A stretch of DNA of 64,000 nucleotides. Origin: Hyaloraphidium curvatum (lineage: Eukaryota; Monoblepharomycota; Hyaloraphidiomycetes; Hyaloraphidiales; Hyaloraphidiaceae). This document shows, in pieces, positions 1 through 64,000 of the stretch (position 1 is the first letter of the stretch; every line of letters starts with the position of its first letter). Location of the stretch: NCBI GenBank assembly GCA_025558095.1, contig JAIVFI010000031.1, positions 186,001 through 250,000 on the forward strand, in the 5' to 3' direction. Both the position numbers and the translations under genes were made by a program. The notes under the pieces are model-generated. The model saw nothing but the letters and a program-made list of their open reading frames with translations, had not been told where the DNA came from and did not search any database.

Positions 1-21
1 CTGACATTCCTGCCGGAGCAG

Positions 22-187
22 GATATCGGACGTCGACCTGCTCCTCTTTGCACACCTCCACGCGGTGCTGACGTCAAAGGCCCCCGACACCCGTTTCCCG
101 GCGATCGTGCCAGAAAATTTGGCCCGCCTGACAAAGGACTGCTTCGAGCTGATCCGTAGAGACGCAAAATCGGATCCTCCGCCATAG
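22..187 (+). CDS. 3'-terminal exon of a metaxin/Sam37-like protein (partial)
   Basis: Partial gene entering from the left edge. A CTGAC branch-point-like motif and a CAG acceptor at 19-21 precede an open frame that ends at TAG 185-187. The peptide begins ISDVDLLLFAHLHAVL and continues with an amphipathic helix to a short proline-ending tail. This matches the C-terminal GST-like helix of metaxin/Sam37 proteins (family pattern: a D-x-x-LF-G/A-x-L core), which are subunits of the mitochondrial outer-membrane sorting and assembly machinery. Only about 55 residues are visible, so other GST-C-fold proteins are possible. The stop lies 166 bp upstream of the eIF6 start on the same strand, and that gap must hold the eIF6 promoter. 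Confidence 0.5.
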
Positions 188-353
188 ACGGGCGCGAGGC
201 AGCTCTGATTTTGGCTGAGCTGGCTCTGTTTACGGCGACGCGCTCCGGCACAAAAGCTGCTCCACTTCGCATTCTTCATTCCACGCGTCCCGCACACCGT
301 CTAGCCGCCGAATCCAGCGCATCGCATCGTCCACATCACCATCCGAGAGTACC

Positions 354-1204
354 ATGGCAGTCCGTGGGTCCTGCCGGCCCCGCAAGCCGCGGCACATCGC
401 CGACATTCCTTCCTCCCGCCAGGCGCCCAGTTCGAAAACAGCAACGACATCGGCGTCTTCGCCAAGCTCACCAACTCCTTCTGCCTCGTCGCCATCGGCG
501 GCTCCGAGAACTTCTACTCGGTCTTCGAGGGCGAGCTCGCGGACGTGATCCCTGTCGTGCACACCTCCATAGCCGGCACCCGCATCGTCGGCCGCCTCAC
601 GGCCGGCAACCGCCACGGCCTGCTGGTCCCCAGCACGACCACGGACCAGGAGCTTCAGCACATCCGCAACGCGCTGCCGGACAAGGTGGCCATCCAGCGG
701 ATCGAGGAACGCCTCTCGGCGCTGGGCAACGTGATCGCGTGCAACGACTACGTCGCGCTCGTGCACCCGGACGTGGACCGCGAGACGGAGGAGATCATCG
801 CGGACGTGCTGCAGGTCGAGGTGTTCCGCCAGACTATCGCCAACAACGTGCTCGTGGGATCGTACTGCGCCATCAGCAACCAGGGCGGGCTCGTGCACCC
901 GAGGACGTCGGTCGAGGACCAGGACGAGCTGTCATCGCTGCTGCAGGTCCCGCTCGTCGTGGGTATTGGCCCGTTGGCACTGCCTGTTCATCTTGCTGAC
1001 CGGATTCGACCGCAGGCCGGGACAGTCAATCGCGGCTCCGACGTCATCGGCGCCGGCCTCGTGGTCAACGACTGGTCCGCATTCGCGGGCATGGACACGA
1101 CCTCCACCGAGCTCTCGGTCATCGAGGGCATCTTCAAGCTCCAAGCACAGGGTCCGGGTTTCGTCGTCAACGAACTCCGCGACAGCGTCGTCGACACCCT
1201 GTGA
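354..1204 (+). CDS. TIF6: Eukaryotic translation initiation factor 6 (ribosome anti-association factor)
   Basis: eIF6 binds the 60S subunit, is needed for 60S biogenesis in the nucleolus, and blocks premature joining with 40S. Three exons are read: 354-363, 423-958 and 1016-1204. Exon 1 gives only MAV plus the first base of an Arg codon. The first join restores [19 protein letters not shown] and the second restores [13 protein letters not shown], both as in other eIF6 proteins. The spliced protein is 244 residues, against 245 in human, and carries the family landmarks [23 protein letters not shown] and SNQGGLVHP along the five-fold repeat. Its stop faces that of glycogen phosphorylase across 130 bp. 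Nothing appears broken. Confidence 0.97.
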
Positions 1205-1334
1205 GCGGGCCCGCCCCGATCCCCTTCCCTTGCCCCGCCGGCCCTCGGCCGCTTCGGGTCGGCGGCTACCCGGCTTATCGGCGGGCCGTGCCTGCGCCGC
1301 TGCCTGGGCGACGCTCGCCTCGCCACGCACCGGT

Positions 1335-4300
1335 TCAGTACGGCACCGAACACCGCTCGATGCCCCATATCCGGCTCGCGTATTCCTGTATGGATCGGTC
1401 GGAGGAAAACTTGCCCATACTGCGGATGGGTCAGCCTTCTGCGGCGCGCCGGCGATGCGGACTGCGCACCTGAAAGCGGCGGTGATGACCTTGCGCGCCC
1501 AGCCCTCGCGATCGCGGAAGGCGGCGTCGACGATTGCCTGCGTGTTGATGTACGAGTCAAAGTCGGCGTTGACGATGTAGTAGTCGCCGCCGTTGGTGAT
1601 GGTGGCTGAACACGGCGGATCAGGGGAGCTGTTCTGCGCGCGCCCGTCCGGCTCACCGATGAGGGGTTCGAAGGTGTTGGGTTCGCCAAAGGTGCCGTGC
1701 TCTATGAGGTCGACGACGACCCGCAGCTTGGGGTCCATGTCCATACGTCTATATCTGCGGGCGCAACTCCGCCTCAGGTCTGCAAAGCCCCGCGCAAAGC
1801 GAAGGACCCACCGGTTGCCGTGCCGCACATCCTCCACCTGGTCGGCCTTCTTGCCAAAGAAAAAGATGTTCTCCTCGCCCACTTCCTCGCCGATCTCGAT
1901 GTTGGCGCCGTCGATGGTGCCCAGGATCAGGCCGCCGTTGAGCACAAACTGTGGCGAACGTCGGTGTAGGGCGCAGGAGATTGGACCGACCGACGTACCT
2001 TCATGTTGGAGGTGCCGCTGGCCTCCGTGCCGGCGGTCGAAATGTGCTGCGAGATGTCGCTTGCCGGGATGATGATCTCCGCGAGGGAAACGTTGTAGTT
2101 GGGGATGAAGACGACCTTGAGCACGTCCCGCACGTCCTCGTCGTTGTTGACCACTTCAGCCACCGAGTTGATCAGCTTGATGACGAGCTTCGCGACGTAG
2201 TAGCCGGGCGCGCTCTTGCCGGAAAAGATGCAGGCGTGCGGCACCTCGGACCTGCGGTCCTCTTTGGACATGGACTTGAGGCGGCTGGCGCAACGTGTGA
2301 GCGTGGCATCGGCATGCACGGTCCGGGTCCACGAACTGGTATCGATATATCACCCCCAGGATGTTCATGAACTGCCGCTTGTACTCCTGGAACCGCTTGA
2401 CGTGGCAGTCGAACAGGAACTCCGGGGGTACGTGGACGCCGCACTGGTTCCTGACATACTCCGAGAGCCGCACCTGTAAGTGGATCTGTTGAGCTCCAAA
2501 CCCGCACTGCAGGACGGCAAAGTCCACCTTGTTCGCGTGCTTCACCGCCATGAAGCGATCCCTGAAATCGGCATCGTTGGCCAACTGCTTCAGCTCGCCC
2601 AACATGGACATGTCTTTGAGAAAGGCCCTGGTACCAAGTCTCTCGGCCACGAGGTCCACAAGGTTGGGGTTGCATTGGTGCAACCATCGGCGGGGCGTGA
2701 CGCCGTTTGTCACGTTGGTAAACTTTTGCAGCCCGTAGAAGTCGACGAAATCCTTGAAGATCTACGGTGGCGGGCTTAGCGCAACGGATGGTGTCGACGC
2801 TTTGGAACATACCACGTTCCGCAGCAAGCTTGAATGTAATGCTGCCACTCCGTTCACCGCATGCGAACCAACGATCGCCAAGTACGACATCCGCACGAAT
2901 TGGGGATGCCCCTGTACGAGATGGAGTTGAGCCACGAGCGGTTTTGCTTGCTCCGCAAACACTCGCCTCCTCGATGATGGACATTCGACGCAAGCGATCC
3001 CGATCATGGGGAAACATCTTCTCCACTCGTTGCAAAAAGAACTGCCGATTTATGGTTGTCAATGTGACTCCCATGCCCCAGACCCTCGTGACCAACCAGA
3101 TTGACGTCAAAGATAATCATCATATGTCGAGGGAGGAGCTCCGCCATGAGCGGAACCGCCCATTTCTCCATCGCCTCCGGCAAAACTGTGTGGTTGGTAA
3201 AGGAGAACGTCCTTGTCCTGCGATCGGTGGATCAGCATCAAGTTGCCCGACGACCTCGGCTTCGCTACTCACACAATATCCCATGCCTCGTCCCATTGAA
3301 TCCCCTCCTCATCGACCAAGATGCGTTGCAACTCGACAACGCCGAGGGTTGGGTGGGTATCTGCCATCGGACGGCCGTGAGCGACTGATGCCCGGCCACT
3401 CTCGAGAGCTCAACCATTCAGTTGAATGGAGACCTGGTTCGGAAAGTCGGCCCATGGTCGCGTGGTTTTCTTGAAACGGCGGATTATGTCTAGGAACCGA
3501 AGTCAGTGAACCAGCTCGCCGCCACCGTATGACCTTACCGGATAGGGTGGCGGAGACGAAGAAGTACTGCTGCTTGAGGCGAAGGATTTTGCCAACCATG
3601 TGGTTGTCGTTGGGATACAGCACTGGAAAACGGTCAGCTCGTTTCTTCGCCGGGCGCACCACGCGCACCAGAGGAGACGTTCTCGGCCGCCTTTTGCTCC
3701 TCCACGGCTTTCTCGTAGTTGCCCTCGTTGAAGGAATGGAAATCGAATTCCTGCGAGGCGATCTCGGTGAAAACCGCTCCAAAAGGGCAGAGATACGCGC
3801 TCGAACCTTCTTGGGCTTGGAGCTCCAGAGACGTATGTTGATGCAGTTCTTTGTGTCGTAGCCGGGTATCGGAACGTCGTACGCGACCGCAATAATCTTT
3901 TCGCCCCCTTCCCAGGTGTACCGAGCCTCTTTGTCGTCCGCGTCTTGCTGATCCTCTATGATCTTACTGACGTAACCCCGAAACCGCACTTCGTACGTGA
4001 CCTGCGACGGCGTTAGAGCTGTTGGCAGACCCAAACTTCGAAGGAGACATGCCCACATCCAATCGCTCTATCTCCCTGTGACAAAGGCGGGTGAGCACGA
4101 CACATATAGCAATCGTCAGAGCGGGCCTTACCAAGGATTACCGAAGTTTAGCCAGTAGTCAGGAAACTGTGTACGTCATCAGCACCCCGGCCACGTCGTG
4201 GACGCGATGTGAGCTCGCCTCCGTTTGATACCCGTCGACGATACGCTGCTGGAAGATCCCGTACGTGTACCGGATTCCGTAGCCCCAAGCGGCGTACTCC

Positions 4301-4989
4301 ATGGTGGCCAACGAGTCCATGAAACACGCGGCCAGCCGTCCAAGACCACCGTTCCCCAACGCCGCGTCCACCTCCTCCTCAAGAAGGTCCTCGATCCGGA
4401 ACCCGAGTTGCTTCAGGGCGTCCCGGTAAACGGGCTTAACGTCCAGGTTCAGCAGGGCATTGTCCAGAGAGCGCCCCAAAAGGAACTCCAGTGAGAGGTA
4501 ATAGACCCGCTTCGGGTCCATTTTGGTGTGGTGCTGCTGAGTAATGTTCCATTTGTCAATGAGACGGTCCCGCAGCCCGTAAGCCAGTGACTGGTAGGCG
4601 GCAAACTGTGGACCCCGTGTCAGCCCCGGAACCCCAAAGGGGCAGCTTGTAGCAAACAGACATTATCCAGGTTAGGAGCTGTCCGCGCCAGAGTCTTCGT
4701 AACATGGCGGCAGAAGTTCCGCTGAATAGCCTCGATGTCTGGGGCCGACCAGCATAAGGGGACGCGTCCAACGCGTCGAACCCGCCCTACCAGAGCTCTC
4801 TGGAGCCGTGAACTTCTGCCAGATGGGCAGCGACTGGAGCAGCACGCGTTATCGGCCCGCCAAAGCCAACGATCAGCATAAAGGTCCCCGTGCTCTCGCA
4901 ACGCAACACACTTCCGGCGGGGGCAACCATGACGGGACCCGCGCACTCGGTGACGGCCCGTTCACGTTGCGCTTTGTCGGCGACGGCAT
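1335..4989 (-). CDS. GPH1: Glycogen phosphorylase
   Basis: Releases glucose-1-phosphate from glycogen; cytosolic, PLP-dependent, GT35 family. Many short exons on the minus strand. Landmarks from the N-terminus: [12 protein letters not shown] then [18 protein letters not shown] (about 4500), [20 protein letters not shown] (about 4330), [14 protein letters not shown] (about 2680), and the PLP lysine in [11 protein letters not shown] (about 2010), which splices to the [17 protein letters not shown] stretch. The last exon reads [20 protein letters not shown] and stops at 1335-1337. The proposed start is ATG 4989-4987: exon 4912-4989, then 4791-4833 ([14 protein letters not shown]), joined in phase to DIEAIQRNF. 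These first two introns are inferred. It shares a 144-bp divergent promoter with CTU1. Confidence 0.93.
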
Positions 4990-5010
4990 CGTAGTCCCGT
5001 TCAGCCCGCC

Positions 5011-5015
5011 ATTGG
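5011..5015 (-). promoter_or_regulatory. CCAAT box in the shared glycogen phosphorylase/CTU1 promoter
   Basis: ATTGG on the plus strand (CCAAT on the minus strand), 22 bp upstream of the proposed glycogen phosphorylase start, inside the 144-bp divergent intergenic region. CCAAT is bound by the NF-Y/HAP complex in fungi. A pentamer occurs often by chance; the support is that similar boxes sit in other short divergent promoters of this window. Confidence 0.3.
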
Positions 5016-5133
5016 GCGACCCTCGGCTAGCCAGCCACGTCACCTCTGAGACGCAAACAAACCGCGCGCGCGCACGCCGCCGCCGTCCCGGCCAGGAGAC
5101 GATTGGACTCTGGTTCTCTCAACGGGATGCTCA

Positions 5134-6400
5134 ATGGCACCGAATCGTGTCTGCGCTCTTTGCGGGGATCGGAGACCGGCACTGAAGAGGCCAAAGACGG
5201 GACAGAACATATGCCGGGAGTGCTTCTTCCGCGTCTTCGAGGAGGAGGTACACAATACCATCGTCGCGGGGCGGCTCTTCCGGAAGGGCCAGAGGGTCGC
5301 CATCGCCGCTTCCGGTGGCAAAGGTAGCGGTTTTCAAGGTCCCTCGAATGTCTGGAGCTCATCGGTCTTTGGAAGACTCCACGGTGTTGGCGTACGTGAT
5401 GAAGCTGCTGAACGAGCGACATTCCTACGGCTTGGAGCTGTTCCTGCTCTCGGTGGACGAGGGTATCGCTGGGTACCGCGATGACTCCTTGGAGACGGTG
5501 AAGCGGAATCAGCAGCAGTACGACCTGCCTCTCAAGATTGTGTCGTACGAGGAACTCTATGGATGGTCCATGGACTCGATCGTGAAGAAGATCGGGCGGC
5601 GCAACAACTGTTCGTCTCTGTCGGAGCCTCGCGGCTGTAGCAGGCGAGGTCATTGAGGCTGATTGCGACGGCGCAGGCACGTTTTGCGGCGTGTTCCGGA
5701 GACAAGCACTCGATAGGGGGGCAAAGCTGCTTGAAGTCGATCACATCGTCACGGGGCACAACGCGGACGACATTGCCGAGACTGTGCTAATGAACTGTGC
5801 GTTGGTGGACGAAGAGCATCGTCGGATCTCGATCGTTGAACTGCTCCCCGGTAGTCCTTCGAGGCGACATTGCTCGCTTGGGCCGCTGCACGGCGATTTC
5901 AACCGACACGGACGCGAAACTACCGCGCTCGAAGCCCTTCAAGTACACATATGAGAAGGAAATCGTCATGTAGGGCTGGAGTCGTGCCGAGCCCCGGAAC
6001 GTTGCCGTAGCATCTTTTTCGCTCCAGGTATGCCTACTTCAAGGGTTTGGACTACTTCACGACAGAGTGCATCTACTCACCGGATGCGTATCGCGGTTAT
6101 GCGAGGACATTTTTGAAGGACCTCGAGTCGATACGGCCGTGTTCGATCCTGGGTGTGTTGCGGCTTCCGTCCTCGCGATGTGAGCTGACGTATCAACCGA
6201 AGACATCATTCACTCCGGAGAAGCCTATTCGGTAAAGGAGACGGTGGCAACTCCTGTTCTCGGTGCGGATCAGTGCATTCATCGCGTCTTCCACCTAACC
6301 ATCGACTGGTAGGGTCGTGCGAACGGTGCGGCTACATGACCAGCAGCGCTATATGCAAGGCTTGCATATTGCTTGACCAGCTTTCGAAAGATGTAGTGAA

Positions 6401-6404
<4 letters not shown>
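5134..6404 (+). CDS. NCS6: Cytoplasmic tRNA 2-thiolation protein 1 (PP-loop ATPase)
   Basis: Ncs6/CTU1 with Ncs2/CTU2 adds sulfur to U34 of tRNA-Lys, -Glu and -Gln in the cytosol, taking it from Urm1. Seven exons: 5134-5323, 5376-5609, 5677-5796, 5855-5969, 6028-6152, 6203-6262, 6313-6404. Splicing restores the PP-loop [16 protein letters not shown], the catalytic region [41 protein letters not shown] then [10 protein letters not shown], and [21 protein letters not shown]. Zinc-binding pairs CALC and CREC lie near the N-terminus and CERC and CKAC near the C-terminus. About 311 residues. The stop TGA (6402-6404) overlaps the first ATG of the next gene. Confidence 0.95.
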
Positions 6405-7577
<1,173 letters not shown>

Positions 7578-7580
7578 CGC

Positions 7581-10500
7581 CTACTGGGAGAATGTTTGGC
7601 TCAGGAACTTTTTGAGCGCTTCCGCGACGGCATCGTTCGTGCAGCGAATGGTCAAGCGGAAGATCTTGGGGGGAGTGGTTGGCGATCAATCGCGGGACAG
7701 GGACCAGCGAACCAACCTGGCGTTCCGCATTCGGCTCTAGTCGCACGAGACACCCGACCTTCCCGGTCGAAACGGTGTTAAGGATCCCGGCGGCAACCAC
7801 GTTGTTGGGATTCGGATCCGCTGCGTGGCAGATTCCAAGTTTCACCCCCGCCATGGCCGCCTTGACCTTGCCGAGGTCGATCGGACCTGAAGATGGGAAT
7901 ATTGTCTGGACTTCCCGCGGCGGCCCGCCAATCTGCTTCCATCTGCGAGCGCGATGCCGAGTGAGCGCCGCTGGCCGCGCCACGGGCAAGCACGTACCGA
8001 TTGAAGAAGTCCGTTGGTGTCAAGTCGATGGCTTCCATAAACTTCGCGATGACGATAGGCAGATCCAGGCTATGGGTAATGGGGATCCCCGCCAGGTCGT
8101 ATGAAACAACCAGGACGGGCGGTTTGCTGGGAACGCCCGCGCACTCCACGTTGTAGGTCTGGCTGTACTGCGTCACGGGCGGTATAGAATCCTGCGACAG
8201 AGGTTGCGTGACCGAGATCTTGAGTTCCTGCGGGGACCTAACGTCGATCGCCAGGTTGAGAAGCGTCGACTGTGTCTTGTTGCCAATGAACAGAGCGATG
8301 CGGCCCAGGTGGCCGCGGTACTCGGACTTGACACCAAACTGCACGTTGTCGTCCTCGTACAGCACCCCGTTGGCCGAGGTAACCAGCTTGTTAAAGAAGC
8401 GTTCCGTGGGAGACAGCTCCGGCAGGGCTCGTTTCGGCACCGCGGGCGCGCTGGTCTCCGCAGGGAGGTCCGTGAAACCGCCATTGGCACGTCCATTCAC
8501 GGCGGGCTCGATGTGGCTGGTTCCGTTCACTTTCGCCACTGGCTGCTCCTTCGGCGGCAGAGCGGGAAGAACCTTCTCCGGTACCGCAGGTGCGTCGACA
8601 AGCGGCGGGACAGCTGGCTGCTTCCCGCGGTTCCGCAAGCTCCTCCGTTGACTGTTGGCCTCCTTGCCGCCAATAACCCAGGTCCGCTTGTCCTCGGTGT
8701 CCGCAATCTTCTTCTCCAGCCGGGAAACCAGTGCGGACTCCCTGTCCGGGAAGCCGGGCATTTCGTCGCAGACGCTCTGCAAGACCTCGTCCGTGGGCAT
8801 GCTTGCGATCGCGAGGTACTCCGAGGCCCTCTGCTGCACCTCGAGATCCAGAACGTGGCGATACTGCTGGAAGATGCGCACGACGTCCTGCTTGATCTCC
8901 GGGAACAGATTCACAAACTTCAGGTACGTCGTCAGGAGCAGGGCGCGGGTTGCCATGGAGCAGTTTCCGAACTTGGAGTGAAGGCTCGTCAGCTGTTCGA
9001 TGGGGCTCGCCCCCGGGCTCTCCACGATAAGGTGTCCAAACTCTCCCAGCACGTAGCCGCCGACTTTGACCGTTGTCTCGTGGCACGATGGGGACTTTAG
9101 GCTCTCCAGCACGGTGCGCGCGGCGTACTCCTGAAGCTCCTGGTGGTTCACAATGATCTGTATAACCCTGTGCCACACCTCGTCCCCCACGTGGTCTCCA
9201 GCGATGCTGACCAGCTGGAGCATCACGTCGACGTACCACGAGTAGTCCTCTGCCCATTTCTCCGCGAGGATGGCCAGTTTGAGCACCATCTCCTCGCGAA
9301 TGCCGTACTCCGCAACCATGAGGTACTGGAGCAGCTCGGCGACGATGCCCTTGGCATTGGTCTGGTCGCACATGCTGTAAAGCAAATCCAATGCCCTCCG
9401 GCGCACGCTGATGTCGCGGTCCTTCAGGGACAAAATGATGGCGTCCTGGTGGGTCTTGATGATCTCCAGCCCCGAGTCCGAAAACCCAGCCAGGTGCGAC
9501 ATGGTCTCCAAACCGAGGTAGCGCACGTTGGTTTCCTTCGAAGCGATGAAGCGGCAGAGGATGTTCGCCGCATCGGCCACTATCCTAGACTCGGGATCGT
9601 CTGCGATGGCGAGGCTGATGGCCTCGAACAAGACCGCGTTCTGGGCATTGCTGCTCTGCGGGTTCTTGGAGGCATCCTGGGAGCTGGTTATTATGGCCTT
9701 CAAGACCTCGTTGAGCCGCGAGCGCGTCGTAGGGTCCGCTGAGAACGCGAATGTCCGTCAGCATGTGGAGGCCGAACAGCGTCGGGAACGAAACTGACCC
9801 GGCGGAGCATAGTACTGCAACAGCCGCAGCAGCTTAACCTGCATCCACGGGTTGGGTACCTTGTAGTAAACGTAGTCTGGGGTGAATTCGTGTTCGACCA
9901 CGACCTTCAGCACCAGATTAGACACGTCCTCTGTAACTGGAACGAACCACACACCCTCCGCAACCTATCCACTGCTTTCGGGACACAGCTCACAAAAAGC
10001 TCCGGAGCTGATTGCGCGAACGCCGTGATGAGACTCGTCACGGTGGTGACCACACCCTGTAGCGGCGGCGTTAGGGACGACAGGAGTTCGAGCTGAAAGT
10101 GCCCACCAAATCTGGCTCATCTAACAGAGCGACAATCCGCGGGCTCCAATCCTTCAAAGCTGCCGCAAAAGCGTCCGGGTTCTTCCGGTACAGACGAAGA
10201 AGCGTCAGTGCTGCCTTCTTTTTCACGAACGTCCTGTTTGACCTGGCGGAACCAAGCCCGACTGGTCACGTCGACTGCCATAGCCGCTTCCAAGGCGGCC
10301 CACTTTGACACCAAAACACGCTGAACGTCATTGCCCAAACTCTCCGCCATGTCCTTGCCGGCGATGTTGGCTATGGCATGGAGAGCAAGGCACTGAAACA
10401 CCTCATTGTTGTCGTCCAGGTCCTTCCGGATAGAGTTTATGACCAGCCGCAACAGGTCGCTGTTTTCATTCAGCAGCAAAGTCACGCCCAAGTAGCCCTG

Positions 10501-10948
10501 GAGGCAGAACGGGGGGCGCTCAGGAAAGAAGCGCGCCACGAGAAGGGCGGAGGGCACAAACCACTTGCTTCTCGGTGTACTTGTTGCTCGACAACAGGTT
10601 GACCGCCTCCATGTGACCCATGTCGATGTCGTAGCCCAGGATGTACATGTACAGAAGCTTGCTGACGTACTTCTTGACCTGATAGCCGCTGAGCGAACCA
10701 TCTGGCGGAAACGCGTCGGCCGACGTTCCGTCCCCATGCAAGGCGCAAAAGACCTTTGAATTTGGAACGAATGTTGGCCAGCTCCTTGTTGACGCGTTTC
10801 TCCTCCTGTTCCTTTGCGCGGCCTTTGGTCGGAGTCGCGACGGGCTGAGGCCCTTGTCCGACCGCGCTCCCCGGCAACGCTTACAGTTCCGCAGGTCCGC
10901 GATAAACACCGTGAGCCCACGTGGGACGGGCGTCGAGCGGGAGGACAT
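7581..10948 (-). CDS. AP-2 complex subunit alpha (clathrin adaptor)
   Basis: Large adaptin of the plasma-membrane clathrin adaptor AP-2: binds PIP2, cargo and endocytic accessory proteins. The proposed start at 10948 gives a short leader, then [12 protein letters not shown], joined to [20 protein letters not shown] and [19 protein letters not shown]. The trunk (about 10700-8700) carries [52 protein letters not shown] and [14 protein letters not shown] Pro/Ala-rich hinge lies at about 8400-8650. The ear follows ([25 protein letters not shown] joined to [40 protein letters not shown]), and the last exon ends FLSQTFSQ. Ear and trunk fit alpha-adaptin better than gamma-adaptin or beta-COP. Confidence 0.93.
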
Positions 10949-11111
10949 GGAGCCGTGACCCGCCCGGGGGACCCTCAATGGAACGCTGGTGCTTGCTTTG
11001 TGATCGGCGCGGAGCCTGGCGGCGCGGCGCGGCGAGGGCGGGCCGCGATCGACAGAACATCAAACTCCGTGGCCCCTTGGAAGGGCGACATGGACACTCC
11101 TCTGCAAAATA

Positions 11112-11116
11112 ATTGG
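11112..11116 (-). promoter_or_regulatory. CCAAT box (inverted) in the AP-2 alpha / SBP2-like divergent promoter
   Basis: ATTGG, 16 bp upstream of the 11132 start codon, in a 183-bp divergent intergenic region that otherwise is GC-rich. Weak evidence on its own. Confidence 0.25.
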
Positions 11117-11131
11117 CCGCTGTGTTGATTC

Positions 11132-13649
11132 ATGGGGGCCGATGGACAGAAATCGGGGTCCCAGGCGCCCCGGAAACGCGCCAAGGCAGGGAAGCTGAAT
11201 CTCTTCGACGTCATCGAGAGCCAGCTCTCTACGGTCACTGCTGGGGCGAGCGAACCTGCTGTTGGAGGTGGAAAGCCGCCCAAAGTGGCATCGGCTGCTT
11301 CAGCTCCTCGTCGTGCCGGGGAACGGCCGCCCGTGAACTCCGGAACACCACACGGAGGGCCACCGTCGGTCGTTGGTTCCCTCGCGGCATCCAAATCCAG
11401 CACGGGCCTAGTTCAGCGAATTTCCACGCTCCAGGTGGCAGCTGGAGTATGTTGCCACGGTCCAGCTGGTACCCAACCCGAGTGACCACGGCCACCACAG
11501 GATGTCGACAAGCCGGCCGTTGATAAGCACAGAGGCTTCCAGAGGGAAACACCGAGGCCCAAGAAGCTGACTGCAACCAAGCGCGCCGTGTTGCTCCAGC
11601 GTGGCCTTGCCGGGGTTTCTCCGGCAGACCGAACGGGCAGCGGATCAACGACGGGAGTGGTCGTGGACGCCGAAAAAGGAGTGCCGTCGGACACCCTCAC
11701 GTCTGATTCGGAATCTTCTGAGGCATCCGACAATGCGTCAAACGAACCGGAGGAGACGTCGGAATCGTCCCAGTCCAACTCTGAAGGTGTTGAACTCCAT
11801 CGGGATCTGGACGGTGTTGAGTTCCGGTCGGCGAGTGAGGCCGAGGGGCTGCGCATACCCGGGACCGGTGGAGCCTACGACGCGCCTAGCGCCTCGTCAA
11901 CAGGGGCGGCATCCTTGCGGCCGGTTTGGGACGGCGTCAATGCAAGGCTCGGTTGGGAGGGAGAGCGGTCGCGGCCCAGCGATGGTGGTGGCGCAAGTTC
12001 GGACCAAGATGTCCCTCTTGAAGCATCGGAAGCTACAGGCGATCCTGCGCAGCCCAAAACGCGACGGCGCCGGAAAAAGAAGGCATCTGCGGAGACTTCT
12101 TCTGGCACCAGACCTTCAGTGGGGCCCACCCATGTTCAGCACAGGTATAGTGCACCATCTCCGATGGTGCATGTTGCTGAGCATCTTACCGTGTTTCCAT
12201 AGCTACTGCACCCAAAGCCCGAGCTCTTCACACGATTCCTTGGTCCGGGATCTGCTGGACAAGCTCGTGCAGTTCCAAACTCGGAGTCGGAATTTGAATC
12301 CAGTGAAGGTAAGAGACCCGGTCGGTTAATAGCCGGTTCCTGAATCGAAACTCCACAGGCAAAGTCGAAGAGGAGAATCGTGCTCGGTCTGCGAGAGGTA
12401 CTGCGCCACTGCATGCGGGGTAAGCTGAAGAGCGTGATTGTTGCCACGAACGTGGAACCTTCGCCAGGTCCAGGTGAGACTTTTCGCAACTTGCAAGCGA
12501 AGCGATTGTGATGGGTTGCCAGCTGGAACCACGCAGTTCCTTACGTCTCTCCTTGACACCTGCACCCTCAACTCGGTTCCGGTCGTCTTCTCGATGACCC
12601 GCCGGCAGCTTGCCTCTGCCATCGTTCACACGCGGGAGGTTGCGGTGACGTGCGTGGGCATCCTGTCCTATGATGGGGCTGAGGAGCTGTTTCGGGCTGT
12701 CATATCGGGAAGCGAAGCCTTGCATGAGGATTGGCTGGGCAACTTTTGTGCTGGAGACGCAGTTCGGGAGCGAAACGAGAATCCCATTTGGAGGGCATGC
12801 TGGGAAGGTTACCGGGATCCACGCATTGTCTCGCTGTGTCTTGCGAACGGTTGGAGCCCGGATGAGGTCGACAGCGTCAACGGAGAGACTCCACTCATGG
12901 TGGCCGTGAAACGCGGCAATCGCATAGCTGCGGCAAACGTGCTGAAGTTTTCCGATCCCGATATCGGCCTGCGTAACTTCGAGGGGAAGACGGTTGTGCA
13001 CTTGGCGTGCGAGGTTGGCGTGGACTCAATATTGAAGGACATCTTTGAGAGCATAGGCAGCGCCTTGGGTAAGCCGGATTCCGACGGCCTCAAGACATTC
13101 ATTCGTCTGCTGCAGACCAAGTCGTACGCAGGCATGGCACCTGTTGATTACGCAGCAGCTGGAGGACACGCTGCATGCCTGCGCCTCCTTGCCATTTACG
13201 CCAACTCCTGGGGGTGCGTCGCCAATCTGGCCTTGGATCAAAAGGGTTACGATGGGGAGACACCAATTGCTCGGCTGGCCCGGGGAACGCCTCCCGAGTG
13301 CCTTGGTATCCTGCTTCCCTTGACCTCCTCGCTCAATGTGTTGAAGGACGCCCTGCATGTTGCGGTTGATTCTGGTGCTGTGGATGCTGCAAGGCTCATA
13401 CTGTTCCGCATGGAGGCAGTGGTAATGCTGGATACCGTGGCTGCAAACGGAGGAGGAAACACTGGCTCAAGGAAGACCGTATCTGCAAAAGACCGCGGCC
13501 AAGGACTGGCTTCCATCCTGAACATTGCAAACGATGAAAGAAGGCTCCTTCTCGATGTTGCCATGCAGGCAGAAGGAGAAGACGGTGTGATCGTAAAGCT
13601 TCTTCAAGATCATGGTGCATGCATGCCCACCACGTTGGGTGCAGAATAG
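11132..13649 (+). CDS. SECIS-binding-protein-2-like L7Ae protein fused to ankyrin repeats
   Basis: Five exons: 11132-11434, 11501-12144, 12203-12308, 12359-12473, 12523-13649; 764 residues. Residues 1-300 are a low-complexity, Ser/Glu-rich, Lys-tailed region. The spliced middle reads QHSYCTQSPSSSHDSLVRDL, then KLVQFQTRSRN, SKRRIVLGLREVLRH, GKLKSVIVATNVE, VPVVFSMTRRQLASAI and CVGILSYDGAEELF. That is the L7Ae RNA-binding (kink-turn) domain in the arrangement of SBP2/SECISBP2L, which recruits the selenocysteine elongation factor to SECIS elements. About 270 further residues carry degenerate ankyrin repeats (NGETPLMVAVKRGN, FEGKTVVHLACEVG, AGMAPVDYAAAGGHAACLRLL). The family call rests on several conserved blocks; a role in selenoprotein synthesis is inference. 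Confidence 0.75.
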
Positions 13650-13920
13650 AAGACTGATGATTCCATTGTGCGGTGCGGGGAAAAGTCTGACGCAGAGGAG
13701 CAGCTACAGTGCCATTGTCAAGGAAACACAAGACACTTTACGGAGCAGATCATGCCACATCTTTTGATGTGATGAAGGCTCAATACTCTTGCAGCAGGGT
13801 TGCAGCAACTAGTGATATTGGTGGATCCAGACTCTTTGAGAAATCTCCCTGGCCGTAGTGGCCATGCCACAACATGTGGGCAGAGGTAAGGTTCCCTCAA
13901 AACAGCGGCTCCGTTTCAGT
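13650..13920. other. Intergenic stretch after the SBP2-like gene
   Basis: No coding frame or known repeat recognised. It holds a perfect 6-bp stem/4-nt loop hairpin at 13756-13771 and ends where LINE-derived sequence begins. It probably includes the 3' UTR of the upstream gene. Confidence 0.5.
13756..13771 (+). other. Perfect short hairpin in the presumed 3' UTR
   Basis: CACATC-TTTT-GATGTG, 107 nt after the stop of the SBP2-like gene. The fold is short, and its role is unknown; it lacks the AUGA/AA quartet of a SECIS element. Confidence 0.3.
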
Positions 13921-14083
13921 GTCCCTTCAGAGTCTCGGTCTTGAGCTCCTTGTAGAGCAGGGTCAGCTGTTTGATGACCATGAGGAACTTGATGGCTCCC
14001 TCGTGGTCATGGACTGCAAGAGGCGTACTGGCCAGTGAATGCATACAGACAAGCCAGGTGAGGTAGATTTGGGCTGATGGTGG
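13921..14083 (-). mobile_element. Old LINE fragment
   Basis: Antisense sequence closely resembling 14787-14955 of the neighbouring LINE (same order of CTTGAGCTCCTTGTAGAGCAG, GAGGAACTTGA, ACTGCAAGAGG, GCATACAGACAAGCCA), with scattered substitutions and indels. It is a second, more diverged copy abutting the 3' end of the larger one. Confidence 0.75.
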
Positions 14084-14086
14084 GTG

Positions 14087-17000
14087 TAGAATAGTATTGG
14101 TGACCCGGACCTGCCCCTGCGCTGGCTTGGCCGCTGTTACACCATCAGTTTGCTGCTAATTTGAAGTGTGTCATCGTGCATCTTTTTCATTTTCCCTGTT
14201 TTCTGTCCTTCATGGACTTTGAGATGAAGCTGGCAATGGAGTTGAGGGCCTTCTCCTTCTGCCGCCTCGCTTTGATCGTGGGCTCGAACTCCTTGATGCT
14301 AAGAGCCCAGAGCCAGGTCTCCATGTTCCACTCGCGGCCTAGTGCTTCCAATCTAGTCTGCAGCTTCTGGCGCCGCTCCGCATTTGCTGAACAGTGAAAC
14401 AGAAAGTGTTGTTCGTCTCCAATGTGCTCAGGGTCATGCTTGCACGTTCTCTGCTGCACCTCAAGTCCTTGGTGCCTGCCTGTCTCCACCTCCAGGTCGT
14501 GGGTAGAGCAGAGCAGCTTCTGGACGTCCCTCCGGTGCTTCTCCACCCGGATTAGGGATGGTCCGATGTGGCCAAAGGTCATGTCACACATCCTCCAAAA
14601 GTGCAGTTTGTCGTTGTCCTTGAGCCTCTGGGCATTGATCTCCCTGAACTTGCCCTTCACAAGATTCTCCACAGTCTCCTTGGCCCATGAAAGAGTGTCC
14701 TTCTCCCATGCCACATCTCCCTCCCCTCCTCTCCACCATAGTATACAAGTAGTTCCCCCCCCAGGAAGGCAGCCCAGTTCCAGCACCCCTTCAGTGCCTC
14801 GATCTTGAGCTCCTTGTAGAGCAGTTACAATGCAGGGTCAGCTGTTTTGATGCGCATGAGGAACTTGAGAGCCGACTCATGGTCATGAACTGCAAGAGGG
14901 TACTGGCCAGTGATCGCATACAGACAAGCCAAGGAGGTTGATTTGGGCTGATGAGGGACAGCACGAAGGGCCATGCATGTCACTTTGTCCCTGGTGCTTT
15001 CCCCGGCAAGGTACTCCTCCTTCGGCATCTCAACAATGAATGGGTTCCCATATTGGCCCACCGCCTTGACCTTCGTGTTGTAGAGCTTGAGCTGGACGTC
15101 AGGACTCATCCCAGCCTGCTCCCTGATGTCGCAGAGCCAGAGCCCATAAGCAGCATTCATCTTGGCCTCCCTGCCATGCACATGGTCCTTGCTCCGCCCA
15201 GTTGATGTGAGCTGGTACCCCAGAAGCTTGAAGCTGTCGACCCTCTTCAGCTCCTGGCCCCTGTACAGGAGCTTCAACGGTGGGGTATCCTCCTGGCCAT
15301 CCACTCTGTTTTGCTGACGTTGATCTCCAGCCCATTGGCATTGGCATATGCAGACAAAAGATCCAGCTGCATCTTGGCATCTTTCACCGTCTTCGAGATC
15401 AAAGTGGTGTTGTCTGCCAAGAACAAAGCCAGCAAGCTGACCATCCTTTATTTCCTGATCCTCCTCTTCCTCAAACACCATGCCCAGATCCATCCCTTTT
15501 GCACCATTGGCCTCCATGAAAGCAGTGATGTCGTTGATGAACAAGATGAAAAACAGCGATGAGAGGGTGGGGTTCCCCCTGCTTCACTCCAGTTAGGAAC
15601 TTGATGAAGTCCGACTTTGTGCCGTCCTCATCCCGGAGCCTTCCCCACACCGGACCCGCCCAAACGCCATCTCGAACATGTCAACAATCTGTTTGGGTGT
15701 GTACACCCATCTCCTCCAGCTTCTTCCACAACCTCGGGTGTTCCACCGTGTCAAAAGCCTTTGTGAATTCTACAAACACCATGATCAGCTTCTCCTTGCA
15801 TGCCTTGGCCAACGAGAAGAGTGCCTCAGCGAGAAACACTGCATGAAGGGTTGACCTCCGTGCCTGGAATCCAAACTGCGAGCCTTCCAGCAGCTTGTTG
15901 CACTCAGCCCAGGGAGCTAGCCGAGCGTTACAGACCAGCAGGGAAAAGACCTTCTCCAGCGTCCTCTCTATGCTGATGCCTCGGTAGTTGCCAGCCACGT
16001 TCTTGGGCCCCTTCTTGTGCAGCATCACCAGCAGTGTCTGGCCCCAGTCATCCATCTTGACGCCATTGAGCACGTCGTTGAGGAAGTTGACAACAGCTTG
16101 CTTCAGTACTGCAGTCCCGTACTTGACGAACTCGAGCCGGATCCCATCCTCATCCTTTGCCTTGCCGTTGGGGGCCTTCTTCAAGACCCTCTCCAGCTCC
16201 TTGAGGGTGATGGGGCGCAGCAGGTCTCCAGAAGGCGTGATCGTGGCCTTGGGAAGTGGTGGAAACGTGAGCCTTGGATCCTCCTCGATCTTGGTCACGT
16301 ACTCGGCGCTGGCGACCATCTCCATGTGGCGCACCAGCTCTGCAAAGGGCACGGGGTTGCCCTTGCGCCTTGCGTGAGCCTTTCCAAGCAGCTGGTAGTA
16401 CCCCTTAGGCTCTCGCCTGAAGAGTCGCTCTAGCAGCTTGGAGTTCTCTCGCTCAGCAACCCTCCGCATCCTCTTCTCCAACTTCTTCCGCTCCTTCTCC
16501 AGCTCCCGCGTCTTCCCCTGGTACTCCTTCTTCCACTCGTCTTTCTCCATGAGGGATCGCAGCTCAAGAAGGCGTGACAGCTTCCGATCGATCTCGACCC
16601 TCTCTGCCGAGTCCGCAAAGCCGTTGAGGAACTTGTCCGCCTCTTCGTGTACGCTGACCTTGTCGTACTTCTTCTTCGCGACCTTGTTCACCACTGCCAT
16701 GATCTGGATGAGCCGGTTGCACTTGTCGGATCCAGCTTGAAGTTGCTCGTACTCTTGCATTGCCTCCTTGACCCAGGGCTCATCGTAGAGGTTTCGCATT
16801 ATTGCGAGGAAGTGGAAGTCGCACGGCACGGGCTTGCAGTGCGGCTTGTTCTCTTTCGCAGCTGGTCGCACGAGGTTGGCCTTGATGGTCAGGCTCAGGG
16901 CCATGTGGTCTGAGGTGACGACCCAGCCTTCCTTCACAAATGCAAGCTGGGTGACCGTCCCGTAGCGGCTCTGCGGCACGATTGCGTAGTCCAAGGTGCT

Positions 17001-17246
17001 GTCCTGCTCGCCATCCTTTCCTGCGCGAGTTGTTGCCCCCGGCTCAAGGCGCCCATTCAGGATCACCAGCTCCTCCTCGTGGCACAGTGCAAGTAGCTGT
17101 TTCCTCCTCCGATCCGTGCGCTGCTCCGACCGGATTACACGCTTTCCGAAGCTCGTGCCACGCACGTCGCTGTTTGCCTCGCTTATCCCCACATGTGCGT
17201 TCAGGTCCCCGATCACGATCGGCATGTCGCACCCAGCCACAATCCC
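14087..17246 (-). mobile_element. 5'-truncated non-LTR retrotransposon (LINE) copy
   Basis: Minus-strand LINE of about 3.2 kb. It begins inside the apurinic-type endonuclease domain, runs through reverse transcriptase and a C-terminal Cys/His domain, and ends with the family's 3' UTR (a block ending GGTCCGGGTCACCAATACTATTCT in this strand). The abrupt loss of coding similarity at about 17246 marks the 5' truncation. The same 3' end occurs at 18465-18541 and 33655-33733, which defines the family's 3' boundary. Confidence 0.88.
14187..17246 (-). pseudogene. LINE ORF2 remnant (endonuclease + reverse transcriptase), frameshifted
   Basis: Endonuclease motifs IVIGDLNAHVG and TSDHMALSLT (about 17210 and 16900) are followed by a coiled, basic linker and RT blocks (NGKAKDEDGIRLEFVKYG, NYRGISIERTLEKVFSLLV, SQFGFQARRSTLHAVFLAEA, VEFTKAFDTVEHPRLW). 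A frameshift at about 15700 ends the 533-codon frame right after the TKAFDTVEH block. In the restored frame the catalytic YXDD position reads LADN instead of FADD (about 15415). A C-terminal domain with C-x-H-D and DEQHFLFHC follows at 14187-14786. The frameshift and lost catalytic Asp make it dead. Confidence 0.88.
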
Positions 17247-17548
17247 TGAAACTCCAATCCAGCCACATCCACCCTGCCCCACCCCGCCCGCCGCTCGCGC
17301 ACTCTCTGGGTCGCAAGCGGCGGGGAAGCAGTGTCCGGGGACGTCGTGCTTTAGGGCTCTGGCCTTCTAGCGCGGCGCCGGCGTGGTGTGCGGACTGCGG
17401 AACCGGGGACGCGCTGACGGGACCGGCTGCCCTAACCGGTTCCCCAAGCGTGGCAGGCAACGTCGCGCGGGCGTCTGAGGAGCTCATTGTCCTCTGGAAG
17501 CTCGCGCGCGCTGCCCTGCGGGGCGGCTATGCTCTTCCCCAAGGGGCA

Positions 17549-18215
17549 ACGCGTCTGTTTGGGCTCAAGCAACGTCGCGTGCCAAGAACGCGACGAGGCC
17601 CACCCTACCGCGTGCCTCACGTGCGCCGCTCAAGAAGTGCAACTACAGCCGCGTGGCTCTCTGGCTCTGGGCGCGGATATACCGGCACTTCGACGGGCAG
17701 TGTGCGGCAAACACGAGGTCGCGTCGCTCCCCGGACGCGGCCGCAAACATTCCAGCGGCCAAACGCGTGCGCTTTCTGGTGCGGAAGGACGCGAATGGAG
17801 CAAGCAGCTGCGTGGCTCAGTGGCCCTAAGCGAAGCTGACTGCCCGCGGACGTGCCTCATGAGGAGGGGTCGGCGACCCACAAACAACGGCACTCCGGGG
17901 ATTCCGGTCTCCGGACACGTATCCAGACGCGTGCGTCCTCTTGTGCGAGGGGGCGCGGACAGGTGCAGATTGCTACGCGGCTCACTGGCTCTGTGCGTGG
18001 CCATTTGCCACTGGTGTTCCTGTGCGGCGCCGGTGACGTGTGGTGACAACATCGAGGGGACTCTGGTCTCCAAATTAGCACCCTGACGCGTGCGCTTCTT
18101 CAGTGGGGGCCGCAAATGGGATCATAAATCTGCAGCGCGCTTCGGCGCAATCTGCCGTGGGTCCAGCTGGGGGGCAAGCGGCACCAAACAACCCGTGACG
18201 CGTATTGTCGCGTTG
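17549..18215. repeat. Degenerate ~160-bp tandem repeat region
   Basis: Units share ordered motifs: GCGTGGCTCWSTGGC at 17651, 17810 and (diverged) 17975, and ACGCGTGCG at 17763, 17928 and 18085. That is a period of 157-165 bp, with weaker copies on either side. A 199-codon frame (17487-18086) stays open across three units and encodes a Cys-rich repeat around LRGSVAL, but no start, splice or family match supports a gene. The flanks 17247-17548 and 18216-18464 show nothing recognisable beyond GC-rich sequence and an AACC-rich patch near 18240-18350. Confidence 0.55.
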
Positions 18216-18464
18216 CACAAACACACAACTGCCCTATTGAGGGGCGAACCAAACCAAACTCTTCGGCTTGGGACCTAGATGAAGCTGCACGTTGGACATG
18301 CACCTGCTAGATGGGAAGGTCCCAACCCCAAACCGAAACCAAACTGCTCTTTACCTCTGGAAGGTTTTTCACCTTCGTGGGAAGGTTTTCATGCCAGCAA
18401 ACACACCGGGGACTGTGAACATCCTGTAGGCACATTGGAAAGCGGAGGCAGATAGGTCACCCTA

Positions 18465-18550
18465 GCTAAACTGATGGTGTAATAGCGGCCAAGCCAAGGG
18501 CAGGTCCGGGTCACCAATACCATTCCATTCCATTCCATTCCTGAGAACCT
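18465..18550 (+). mobile_element. LINE 3' end with ATTCC tail
   Basis: Plus-strand copy of the LINE 3' UTR (CTGATGGTGTAATAGCGGCCAAG through GGTCCGGGTCACCAATACC), followed by about five CATTC/ATTCC units at 18517-18541. The copy is nearly completely 5'-truncated. It is directly followed by endonuclease sequence of another LINE on the opposite strand, the site into which the copia composite inserted. Confidence 0.75.
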
Positions 18551-18555
18551 CGACC
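18551..18555. repeat. Left target-site duplication of the copia composite (CGACC)
   Basis: CGACC directly precedes the left LTR (TGTTGCTGG). The same five bases directly follow the right LTR at 31439-31443. Rejoining the flanks gives AACCTCGACCACATCT, which aligns with LINE sequence AACCTCGTCCACATCT near 35880. Confidence 0.85.
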
Positions 18556-18771
18556 TGTTGCTGGCGATGGATGGATGTGTTTGGAGCCGTTGGATCGAGT
18601 TGGAGTTGGCCTTGGAGTTGGATGTTGGACTTGGATGGATGGGTGGATCTTGGCTAGACAATAACCTAGGAGGGCGGCTCTAAGAAAAGGGAGAATAACA
18701 CAACAAACACCAGGAACGCCACCTGCTTCATCCGCACCTGTCTCTGGGCGCCTGTGACCAAGGGTCTTTGA
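18556..18771 (+). repeat. Left LTR of copia copy A
   Basis: 216 bp, from TGTTGCTGGCG to GGGTCTTTGA; same ends and length as the LTRs at 22593 (inverted), 25053 and 31223. The 3' end is GA, not the usual CA, but is fixed by the CGACC duplication that follows the right LTR. Confidence 0.9.
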
Positions 18772-18793
18772 GATTAAGAGTCTCACCTGCTCT
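18772..18793 (+). promoter_or_regulatory. Primer-binding site of copia copy A (tRNA-Lys(CUU)-like)
   Basis: Sequence directly after the LTR, GATTAAGAGTCTCACCTGCTCT. With the last LTR bases it is the reverse complement of TGAGACTCTTAATCTCA, the anticodon stem-loop of many eukaryotic tRNA-Lys(CUU); AGAGCA upstream would be the 3' side of the D-stem. This implies priming by the 5' half of tRNA-Lys cut in the anticodon region, as Drosophila copia uses a 5' fragment of initiator tRNA-Met. The identical site in copy B is 25269-25290. Confidence 0.6.
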
Positions 18794-18833
18794 GACACGT
18801 ACCTGCTACCCCTGGAAGCCCGCCCGCGACAGG

Positions 18834-20138
18834 ATGACAGCCAATGATGCCGACAAGCCCATCCTGCTCAACACCGGTGATAACATGGTCCAGTGGGACC
18901 GCAAGGCCCCCATCTACCTCAACAAGCTCGGGGTGTACGAGTACGTCGTCAACAACGTCCTCAGCCTCGACTGGCAGCTCGAGCAGGCTCGCAAGCGGGC
19001 CGCTGAGCGCGGCAACGCTCCAGGGCTGACCGACCGGCAGAGGGATGCCATCCTTATCGAGGAAGAGAAGGCCGCGCACGCGACCCTCACGGAACACAAG
19101 TTCAGGACGACGGCCGAAAAGGCCTACGGCGAGCTCATGTTGATGCTCGACGACGTCCTCCAGGAAGCATTCGACGAGCCCAAGACGGCCTACGACCTCT
19201 GGATCGCGATTCACAAGAAGTTCAAGGTTGGAAAGGCGCGCCTGGTACACGCGTCCCAGGTCCGCGTAAACAAGTGGCAGTGGGACGCTTCAAAGACTGT
19301 GGACCAGAACTTCAACGAGCTGCTCAGCATCAAGTCAGAGAGGGCTGCGCACAAGAAACCGCTCTCAGACTACGACGTGGCCCTGATGGTGACATTCACC
19401 GAAGGTTTTCCGTTCGCGGAGCTCCAAGGATTCTGGGGCCGAATCATTGACGAGGACGGACACTTCGACCAAGATGGCAAGAGCGAGAGTATAACGTTCT
19501 CGTTCAATGGCATGCGGGATGCGGCTAACACGGCCCAAGGAAACAAGAAACCGGATGCACCTGTCAAGATGACAGTCCCGGCGACGCTCCCGCCCCCTGC
19601 TGGATTTGGCCCCGGTTTCGCTGCCTATCAGCCGCACCAACAAGTTCCCCGTGGTGGTGGCAACCCCAGTCGGCCTCCGCAGCGCCCCTGTAACGAGCAC
19701 GGTCGCTACGCTCCGTACCCCAGCTACAGGCCGAGCGGCATGGCTCCTATCCAAGGCCAGGGCCATGATCCTCGGATGCGCGGCCGCGGGTTGGCACGTG
19801 GCGGAGGCCGCGGCTACTACCCCGCACCGAGGCCGATGGGCGGCCCAAGCTACCGCCCGGCTGGCGCTGCCGTTTGGAGGCCGGCTCCGGTGACCAGTGA
19901 GATCACCTGCCGCGAATGCGGCAAGCCGGGACACGTGGCATCGGCGTGCCCCGACAAGAAGTGCCACAATTGCAACGGCAAGGGGCACGTACAGCGCGAG
20001 TGCCCGTCACCGCCCCAGCAGCCGTACGCCATGCTGGCAGATGCCCAGATGGAACACAGCGAGGGTGAGAATCGGGGGGGGATCCTGGGCCGAGGTGCCC
20101 GCACCGCGAAGGGGCTGCGGTGCTCGGCGCTTGGTTGA
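18834..20138 (+). CDS. Copia copy A Gag polyprotein (intact)
   Basis: 434 residues from ATG 18834 (MTANDADKPILLNTG). The N-terminal half is a typical UBN2/copia-gag fold (NMVQWDRKAPIYLNKLGVYE, TAYDLWIAIHKKFK, VALMVTFTEGFPFAEL). A Pro/Gly/Arg-rich linker follows, then two CCHC zinc knuckles (CRECGKPGHVASAC and CHNCNGKGHVQREC). Gag forms the virus-like particle and binds the element RNA. The frame is uninterrupted, unlike copy B's. The stop at about 20138 is followed by about 760 nt of non-pol sequence before the pol ATG. Confidence 0.9.
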   Translation: MTANDADKPILLNTGDNMVQWDRKAPIYLNKLGVYEYVVNNVLSLDWQLEQARKRAAERGNAPGLTDRQRDAILIEEEKAAHATLTEHKFRTTAEKAYGELMLMLDDVLQEAFDEPKTAYDLWIAIHKKFKVGKARLVHASQVRVNKWQWDASKTVDQNFNELLSIKSERAAHKKPLSDYDVALMVTFTEGFPFAELQGFWGRIIDEDGHFDQDGKSESITFSFNGMRDAANTAQGNKKPDAPVKMTVPATLPPPAGFGPGFAAYQPHQQVPRGGGNPSRPPQRPCNEHGRYAPYPSYRPSGMAPIQGQGHDPRMRGRGLARGGGRGYYPAPRPMGGPSYRPAGAAVWRPAPVTSEITCRECGKPGHVASACPDKKCHNCNGKGHVQRECPSPPQQPYAMLADAQMEHSEGENRGGILGRGARTAKGLRCSALG

Positions 20139-20144
20139 AAAGGA

Positions 20145-20300
20145 GGGCCGCGGGCTCCGCGTCGCGAAGGGCCGAGGGCCAGACGCTTGAAGAAGAGGGC
20201 CGCGGGCTCTGCGTCACGAAGGGCCGAGGGCCAGACGCTTGAAGAAGAGGGCCGCGGGCCCCGCGTCGCGAAGGGCCGAGGGCCAGACGCTTGAAGAAGA
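20145..20300 (+). repeat. 52-bp minisatellite between gag and pol (copy A)
   Basis: Three units of exactly 52 bp (starts 20145, 20197, 20249) of GGGCCGCGGGCTCCGCG...GACGCTTGAAGAAGA, then degenerate GC-rich units to about 20430. The array is repeated in copy B at 26247-26402. It separates gag from pol, and frames reading through it are artefacts of the repeat. Confidence 0.85.
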
Positions 20301-20715
20301 GCGCCGCGAAGGGGCCGCGGGCCCGGCGTGTGGAGTGTGGGCCGCGGGCCCGGCGTCGCGAAGGGGCCCGTGTGCCCAGTGCCTGAGGCCGCGGTTGCCT
20401 GCCAGGAGGGGCCGCGGGCCCAGCGCTAGGTGTGGAGTTTGAGTGCGAGAAGTGACGGGACGCTGGGCACATCACCAGCCGCCGACGCGGGGGACCAGCG
20501 TCGGTGGCTGGTCGCGCACGAAACCTCGCACCCTCGTCCCATTTGATGCTGATCATCTTTCTCATCTTTCTCCTCCTTTCTCCTCTCGCCCATACTTGGT
20601 GCCATGCCTGCTCTTCCCTCCGATGCCGTTTCTTTTTGTTCATCCGGTAAGATGGCAGTGCCGCGAACGAAGGTAACTCACCCGCCCCGCACCCCGATCG
20701 CTCTTCATCGCAGCA

Positions 20716-20872
20716 TTGCCTGACAGCCTTTGGCTTCCTGGGATACGGCTCGATGCATGGTGACAGTGAGGGAGCCGATTTTGGCTATGTCGGCTACGAC
20801 CAAGAGTCCGGCGGCGGAGTGACTTACGGCGACGCCTTCGGAGCGACCTACGGCGACGGCTTCGACAACTGA
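20716..20872 (+). other. Short in-frame leader ORF separated from pol by one TGA
   Basis: An open frame, with ATG at 20751, encodes a Gly/Tyr/Asp-rich peptide (GYVGYDQESGGGVTYGDAFG) ending DGFDN at TGA 20870-20872. Nine codons later, in the same frame, is the pol ATG (20900). The arrangement is identical in copy B (TGA 26972-26974). It could be a leader, a spliced exon (CTGACAG lies at its left end) or a readthrough site; none is established. Confidence 0.4.
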
Positions 20873-20899
20873 CTACGTAGCGGCGGGGAGGCCGCTGCG

Positions 20900-22592
20900 A
20901 TGCCGACCGTGACGGCCAACGCCGTTTCGGGGGAGGACATCGACGGCGGCATGGTACAAGCTCAACACGCTCGCGCGTACATCAACCATATTCGAGCCAA
21001 CAACTGTGATTCCTTCTTCGATTCTGGCGCGAGCCGCAACTCTACCAATACCCTAAGCGACCTGACCAAACTCTACTCGATACCCAAGTTCGTTGTGCAT
21101 GGACTTACGGGGCCCGTGGAGGTGTCACAGGCTGGCACCATGTACGTGCGTTTTCGCACGAGCGGACCCGTTGTTCGGCTTGACAACGTTCTTTTCATGC
21201 CGAGCACACCGTGCCGCCTGTTTTCGGAAACGGCATTGGCCGCCGCCGGCGTTCGATCCAGGAACTGCTACCTGGCTGACAAGGAGATGCAGAAACAGCT
21301 ATACCTCGTGGACGGCACGGAGCTGTGCGTTCTTCCTCAGCAAAACGGCGTATTCCCGATGCCGATCGAGGTCGTCAAACCGGGGTCAACGTCGCAGGCC
21401 ATGTGGGGACTCACCGACGCAGATTTGATCCGACTGCGAGGGGTACGCATGTCACGCCTCTACGATCGCCACCTGTGGCATGCCCGATGTGCGCACGCTC
21501 ACATTGAGCGCATCCGGATAGCGCAGAGGTCGGGTGCGGTGCTTGGCCTTGAGAACGTCGATCTGGGCCCCGAGTCGGAGGTTATCGAGTGCGATGTCTG
21601 CCTGCACGCGAAGCTGACGACCGCGCCGTTCCGCCCCTCGATGCGTGAGCACGTCAAGGACGTCATGGATCTCTGGCACGTTGATCTCAAGGGCCCGGTC
21701 GATATCACTTCCGTGCACGGCGACCGCTACTGGATGGACGTCAAGGACGAGTGGTCGCAGCAGCTTTGGTCGATCCCCCTGAAGACCAAGGACGAAGCAG
21801 CACCTCTCCTTCAACACCTCATCGTGTGGGCCGAGACGCAGACTGGGAAACGCCTCAAGCACCTCCAGTCTGACCAGGGTACCGAGCTCGGGCGGTGGAA
21901 CGCGCGGGAGCTGGGCTGGTTCCAGACCTGGTTACGTGAACGAGGCACTCACTTCCGGGTCTCCATACCCAATACGCCTCAACAGAACGCGGTACCCGAA
22001 CGCGAGCATCGTTCCCAGGTCGAGGGGGTACTTGCGCTCTGCATCCAGGCTGACGTCGAGAAGCGTTTCTGGAACTATGCCCTCGCATACAAGACTGAGG
22101 TCCGCAACATGCTCCCAACGGTGAAGACGATGCAACGGGGCGCAAACGGAACGGTTACCACGCCGCATGAGCTATGGACAGGGACTAAACCCGACCTGTC
22201 ACGCCTCCGCACGTTCGGGTCGGAGTGCTGGTACGGTATCCTCCCCAGCCAGCGCAAGGCTCTGGACGACCGTGCACACCGTGCGATCTTCCTCGGTTTC
22301 CCGAAGCACCTGAAGGCGTACACCTTGCTGGATCTCACCACAGGCAAGATCGTCCATGCACGATCAGTGGTCTTCAACGAGCGCTATTCTAAACGTTCGC
22401 CCGGCTCCTTCCGCGACATTGATGCGCTGGGCAAGCATCGCCCTTTTGCTCTCGTACCTCCCCGCCTTCCTCATCGGCTCTCAAAGCCGGCGGATGCGGC
22501 AGTCGACGAAGACAGCGATGACGATCAGCGGACACCACCAAGGGATGCGGGGACGGGACTTCAGGAACCTGCTCAGCGCAATGAGGCAGGAG
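20900..22592 (+). pseudogene. Copia copy A pol, 5' part, cut by an inverted LTR
   Basis: Reads protease (FFDSGASRNS), the integrase HHCC finger (LWHARCAHAHIERI, CDVCLHAK) and the integrase core (WHVDLKGPV, HLQSDQGTELG, VPEREHR). It stops at AGGAG 22588-22592, where the inverted LTR begins; the frame then runs to a spurious stop at 22636. The missing half is the inverted block 22809-25052. Confidence 0.92.
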
Positions 22593-22808
22593 TCAAAGAC
22601 CCCTGGTCACAGGCGCCCAGAGACAGGTGCGGATGAAGCAGGTGGCGTTCCTGGTGTTTGTTGTGTTATTCTCCCTTTTCTTAGAGCCGCCCTCCTAGGT
22701 TATTGTCTAGCCAAGATCCACCCATCCATCCAAGTCCAACATCCAACTCCAAGGCCAACTCCAACTCGATCCAACGGCTCCAAACACATCCATCCATCGC
22801 CAGCAACA
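22593..22808 (-). repeat. Inverted LTR inside copy A
   Basis: Complete 216-bp LTR on the minus strand (TCAAAGACC...CGCCAGCAACA as read on plus). Left neighbour is AGGAG of pol; right neighbour is the inverted polypurine tract. With the LTR at 25053 it flanks the inverted 3' half of copy A. Confidence 0.93.
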
Positions 22809-23071
22809 CTCCCCCATTTGGAGGCGAGTGGATCGAGTGGAGTCCCCCACCGCATGCTCCTCCACGCCCCGGGATTGAGCTCCTTGGGCTGCCTAGGCCA
22901 GGCTCCCTGATGACACCTCCCCCCAAGACCGGGCGATCCAATCGCCGTACAAAAAGCTCCCCCAGAGACCATACATGCAAAGAAAGTACAAGAAACAATA
23001 CAATCCAGAGGTACACGTAGGGGAGACTCCCCCAGAAGCCAAGGAACGTCTGCCCGCTAGCCTCAGGCTCA

Positions 23072-25047
23072 TCACGGGCAGAGATTCCCGGCAGGGTCCG
23101 GCTCGCAGAGAACGCTGGCCTCAGCCGAACCCGTATCAAGGTCAACAACACCAATGCGCGCACGGAAAAGTTCAAAAAGGGCCGGAGCTAGAGGCTTGGT
23201 AAAGCCGTCCCCAAGGTTGTCGTCTGACACCACCCGTGCAGTCTCAATCGTTCCATTTTGCACAGTGTCGCAAACCAGGTGGTACTTGATATCGATGTGC
23301 TTCGTCCGCTCGTGAAACTTAGGATCACGAGCGAGTTGTTCAGCAGACATGTTGTCCTCGAAAAGTCGCGTAGGTGTCGTCCACGCAAAGCCAAGTTCCT
23401 GCAGGATGGAGCGCAGCCAGAGAATGTTGCGAACTGCATGCGCCATAGCAACATACTCGGCTTCCGTAGTAGACTGTGCAACGATGGATTGCCGCTTGGT
23501 CAGCCAAGCAATACTGGAAGCACCCATGAGGATGACGAGACCCGTGGTCGACTTGCGGGTCATCACACAGCCAGCAAAATCGGCATCTGCATAAGCACAG
23601 AGATCCAAGCAATCGCCAGACGCAGGACGACGGCCAAGAACAAGTCCATAGGTACGGGTGCGGCGGAGGTAGCGTAAGACATCTCGAAGCACCTTGATGT
23701 GAAGAGGTCCGAAGCTGTTGGCAAAGCGAGAAAGAAAGATCACGGCAAAGGCAATATCTGGCCGTGTCGTGATGGCGATCCAAAGTAGAGATCCAACCAG
23801 GCCCTTGTAGTTGAAACTTTTGACGTCGTCTTGGATCTTCGTCGGCAGGCTGTCAAACACCGCGGGATCAAATGGGCGCAGCGTCTGGAGTGCATCCGGT
23901 CGCATCGGCGTGAGAGCAGACTTCGTCTCCTTGCTGGGAACATCACGCGTGAATCCAAACTCGCGGAGGACGCGGTCGATGTACGCCGTCTGCGACAACG
24001 AGATTGTACCGGTGCCGGTGTCGCGACGGATGTGCACGCCCAAGCAGTAAGTGACAGAGCCCAGCGAGTTGATGTTGAAATGCTGCTTGAGGCTGCCAAA
24101 CAACTCGTCAATCTCCAGTTGTGAGGTGGCAGCAACCAGCAAGTCGTCGACGTAGACAAAGATGATCATAATGCGGCCGGCCGTGAAGCGCACGTAGAGA
24201 CAGCTCTCGGAGGCCAGCTTCACGAATCCAGCCTGGCGGAGGAAATGATCAAGCATTGCAAGGAACAAGCGCATCGCTTGCCGTAATCCATAGAGACTCT
24301 TTAGCAGGCGAAGCACCGTGCGCGAGGAAGACTCCTTGAGGAACCGCCAACCCGGAGGCGGTCTGATGTAGACAGTGTAGTCCAGTGGAGCATGCAGAAA
24401 CGCCGTCTTGATGTCCCAGTGATCACAGAGGAGTCCCAGCGTGGCAACAAGAAGGAGGAAGAGGCGGAAGACAACTTGGTTAGGAACGGCAGCGAACGTA
24501 TCGTAGTACGTTTGCTCGGACTGGCGGTTTCCGTCCGCCACCAAGCGTGCCTTGAAGCGCGTAACGTTGTTGTTCTGGTCCTTCTTGACGTCGTAGACGT
24601 AGTGCGAGGGCACCACCTTGTCCTCGTCACCAGCGGGTAGTTCCGTCTCCTCGACCACACCCATCTCAAGAATAGACTTGTTCTCCTCCTGCCGCGCTTC
24701 CTCCCACTGAGCCGCATGCGGTGACCTCTGCGATTCGTTGTATGTGCGCGGAACGGTGACATCGTGCACCGACAGCAGGGTCACCGGGCTCGTGTCTGGG
24801 TCAGGGGCGCTGGCACCTGGTATGCACCACATCTCGAAGGCTGGGAAGCGGAAGGAAGGAGAGCACGTCAGCGGAGTGGCGATCATGGCGTAGGGCATGA
24901 TGAGAGGGTCTGGCAGACCATCATCAGGTCCAGCGAGGGGATGCGGCGCAGCACCCAGCTCATCGCCATCACCAGCGTCCGTTGCCTCCTGCTCCACGTC
25001 GAGCGGGTACTCAATCTCTTCCTCAAGAAGCTCCCACTCGTACGCCT
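23072..25047 (-). pseudogene. Copia copy A pol, 3' part, inverted
   Basis: Minus-strand frame carrying reverse transcriptase (FKARLVADGNRQ, HWDIKTAFLHAPLD, YVDDLLVAATSQ) and RNase H (YADADFAGC, STTEAEYVAMAHA). It ends next to CTCCT 25048-25052, the complement of the AGGAG at 22588. It is otherwise open, and nearly identical to copy B; separated from its promoter and 5' half, it cannot make Pol. Confidence 0.92.
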
Positions 25048-25052
25048 CTCCT

Positions 25053-25268
25053 TGTTGCTGGCGATGGATGGATGTGTTTGGAGCCGTTGGATCGAGTTGG
25101 AGTTGGCCTTGGAGTTGGATGTTGGACTTGGATGGATGGGTGGATCTTGGCTAGACAATAACCTAGGAGGGCGGCTCTAAGAAAAGGGAGAATAACACAA
25201 CAAACACCAGGAACGCCACCTGCTTCATCCGCACCTGTCTCTGGGCGCCTGTGACCAGGGGTCTTTGA
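25053..25268 (+). repeat. LTR shared between copies A and B (5' LTR of B)
   Basis: 216 bp with the standard ends. Preceded by CTCCT (inverted pol of A), followed by the tRNA-Lys-like primer-binding site 25269-25290 and B gag. Confidence 0.92.
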
Positions 25269-25330
25269 GATTAAGAGTCTCACCTGCTCTGACACGTACC
25301 TGCTACCCCTGGAAGCCCGCCCGCGACAGG

Positions 25331-26240
25331 ATGACAGCCAATGATGCCGACAAGCCCATCCTGCTCAACACCGGTGATAACATGGTCCAGTGGGACCGCA
25401 AGGCCCCCATCTACCTCAACAAGCTCGGGGTGTACGAGTACGTCGTCAACAACGTCCTCAGCCTCGACTGGCAGCTCGAGCAGGCTCGCAAGCGGGCCGC
25501 TGAGCGCGGCAACGCTCCAGGGCTGACCGACCGGCAGAGGGATGCCATCCTTATCGAGGAAGAGAAGGCCGCGCACGCGACCCTCACGGAACACAAGTTC
25601 AGGACGACGGCCGAAAAGGCCTACGGCGAGCTCATGTTGATGCTCGACGACGTCCTCCAGGAAGCATTCGACGAGCCCAAGACGGCCTACGACCTCTGGA
25701 TCGCGATTCACAAGAAGTTCAAGGTTGGAAAGGCGCGCCTGGTACACACGTCCCAGGTCCGCGTAAACAAGTGGCAGTGGGACGCTTCAAAGACTGTGGA
25801 CCGGAACTTCAACGAGCTGCTCAGCATCAAGTCAGAGAGGGCTGCGCACAAGAAACCGCTCTCAGACTACGACGTGGCCCTGATGGTGACATTCACCGAA
25901 GGTTTTCCGTTCGCGGAGCTCCAAGGATTCTGGGGCCGAATCATTGACGAGCTACCGCCCGGCTGGCGCTGCCGTTTGGAGGCCGGCTCCGGTGACCAGT
26001 GAGATCACCTGCCGCGAATGCGGCAAGCCGGGACACGTGGCATCGGCGTGCCCCGACAAGAAGTGCCACAATTGCAACGGCAAGGGGCACGTACAGCGCG
26101 AGTGCCCGTCACCGCCCCAGCAGCCGTACGCCATGCTGGCAGATGCCCAGATGGAACACAGCGAGGGTGAGAATCGGGGGGGGATCCTGGGCCGAGGTGC
26201 CCGCACCGCGAAGGGGCTGCGGTGCTCGGCGCTTGGTTGA
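25331..26240 (+). pseudogene. Copia copy B gag, broken by a 395-bp deletion
   Basis: Matches copy A gag up to IIDE (about 25950), then lacks the sequence equivalent to A 19455-19849. The deletion removes the Pro/Gly linker and shifts the frame, so translation ends at 26002 after about 17 foreign residues. The two CCHC knuckles persist downstream in another frame (25944-26240). The 395-bp size agrees exactly with the change in A-to-B coordinate offset (6497 at the LTR, 6102 at pol). Confidence 0.93.
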
Positions 26241-26246
26241 AAAGGA

Positions 26247-26402
26247 GGGCCGCGGGCTCCGCGTCGCGAAGGGCCGAGGGCCAGACGCTTGAAGAAGAGG
26301 GCCGCGGGCTCTGCGTCACGAAGGGCCGAGGGCCAGACGCTTGAAGAAGAGGGCCGCGGGCCCCGCGTCGCGAAGGGCCGAGGGCCAGACGCTTGAAGAA
26401 GA
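26247..26402 (+). repeat. 52-bp minisatellite between gag and pol (copy B)
   Basis: Same array and unit count as in copy A at 20145-20300. Confidence 0.85.
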
Positions 26403-27001
26403 GCGCCGCGAAGGGGCCGCGGGCCCGGCGTGTGGAGTGTGGGCCGCGGGCCCGGCGTCGCGAAGGGGCCCGTGTGCCCAGTGCCTGAGGCCGCGGTTGC
26501 CTGCCAGGAGGGGCCGCGGGCCCAGCGCTAGGTGTGGAGTTTGAGTGCGAGAAGTGACGGGACGCTGGGCACATCACCAGCCGCCGACGCGGGGGACCAG
26601 CGTCGGTGGCTGGTCGCGCACGAAACCTCGCACCCTCGTCCCATTTGATGCTGATCATCTTTCTCATCTTTCTCCTCCTTTCTCCTCTCGCCCATACTTG
26701 GTGCCATGCCTGCTCTTCCCTCCGATGCCGTTTCTTTTTGTTCATCCGGTAAGATGGCAGTGCCGCGAACGAAGGTAACTCACCCGCCCCGCACCCCGAT
26801 CGCTCTTCATCGCAGCATTGCCTGACAGCCTTTGGCTTCCTGGGATACGGCTCGATGCATGGTGACAGTGAGGGAGCCGATTTTGGCTATGTCGGCTACG
26901 ACCAAGAGTCCGGCGGCGGAGTGACTTACGGCGACGCCTTCGGAGCGACCTACGGCGACGGCTTCGACAACTGACTACGTAGCGGCGGGGAGGCCGCTGC
27001 G

Positions 27002-30000
27002 ATGCCGACCGTGACGGCCAACGCCGTTTCGGGGGAGGACATCGACGGCGGCATGGTACAAGCTCAACACGCTCGCGCATACATCAACCATATTCGAGCC
27101 AACAACTGTGATTCCTTCTTCGATTCTGGCGCGAGCCGCAACTCTACCAATACCCTAAGCGACCTGACCAAAGTCTACTCGATACCCAAGTTCGTTGTGC
27201 ATGGACTTACGGGGCCCGTGGAGGTGTCACAGGCTGGCACCATGTACGTGCGTTTTCGCACGAGCGGACCCGTTGTTCGGCTTGACAACGTTCTTTTCAT
27301 GCCGAGCACACCGCGCCACCTGTTTTCGGAAACGGCATTGGCCGCCGCCGGCGTTCGATCCAGGAACTGCTACCTGGCTGACAAGGAGATGCAGAAACAG
27401 CTATACCTCGTGGACGGCACGGAGCTGTGCGTTCTTCCTCAGCAAAACGGCGTATTCCCGATGCCGATCGAGGTCGTCAAACCGGGGTCAACGTCGCAGG
27501 CCATGTGGGGACTCACCGACGCGGATTTGATCCGACTGCGAGGGGTACGCATGTCACGCCTCTACGATCGCCACCTGTGGCATGCCCGATGTGCGCACGC
27601 TCACATTGAGCGCATCCGGATAGCGCAGAGGTCGGGTGCGGTGCTTGGCCTTGAGAACGTCGATCTGGGCCCCGAGTCGGAGGTTATCGAGTGCGATGTC
27701 TGCCTGCGCGCGAAGCTGACGACCGCGCCGTTCCGCCCCTCGATGCGTGAGCACGTCAAGGACGTCATGGATCTCTGGCACGTTGATCTCAAGGGCCCGG
27801 TCGATATCACTTCCGTGCACGGCGACCGCTACTGGATGGACGTCAAGGACGAGTGGTCGCAGCAGCTTTGGTCGATCCCCCTGAAGACCAAGGACGAAGC
27901 AGCACCTCTCCTTCAACACCTCATCGTGTGGGCCGAGACGCAGACTGGGAAACGCCTCAAGCACCTCCAGTCTGACCAGGGTACCGAGCTCGGGCGGTGG
28001 AACGCGCGGGAGCTGGGCTGGTTCCAGACCTGGTTACGTGAACGAGGCACTCACTTCCGGGTCTCCATACCCAATACGCCTCAACAGAACGCGGTACCCG
28101 AACGCGAGCATCGTTCCCAGGTCGAGGGGGTACTTGCGCTCTGCATCCAGGCTGACGTCGAGAAGCGTTTCTGGAACTATGCCCTCGCATACAAGACTGA
28201 GGTCCGCAACATGCTCCCAACGGTGAAGACGATGCAACGGGGCGCAAACGGAACGGTTACCACGCCGCATGAGCTATGGACAGGGACTAAACCCGACCTG
28301 TCACGCCTCCGCACGTTCGGGTCGGAGTGCTGGTACGGTATCCTCCCCAGCCAGCGCAAGGCTCTGGACGACCGTGCACACCGTGCGATCTTCCTCGGTT
28401 TCCCGAAGCACCTGAAGGCGTACACCTTGCTGGATCTAACCACAGGCAAGATCGTCCATGCGCGATCAGTGGTCTTCAACGAGCGCTATTCTAAACGTTC
28501 GCCCGGCTCCTTCCGCGACATTGATGCGCTGGGCAAGCATCGCCCTTTTGCTCTCGTACCTCCCCGCCTTCCTCATCGGCTCTCAAAGCCGGCGGATGCG
28601 GCAGTCGACGAAGACAGCGATGACGATCAGCGGACACCACCAAGGGATGCGGGGACGGGACTTCAGGAACCTGCTCAACGCAATGAGGCAGGAGAGGCGT
28701 ACGAGTGGGAGCTTCTTGAGGAAGAGATTGAGTACCCGCTCGACGTGGAGCAGGAGGCAACGGACGCTGGTGATGGCGATGAGCTGGGTGCTGCGCCGCA
28801 TCCCCTCGCTGGACCTGATGATGGTCTGCCAGACCCTCTCATCATGCCCTACGCCATGATCGCCACTCCGCTGACGTGCTCTCCTTCCTTCCGCTTCCCA
28901 GCCTTCGAGATGTGGCGCATACCAGGTGCCAGCGCCCCTGACCCAGACACGAGCCCGGTGACCCTGCTGTCGGTGCACGATGTCACCGTTCCGCGCACAT
29001 ACAACGAATCGCAGAGGTCACCGCATGCGGCTCAGTGGGAGGAAGCGCGGCAGGAGGAGAACAAGTCGATTCTTGAGATGGGTGTGGTCGAGGAGACGGA
29101 ACTACCCGCTGGTGACGAGGACAAGGTGGTGCCCTCGCACTACGTCTACGACGTCAAGAAGGACCAGAACAACAACGTTACGCGCTTCAAGGCACGCTTG
29201 GTGGCGGACGGAAACCGCCAGTCCGAGCAAACGTACTACGATACGTTCGCTGCCGTTCCTAACCAAGTTGTCTTCCGCCTCTTCCTCCTTCTTGTTGCCA
29301 CGCTGGGACTCCTCTGTGATCACTGGGACATCAAGACGGCGTTTCTGCATGCTCCACTGGACTACACTGTCTACATCAGACCGCCTCCGGGTTGGCGGTT
29401 CCTCAAGGAGTCTTCCTCGCGCACGGTGCTTCGCCTGCTAAAGAGTCTCTATGGATTACGGCAAGCGATGCGCTTGTTCCTTGCAATGCTTGATCATTTC
29501 CTCCGCCAGGCTGGATTCGTGAAGCTGGCCTCCGAGAGCTGTCTCTACGTGCGCTTCACGGCCGGCCGCATTATGATCATCTTTGTCTACGTCGACGACT
29601 TGCTGGTTGCTGCCACCTCACAACTGGAGATTGACGAGTTGTTTGGCAGCCTCAAGCAGCATTTCAACATCAACTCGCTGGGCTCTGTCACTTACTGCTT
29701 GGGCGTGCACATCCGTCGCGACACCGGCACCGGTACAATCTCGTTGTCGCAGACGGCGTACATCGACCGCGTCCTCCGCGAGTTTGGATTCACGCGTGAT
29801 GTTCCCAGCAAGGAGACGAAGTCTGCTCTCACGCCGATGCGACCGGATGCACTCCAGACGCTGCGCCCATTTGATCCCGCGGTGTTTGACAGCCTGCCGA
29901 CGAAGATCCAAGACGACGTCAAAAGTTTCAACTACAAGGGCCTGGTTGGATCTCTACTTTGGATCGCCATCACGACACGGCCAGATATTGCCTTTGCCGT

Positions 30001-30670
30001 GATCTTTCTTTCTCGCTTTGCCAACAGCTTCGGACCTCTTCACATCAAGGTGCTTCGAGATGTCTTACGCTACCTCCGCCGCACCCGTACCTATGGACTT
30101 GTTCTTGGCCGTCGTCCTGCGTCTGGCGATTGCTTGGATCTCTGTGCTTATGCAGATGCCGATTTTGCTGGCTGTGTGATGACCCGCAAGTCGACCACGG
30201 GTCTCGTCATCCTCATGGGTGCTTCCAGTATTGCTTGGCTGACCAAGCGGCAATCCATCGTTGCACAGTCTACTACGGAAGCCGAGTATGTTGCTATGGC
30301 GCATGCAGTTCGCAACATTCTCTGGCTGCGCTCCATCCTGCAGGAACTTGGCTTTGCGTGGACGACACCTACGCGACTTTTCGAGGACAACATGTCTGCT
30401 GAACAACTCGCTCGTGATCCTAAGTTTCACGAGCGGACGAAGCACATCGATATCAAGTACCACCTGGTTTGCGACACTGTGCAAAATGGAACGATTGAGA
30501 CTGCACGGGTGGTGTCAGACGACAACCTTGGGGACGGCTTTACCAAGCCTCTAGCTCCGGCCCTTTTTGAACTTTTCCGTGCGCGCATTGGTGTTGTTGA
30601 CCTTGATACGGGTTCGGCTGAGGCCAGCGTTCTCTGCGAGCCGGACCCTGCCGGGAATCTCTGCCCGTGA
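27002..30670 (+). CDS. Copia copy B Pol polyprotein (intact, 1222 residues)
   Basis: One uninterrupted frame. In order: aspartic protease (FFDSGASRNS, residues about 39-48); integrase zinc-binding HHCC (LWHARCAHAHIERI, CDVCLRAK); integrase core with D-D-E in WHVDLKGP, LQSDQGTE and VPEREHR; reverse transcriptase with KTAFLHAPLD and catalytic YVDD; RNase H with YADADFAG and TTEAEYVAM, ending in an acidic tail. The E in VPEREHR replaces the more usual VAERMNR context. All catalytic residues are present, so this copy could supply Pol activity in trans; its own gag is broken. Confidence 0.96.
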   Translation: MPTVTANAVSGEDIDGGMVQAQHARAYINHIRANNCDSFFDSGASRNSTNTLSDLTKVYSIPKFVVHGLTGPVEVSQAGTMYVRFRTSGPVVRLDNVLFMPSTPRHLFSETALAAAGVRSRNCYLADKEMQKQLYLVDGTELCVLPQQNGVFPMPIEVVKPGSTSQAMWGLTDADLIRLRGVRMSRLYDRHLWHARCAHAHIERIRIAQRSGAVLGLENVDLGPESEVIECDVCLRAKLTTAPFRPSMREHVKDVMDLWHVDLKGPVDITSVHGDRYWMDVKDEWSQQLWSIPLKTKDEAAPLLQHLIVWAETQTGKRLKHLQSDQGTELGRWNARELGWFQTWLRERGTHFRVSIPNTPQQNAVPEREHRSQVEGVLALCIQADVEKRFWNYALAYKTEVRNMLPTVKTMQRGANGTVTTPHELWTGTKPDLSRLRTFGSECWYGILPSQRKALDDRAHRAIFLGFPKHLKAYTLLDLTTGKIVHARSVVFNERYSKRSPGSFRDIDALGKHRPFALVPPRLPHRLSKPADAAVDEDSDDDQRTPPRDAGTGLQEPAQRNEAGEAYEWELLEEEIEYPLDVEQEATDAGDGDELGAAPHPLAGPDDGLPDPLIMPYAMIATPLTCSPSFRFPAFEMWRIPGASAPDPDTSPVTLLSVHDVTVPRTYNESQRSPHAAQWEEARQEENKSILEMGVVEETELPAGDEDKVVPSHYVYDVKKDQNNNVTRFKARLVADGNRQSEQTYYDTFAAVPNQVVFRLFLLLVATLGLLCDHWDIKTAFLHAPLDYTVYIRPPPGWRFLKESSSRTVLRLLKSLYGLRQAMRLFLAMLDHFLRQAGFVKLASESCLYVRFTAGRIMIIFVYVDDLLVAATSQLEIDELFGSLKQHFNINSLGSVTYCLGVHIRRDTGTGTISLSQTAYIDRVLREFGFTRDVPSKETKSALTPMRPDALQTLRPFDPAVFDSLPTKIQDDVKSFNYKGLVGSLLWIAITTRPDIAFAVIFLSRFANSFGPLHIKVLRDVLRYLRRTRTYGLVLGRRPASGDCLDLCAYADADFAGCVMTRKSTTGLVILMGASSIAWLTKRQSIVAQSTTEAEYVAMAHAVRNILWLRSILQELGFAWTTPTRLFEDNMSAEQLARDPKFHERTKHIDIKYHLVCDTVQNGTIETARVVSDDNLGDGFTKPLAPALFELFRARIGVVDLDTGSAEASVLCEPDPAGNLCP

Positions 30671-30840
30671 TGAGCCTGAGGCTAGCGGGCAGCCGTTCCT
30701 TGGCTTCTGGGGGAGTCACCCCTACGTGTACCTCTGGATTGTATTGTTTCTTGTACTTTCTTTGCATGTATGGTCTCTGGGGGAGCTTTTTTGTACGGCG
30801 ATTGGATCGCCCGGTCTTGGGGGGAGGTGTCATCAGGGAG

Positions 30841-31272
30841 CCTGGCCTAGGCAGCCCAAGGAGCTCAATCCCGGGGCGTGGAGGAGCATGCGGTGGGGGA
30901 CTCCACTCGATCCACTCGCCTCCAAATGGGGGAGTGTTGCTGGCGATGGATGGATGTGTTTGGAGCCGTTGGATCGAGTTGGAGCCTGGCCTAGGCAGCC
31001 CAAGGAGCTCAATCCCGGGGCGTGGAGGAGCATGCGGTGGGGGACTCCACTCGATCCACTCGCCTCCAAATGGGGGAGTGTTGCTGGCGATGGATGGATG
31101 TGTTTGGAGCCGTTGGATCGAGTTGGAGCCTGGCCTAGGCAGCCCAAGGAGCTCAATCCCGGGGCGTGGAGGAGCATGCGGTGGGGGACTCCACTCGATC
31201 CACTCGCCTCCAAATGGGGGAGTGTTGCTGGCGATGGATGGATGTGTTTGGAGCCGTTGGATCGAGTTGGAG
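30841..31272 (+). repeat. Triplicated 144-bp unit spanning polypurine tract and LTR start
   Basis: Three units of 144 bp (30841, 30985, 31129). Each contains CCTGGCCTAGGCAGCCC, the polypurine tract AAATGGGGGAG and the first ~50 bp of the LTR (TGTTGCTGG to GATCGAGTTGGAG). Only the third unit continues into the full 216-bp LTR. Copy A has a single unit. Junctions share GGAG, suggesting slippage during plus-strand synthesis or unequal exchange. Confidence 0.92.
31212..31222 (+). promoter_or_regulatory. Polypurine tract for plus-strand priming
   Basis: AAATGGGGGAG directly before the right LTR; the same tract precedes the LTR in copy A (inverted, about 22809-22819) and occurs in each 144-bp unit. 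Confidence 0.8.
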
Positions 31273-31438
31273 TTGGCCTTGGAGTTGGATGTTGGACTTG
31301 GATGAATGGGTGGATCTTGGCTAGACAATAACCTAGGAGGGCGGCTCTAAGAAAAGGGAGAATAACACAACAAACACCAGGAACGCCACCTGCTTCATCC
31401 GCACCTGTCTCTGGGCGCCTGTGACCAAGGGTCTTTGA
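31223..31438 (+). repeat. Right LTR of the copia composite
   Basis: 216 bp, TGTTGCTGG to TCTTTGA, followed by CGACC (31439-31443). Differs from the other LTRs by isolated substitutions (for example GATGAATGG for GATGGATGG). Confidence 0.92.
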
Positions 31439-31443
31439 CGACC
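31439..31443. repeat. Right target-site duplication of the copia composite (CGACC)
   Basis: Matches 18551-18555. Confidence 0.85.
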
Positions 31444-32545
31444 ACATCTCGTCCTGCGTGACTATGTCCTTCGTTGGCGTCGGCGGTATGTACGCCCCCA
31501 GCACGTTCACTCCGCCGACTTGGATCTGCACAACGTCCAGGATCGGGTCCAAGTCTGTCCGTACGGTGTGCGGTAGCTCCTTTCGCACAAAGACCGTCAA
31601 CCCTCCTCCACCATGCTCCGAGCAGCTCTTCTCATAAACCTCGAACGTTTCCAGTACCACGGCAACCTCTGCGCGGATGTCGTTGTTGCTCATATGCTCC
31701 TCCCAAGTCCGCTTCTCGCCTTTGCCCGTCCACCTTGCTTCAGCGAAAACGACGATATCGTACTCTACAATGTGTAGCAGCAGCTCACGTATAAAGAGGC
31801 TCTTCTCGAGCTTCTGCTCGACGTTTTGGTAAAGTATCTTAAGGCATGTCCGAGTCTCGCTTTCCTAGCCGCGCGCAAGACGCTCTCCAGCGTTCGCGCG
31901 TGCAGTCTGGCGCGTCTCCCAAAGCTCGCGCGACTTTGCTTCAATCTTTTCCATGGTGAGCGTCGTTTCCAGGCCTGTTTCCGGCGGCGTGTATACGATC
32001 TTCGGGCCGTCGCGGCGGAAGGGAATCCCATCCTTCTCCATCTGCTGGACCAGGTGGTACTGCGCAGTAGACCGGTTCTTCTGCATCCACGTCTTCTCGC
32101 GGCTCGCGTACGCAGCCAGGTGCTTCAGGGCTCCAGCCTCGTTGAGCCGAATGAGCGTCTCGCGGTCCTCCTCGGTCGAGAACATGAGCTGGAGGTCAAA
32201 GGTGCGATTTCCCGTGAGGTACCACTTTTCCACCACGATCTCCTTGAGCGCATCGGTCCGCTGAACGAGCGCCTCACGGTCCTTGTGGTCGTGCGGCAGG
32301 TTGAGGGCGCAGCGCTTGAGGAGGTCACGGGCGCCTTCTCCGGTCTTCGCACTTTCGGGCGCCCGGCGGATCCTCCCTTTGCACGCGAGCGTCTCCTTTA
32401 TGGCACGCTCTTGATCGCGCTCTTCGGGCGTTTGTGGTCCGACGGCCCAAGGGTCCGGCTCAGCAATAGGAGCGGCGGTAGTCGGCCTCCGCGGGCCCCT
32501 CTTCCGAGTTGTGGTCCACCCCGTTCCCGCGGGCGCTTCTTCGGC
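31439..32545 (-). mobile_element. LINE 5' part: ORF1-like protein and start of endonuclease
   Basis: Minus strand. An ORF1-like frame (about 32540-31865) encodes a basic protein with a central fold (EIVVEKWYLTGNRTFDLQLM, EDRETLIRLNEAGALKHLAA) of the sort found before LINE endonucleases. A second frame then opens (about 31830-31439) with the endonuclease start: ILYQNVEQKLEKSLFIRELL, IVEYDIVVFAEARWTG, GGGGLTVFVRKELPHTV, GVNVLGAYIPPTPTKDIV. The next residues would continue at 18555-18546, across the copia insertion. The frame is not shown to be intact. Confidence 0.8.
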
Positions 32546-32625
32546 GAGCAGTTTCGCATTATTGCGAGGAAGTGGAAGTCGCACGGCACGGGCTTGCAGT
32601 GCGGCTTGTTCTCCTTCGCAGCTGA
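32546..32625 (-). mobile_element. Displaced duplicate of a LINE ORF2 linker segment
   Basis: About 80 bp nearly identical to 16788-16866 (ENKPHCKPVPCDFHFLAIMRN in translation), here placed upstream of ORF1 instead of between endonuclease and RT. A rearrangement product or template switch. Confidence 0.8.
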
Positions 32626-32631
32626 CATCTC

Positions 32632-32674
32632 GCATTCAGCGCATTCAGCGCATTCAGCGCATTCAGCGCATCAG
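32632..32674 (+). repeat. Microsatellite (GCATTCAGC)n
   Basis: Four full 9-bp units, then a degenerate GCATCAGC unit, at the junction between LINE fragments and the second copia gag. Confidence 0.85.
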
Positions 32675-32699
32675 CGCACCGCCAAAGAGGCTATTCGCG

Positions 32700-34297
32700 A
32701 TGGAAACATCGCTGGTCCGCGATGCCAAAGTCGAGATCCTGGCATTTCAGGGCGGCAATTGGGTCAAGTGGTTGCCGAAGGCTGAACAGTTCATCCGCAT
32801 GGCCAAACTGGGGCCCTTCCTCAAGAGCAACAACAGGCCTCAGCACATGAAGGAAGGAGAGTTCGAGATTGCTGTCAGCCAGGCAAAGGGATACCTGCAG
32901 ATGCTCACGGACCCGAGCTGGCACAAGGACATTGAGAGCCGCACCCCGGCCGACTTCTGGACATGGATCCAGCAGAGATGCCAACAACTGTTGAACAACT
33001 CAATCCGAATGAATGCCGCATGGCAAGGTCCAAGATTCAGCGCTGGGAGTGGAACCCGGAAGTCGATTCCAAAGCGAACGCGAAGGACTTCCTTGTGGGA
33101 GAAGGACACTTTCTCATGGCCCAAGGAGACTGTGGAGAATCTTGTGAAGGGCAAGTTCAGGGAGATCAATGCCCAGAGGCTCAAGGACAACGACAAACTG
33201 CACTTTTGGAGGATGTGTGACATGACCTTTGGCCACATCGGACCATCCCTAATCCGGGTGGAGAAGCACCGGAGGGACGTCCAGAAGCTGCTCTGCTCTA
33301 CCCACGACCTGGAGGTGGAGACAGGCAGGCACCAAGGACTTGAGGTGCAGCAGAGAACGTGCAAGCATGACCCTGAGCACATTGGAGACGAACAACACTT
33401 TCTGTTTCACTGTTCAGCAAATGCGGAGCGGCGCCAGAAGCTGCAGACTAGATTGGAAGCACTAGGCCGCGAGTGGAACATGGAGACCTGGCTCTGGGCT
33501 CTTAGCATCAAGGAGTTCGAGCCCACGATCAAAGCGAGGCGGCAGAAGGAGAAGGCCCTCAACTCCATTGCCAGCTTCATCTCAAAGTCCATGAAGGACA
33601 GGAAAACTGGGAAAATGAAAAAGACACACGACGACGATGAACTTTGCAATTAGCAGCAAACTCATGGTGTAACAGCGGCCAAGCCAGGGGCAGGTCCGGG
33701 TCACCAATACTATTCTATTCTTTCCTATTCCTCGCGAAGGTGCAACTACAGGCGGAGATCGTCGGATCTCCCATTTCGGACAAGGGACAGCTCGACATCC
33801 TCCTTGACGCGCAGGCGCGTGTTCCTGTCAAGTACATGTACCAGTTGCAGACCTTCTCCACGAGGATGAAGGCGCCAGGCGCGTTCGATGCGAACGAAAG
33901 GAATGCCGCGGGCGATTGCACGGCAAAGGCCCTGTTCAATGAGATACACCAAGCAGACGAACGAATGAAGCTCGAGACACGTTAAGACGCGTACTCCAAG
34001 CCGTTTGTGGGCCTCGGTCTCGCCGCGCGGGGAGGATTCACCCGCGGGCAGGGGAGCTTCCGGGGCGCGTTTCAAGCCACCCGCACAACAGAACGAAGTG
34101 AAAGACGCGTCTCGCCATACTTTGACGGCCAGTGTTCCAACTGTGGGAAGCGTGGCCACCGTGACACGGATTGCTGGAGCGCCCCAGGCGGAAATCGCGG
34201 CCGCGGCCGCGGCACCAGCCGCAGCAACAAGTTCCGCTTCACTGACTCGAAGGGAAGGCACTTCACGGCGGAAAGAGGAAATCACCGCGGACGATGA
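32700..34297 (+). pseudogene. Gag remnant of a second copia-like element, interrupted by a LINE
   Basis: Starts METSLVRDAKVEILAFQGGN and continues through a copia-type gag (LPKAEQFIRMAKLGPFL, ADFWTWIQQRCQ). A frameshift near 32960 moves into the frame EMPTTVEQLNPNECRMARSK, which is broken at 33086 by a LINE insertion and resumes at 33741 (VQLQAEIVGSPISDKGQLDI). A stop at 33983-33985 precedes a zinc knuckle (CSNCGKRGHRDTDC). No reverse transcriptase or integrase follows. The protein is unlike the gag at 18834, so this is another family. Confidence 0.8.
33087..33733 (+). mobile_element. 5'-truncated LINE insertion in the copia-2 gag
   Basis: 647 bp encoding the LINE C-terminal domain (KETVENLVKGKFREINAQRL, DEQHFLFHC), then the 3' UTR and tail TATTCTATTCTTTCCTATTCCTC. 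It is flanked by GCGAAGG at 33080-33086 and 33734-33740. Removing the insert and one copy of GCGAAGG restores the gag frame (KANAK joined to VQLQAEI), so GCGAAGG is the 7-bp target duplication. Confidence 0.92.
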
Positions 34298-34549
34298 AGG
34301 TGAGAGTAAAGCTAGATGGAAGGGCCTGACTATGATCGGATGTGAACCTTTACAGAACCCAACGAAGGCCGGACAATGAGCTGCATAGAGATGTGTCAGA
34401 CATTGTGAGAGTCCTGGGAGCCCTTGAAATGAGAGGTGCACGAAGAATCATCGGAGAAAGAGATGAGAAGAGACCATGCATGGGAGCACCAGATGGTCCG
34501 ACCGCGCGAGAACTCGGCGAGGAGCACGAGAGAGAAAGAGAAAGATGTC
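34298..34549. other. Unassigned interior of the second copia-like element
   Basis: No long frame; a purine-rich run leads into the minisatellite. This is where pol would be expected, and it is absent. Confidence 0.5.
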
Positions 34550-34790
34550 CTGCACGGGAGAACCGGCAGAGCAGAGAAAGGAGATGGCCTGCACGGGAGC
34601 ACCGGCAGAGCGAAGGAAGAGAGATGGCCTGCACGGGAGCACCGGCAGAGCAGAGGAAGAGAGATCACCTGCACGGGAGCACCGGCAGAGCAGAGAAGGA
34701 GAGATCGCCTGCACGGGAGCACCAGCAGAGCAGAGAACGAGAAAAGGCCCGCACAGGAGCACCGGCGGAGTGAGAAAGAAAGACCATGCG
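34550..34790 (+). repeat. 39-40-bp purine-rich minisatellite, six units
   Basis: Units beginning CTGCACGGGAGCACCGGCAGAGCAGAG at 34550, 34589, 34629, 34669 and 34709, with a degenerate one at about 34748. Internal repeats keep frames open on both strands, so ORFs here are not genes. Confidence 0.9.
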
Positions 34791-35358
34791 TGGGAGAACC
34801 ACGATGGCCCGCATGGGAGTACCAGCGGGAAGACCAGGGGTGGGAGTACCATTGACCATGGCCTGTCGGTTGCCCCGACAGATCGTGAAAGCCAAGTGGA
34901 TGAGAGCCTCATCATAAAATGATTGGGCTGCCAAGTAGTTGCTCACACTGAGACCAGCTTACTAATGTTTTCTACACTTTTCCTCGCAGCACCAAACTCG
35001 AGTCTGGGTTCATGATCTAGAGCTTTGGGGGAAGGATGGAGTTGCCCCAAAGGACAATCTCTGGGGAACACAGGAGCTGCTTTTGGGAAAGGCAACAACA
35101 TGCTCCAAAAGGACATTTTCTGAACACTGAGAGACTACCACAGTCTCTGAAACAATTCCTTGATCAAAGTGGACTTCTCCAGCAGCTTGTGAGCTGCTCA
35201 GTCAACCAAACACACCACAGATTGCTGTGCCCGATGCGCAAATCTGCGGCACTCTGGACAGTTTCTGCAGAGGTGGATTTGGTCGGGTATGCCATGCTGC
35301 TACGGTGCTACAACCTCTAGGAGGTTGGGGGGAGGAGTTGGTCCCGCTTCGGGGGGAG
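34791..35358. other. Unassigned 3' interior of the second copia-like element
   Basis: A 94-codon frame (35036-35320) has no recognisable motif. The stretch ends with a polypurine tract TTCGGGGGGAG (35348-35358) directly before an LTR. Confidence 0.45.
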
Positions 35359-35502
35359 TGTTGTGACGGGGCTGCTTTAGCCAGCAGCTCGTAGGGAAGC
35401 GGTCCCAACTCCAATCACAACGCAACGGAATTCCCCACACCAGGGCCACGGCATCCTCACGTCCAGTCCAGCTAGAGGCCGGACGAGCCGTCCGTCACAA
35501 CA
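35359..35502 (+). repeat. 3' LTR of the second copia-like element
   Basis: 144 bp with perfect 11-bp inverted ends, TGTTGTGACGG and CCGTCACAACA, and a polypurine tract immediately upstream. No second copy is seen in the window, so the 5' LTR was probably lost in the rearrangement with LINE sequence left of 32700. Confidence 0.75.
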
Positions 35503-35506
35503 ATGC

Positions 35507-36215
35507 TCAGTGCCAGAGATCTGAGGTGACAACCCAACCCTCCTTCACAAAGGCGAGCGTGGTGACCATCCCATAGCGGCTCTGTGGCACGATTGCGTAT
35601 TCCAAGTGTTTGACCAAGGTGCTGTCGTGTGTAACATCGTGCTTGCCGTCTTTCCCTGCGCGGGTTGTTGCCCCTGGTTCGAGGCGGCCATTCAGGATCA
35701 CGAGCTCCTCCTCCTGGCATAATGCAAGCAGCTGTTTCCCCCTCCGATCCGTGTGCTGCTCCGACCAAATTACACTACGCTTTCCAAAGCTCGTGCCACG
35801 CACGTCGCTTATCCCCACGTGAGCGTTCAGGTCCCCGATCACGATCGGTATGTCGCATCCGGTTACGATCCCCGCAAACCTCGTCCACATCTTGTCCGAG
35901 CTGAGAATATCTTGCGTTGGCATCGGGGGTATGTACGCCCCCAGCACGTTCAATATGCCGACTTGGATCTGCAACGCTTTGCTCTTTGCAGACGACACCA
36001 CTTTGATCTCGAGGACGGTGAAGCATGCCAAGCTGCAGCTGGATCTTTTGTTTGTATATGCCACTGCCAATGGGCTGGAGATCAACATCAGCAAAACAGA
36101 GTGGATGGCCAGGAAGATACCTCACCACGTGAAGCTCACGTACAGGATCCAGGAGCTGAAGAAGGTTGACAGCTTCAAGCTCCTAAACTCCTTGCTTAGC
36201 ATCTCTACCCAAGCA
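35507..36215. mobile_element. LINE fragment with inverted 5' segment
   Basis: 35507-35968 is endonuclease on the minus strand (QVGILNVLGAYIPPMPTQDI, CDIPIVIGDLNAHVG, EPGATTRAGKDGK, VKEGWVVTSD). From 35969 reverse transcriptase is on the plus strand (ALLFADDTTLISRTVKHAKL, GLEINISKTEWMARKIP, KKVDSFKLL). Here the catalytic FADD is kept. The head-to-head joint resembles a twin-priming inversion. The RT part breaks off at about 36215, with no 3' tail. Confidence 0.88.
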
Positions 36216-36469
36216 AGCTCAATGGCATAACGTGGGGCAGAGGCCGCTGGAGTCAACTCCTTGTGTGGCTCAGAATGTTGGTCGGCTTTTGCCCACTTTG
36301 CCCCTGATGCTAAGGTCCTTCTCCCACTAACCTTGCAGAAAGTCAATAGATCCAAGCATCAATCACCACCACCAGGTGTGGTTATTTTGTGCATTTGTGG
36401 CTTGACGGGGCGCCGTGCATCGTCGGCAGTCGGCAAGCCTTCTCAGAAAGTTTGAGATTTTTCCCGCCA
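36216..36469. other. Right edge of the transposon island / TFIIIA upstream region
   Basis: No feature recognised apart from its position; probably contains the TFIIIA promoter. Confidence 0.4.
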
Positions 36470-37878
36470 ATGGCAGTTCTGCTTGAATGCCGGGGCGGGG
36501 AACGGGACGGGGACGCGATGGCTCTGCCATCCTCCCCTATGAGCCCGCCAGTGCCGCCATTTCTTCCCGGAACGGGGTTCCACGCGAACGCGGCGGTGCC
36601 GAGTGACCCCGAGCCGCGGGCGCCTTCCCCGTCGGAGCCGTTTGAGGTCGAGGACGAAGGGTTGGACGAAGCTTCTGGCTCTCTTGCGGCTCGGGAAAAG
36701 TCTTGCGCCCACTGCGGCCGGACCTTTCGGAAGCAGAGCAAGCTCAACCAGCATCTTCTGAGCCATACGGGAGAACGGCCCTTTGTGTGCCCGTTTCCGG
36801 GGTGCGGAAAGGCGTACCGCCGCAGGGAGCACCTGAAAAACCACTCGTCGTGCCACGGAGACACGGAGGAGGAGCGCAAGCCATTTGTGTGCGGCCACGA
36901 AGGGTGCGGTGCCGCCTTTTCCAAAGAGCATCACAAGAAGCGGCACGAAAAGTCGCACGCGGGGGGCGGCATCTACAAGGCGGGATCACCGTCGTCAAAG
37001 CTTCGTGCCTCTTGCTGACTCGAGCTACGGCAGTGCGGCGTGGAGGGATGCGGGGAGGCTTTCCCGAAGCACAAACAGCTCGTGGACCACTTGGCCTCCC
37101 ATGCGGGCGACGGTGTCGCAATTGGACATGTCTGCGCAGTTGAAGGATGTGGCAAGACGTTCCGGACCCCGTCGAAGCTCGCGAAGCATGCCAAGACACA
37201 CGAAGGTCCGTTGCGCGGTCGGCGTGGACCGCGGACCGGCTGTACCTAACGGCGGACTGCAGGCGCGCTGAGTTACGCCTGTGGACAGCCAGGCTGCAGC
37301 GAAGCATTTGCCAAATGGAGCCAGCTTCAGCAGCATCTGAAGAAGGATCACCCGATACAGTGTTTGGAGTGCGGAAAAGTCTTCACGCGCCGTATGTTCG
37401 ACGGAACCGCGACGACATCGGCCTGGCATTCATGATCTCTCGCCAGGTGACACCCTCAAGACGCACATGAAGAGCCACGACAAGAATCGCGACCTGTTTC
37501 CCTGCAATTGGCCGGGCTGCACCAAGGTGTTGACGTCGGTGAGGATCCGCTGGCCGGGCATTTGCCCTCGGCCTAACTCCCCGACCCGCAAAGCGCAAGA
37601 TCCTGAACGTCCACGTGCAAGCATCGCATCAGGGCGTCAAGAGGTTCGAATGCAATCGCCCCGGTTGCGGGTCTCGTTTCGCACACAAGCATCTTCTCGC
37701 CCGTCACGTCCGAGCGCACGAAAAAACCGAACAGATGGAGGCGGGCAAGGTCTGTCGCTGTGGCACCGTCTCTGGATCGCCACTGAACAGGCTCCCGCAG
37801 CGAAGCGTGGTGTCCCGCAAAAAACGCTCGGCGGCGCAGATCCTCACAGGGCACATTCAGGGTGACCAGCAGTCCTGA
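36470..37878 (+). CDS. Transcription factor IIIA, nine C2H2 zinc fingers
   Basis: Binds the internal control region of 5S rRNA genes to nucleate RNA polymerase III assembly, and binds 5S rRNA. Exons 36470-36979, 37034-37205, 37263-37391, 37447-37538, 37600-37878; 393 residues. Nine fingers are counted: CAHCGRTFRKQ, CPFPGCGKAYRRREHL, CGHEGCGAAFSKEHH, CGVEGCGEAFPKHKQL, CAVEGCGKTFRTPSKL, CGQPGCSEAFAKWSQL, CLECGKVFTRRDTL, CNWPGCTKVLTS and CNRPGCGSRFAHKHLL. That is the TFIIIA number, with the SKLAKHAKTHEG signature in finger 5. The first intron appears to use a GC donor (AAG|GCGGGA). The start at 36470 gives an acidic, Pro-rich N-terminal tail; ATG 36521 is an alternative. Confidence 0.9.
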
Positions 37879-37922
37879 ATCATCAATGCGATACAGTATA
37901 AATCTGGAATCACGTCATAGCA

Positions 37923-38823
37923 TCATTCTGAATGTTTCGTTGTATCTCGAGCTTTCGCTGTGGTTGGCAATTTGGCAAACTTGTACGCGGGATCGATCAA
38001 TGGTTCAACTAGAATCATGTCGCCATGAAACACTCACCAAGACCAGCAACAAACTTGCCAGGTTAAGGACGAACATTGGGAGGTCTAGTCGCGCGTAGTG
38101 GCACGCCACAAGAAAACTGCACGCCAGGTTCGTCAATCGGTTCGTGGCCGTGCGCGACCGTCCGCGTGCAGCTCACAGAATCACGGGGACAGTCGTGAGG
38201 TACTTCTTCGCAGGTGTGAATTCCGCGCCATTGTCCATTTGCTCCCAGAGTGTCAAGTCCTGGCTGCGAGGTTGTTCCGAGTTGTGGGCAAGCTCCTTGG
38301 AGCAGGCCTCTGCTGCACCCACTATTCTCCTTGGCTGAACTCGAAAGGAACCCCCGACACCCCATGGAACATGATAAAGGTCGACACGTTGTAGACCACA
38401 TTGGTCAAGGTCCAGGAAAGCTCTGGCACGGTCCGATCCGGCGATGAGACGCCGCTTAAGCAAGACGCCTCCGGTTCCCCAAAGCACACCTGTCGTTATC
38501 CCAGGAATCACCGAGAACACGACTTTAAGGCAGATAAGAGCGATAAGGTTCGTGATCCAGCTCCCTAAAGGTTCAGACCATAAGCCCGTCGCCGAGTGCC
38601 CGAGTTGGCGCCAGCACCGGACCTTTCTCGTTCAACCACGCTAAGTGGAGGGCGACGCGATGAGTCTCGTTCAAAATAGCTGAGGAAAGCCAGACGGGTG
38701 CCTACCTGAGTTGGGATTGAGCTCTCTGAAGGCCAGACACTATGCTTCAGTCCGTTGTCCGGAGGACCGTGCTGGCACTCACGTCCGCTTCTCATCTGGC
38801 GAGACCGGCTGCGGATTTTCCAT
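37923..38823 (-). CDS. ORM/ORMDL family protein, regulator of serine palmitoyltransferase
   Basis: ER membrane protein that inhibits serine palmitoyltransferase and so sets sphingolipid synthesis. No single exon is long, so the gene is easy to miss. Exon 1, 38783-38823 (MENPQPVSPDEKR); a 20-nt exon 38706-38725 and an 18-nt exon 38623-38640, together TELNPNSAWLNEKG; exon 4, 38490-38564 (SWITNLIALICLKVVFSVIP). Then ELSWTLTNVVYNVSTFIMFH, GVPFEFSQGEYQDLTLWEQM, DNGAEFTPAKKYLTTVPVIL and FLVACHYARLDLPMFVLNLA. The last exon is read as FAKLPTTAKARDTTKHSE to TGA 37925-37923 and is the least certain part. It is convergent with TFIIIA, 44 nt between stops. Confidence 0.88.
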
Positions 38824-38953
38824 CGGGCCGGCAGCGCGGGTCACTGGACATGGGGGCCGGCGGAGGCACAGAGGGAAAGGGCGTTTCGGTACCTCTGCCT
38901 TGATCGCCAGCGCAGGGACGTGGCAATTGACGGATCAATTTCCACGACATCAG

Positions 38954-40685
38954 CTACACCCGCAGCTTCGCCGCGATATCCATCCAACCCTCATCCGTAG
39001 CCTCGGAAGATCGATACATGCTGTACGACGGCGACGCAGTCAGTGTGACCGCCGCGATCTCATCGTTCCCGGACTGCACCCACCGTGTGAAGCGAATGAT
39101 CTGATCCGCAATCGCCTGGGGCTTGATGCCCAACTCTGCGAAGCTGACGGCCCCTCCCGACGGCACCTCGTCCACGTACATCTGATTGGAGCCGTCAGCG
39201 AGTAAGACCGCAGGCCGGGACGCTAACGCACCCGTTCCACTTCGTCCGCAGTGATGAGCGGGTTCATGCTGATAGTGTCTAGCACCCTGCCCACAAGTCT
39301 GCCGCCACGTTAGATGCTGCCCCGTAGAGTAAGAGCGACGGGCGAAGCGTACTTTGCAAGCGGCTTCGGAAGGGGGTACATGAGCGGGCCGCGGTGCGAG
39401 ATCTCGACAATGACGTCCAAAATCTGGCGCAGCGTGAACTCCGTGGGGCTGATTTCCGGATCAGTTGCCCTCTCGGTCTGCCGCGCTGCCAGCATGAACA
39501 CACCCGAATAGCTCAACCAGCTTCCCCGTCGCCGCATCGCTCTTGACCATGCTCGCCAAGGCATTGGCCACGTCGCCAACCTGTCCTCCAAGTTAATGTC
39601 TTGCGCAAGGCGAAACGCGCGTGGTGTCCTACGTAAACAGGCCGCACTTTCGTCATGCCTCCGTTGATGAGCGGGATCGAGTAGAAGAACACCATGAAGG
39701 CTTCCCAAGGACGGCGACATTCAGCCCGACCACAAAGAGCCACAAGGTGCCCGACTCACCGCACCACCTGTTGAAGAACTTGTCCTCGGCGCCGTAAATG
39801 GTAGCTGGCCGGACGATGGTGGCGTCAGGGAACTCTGCGAGCACCGCTTGCTCTCCAAGGGCCTGCATGACGGGCCCAAGTCAACTCATGGTGCGAGCGC
39901 ACTGACGGGCAATGGCCACCTTGGAACGCAAGAACAGCGACTTGGAATCCGGGCGGGCGTTCAGCGCAGAGACGTGGATGAACTTCGTGACTCCGTTCTC
40001 CTTCGCAAGCTTCGCAATCTTCTGCGCTCCAGCGATGTGCGTGTCGTGGAAGGTGAAGCTCCTGGCAAGTGCGAGCCTCCGTTAGCGGGCATTGCCGTGA
40101 ATCACCCCCGGGCCCACTTGGTCGCAAAGTCGCGTCCGATGAGGTTAAAGACCGTGTCGGAGTTCCTCAAGCACTCCACAATCTGATCATCATTCCTCAA
40201 ATCGAACCTCTGGGAGCGTCACCGCGATTAGCTAACCCCGAGGGACGCTGCCGGCGGCGACAACTACCGTTGGCACAATCTGCCCCAGGTCCCCCATAAT
40301 CCTCAGATGCCGCTGGTCGTACTCGTCCCCGCGGTATGCAGTCACGACCTGCATGCCTTGCTGCCCTGGAGGCGGCGGTCCCAGCATCAGGCCCAGTCCC
40401 GGCCACCTATAGTCCGGCACCCCCACCAAGCCGATTCACGAGATAGCGGCCCACGAACCCCGTGCACCCAAAGACGGTGACCACGTTCCCGCTGACCGAC
40501 GAGCGCCCGCCGGGTCCGTGGGCGACGAAGCCCTGGCCCGTCGACTCCCGCAGCACGAGGTCGGCATAGGTGCGCTGCGCATCCCGCGTCAGAGGGGCCC
40601 GGCGGCACCGGCGGCCGTCGCGTACTTTGGCGTCGACAGCGACGCGCCGCGCCAAGCGGCCGCTGCGCTGCGCGATGGGGAGCAT
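38954..40685 (-). CDS. NADH dehydrogenase (ubiquinone) 39-kDa subunit, NDUFA9-like
   Basis: Accessory subunit of mitochondrial complex I with an atypical short-chain dehydrogenase fold that holds NADPH. The start at 40685 gives an Arg-rich presequence ([20 protein letters not shown]). Then [20 protein letters not shown] and [10 protein letters not shown] (Rossmann GxxGxxG), [67 protein letters not shown] and a C-terminal exon ending DIAAKLRV at TAG 38954. Several middle introns were not placed base by base. The gene lies in tandem with ORM, 130 bp upstream of it. Confidence 0.88.
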
Positions 40686-40800
40686 CGCGCGGTCCGCCAC
40701 CAGTACCACAGTAGCCCGCGGGGCAGGCCGCGCGGCCGCGCGCGAATCAGCTCCACAATCTCAGAGCTCTTCAATCAGTCTCCCCTCGGAACCCAGAGAT

Positions 40801-41388
40801 ATGGACAACCTCCTCAGGCTCCTACAGAGCCAGAGTTACTCGTCGGCTCCCCCGTCGCCCGGAACCCCGTCGGCCTGGGTTCCGGGCCCCGGTGCCCCGC
40901 CGCCGGCCAATTTACAGCTGCAGAACATTCTGCGCAGCCTCAACGCGGACCATTACCACCACGAGGATGTCGAGCCAGGTCTTGCATCTAGCTTGGGGCG
41001 AGTAGGGCCCATTTGCGAGGACGCGGAGCTGCAATGGGTCCTAAAGGAGCTGGAGGTAAATGGTAGCTGACCGAAGACGACGGCCGATGCTCGAGCTGGC
41101 TTTGGCTGTCAGGCGGAGCAGCGAGCTTTGGAGGCGCAATTGCTTGCGGATCGTGCCAGGGTTGCCCGGAATGTCGAGCTCGAAATCGCGACGGCAAAGA
41201 TCCTGGATCTCGCACCAGCGTCCCGCGCGGACAAGCTCCTTGAGTGCGATCGTGGCATGTTCACCGCCATGGCCGATCTTCGGCACCGGCAGGAGGCAAG
41301 GCTGCGGTCCTTGCGCGTTTTGGAAGGATTGAGCGACCGCCAGCTGTCGGCCATAGTCGAGACAGTTCTAGCATTCTCCGAGGCGTGA
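40801..41388 (+). CDS. Hypothetical coiled-coil protein (176 residues)
   Basis: Two exons, 40801-41055 and 41113-41388; the GTAAAT donor and CAG acceptor keep the frame. The N-terminal third is Ser/Pro/Gly-rich with MDNLLRLLQSQSYSS at the start. The rest is predicted helical and charged (LEAQLLADRARVARNVELEI, ADKLLECDRGMFTAMADLRH, GLSDRQLSAIVETVLAFSEA). No family recognised; a loose resemblance to DGCR6-type coiled coils is not enough for a call. It shares a 115-bp divergent promoter with NDUFA9 and converges with the MAP kinase kinase gene (52 nt between stops). Confidence 0.65.
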
Positions 41389-41440
41389 AGCTCTACATGG
41401 GTATGAGTGGGTATGACACAGAGTGCTGCCCGCCAGGGGT

Positions 41441-42820
41441 TCAGTGTGCGAGGGTGCCCAACCAGTCCGACACGTTTCCTTGGGTGCCGGCGACCTTTTG
41501 AACCCAGGGATGCTTCTGCCGATAACCGATCAGCGAGGACGCAAGGTCCCGGGCGCGCGAGCTTACCAGCAGTTCGGCGGGTGTGGGCCTCTTCTCGGGA
41601 TCCTTTTGGAGGCTGGTCGGGAAGGGTCACCTTGCGTCAGCGGCGAGTCACCGAACATCCCCACCATTTGGCTATGAAGTCCTCAAACTCGGGCGTGAAC
41701 TGGCCCGGTGGCAGCGTCGGTGCCGGTTCGTTGACGACAAACTGGAGCAGCTCCAGGATCGACAGCGTACTGCCCGGGAAGGGATGCCGGCCGATCGCCA
41801 CCTCCAACATGGTGATGCCGAGACTCCACACGTCGGATTGGACGGCGTACTTGGATCCCGTTATTCGCTCGGGCTTGCCGGCCGTCATGTCCAGGGCCAC
41901 GCGCACGCGCGGCAACATCACCTACCGACATGTACGAGCTCGTTCCAACAAAGGTGTTGGCCATGGAATTGATCAGCTGGCCGCTGACGCCAAAGTCGGC
42001 GATCTTGACTTCGCCGCGGGAGTTGAGGAGGATGTTGGAGGGTTTCACGTCTGCACGCCGTCCTCAGCGACTCCGTTTGCGCAGGCCGCTGAACCCACCT
42101 CGGTGGATTATCCGGAAAGTGTCGTAGAGGTATACGAGACCGCTCAAGACGGCATACGTGATGCGTGCCACGATGTCCTCGGGCAGCGCGCCGACTTTGG
42201 ACAGCATGTTCTCCAGCGACCTGCTCCTTCGGTCAGCGCACGGAGACGCGGGCGCTCCGCCGACAATCACCCGTAATCCATGTACTCCATGACGATGGAG
42301 ATGTCGCTGTCCAGCAGAAACGACCCAAAGTAGCCCACAATGAAGGGGCTGCTGCAGTCGTGCAGGATCTTCAGCTCCCGCATTATCTGCTTCTGCTGCG
42401 GCACGCTGGCGGCGGCAACGGAGATGATCTGGCGGCAAGAGCGAAAGCGAATTCCGGCGTCCGGAGCTCGATGAATGTGTGCGGCAAGCCGTCGAGGCAC
42501 CAGTGCCGCACCTTCCGTGCCATGACCGTCTCTGTAGGCTTGTACAGCACGCGATTCACGGTCCCGCCGTTGCCGGATCCCAGCTCCTCCAGCATTTCCA
42601 AATCCTCCCCCTTGACATCGAGCTTGCTCGATTTGGGCAGCTCAATGGGCCGAGGGGGAAGCACGAGGCTGCCGGCCTGTCCGGACGAGTCCAGAAGCGA
42701 GTCCGACGCGGTCCGCGGGGCTGTCGGGGCCGCGATTTTCAGCCCAACGGGCGCCTTCTTTTTGCTCGAGGAAGCCGGCCGCGGAGGCTTCGCATCCTGG
42801 CGCGGCGGCGTGGCGGACAT
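41441..42820 (-). CDS. MAP kinase kinase (Ste7/MEK family)
   Basis: Dual-specificity kinase that phosphorylates a MAP kinase on Thr and Tyr. The start at 42820 gives [20 protein letters not shown], a basic/Pro-rich N-terminus that could hold a docking site. Kinase landmarks: [17 protein letters not shown] (P-loop), catalytic Lys in [33 protein letters not shown], the catalytic loop [13 protein letters not shown] (restored by splicing at about 42045-42100), [11 protein letters not shown], activation segment [20 protein letters not shown] with the S-x-A-x-T phospho-site pair, and [20 protein letters not shown]. The tail [14 protein letters not shown] ends at TGA 41441. The activation loop favours the Ste7/Fuz7 branch over Pbs2. 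Confidence 0.92.
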
Positions 42821-42918
42821 CGGAGTCGCGTTCGATCGCGTGCGCGGCACCGCACTGCTCAAAACGCCTCGGGACTCTTGTCCCTTGCACCAGTTCGATC
42901 CATGCCCGGCGCGCCACC

Positions 42919-45900
42919 ATGACGCTCCAGGGCTTCCAGCCTTCCAACAGCTTGGACTCGCAACGCCCTCGCCAGCTGGCCGGGAACCGGGACATGGCCA
43001 CTGTTCCGACCACCAGCTTCTACGGCGGCCGCGGGGAGCCCCAACCCGGGAAACGCCCGCCCCAGAGCCGCAAGGGGCACGAGGCGGAGCCCGAGGAGAT
43101 CGTTGATGACGATGAGGGCAGCGGACGCGAAAACGTCCTTCGGACAGGGGAGCGGCAAAGGAAGAGGAGGAAGCTGGAGCGGACTTCTCTTGGCCCTTGG
43201 AGGGACCCTGTCGAACATTACTACATGGGCCGAGAGGATGGCCCGGCCAAAGCCTTCGACCGCCCCCCCAGCATCTCCGGGCAGGCGCGGAGCGCTGCGT
43301 CCCGGGTAGCCGCGATGAAGGGCAAGAACGGAGGCGCGAGCAGCGCGACGCAGCGACCACAAAGCTCGGTCCTCAAGGCCGGCGACTTTCCAAAGATCGA
43401 GCTTAATGCTCTTCTCGTCGGCGAGAGGCTTTTTAAGCCACCGCTGTGCCTTATGTTTGTCCCGGGGAACTGCTTGAGAATCATCAGACAGGGGTCGCAG
43501 AGTCTCTTGGAGGCGAAATACGAGAACGTGAACAATGCTGCCGTAAGTTTAAGCCCCAGTTCTTCTGTGTGGCCGTAACGTCAATGGATTGTGTGTTTTC
43601 CAGGTATCCACGGAATCCGACGCCATTCCATGCTTCATCTTCTCAACAAAGGGAAGCCTGCCGGAAGCTCAGTTTAAGGCACACTACCACGGCGGTGAAG
43701 GTAATTTCGCCCCCTCGGCGAGGGGCCCCGATCTCACCCCTAGAAGCCGGCAAGTTCCTCAAGACACCCAAGAATCAGATCATATGCGTGGCACGCAACC
43801 CGCAGGACCTCCGACGGTTTAAGGCCGAAGTGCAATCCAAGAGCTTTCACCCCCCCATCAGATATCTCAGGTGCGATACCCACCTCCTCCTCCGACCTGC
43901 TTTTGAACTCCCTGTCTCGCAGTCCCGAGGATGCTACCCTCTGTGAAGAGTTCTTGAGGACGAGTAGCTACGTACCCGAGAGCAGTGAGCAATCGGCGGA
44001 AGTTTTTGCCGGCGAGGAGCGGCGAAGATCCGGGCGCCGCACCACCATGAACAGCAGATCCACCCTACTTGGTCTGTGGCACCGCGTGCGTTGCCTTCGG
44101 ATTCAGCTGACGCAGCGACTTTCATAGACGACAGCCCCCCGCCGAGTCCGGCTCCCACGAGGCAATCGACTAGGACTCGCAAGCGAAAGTTGGAGCTGTC
44201 TGAAGAGTACGTCTGCTCTTTGCGCGCACGACTCCCACCCAACGTTTCATCTTCGCAGGCTTTTCACGTACGAGTCCATCGTCATTCGGGGCGAAGACTA
44301 CGGGCGCTTGGAAGAGGGACAGTTCCTGAACGACTCGGTCATTGAACTCCAGCTGAAGTGCTGCGGTGCTCCTGTAGATCGCAATCCCGTCTTAACCCGA
44401 CGCCCTAGGCGCATATTCGCGGAGCTCCCACCCGAAATCCAGGAAGCAACGTACATCTTCAACTCATTCTTCTACCAGCAGCTCAGCTCGGGAGGCAAAA
44501 GGTACGAGGTGGATGTTTGTGCGCGACTAGTGCTTTCAGCTGACTCGGTCATCATGAACAGCGACCCCGCGAGCATGCACAGGAGGGTCAGGCGATGGAC
44601 TTCGAAGGTCGATCTCTTCGAGAAGAAGTACATCGTAGTTCCCATCAACGAATCGTGAGTGGTTTTCGCGCTGCCGACGTGCCGTTATCTAGCTTACAGC
44701 CGCTCTTCAGGCTCCACTGGTACCTGGCCATCATTTGCAATCCTGAGGCCATTCTGAGCGGGGGCTCCAAGTCCGACGCCGCCACTTCGGACTACGCGGA
44801 ACCTGAACCACGGTCGAAGCATCACGTGCCCGTCCTCACACTGGACTCGTCTGACGTCGAGGAAGATTTCCAAGAGCCTGCTGACATTCAAGCCAAACCC
44901 GGTGTAGAGCCGGACTCGGAACCAAAGCCAACCCCTGGTCTCCGGGATGCGGGTTCGCCCGACGACGGTGCTGGGGGCGGTGAATCGTCGGCCGGAGCCA
45001 ACTCGTCGCACGGTGCATCGGCGCAGGCTGTCAACACCGCGCAGGATGCTGACGGCGGTGCTCCTTCACCGGTGGAAGAAGACGTGCAATGGGATGACGA
45101 CGGTGCGCCGCCTGGGGAAGAAGCCTCTGCGGTCGTACGCGACGGCGAAGAGCAAGTGGATGGCGAGAAAGGTATCATGGAGTCCCTGATGGAAGGAATC
45201 GCTTCGATATCCGGTCTCGGTGCGTCTGAATCGCGCTTCGGGATGGCGAAAGGCGCTAATGCCACAACAGCCTCCAGGGCGATGGGCTGGTCTGATCCGG
45301 ATGTCACCAAAACCGCTGGCAACGGTCATGCGGATGTCCTTGGATCTCTTGGGATTGATCCTGGACCGACGGATGATGCCGTTGACGGCGGTGCAGACCC
45401 GGATCGAGATGGAGAGCCGCGGCCGGAGGCTTCGTGGGTCGCAAGCGGACTATTGAACGCACGAGCTAACTGTGTTCTCGCAGTCGCGGCTACATCTTCC
45501 AGTTCGACAGTTTGGGAGGGTCCAAAGGCAACGAGGTCGCAAACGCGCTGAACTCGTGAGTCGGACGTCACCCAGAAAGCGCGCTTGCCTCAGCAGACCT
45601 CGCGCCAGGTACCTGAGGGAGGAGGCACGTGCGAAACGGGGCATTGTGGTCCCAAATTCGAGCAAGCTGCGTGTCGTCCACGCCGACAACGTACGTTCCC
45701 GGCCTGCGTGGACTTAGGGTCGCAAGCCGACATGTTCATGTTGCTTTGCCAGATACCCAAGCAGAGCAACCACAGTGATTGCGGCTTGTTTCTGCTGAAG
45801 TACGTCGAGAAGTTCCTGAAGGATCCGCCGCGGATGATCGGACACCTGCTGGTGCGTCACGTCTGAGCTCGGTGTGATTGCGCTGATTTCCACGAACAAT

Positions 45901-46066
45901 CCAACAGCATCCCGAAGTGGCGAAGAAGGATCTCTGGTTCAAGGGCGCGGAGGCCAAGAAGTTGCGAACGGAAATCCGAGTCTTTCTCAACAGCAAGATG
46001 GAGGAAAAGGAGGCGGCCGCTAAAGCACAGGCGGCGGCGGGAAAGGAAGAGCCTATTGTTGTTTGA
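42919..46066 (+). CDS. SUMO-specific protease, SENP6/7 (Ulp2) type
   Basis: Cysteine protease (C48) that trims SUMO chains. ATG 42919 sits in a good context (CCACCATGA). Residues 1-220 are basic, with PPLCLMFVPGNCLR and a PH-like stretch before the catalytic domain. Catalytic landmarks: RGEDYGRLEEGQFLNDSVIE, YIFNSFFYQQLSS, KKYIVVPINES, His in LHWYLAIICNP, Asp in YIFQFDSLGG, and Gln/Cys in KQSNHSDCGLFLLKYVEKFL. As in SENP6/7 the domain is split: about 240 acidic residues (44760-45470) lie between the His and Asp exons, with a SUMO-interaction-like VPVLTLDSSDVEED at about 44830. The end is FKGAEAKKLRTEIRVFL to TGA 46064-46066. Confidence 0.88.
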
Positions 46067-46141
46067 AGGGCCAAACGGCTGGCTACTTGCGAAATGTGAT
46101 ACCCCAGTTACCGCTGAGCAAACTGAGCAACCCGTGTGAGG

Positions 46142-48161
<2,020 letters not shown>

Positions 48162-48211
48162 GAGAATAGGGCTGTGATATAGGGTAGGGCGGGCTGGAGA
48201 AGACTGCCCCC

Positions 48212-48216
48212 ATTGG
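48212..48216 (-). promoter_or_regulatory. CCAAT box (inverted) in the GCK/myosin divergent promoter
   Basis: ATTGG in the 96-bp gap between the start codons of the kinase (48161, minus) and the myosin (48258, plus). Weak by itself. Confidence 0.3.
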
Positions 48217-48257
48217 GGAGCGAAGCGAACCCAGCATTCCTGTCCCCGGGCATCAAG

Positions 48258-51200
48258 ATGCCGGACGGCGACGGCGGGCCCGGAGACACGCCGCTCGACT
48301 ACTACACGAAGGTACGGCCCCGCGGACGGCGAGCGCGACGGCGCTTGACCCAGGTCCCTCCGACTCGCGCCGATGCCACGCACACCGCCCCGCCTCCGCT
48401 CCTGGCGTGCTCCTCATCGCTGCCGCCGCCTCGTCTTCCGTGCTGGCCGCTGCCTCCTTACCTCCGTGGACACCATTCCTCTCCGTCGTCTCCCCGGCGC
48501 AGGGCGTGAGGGTCTGGCTCACCGACGACGATGAGGGATGGGTCAGCGGCGTCCTGCGGACGCGGGCGCTCGATGCCGCCGGCAAAGTGCGCTTGGTCTT
48601 TGCGGTGGACGGCCGGGACAAGGAGCGGGTCTTCGAGTCGTCTATCAAGGACCTCGAGCGGACGAAATATGCCGACCTCCCGCCGCTGCGCAACCCCCCT
48701 ATGCTCGAGGGCATCGACGACTTGACACTGCTGTCGCACTTGCACGAACCGGCAGGTTGGTAGCGGGCGGCCGGTCGTGTGAGCTCCGCTGAGGGCCGGC
48801 GCGATCCGCAGTGCTCCACAATATCAAGCTGCGGTACTCCCAGAAGCAAATCTACACCTATTCCGGGATCGTGCTGGTCGCGATGAATCCTTATCAGCGG
48901 CTTCCCATCTACTCCCCGGAGGTCATGAGAGCCTGTAGGTGACCGTCGTGCGGCCATCAAAGGTGTTCCTGATCGCGGTGGTGGGATCAGACTCGGGAAG
49001 GAAACGCGGGGAGCTGGAGCCGCACCTTTTCGCGATCGCCGAGGAGGCCTACAGTTCCATGATCCGAGATGACAAGAACCAGTCGATCATTGTCAGCGGC
49101 GAGAGTGGAGCCGGGAAGACTCAGTCGGCAAAGTACATCATGAGGTACTTTGCGACCGTGGACGACCTGGACAAAAATGCCGGGGACTCGGAGTTTGGAG
49201 GCAGCACGGGACCATCCTCGGCGAACCACACGGGGATGAGCGAGATCGAGGAGGCGGTGCTGGCGACGAACCCCATTACCGAAGCGTTCGGCAACGCCAA
49301 AACGACGCGGAACGACAACAGTAGTCGTTTCGGCAAGTACATCGAGATCCAGTTCTCCAAGCCGAACGGCAAGACGCCTGTCCGGATCGTGGGAGCAAAG
49401 ATTAGGACGTACCTTTTGGAGCGGTCGCGTTTGGTTTTCCAGCCTATGAACGAGCGCAAGTGAGCGGTGCCACCGCGCCTCACGCCTCACGACGCTGATC
49501 TCGAGGTGCTTGTTCGGCAGCTACCACGTGTTTTACCAGCTCTGTGCCGGTTGCCCCACGGCCGAGCGACGGGAGTTTGGCCTGAACAGCTGGGAAACTT
49601 TCCACTACCTCAACCAGGGGCAGGACGGAGTCATTGCAGGCGTGGACGACGCGGCGGAGTTCCAGATCACGCAGCATGCCCTGTCGCAGATCAACATCCA
49701 GATCGCGACGCAATGGTGAGGTGGAGATGGACGGCGCCGGTCGCTCATCCTGATTGCGCCTTTTGGTCCAGGCAAATCTTCCGTATCTGCGCGGCATTGC
49801 TTCACATTGGAAACATTCAGATCACGCAAGCGCGGAGCGGGGAAGCACAGATCGGCGACGGCGATGCCGGCCTGCAGTGGGCGACCAAGCTGCTGGAGAT
49901 TGACGGCGCCGAATTCCGGAAGTGGCTCGTTCGGAAACAGCTCGCTGCCAGGACCGAAACGGTTGTTACGAACCTGAACGCGCAGCAGGCCATCACTGGC
50001 CGCGATTCGGTGGCGAAGTACATCTACGTGGCTCTCTTCGAGTGGATCATCAACATGGTCAACAAGGACCTCGATCGTGACGACGCTGCGGCCGCGAAGG
50101 CGCAGGGACGGTCCTTCATCGGAGTCCTGGACATTTACGGCTTCGAACACTTCAAGAAGAACTCTTTCGAGCAGTTCTGTATCAACTACGCGAACGGTTG
50201 GTCGATTGATCGGGCGCCGGTGCGAGTCAGATCCTGACACTCGCCGCAGAGAAACTGCAGCAGGAGTTCAACCAGCACGTGTTCAAGCTGGAGCAGGAGG
50301 AGTACATGGCGGAGCAGATCAACTGGTCCTTCATCGACTTCAACGACAATCAACCATGGTGGGCTCCGATTCGGGCCGTGCGAGCTCTGGGCAGCCGTAC
50401 TGATGGACGTTCAGCATCGATCTCATCGAGGGAAAGCTTGGGATCCTGGACCTGCTGGACGAAGAGTCCCGGCTGCCCTCCGGATCGGACACGGGACTCG
50501 TCGGGAAGCTCTACGCTCGCTTTGCCGGCACGACACCGCAGACGCAGCAGCCTTTCTTCGAGAAGCCCCGATTTTCGGTCAAGGCGTTCACCGTCAAGCA
50601 CTACGCCATCGGTGTCTCTTATGACATCGACGGTTTCCTGGAGAAGAACAAGGACACGGTGACGGAGGAGCTGCTGGCGGTGCTCTCCAACTCCAAGTCG
50701 GCCTTCCTGCGCGACGTTTTGGCCGCGATGCCCGGATCGGGTCCGAGCGAGGACGTTGGTGTGCTTCTCCGGGCGCCGCGGCATGTCCTAAATCTCCCGT
50801 ACAGGCGTCCGGAAAGGTCAAGTCGACCAAGATCAAAAGCACCCTGGGCAGCATCTTCAAGGCCTCCCTGATCGAGCTGATGAAGACTATCCGTTCGACG
50901 GAGGTCCATTACATCCGCTGTGAGGGCCGTCGTTGTCCGCTTTCTGTCATGGTCTGACTGGTTCCGCAGGCATCAAGCCAAATCCTTCAAAGGAAGCCTT
51001 TGGCTTCGATCCGATTATGGTCCTGGCACAACTCAGGTACGGTGCCACTCCATGGCAGGGCGTGTGGTGCCTGCTGACTCGCAATTCGTAGGGCTTGTGG
51101 TGTCCTTGAGACCATTCGCATTTCGTGCGCCGGCTATCCGTCGCGTTGGACCTTCGGGGAGTTTGCCGATCGCTACTACATGCTTATCCCGTCCAAGGAT

Positions 51201-54200
51201 TGGACGTTTGACAAGCCGCGCGACTTCACGCAGCGGCTGGCCGAGGCCACGATCAAGGATCCGGACAAGTACCAGCTCGGCCTGACGAAGATCTTCTTCC
51301 GCACCGGCATGCTCGCTTACTTCGGTGGGACGCCCTGGCGGCTGGCCTCTGTCCATTGTTCTAACGTGTCTGCGTCCTGCAGAGAAACTTCGTACTGACA
51401 GGCTCAGAGCTTGCGTCATCCTAATCCAGAAGAACATGCGCCGGCAGATCGCGCGCAAGAAGTATCAAGAACTGCGGAAGGCGGCTATCACCCTCCAAGC
51501 CGGTTCGTCTTAAGCGCAGTCGCTCTTCCTATGGTCCTTATGTTCTCCGTGCCTTCCAGCAACGAGGGCGCTTCTGGCGCGGAAGCTTTACCGCTACCTG
51601 CGGGACACACGGTCCGCCATCAGGGTCCAGCGCACTTGGCGCGGATATGTTCAGAAGAAGCGCTACGAGCGCGTTCGGAAGGCCATCGTCAAGATCCAGG
51701 CTGGTGGGGCTCGCGCTAGTCGACGTCTCCGATCCGATCGCTGATCCGTTCTGTGAAGTGGTCCGCGGTTACTTCGCCTGGAGGCGCGTGTTTGGCCTTC
51801 GCCAGGAAAAGGCTGCCACGGACATCCAGAGGGTGTTCCGTGGCTACCAAGTCCGCAAGGAGCGCATCAAGAAGATCCGCAAGATCGTCCTCATTCAGTC
51901 GCTTTGGCGGCGTATCCTCGCGAGACGGGAGCTCACGAAGCTCCGGATCGAAGCCAAGTCCCTCAACAAGCTCATGGAAGTCAAGTACCAGCTCGAGAAC
52001 AAGGTCTTCGAGCTGTCGCAGAAGCTCGTCGACCGCGACAGCGAGCGTGGCCAGCTCATCGACCGCGCCAGCCACTTCGAGGCGCTGGCAGCCACTTGGA
52101 AGGACAAGTTCGAACGTGCGGATTCCAAGGTTCGTGGTTGCGTGCGTACCCCCGTTCTTTCGTCGAATGACGCGTTCTTTGCAGATCAAGGAGCTTCTGG
52201 AACCCGCGGTCCAGGCCAAGAAAGACCTGGCGGACAGGGACAAGCTGCTGAGCGAGAAGGAGAAGGAGATGGTGACGGTCGACGAGGCGCGGAAGCAGCT
52301 CCTACGGCAGAATTCCGAGCTGTCCACTTCGATGAAGGCTCAGGAAGTTCGCTTGCTGGAGATGGAGGCCATAATCAAGCGCCAAGCGGAGGCGTACAAG
52401 ACGCTGCAGCAGGACCTGGAGATTCAGAAGGAGGAGATCACTCGCGCGAGGGAGGAAGCTGCCAAGGCTCGGGAAGACTTTATCAAGCAGAAGGAGCTCT
52501 CCGAGAAGCTGCGCAAGGAGATCGCCAAGCAGCCCCCACCGATCTCGCCGGACGAGATCGAGGAGCTGGAGGAAGAACTGGCACGCAGCCGCAAGGAAGT
52601 TGCCAAGCTGCGCCAGCAGCTCTCGGCGACGGGGAGGACCCAGGAGCTCGAACAGCTCAGGGCCGAGAACAAGCGCCTTACGGCTCTCATTGCCCGCCAG
52701 AAACTCGGCCAGTACGCCAACGGCCCCTCGCAGCAGGGCGACGAGAGCGCGTACGATGTGCCTCCCGATGCGCGCAACATGCGCAACGGCAGCAACGTAC
52801 GGATCCTGCCGCAATCACCCCAAGCCGTTGTTTCGGCCGCAGCTCGGAATGCGGCGGACGACGTCGATGTGGACGATTACGACAGCGAGGACGCGGACGA
52901 TTACTCCCGGGGGATGTCGGACGACGAGGTAGGAGAGGGTTGCTCGATGCCGGGCACGTCCTCATTGCGCTCTCCGAAGGCCACGCGTATCCTCGAGGAC
53001 GATCACCTCATTGAGGAGATTGTCGACAAGCTGGTGCGCAACCTCGCGATTCCAGCGCCGAACGGGGAGTTGGATCTGCAACGCCGCGAGGTTTTCTTCT
53101 CGTCGCACCTCATCGGTATGTGGCCGTCTGCCTAACTTTCCGCACGGTGCTTGATGTTGTTCGCTCGTGCAGGCGTGGTGGCAGAGACTATGCTCAAGCA
53201 CGGCCTTGTGGCAAGGATGCAAGCTCTCATGACCAATGTCATGCGGGCTATTCTTTCGGTGACCGTGGTATGTGCATTCATCAGTTTCCGCCCTATGCAC
53301 CTTCCTGAGAGAGCATTCGGCAGAAATCCAACTCGGACGATTACATCAGCTGCTTCTGGCTGAGCAACACGTACGAGCTGTGGTCGATCATGGTGCACTT
53401 GCGGGATGTCGACGAAAAGCGGCGACACAAGCGGCAGGCACACGGGCGGCGCATGTCCGAGGGAAGCGAGTCCGAGAGCGCCCTGATCAAGATTGTCAAC
53501 GATCTGAACTACCTGATCGTGGACATCTTCCGCGGCTGGATGGAGTCGATGAAGGCAAGGTCCACCGATCGCGCTTCATGCCCGTCGCTGACCCGCCCTC
53601 GCAGAAACGGCTGAACCCCATGGTCGTCTCGGCTGTCATCCTTCACGAGGGTTCGTTGGGAGTCACCGCAGACGCTCTCGCATGGTGTGACTGACTCTCC
53701 TCCAGAGCTTCCCAATTTCAAGAGCTCCAAGTCCAGCAAGCAGAAAGCCGGCTGGTTCTCTTCCTTCAACAGTCCAAAGTCCTCGCCGGGGACTGAAGAG
53801 TGCACGATCGAAGATCTCCTTCAGTTCATTTCCAAGATCGACAAGGGGCTTCGGAGCTACTACGTCGAGCCAAGTGGGTTATCACATGGCTTTTCAAGGC
53901 TTTGCTCACACCCTACCGCAGCCATGAGCCGGCAGATCGTTGTGGAATTGATTCGGCTCATTGGGTATTCGAGCACGAACGAGCTGCTGATGAGAAAGGT
54001 GCGCGCCAATGGCCAGACATCGAGCGCTTCTGATGTGTTGTAATCTGCAGAACTTCGCCACATGGAAGCGCGGGATGCAGATCCAGTACAACGGGACCAA
54101 GCTGCAGGAGTGGATCGTCGAGCACGAGGTCCCGGAAGCGACAGTACACCTGGAGCCGCTGATGCAGGCGACTAAGCTTTTGCAGCTGAACAAGTCCAGC

Positions 54201-54488
54201 GCGCAGGACCTCGACACTATATTCGAGGTCTGTTTCCTCCTCAACGCCTACCAAATTCGGCGGTTGCTGTCTCTGTACCACGCGACGGACTTCGACACGC
54301 CCGTGTCCACGGAGCTGCTGAAGGCGGTCGCGAAGCGAACGGGCAACGACTCGGAGGAGGCCGTCCTCCTGAACACTTCGGCGTTTGAGTTTTCCAAGCC
54401 CATGCCGCGGGCGGTAGAGGTGCTGGAGGCGTGGTTCCCGGCATGGCTGCACGTGCCGCGCGTGGTGCAGGTGCTAGAATCCCAGTGA
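48258..54488 (+). CDS. MYO2: Class V myosin heavy chain
   Basis: Processive actin motor carrying vesicles and organelles. Start [18 protein letters not shown], then [13 protein letters not shown] (SH3-like), [41 protein letters not shown]-loop SGESGAGKT, switch [20 protein letters not shown], switch [19 protein letters not shown], actin-binding/SH regions ([19 protein letters not shown]), and [15 protein letters not shown]. About six IQ motifs follow (51400-51920, for example [18 protein letters not shown]), a coiled coil (51950-52700), an acidic linker, and a DIL cargo domain ([48 protein letters not shown]). The end is VVQVLESQ at 54488. More than 15 short introns; about 1550 residues, as in fungal Myo2/Myo4. 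Confidence 0.95.
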
Positions 54489-54598
54489 GATTCGAGGGCT
54501 GGGCATGGTGCTGACGGTATTTGCAAAGACGTAGAGCTCTGGCGGATGGCCCGCATCTGTATTCAATTTCGAATTGATTTACTGCACAGACCGTGAGC

Positions 54599-55441
54599 TC
54601 AGCTTCGCCCTTCCACCGTCTCCTCGACCATTGCAGGAGGTGAGTCCTTCTCAACAGGTCGCTCAGCCGCTTCCTGACTTTCTGGCACGTCCGCCCCGTC
54701 GCCCGCCGGGGAAACCGGGGCTTCGGGAGCCGCCGCGGGTTCTGCCGCGCCCGCTTCGGCCTCCGAAGACGCCTTGACGATCGTAGGCTCCGCCTCCCGA
54801 GACCCTTGCTGCGGGATCAGATTGAAAGTGGACGACAGCCAACCGAAAGCATTCGAACCGATCGACTCGACGGCGTCAAGGCCTTTGCCGACGTAGCTTT
54901 CGGCAACGTTCATCGCCTGGTCCGAAACCTTCTCGATGGCGGCCATTGCACCTTCCGAGGCGGCAGATAGCGTTGAAATGCCATCCACGATGACTTTTGG
55001 GAGCTCAAGTCCTTCCTCGGTCTTTGCCGGTCCGCCACTGCGCGCTTTCGCCTTCGCTTTGCGGGCCTTGTCCCTCTCATACTCGGGATCCAGAGCAGTG
55101 TAGACGTCGTCCGCTAGGGCTGACGTCGCCGATGCTACCGACGTTGTAACGGCGGCCGTGGCAGAGCTCATCCAACCCCAGAGCGTTGACCCAATGTTCT
55201 CAATGGAGGCCTCTGAGGTTGCCGGGGCCCCATGCAATTGCGTCGTCGACTCCACAGGCGGTGGAGGAGTCCCGCTCGCTTTGCTTGCAACCTCGGCGGG
55301 TTGCTGTTCTTTCCTTTGCGCCGGCGGCGCGGTATTCTCCGAAGGCATTGCCGCGTCGTTGGGAGCAGAAGCTGACGCGGCTTCAGAGGACGTAGGTGCC
55401 GCTGCCGCCTTCACGGCAGGCATGGAGCTGTCGGATTCCAT
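54599..55441 (-). CDS. Hypothetical Ala/Ser/Glu-rich protein, possibly FAM114/Mtc1-like
   Basis: Single 280-codon frame from ATG 55441 to TGA 54599. Residues 1-75 and 215-280 are low-complexity Ala/Glu/Pro. The middle has an amphipathic core: ENIGSTLWGWMSSATAAVTT, then VASATSALADDVYTALDPEY, a basic patch, and VAESYVGKGLDAVESIGSNA followed by FGWLSSTFNLI. Tryptophan-bearing helices of the form LWGWMSSAT...TSV and GLDAVE-IG are reminiscent of FAM114 or DUF5427 proteins, but the similarity is too short to assign. It converges with myosin (110 nt between stops). Confidence 0.65.
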   Translation of the reverse strand: MESDSSMPAVKAAAAPTSSEAASASAPNDAAMPSENTAPPAQRKEQQPAEVASKASGTPPPPVESTTQLHGAPATSEASIENIGSTLWGWMSSATAAVTTSVASATSALADDVYTALDPEYERDKARKAKAKARSGGPAKTEEGLELPKVIVDGISTLSAASEGAMAAIEKVSDQAMNVAESYVGKGLDAVESIGSNAFGWLSSTFNLIPQQGSREAEPTIVKASSEAEAGAAEPAAAPEAPVSPAGDGADVPESQEAAERPVEKDSPPAMVEETVEGRS

Positions 55442-55565
55442 TCTCTATGGGCGCGGATCCCAGACGGGGCGCTGGATCCCAGACGGGGCGCTGGCAGGTA
55501 GCAGGTAGGGGGGACGATCGGGACGCCTGATCAGATTCCACACAGTCACGCGATTCCCAGAATCG

Positions 55566-57157
55566 CTACAGGAACGACCTCAAGATGTTGGCGCGGACCG
55601 AAATATCATCCGCCTTGGCACCATCCGTAGACCCGGCCTTGATCAGCTTCTCCAGCCTTGAACGTTGCGTGAGCGCGGGGAAGGGACCAGCCTCGGCAGC
55701 CTTACCTGGCAAGCTCAGTTGCCGCGTGGCCGGTCTTTCCGGACGCGATCTTCTCCATGACTTTGACGTAGCTGCGGGGGCTGTTGGCAACGGCAGGCAG
55801 AAGCGTCCAGCAAGGGCACGTACTATTGGGCTCCCTTGGATCCCAGGTCCGACGCCACCTTCTTGGCCTTCTCCACAAGCTCAGCGTACGCAGATTCCGA
55901 AGCCGACTTGAGCTCCTGTGCAATCTCGTCGAGCTCGGAGATCTTGCCGGCCTGCCCGAGGCTTCAGCGTGGATCGCGAGCACCCAACCAACGCACGCCC
56001 ACCGTCTCGGCCAATCCCCCTCCGACGGTCCGGTGGGTGCCGCACTTTTCGTTCAGGAACTTGATAAAGTCCTCCTCCGAGCGCCCGCCTTTGAATTCGT
56101 CAGCACCGCCTCGCGCGTCTGGCGAAGTACCACTCGAACCTTCGTAGCTCACGGGTTCCTTAGCCCCGCCAGCCGGGAAGAACTTGATCGTAGGGTAGCC
56201 CTGAATGCCGTACTTCTCGGCGACCGAAGTGGCCGCGGTGGCATCCAGGTTGGCGACCACGCAGTTCGCCTCCCGCGCGAAGTCCTTGGCCACCTTTTCG
56301 TAGGTAGGCGCGAGCGCTGAAGGGATGGCACGTTAAGCACCCTGGGCAGAGGAATCGAGTTGCATTACACACATTTCTGGAGCCCGATTCCACGTTGGAG
56401 TTGGAGACAAAGGAAGATCAGGTCCGACGCGCAGCTAGAGGCTCGAGACCACCCACGCAGTGGCCGCACCACGGGGCGTAGAATTCAACGAGCACACCCT
56501 TGTCGTTGTCCATCACCACAGAGTCAAAGTTGGCGCTGTCCAGAACCGTGACTTCCGAGACGACCTTCTTCACGCGGGCCTGGATGCCGGTCTTTTCCGA
56601 AATGAAGGCCGTAAAGTCCTTGAGGTCCCGCCCCCCACTGTAGTCCTCGGGCTGCGTAGAGCCCTTCGGGAACCACTTCAGCGTCGGGAACCCAGAGACC
56701 CCGAACTTCTGGCCGATATCGCGGTGAGCATCCGCGTCGATCTTCGCGATGACGATATCCTTGGCATGGTTGTATGCCTCTCCAAGCTGCTCATAGGTAG
56801 GCGCGAGGTTCTTGCAATGTCCACACCATCTGGCGTCCCGGGCGTGTCATGACGATGAATGCTGGGCGACAGAGCCAAGGGTCCCGGGACTTACGGGGCA
56901 TCTGCGAAGCGGGGACGTGTCAGCGGGCGCAAGCAACTCGCGGCAATAAAATCACGCACAGAATTCCACGAGCGCGGGCTTAGACCCGTCGATGATCTGT
57001 TGGCGAGCGGGGCAGGCTTCAGGGCGGAGGGACGCCGCGACGCGTGCGGCCTCACGGCGTCGAAGTTCTCCGGCGTGAGGTCCACGACGGCGGCCGAAGC
57101 GCTCGCAATGAGCGCCGCGAGCAGCGCGGCGACGAACGCGGCAGCGAGGCGGGCCAT
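55566..57157 (-). CDS. Protein disulfide isomerase with two thioredoxin domains and ERp29 C-terminal domain
   Basis: ER oxidoreductase that forms and rearranges disulfides. The start at 57157 gives a signal peptide (MARLAAAFVAALLAALIASA), then VVDLTPENFDA joined to IIDGSKPALVEF. The first active site is assembled through a 7-nt exon at 56895-56901 (ATGCCCC): EF + YAP + WCGHCKNLAP. Second active site at about 56460: VLVEFYAPWCGHC, then LAPTYEKVAKDF, NLDATAATSVAEKYGIQGYP and FKGGRSEEDFIKFLNEK. The C-terminal helical ERp29 domain (about 55990-55566) ends ISVRANILRSFL. No KDEL/HDEL-like retrieval signal is seen. Length about 370 residues, as in ERp38/TigA proteins. Confidence 0.92.
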
Positions 57158-57229
57158 TGTTTCGGTCGTCACTTTGCCACGTCTGAGGGAGTTGAACCTT
57201 AACCGTGCAGAACTGCACCCGGCGTCCCC

Positions 57230-59458
57230 ATGCCCCCGCCGGGACCCGCGGGGCCTCCTGCGTGCCAGATATGCCTGTCAGGCATGCATGAGCCGTGTCG
57301 CACGCCCTGCGGCCACGATTTCTGGTTCGGCGGAGCCCGCGCGCCCGCCGCACCGTTCTCACCGATCGCCCCTCCTCAGCTACGGCTGCGTCGCCCGGCA
57401 CCTCCAATCCTCGCGCGCGTGTCCCGTGTGCCAACAAGGTCTCGATCTCTCCCAGGTCGAGCCCATTCACGTACCGGGGCCCGCCGTTTCCGCTTCCCAG
57501 CCGCGCCTAATGGAGCTGCAGCGGGTTCTGACCGAGGACGGAGCCCGCCTGACGACCAAGGACATCGATTCCCTCATGAGCGTGCTGCTGTCGAAAAAGA
57601 GGAGCCTCGAAGCACCGCAACGGAAAGAGACGTTTGAGCTGCTGGAGCACTTTCTGACTGCGACGCGCTCGTCGAAGGAGGCCCAGCTCAAGAGGCTCCA
57701 GAGCGAGCTCGATGTTGTCCGCTCCGACATTCGCACCGTGCGGACGGAGCTGCGCGCGATGGACTCCAGCCGGGCCGACGAGGACTACGGTCCGCCACGG
57801 GCCGACGATGAAGGCGCTGGCAGCGGGGACGAGGACCTCGGGAGCATCGGATCTGTTCCGGTCGCGCGGGCCAGGAAAAGGCCCCGCACTGCCGATGGTG
57901 AGGATGTGCTGGACATGGGTGGGGGCCCGTCGACGACGGGTGCACCGGACGTTGCGGGCAGGGAGGGCTTGCGAGCCGAGCAGGTTTCCCGCATCGAACT
58001 CCATCAGAAGGATCTCGAGGAAGGCTACTTCGGATTGCGGGTGAAGGATGGAGGGGGGACCGGCGGCCGTGTCGCAGATCTCGAGGACTTTGGCTCGGAG
58101 CTGCAGAAGGTCACCGCGAAGCACAGTCTGAGGACAATCGCCAATCTCTTCTATGGGGACACTCTGTCGAGCAACCAGAACTCGATCGTATCCTCGATAT
58201 GCTTCGACAAGGACGATGAGTTCTTTGCGACCGCGGGGGTGACGAAGCGCATCAAGATCTTCGAGTTTGCGAGCATAGCAGCGGGTGGGTGGCGGGCCGC
58301 CTCGGTGAGAGCCCGCAAGTCTCACCTCCATTAAGGTGACGGCCCAAACACCGATATTGCGGAACCGCGCGTGCCTCGCGCACGCAGCGTGCTGCGCCGC
58401 ATGGCCACCAATGCCCCGCCGGACGACGACAACGCCGATGAAGCCGACGATGCCGCGGACGATATACCCACATACCCTGTCCGCGAAATGACGTGCCGCA
58501 GCAAGATCAGTTGCCTCTCGTGGAACTCGTTCTTCAAGTCGCAGATTGCCTCGGCCGACTACGAGGGGACGGTTACGCTCTGGGACAGCAGCACCGGGTT
58601 GCCCACTCTGCACTTTGACGAGCACGAGAAGAGGGCATGGAGTGTGGACTTTTGTCGCAAAGATCCGAAGGTTTTGGCGAGCGGCAGCGACGACTCGAAA
58701 GGTGACTCTCTAGCGTGCAATGCAGAGACGGCCGCCGACGCTCCGTTCTCAGTCAAGATCTGGACGACGAACGACAAGCGTTCCGTGTGCACTATCGAAA
58801 GCAAGGCCAACGTTTGCTCCGTGAAGTTCAACCCCGAGAGGCCGGAGTACCTTGCCTTTGGTTCCGCGGGTTCGTGTGTGGGAAGCCACGTCCTTCCAGG
58901 CTGACTCTCGGACCCGCAGATCACTCGGTTCATCTGTACGACATCCGAAAGAGCGATGCACCGCTGCACAGATTCGAGGGGCACAAGAAAGCCGTGTCCT
59001 ACGTTTCGTTCCGCAGCGAGGACCAGATGGTCACGGCCTCGACCGACGGGACGCTGAAGCTGTGGAGCGTCGAGACTTCGATACGCGAGGGGAAGTCCAA
59101 GGTGGTCAGGACCTTCACCGGGCACTCGAACGAGCGGAACTTTGTCGGCCTGAGCGTCAGCGCGGACTCGGAGCTGATCGCCTGCGGTGCGTGGCGCGAT
59201 CCGCCCTGCGCACTCCGCCGCTAACCGTGTGCGACGGCAGGATCGGAAACGAATGCCGTCTACGTCTACCACCACAAGGTCCAGAGCCCCATTCTCGTAC
59301 ACAGGTTCGGGGCTTCCAAGAGCGTTTTGACTGGAGAGCCGGCGCCCGAGGACGTGCAGTTCGTTTCGAGCGTGTGCTGGACGCGGAGGTCCCCCAACTT
59401 CCTCGTCTCGGGCAATTCGCTGGGGCGAATGAAGATCAGCCGTTGGCACGATGAGTGA
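57230..59458 (+). CDS. COP1-type E3 ubiquitin ligase (RING, coiled coil, WD40)
   Basis: COP1 ubiquitinates transcription factors recruited by its WD40 domain. Start ATG 57230. The spliced RING is C3HC4: [38 protein letters not shown] (the intron 57332-57390 restores the FCYGC pair). The coiled coil (about residues 100-190) reads [20 protein letters not shown], then [20 protein letters not shown]. The COP1-specific link precedes seven WD repeats: [39 protein letters not shown]. Later blades include [57 protein letters not shown] and [10 protein letters not shown]. Stop TGA 59456-59458. The WD40 is much closer to COP1 than to generic RING-WD proteins. Confidence 0.93.
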
Positions 59459-59503
59459 CTGTGTGCACGCTCACGGTCGAGGCCGGGTTGCAATGGGCTG
59501 GTG

Positions 59504-60729
59504 ATGGGGTGGAACGATTCCCACGCGACCACGCGAGACATCCTGTACCCCTCAATGCTCAACGCGACGGTTGCCAGCGCCCCGCTGGCGGGCGGCGCGG
59601 TGCCGTTGACGTACCTGGAGGAGAAATGGATGTCCATGTTCGAGGGACGGAACCAATGGGTCGTCCTGACCGTGTTCCTGTTCGTCATGCACGAGTCGGT
59701 CTACTTCCTGGCCGCACTTCCGTACATGATCAGCGACTGCTTCACGGCGATGCACCGGTTCAAGATTCAGCAGGTCGGTGGCAGCTCGGTCGCGATGCGC
59801 CGGCTGGAGCTCACGGCTAGCGCCGGGACCAGAACCGCGAGAACGACTCGAACCTCCTGTGGAAGTGCCTGAAGCGCATTCTGTTCAACCATTTCTTTAT
59901 CCAACTGCCGATGATGATCTTTTTCCATCCCATGGCGGAGATGCTGGGCATGGAGATCTTTGCGCCGTTCCCGACATGGTGGGTAGGCGACGGACATTGG
60001 GCTGGAGCTCAGTTTCGGGCCGGAACGGACACCGTTCCGGTTTTTGGTGGATGGCCTAGGGCTGCGTCGGGCCGGCAATGTGGCCGTGGGGCGTTTGGTG
60101 TGGTTCAGGACACTGAGCAACCTGCTCGCCAGGTCCACCATGGCATACCAAGTCGCGATCTTCATGGTTTTTGAGGACTTTTACCACTACTGGGCGCACC
60201 GAGCGCTGCACAATGGCATTTGGTACCAGAAGATTCACAAGGTACGCGGAACCGCGGCCGCCTCGCGGCCTGAGCCTTATCGATCCGCCGCGCAGATCCA
60301 CCACGACTTCACATCGCCCTTCGCCATCACCGCCGAGTACGCCCACCCATTGGAGACTCTGATCCTGGGCTTCGGCACGACCGGGGGCCCCATCATCTGG
60401 GTCGGGCTGACGGGCAACCTGCACATCATCACCCTTCTCACTTGGGTCTCGGTCAAGATTCTCCAGGCCCTGGAGTCCCACTGCGGCTATGACTACCCGT
60501 GGTCGCTGCGGCGATGGCTGCCGTTCTGGGCAGGAGCCGACCACCACGACTACCAGTTGGTGATTTCCGGCTTGACTGCGTGGCGATGCTGACTTTGTAC
60601 CGCAGCCACATGGCCTTCGTGGGCAACTTCGGTAGCCAGTTCCGCTGGTGGGATGCCATATTCGGTACCGATTCTGGATACCGGAAATGGAAGGAGCAGC
60701 AAGCATCCGCAAAGGCCAAGAGCTTGTGA
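59504..60729 (+). CDS. ERG25: C-4 methylsterol oxidase
   Basis: Di-iron ER membrane enzyme that oxidises the C4-methyl groups of 4,4-dimethylzymosterol in ergosterol/cholesterol synthesis. ATG 59504 (MGWNDSHATTRDILYPSML); 59549 is an in-frame alternative. Membrane segments: VVLTVFLFVMHESVYFLAAL and QVAIFMVFEDFYHYWAHRAL. Histidine boxes: HRALH, then HK joined to IHHDF (box 2, restored by the intron ending at about 60297), and HHDY joined to HH (box 3, restored by the intron 60559-60610). Other landmarks: TAEYAHPLETLILGFGT, SHCGYDYPWSLRRWLPFWAG and GSQFRWWDAIFGTDSGY. The start is only 45 nt after the COP1 stop on the same strand. Confidence 0.94.
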
Positions 60730-60789
60730 CCTGGCCCAACCTCTGTCTCACGATACCACCATCTAGAGCCGCTATAGAGTAGTTCCACC

Positions 60790-61592
60790 TCATTCGCCCG
60801 CCGCGTCCCGGGCCTGTCCCTCGCTTGCGCGCTTTGGGGCTGCCTTCCCTTCGGAGGCAACACTGTGTTCATCCGCCGAATGGCCCGAATCCGACGATGA
60901 ATCTTCTTCGCCGTTGGCACTGCTGTCCGAGCTATCCGTTTGGCTTAGAACTTCGATCCCCCGTCTTCGGCCTGCCGTGGTCGCCGCCGGCACCGAATTG
61001 TCCAGAGAAGAAGTGTCCGTGCCTTCGTCGTCGTACTCGCCTTCACTGTCTTCGTTGTCTTCCAGAGTCTCAACAGTCCCATCGGCTGGAAGAACGTGGG
61101 AAGGAGCAGCCAGTACCCTTTCTGCGCCTGGCACAACGTCGTAGAGTCCCACTCCCAGGCGCTGCGACGCTGTTTCAGGCGCCCTCGTGGGCAGTTGGCA
61201 CTCAGCAGCGCTCACCATTTCGATGACCGGACCAGCATCCCCGGAAAGCTCCTCCATGTTGTGCTTCGCTGCGGCGTGCGGATCCTTCTCCACGGCCTCC
61301 TTCAGCTCCTTGTTCGCGGAGGCAATCTGGGGCAGGAAAGCCGCCACACGGGAGAGAACTGGATGCAAGAAAGCTATGATGTCACTCGCTGATCGTCGCA
61401 AGACGATGCCGCGGACGCACGTGCGGTTGGTGGCGGTAGTCTCTCTGTCCCCGGGCCCGACGGCCGGAGGAGCGCGACTACAGCATCGTGGGGGTCAGAG
61501 ACCCCGTCTGGGTCACACGGCATTCTTGTACTTATGCGCTGCTCCTTGGTCGTCGCCGGTTCCAGGGATTCGCGCTCCCGGGATTCGGACAT
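60790..61592 (-). CDS. NOPCHAP1-like protein (DUF4598)
   Basis: NOPCHAP1 in animals links NOP58 to the R2TP chaperone during box C/D snoRNP assembly. Start at 61592 (MSESRERESLEPATTKEQRI). An intron of about 47 nt near 61420-61374 joins RLPPPTA to PFLHPVLSRVAAFLPQIASA, the family signature (bulky helix ending FLPQ-x3-AN). A second intron in VIEM joins to RLGVGLYDV, matching the second conserved block (IEM-x-LGLGV). The C-terminal 90 residues are acidic and Ser-rich, as in the animal proteins. Start and first intron are inferred. Confidence 0.7.
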
Positions 61593-61639
61593 GGTTGTGT
61601 TGTTTGTTCTGGCGTCGGGAACCGTGCGTCTCTCGTGAA

Positions 61640-62772
61640 TCATCTCTTTGGATACAGGTAACGGAAGGCGAGCGACTGCAGCAGGCTGTACGAGCTTGAC
61701 GTCAGCCAAAACATGCACAAGGCCTGACGAAGGGGACGTCAGCGCAAGCAGCACGAGCGATGGCAGCGACGCACCACGGGTATCTGGGTCGCGATCGGGA
61801 CGCTGGCGACAGCAAACACGCGGAATGCATTGATGATCATCCTCTGCCGGCGCGTGACCATGTTTCCTGCAAACATCTGTCAACGAAGGCGGTGAGTGGC
61901 TACGTGCCTGGGGAAGACCACGCACGTTCGCACCTCAACGTTGATGAGATGCGTCGCTCCAATAAGCAGCGGAAACATCCACGTCGGATCCGGGAGATGG
62001 ATGTCTGTCCACACTGAAAAACCCCCATAGATGAAGCCGGGATTGCACCTGTCCGGGGTTTCCAGGAACGGCAGCGGGAACGCAGACATGTATCGCAGGG
62101 TGAGCGACATTGTCAGGAAGAAGGGGAGCTGCACCCATGGCAGCAGAAAGGTCCGCCGGGGATGACAATCGTACGTCCGGTACAGTTCCTCGACCTTGTC
62201 CCTCATCTGCGACATCCAATTAGGTGCCAGTAACTGTTGAGCCGTTCCCGCCTCACCAGCTGCCCAACGCGCTTCTCTGGTTGGGCCGATCCTCTAGCGC
62301 CCGCTGCCATGGACTCCATGTCTACTTGCCGCCGGAAAGTCTGCTCCCAAGAGAGGATCACGGGTCGGAGGTTGCGGAGCCTTTGCTGACGGGTGCGCTG
62401 CACCACCGCGATCGGAAGAGTAAGGAAAGTCCTCAAAGCCACTGTCACCACGACGATTGTGGCCCAGTACGGCAGTCCAGCGGCGTGAATAGTTTCCAGA
62501 AGAGCCTGCGTGGCGATGAGGGGGTGAAAGGACGCCAGGGCCGGCGTGGTCGACATGTGGCGTCGTGTTGACGGCAGGATCGGTCGGCGACGAAACGGTC
62601 CCGGTACTGAGCTCATGGAAGTCCCAAAGGTCCGCTCCGATAGCTTCCGAGGCCATGCAGGGGTTCCGGAGCTAGGAATCGGAGCAACTGTCCAGCTGCT
62701 CATGGCGCTTCTCCGCATCAGTGCATGTCCTCGCAAAACGGAGCCCCTCCAAAGACGACAAGAAAGAAGCAT
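61640..62772 (-). CDS. Mitochondrial inner-membrane insertase, COX18/OXA1 (YidC) family
   Basis: Inserts mitochondrially encoded proteins into the inner membrane; COX18 exports the Cox2 C-tail. The start at 62772 gives an Arg-rich presequence (MLLSCRLWRGSVLRGHALMR). Then ATQALLETIHAAGLPYWATI, VVVTVALRTFLTLPIAVVQR (TM helices), YRTYDCHPRRTFLLPWVQLP, FFLTMSLTLRYMSAFPLPFL, FSVWTDIHLPDPTWMFPLLI, RVFAVASVPIATQIP and, after an intron of about 50 nt, ALCMFWLTSSSYSLLQSLAF. The stop TGA is 61642-61640. The short length, YXXXXCHP motif and lack of a long matrix tail favour COX18 over OXA1. Confidence 0.85.
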
Positions 62773-62862
62773 TGTTGGCTGCGCAGAACGCGCGCTGTCC
62801 GCAGAGGGCAAGCTCTATGCAGCTTCGCGTGGTCGGTCTTCGAACACGGTCTGGCGCGGCGA

Positions 62863-62867
62863 CCAAT
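62863..62867 (+). promoter_or_regulatory. CCAAT box in the COX18/p24 divergent promoter
   Basis: GACCAATCA, a full NF-Y-type context, 70 bp upstream of the p24 start in a 164-bp divergent gap. Confidence 0.4.
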
Positions 62868-62936
62868 CAACGCTTGCCACGCGCCCATCCCCAACCCACG
62901 GTCTCCGCGCGGCAATCATCCGCGCTCAGAGTGGCA

Positions 62937-64000
62937 ATGGGTTCGGCGACGCGACGGACGCGTTTCGCGTCACGCTTCGCGTCCGCCCTGCTTCTGGTTG
63001 CGGTCCTTGCTCTTTCGCTAGGACCCGCCCGCGCGCTCCACTTCTACCTGGAGGGCTCGGAGGAGAAGTGCTTTATTGAGGAGCTTCCGAAGGACACGCA
63101 CGTCGTCGGTTCGTGGCGGCGGGTCTGGCCTGGTCGACGGGAACCTGAGCCTCGGTGTCTTGGATAGGAACGTACCGAACGGAGGAGTTCAATGAGAACA
63201 TCCAGAAGTACGGCGTGAATCCTTCAGTGGCCGTGCAGATCACCGTGGAGGTTGGTCCTCATGGCCGAACAGAGACTCGGCTCCCGCTCAAAGGGCCCGC
63301 AGGAACTGCCGGATCGCCATCGAGTGCTGAACCAGAAGGGTGCAGCGCAAGGCAAATTCACCTTCACTTCCGCAGACGCGGGGGACCATGCGATATGCCT
63401 CTCGACCAGTGCTTCCAGCGGCTGGTTCACACGCTCCAAAATCGTGGGTCGATAGCTGAATTGGCGCGTTCGGCTTCCTAACCACTGCGAATCGGCTAGA
63501 GATTCCACCTGGAGCTTTCGATTGGCGATTCCCCGGCAGAATCAAGCGGGAACCAGGCAAAGGAGCTGCTTGGAGGTTAGTTATCTTGAACCGAATGGGG
63601 GTCCCGTATCAACTTCTATTGCCTCCACCAGACCTGGCGATGAAAGTCAGGGAGCTGAACAGCAGGGTTCAAAACATCCGTCGCGAGCAGCAATACCAGC
63701 GCGAGCGGGAGGCGGAGTTCCGCGACACATCTGAGCTGACAAACTCTCGGGTCATCTACTGGACCATCGCTCAGCTTCTTGTGTTGGGCATCACGGCCTA
63801 CTGGCAGCTCTCGTGAGTCTCTGTGGGCATGTGTTTTGCGATCTGCCGCTCACGTGGACGGACCATCTCCCCAGGCACCTCCAAAAGTTCTTCATTTCGA
63901 AGAAGGTTCGTGGACTCGAGCGGAACGGAGCGTGGTCAACTAATGCAAAGTCCCCACGTTTAGATCGTTTGAGGCATCCATGTAGTGCCCGTTCGCTGCA
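62937..64000 (+). CDS. p24/EMP24 family ER-Golgi cargo receptor (p24 alpha type), 3' end uncertain
   Basis: Type I membrane protein of COPI/COPII vesicles. Start 62937 with signal peptide (ASALLLVAVLALSLGPARA) and the mature start LHFYLEGSEEKCFIEELPKD. Introns restore VVGTYRTEEFNENIQKYGV, then ITVE joined to ELPDRHRVLNQKG, FTFTSADAGDHAICLSTSA (GOLD domain), RFHLELSIGDSP, the coiled coil VRELNSRVQNIRREQQYQRE, and TM VIYWTIAQLLVLGITAYWQL. An intron at 63815-63873 joins SHLQKFFISKK, so the tail carries the FF and dilysine COPI/COPII signals. From 63906 the frame stays open to the window edge; whether a last intron follows SKK cannot be decided here. Confidence 0.9.

Follow-up and report, generated by a model that had tools for sequence, protein, structure and literature searches.

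Autointegration, in which a retroelement integrates into itself, is generally regarded as ‘suicide’—a dead end—and has been studied mainly in the form of extrachromosomal circles. Shoemaker et al. (1980) reportedly cloned a circular form of Moloney MLV DNA in which one segment was inverted, a structure that led to the inference of self-integration; Garfinkel et al. (2006) are said to have described Ty1 autointegration circles, and Weinstock et al. (1990) and Sharon et al. (1994) are said to have reported multimeric Ty arrays formed by recombination of cDNA. When integrase inserts both ends of a cDNA into internal sequence of that same molecule, the outcome is either two deletion circles or one circle with an inverted segment (PMC4751563; PMC3952818). 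A scheme of the inversion product exists for Ty1 (PMC4751563, citing Shoemaker 1980 and Garfinkel 2006), and this product has been described, with target duplications at both joints, for transposon autointegration (PMC3952818); it has also been proposed that genomic LTRs can capture Ty circles (PMC4751563). In Magnaporthe oryzae, autointegration is reported to be the main source of MAGGY, MGRL3 and GYMAG1 circles, with Copia1 circles coming mostly from LTR recombination and in a small fraction from autointegration (PMC9694575).

Here we describe a 12.9-kb array from Hyaloraphidium curvatum that, on balance, is probably the chromosomal fossil of an inversion circle formed by autointegration, which a resident element then took up by homologous recombination between LTRs. 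The closest counterpart is the ‘2-LTR inverted Ty circle’ of Ty1 (Moller et al., PMC4751563), with which the locus shares its Ty1/copia class, the joining of LTR ends to the element's own interior and an inverted segment between opposite LTRs; the Ty1 products, however, are extrachromosomal circles, whereas ours is chromosomal and lies beside a second copy, and no PPT-like run resembling the central polypurine tract of Ty1 is found near its AGGAG target. The Moloney MLV circle has the same inversion layout but is retroviral, and a cloned circle rather than a chromosomal copy. Multimeric Ty arrays likewise hold LTR-sharing elements within one pair of target duplications; they differ in being direct repeats with no inverted half. 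The Magnaporthe oryzae elements are fungal LTR elements, as ours is, and their circles are attributed mainly to autointegration, but those circles were seen as split reads and not as a chromosomal insertion (PMC9694575). We found no published chromosomal case of an inversion circle in the open-licence literature, which is not proof of absence. The mechanism of autointegration is already known from the laboratory; its preservation in a chromosome is seldom seen, and hence is the unusual part here.

Organization of the array

The window, the whole 64,000-nucleotide stretch analysed, corresponds to positions 186001-250000 of contig C31, in an assembly of 31.9 Mb and 55 contigs. The source is probably a fungus, to judge from 74 Fungal_trans matches, where 14 control genomes gave none; no chlorophyll-binding proteins were found. 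Between CGACC duplications (18551-31443), the order of parts is LTR(+)–A5'–AGGAG–LTR(−)–[A3' inverted]–CTCCT–LTR(+)–B–LTR(+), where A and B are two copies of one element (Table 1). These were compared piece by piece with each other and with the copies at C37 and C24, the inverted half of A being left in its assembled order.

Table 1. Coordinates of features within the window
Feature	Position	Strand	Remarks
Outer target site duplication CGACC, left	18551-18555		Empty site in LINE paralogues
LTR1	18556-18771	+	216 bp, TG...GA; position 206 = A, a state that recurs in the young copies only in LTR3
Primer binding site GATTAAGAGTCTCACC	18772-18787	+	15 nt complementary to spliced tRNA-Lys(CUU) anticodon region
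gag of copy A	18798-20135	+	Retrotran_gag_2 below curated cut-off; CCHC zinc knuckles
pol 5' part of copy A (Pol_BBD, integrase core, SH3-like)	20873-22592	+	Ends at AGGAG
Inner target duplication AGGAG	22588-22592	+	Adjoins 3' end of LTRinv
Inverted LTR (LTRinv)	22593-22808	-	216 bp; position 206 = G
Copy A 3' half, inverted (reverse transcriptase, RNase H, 3' untranslated part, one PPT unit)	22809-25052	-	
CTCCT, inverted partner of AGGAG	25048-25052	-	Adjoins 5' end of LTRmid
Middle LTR (LTRmid), common to A and B	25053-25268	+	216 bp; position 206 = G
Copy B internal region	25269-31222	+	pol as one ORF, 26975-30670; single AGGAG at 28690-28694
144-bp unit (PPT-region sequence and first 50 bp of LTR), three copies	30837-31272	+	
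LTR3	31223-31438	+	216 bp; position 206 = A, position 83 = A
Outer target site duplication CGACC, right	31439-31443		

Judged from the position of integrase ahead of RVT_2 in pol, the array (18551-31443) is of the Ty1/copia type. Pfam places an integrase core (rve, 266-369, below the curated cut-off), an SH3-like domain (436-505) and RVT_2 (715-942; E 4.8e-48) in that order; the gag is copia-type, with Retrotran_gag_2 at 24.9 bits where the cut-off is 27. The LTRs of the young copies end in TG...GA and not TG...CA, but the latter termini, whilst usual, are not universal in Ty1/copia, and as domain order is what sets the superfamily the assignment is left unchanged. MAGGY we take not to be a copia element.

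More than 15 substitutions and several indels, scattered over their full length, separate copies A and B. An ORF at 23072-25150 (-) corresponds to the inverted 3' half of A, and the gag of B has lost 395 bp at ~25949/25950, with 2 bases in common at the joint. The 144-bp unit, present three times in B, occurs twice at C37 and once each in A and at C24; it amounts to a duplication of the plus-strand priming site with a variable copy number. Tandem repeats of 52 bp occur in both copies around where the gag frame ends (20083-20360 in A, 26185-26462 in B).

Outer insertion into a LINE

The right flank of the array consists of LINE sequence, and intact copies of this LINE at C21, C24, C35 and C4 have the sequence CCTGAGAACCTCGACCACATCTCG, in which CGACC occurs once; that is, they retain the empty site. 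With only one CGACC in the uninterrupted LINE, the 12.9 kb is a single unit bounded by integrase action, at least as far as its ends go, in agreement with the first-pass annotation, which had seen the CGACC duplication as bounding the whole. That annotation had gone on to treat A and B as one insertion, a reading that stands for the outer unit; an end-to-end concatemer of A and B is not the simplest account of it, as the LTR polymorphism described below points to a different origin for the middle LTR.

Some 10-15 bp to the left of the unit, the same LINE carries another insertion (17248-18542), which ends in an ATTCC repeat and has CCTGA at both sides. To the right, the window also contains a 40-bp tandem repeat array (34536-34775).

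Inner junctions and the inverted block

At the inner junctions, the earlier reading of AGGAG against the 3' end of LTRinv and of CTCCT against the 5' end of LTRmid holds base for base, as does that of a single AGGAG at the same pol position in the unrearranged copy B. Taking X as the 5' part of A and Y as its inverted 3' part, the two half-sites overlap by exactly 5 bases, the match stopping there both on the X side (TCAAAG vs AGGCGT) and upstream of Y; five bases is also the length of the duplications made by this family elsewhere (CTTAG at C35; GTTCT, GAATC and GAATA in older copies). The inverted block, from 22951 to 25052, is 100% (rounded) complementary to positions 28690-30791 of B. Both LTR ends abut internal sequence of the same element, with the LTRs in inverted orientation—the arrangement of an autointegration inversion product—and the junctions support the claim of an integrase-made 5-bp duplication inside A together with an inversion relative to B. 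The extent of that inversion had been given as 22593-25268; we see it for 22593-25052, whilst for the middle LTR, a possible crossover partner, no inversion is seen.

The origin of the block can be followed through sublineage SNPs that are common to A and B, are found in both X and Y, and are absent from C37 and C24; each of the two copies additionally carries private changes. Since these markers lie within the inverted block, it does not derive from the C37 or C24 lineage, and another genomic copy is rejected as its source; a closer match to another copy than to A, named in the first-pass annotation as refuting its reading, is not seen.

Misjoins classically arise at near-identical repeats and between inverted LTRs, here 2.2 kb apart, such that an assembler could in principle have made the inversion across the inverted LTRs, the true order being collinear or A and B being collapsed copies. 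We regard this as very unlikely: a misjoin alone gives no second AGGAG on the mirrored junction at exact LTR ends, a true order flipped back to collinear still requires an internal 5-bp duplication, and the repeats to be spanned are just 216 bp in copies that differ as A and B do. Less probable still, to the point of being barely credible, is template switching during reverse transcription, or repair, with no part for integrase at the inner site; the family does contain switch-like deletions (that in the gag of B, and one at C35 that joins element positions ~1643 to 4784 with ~6 bases in common at the joint), but exact LTR ends flanking a mirrored 5-bp duplication of the family length are not expected from such events.

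LTR polymorphism within the array

The four LTRs differ by 0-2 bases, with LTRinv and LTRmid identical (0/216 differences). Position 206 is G in these two, as in every young LTR at C24, C35 and C37, and A only in the outer pair; G206 is the family state and A206 is derived. A newly made cDNA has two identical LTRs, and this difference therefore assigns the outer pair to one cDNA and the inner pair to another: on the strength of one SNP, LTR1 and LTR3 appear to belong together, with LTRmid of different origin. The same pattern, A206 in the outer LTRs vs G206 in the middle one, disfavours two linear cDNAs simply joined end to end.

Young and older copies elsewhere in the genome

The young family occupies four loci in the ~32-Mb genome, those outside the window being at C37, C24 and C35 on other contigs (LTR identity of at least 99%). 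Assembly-wide, ten LTRs are at least 99% identical; all are at these four loci, each with internal sequence, and none of the ten is solo.

The copies at C37 and C24 lack a 5-bp duplication and both look rearranged. The full-length copy at C37:317537-324172 has unlike flanks (GATCG / CTCCT), between which 173 bp of the host LINE are missing; this represents either an insertion with target deletion or recombination between insertions in two LINE copies. At C24:477542-484032 the flanks are again unlike (GTACA / CCCGG), and part of the 3' flank recurs ~390 bp or more upstream of the 5' LTR. That two of the four young loci are without normal duplications fits frequent recombination of family DNA.

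Two further loci were considered as relics of self-integration. The 3.3-kb copy at C35:152892-156236 might have come from a deletion circle, but its CTTAG duplications are intact and normal, and it is a plain internal deletion. At C11, the second LTR of a double LTR is divergent (81%) and partial, such that a nested older element is the likelier explanation. No second autointegration scar was found in the family.

Proposed origin of the array

The sequence shows the junctions, the two duplications, the SNPs of the LTRs and of the sublineage, and the empty site in the LINE; from these we infer a circular intermediate and an order of steps as follows. Integrase would have joined both ends of a linear cDNA of the form LTR-X-AGGAG-Y-LTR to the AGGAG within the pol of that cDNA, at points 5 bases from one another and in an orientation that inverts one side; the resulting circle, LTR(+)-X-AGGAG-LTR(-)-Y(-)-CTCCT, has the order seen from 18556 to 25052. 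Element B, a relative with CGACC duplications and A206 LTRs, would then have taken up the circle by one homologous crossover, before or after B itself entered the chromosome. Placing the crossover in or just after the 5' LTR of B, 3' of position 206, would reproduce the SNP pattern, the end product being LTR-A(inverted half)-LTR-B-LTR. One integrase reaction and one crossover would account for both the tandem and the inversion, and so a third element is not needed. Autointegration requires the inner LTRs to be identical at birth, as is consistent with their 0/216 differences, although nearly all young LTRs have G206 and the evidence is accordingly weak; similarly, the sublineage markers agree in X and Y of A, as expected of a single cDNA, in a family too uniform for proof.

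The first-pass annotation had proposed a different history, in which a tandem LTR-A-LTR-B-LTR received a family insertion in inverse orientation at AGGAG in A, this was reduced to a solo LTR, and recombination with the middle LTR then inverted the intervening segment. As this predicts exactly the same junction bases, the choice rests on other grounds. Clean solo LTRs (C35:74427, with GAATA on each side) and nested LTRs (the divergent one at C11) do occur among older copies, a counterpoint to autointegration, and any of the near-identical young LTRs could have been the donor. Against this, beyond tandem formation the scheme calls for three further events—a third element would have to insert into A and then shrink to a solo LTR, and an inversion between LTRs would have to follow—within a period in which the LTRs remained 99-100% identical, as well as a chance hit, in the correct orientation, on a 6.5-kb target in a 32-Mb genome; nor does the assembly offer a young solo LTR elsewhere. 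Whilst we would call this history unlikely and do not uphold it as the best one, we consider it quite probable that autointegration with circle capture, which needs fewer events, is the better account of the locus.

If autointegration with circle capture is indeed what took place, products of self-integration can survive, feed back into genomes and reshape them. The signature—an inverted LTR, a mirrored target duplication and a shared LTR—is one that can be searched for in assemblies, and carries a warning for annotation in that an autointegration scar can pass for a nested solo LTR plus an inversion.

Primer binding site

The primer binding site, found in B at 25269-25284 as well as in A, contains a 15-nt match to tRNA-Lys(CUU), a tRNA whose gene has an intron, and the match runs across the point of splicing. 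This tRNA was read by eye in two gene copies at C26:486997-487516, an interval in which ARAGORN called no tRNA gene; the uninterrupted 12-mer AGACTCTTAATC was found at element sites only. The match suggests that reverse transcription may be primed by the spliced tRNA at its anticodon arm, to which the half-tRNA primer of Drosophila copia is comparable.
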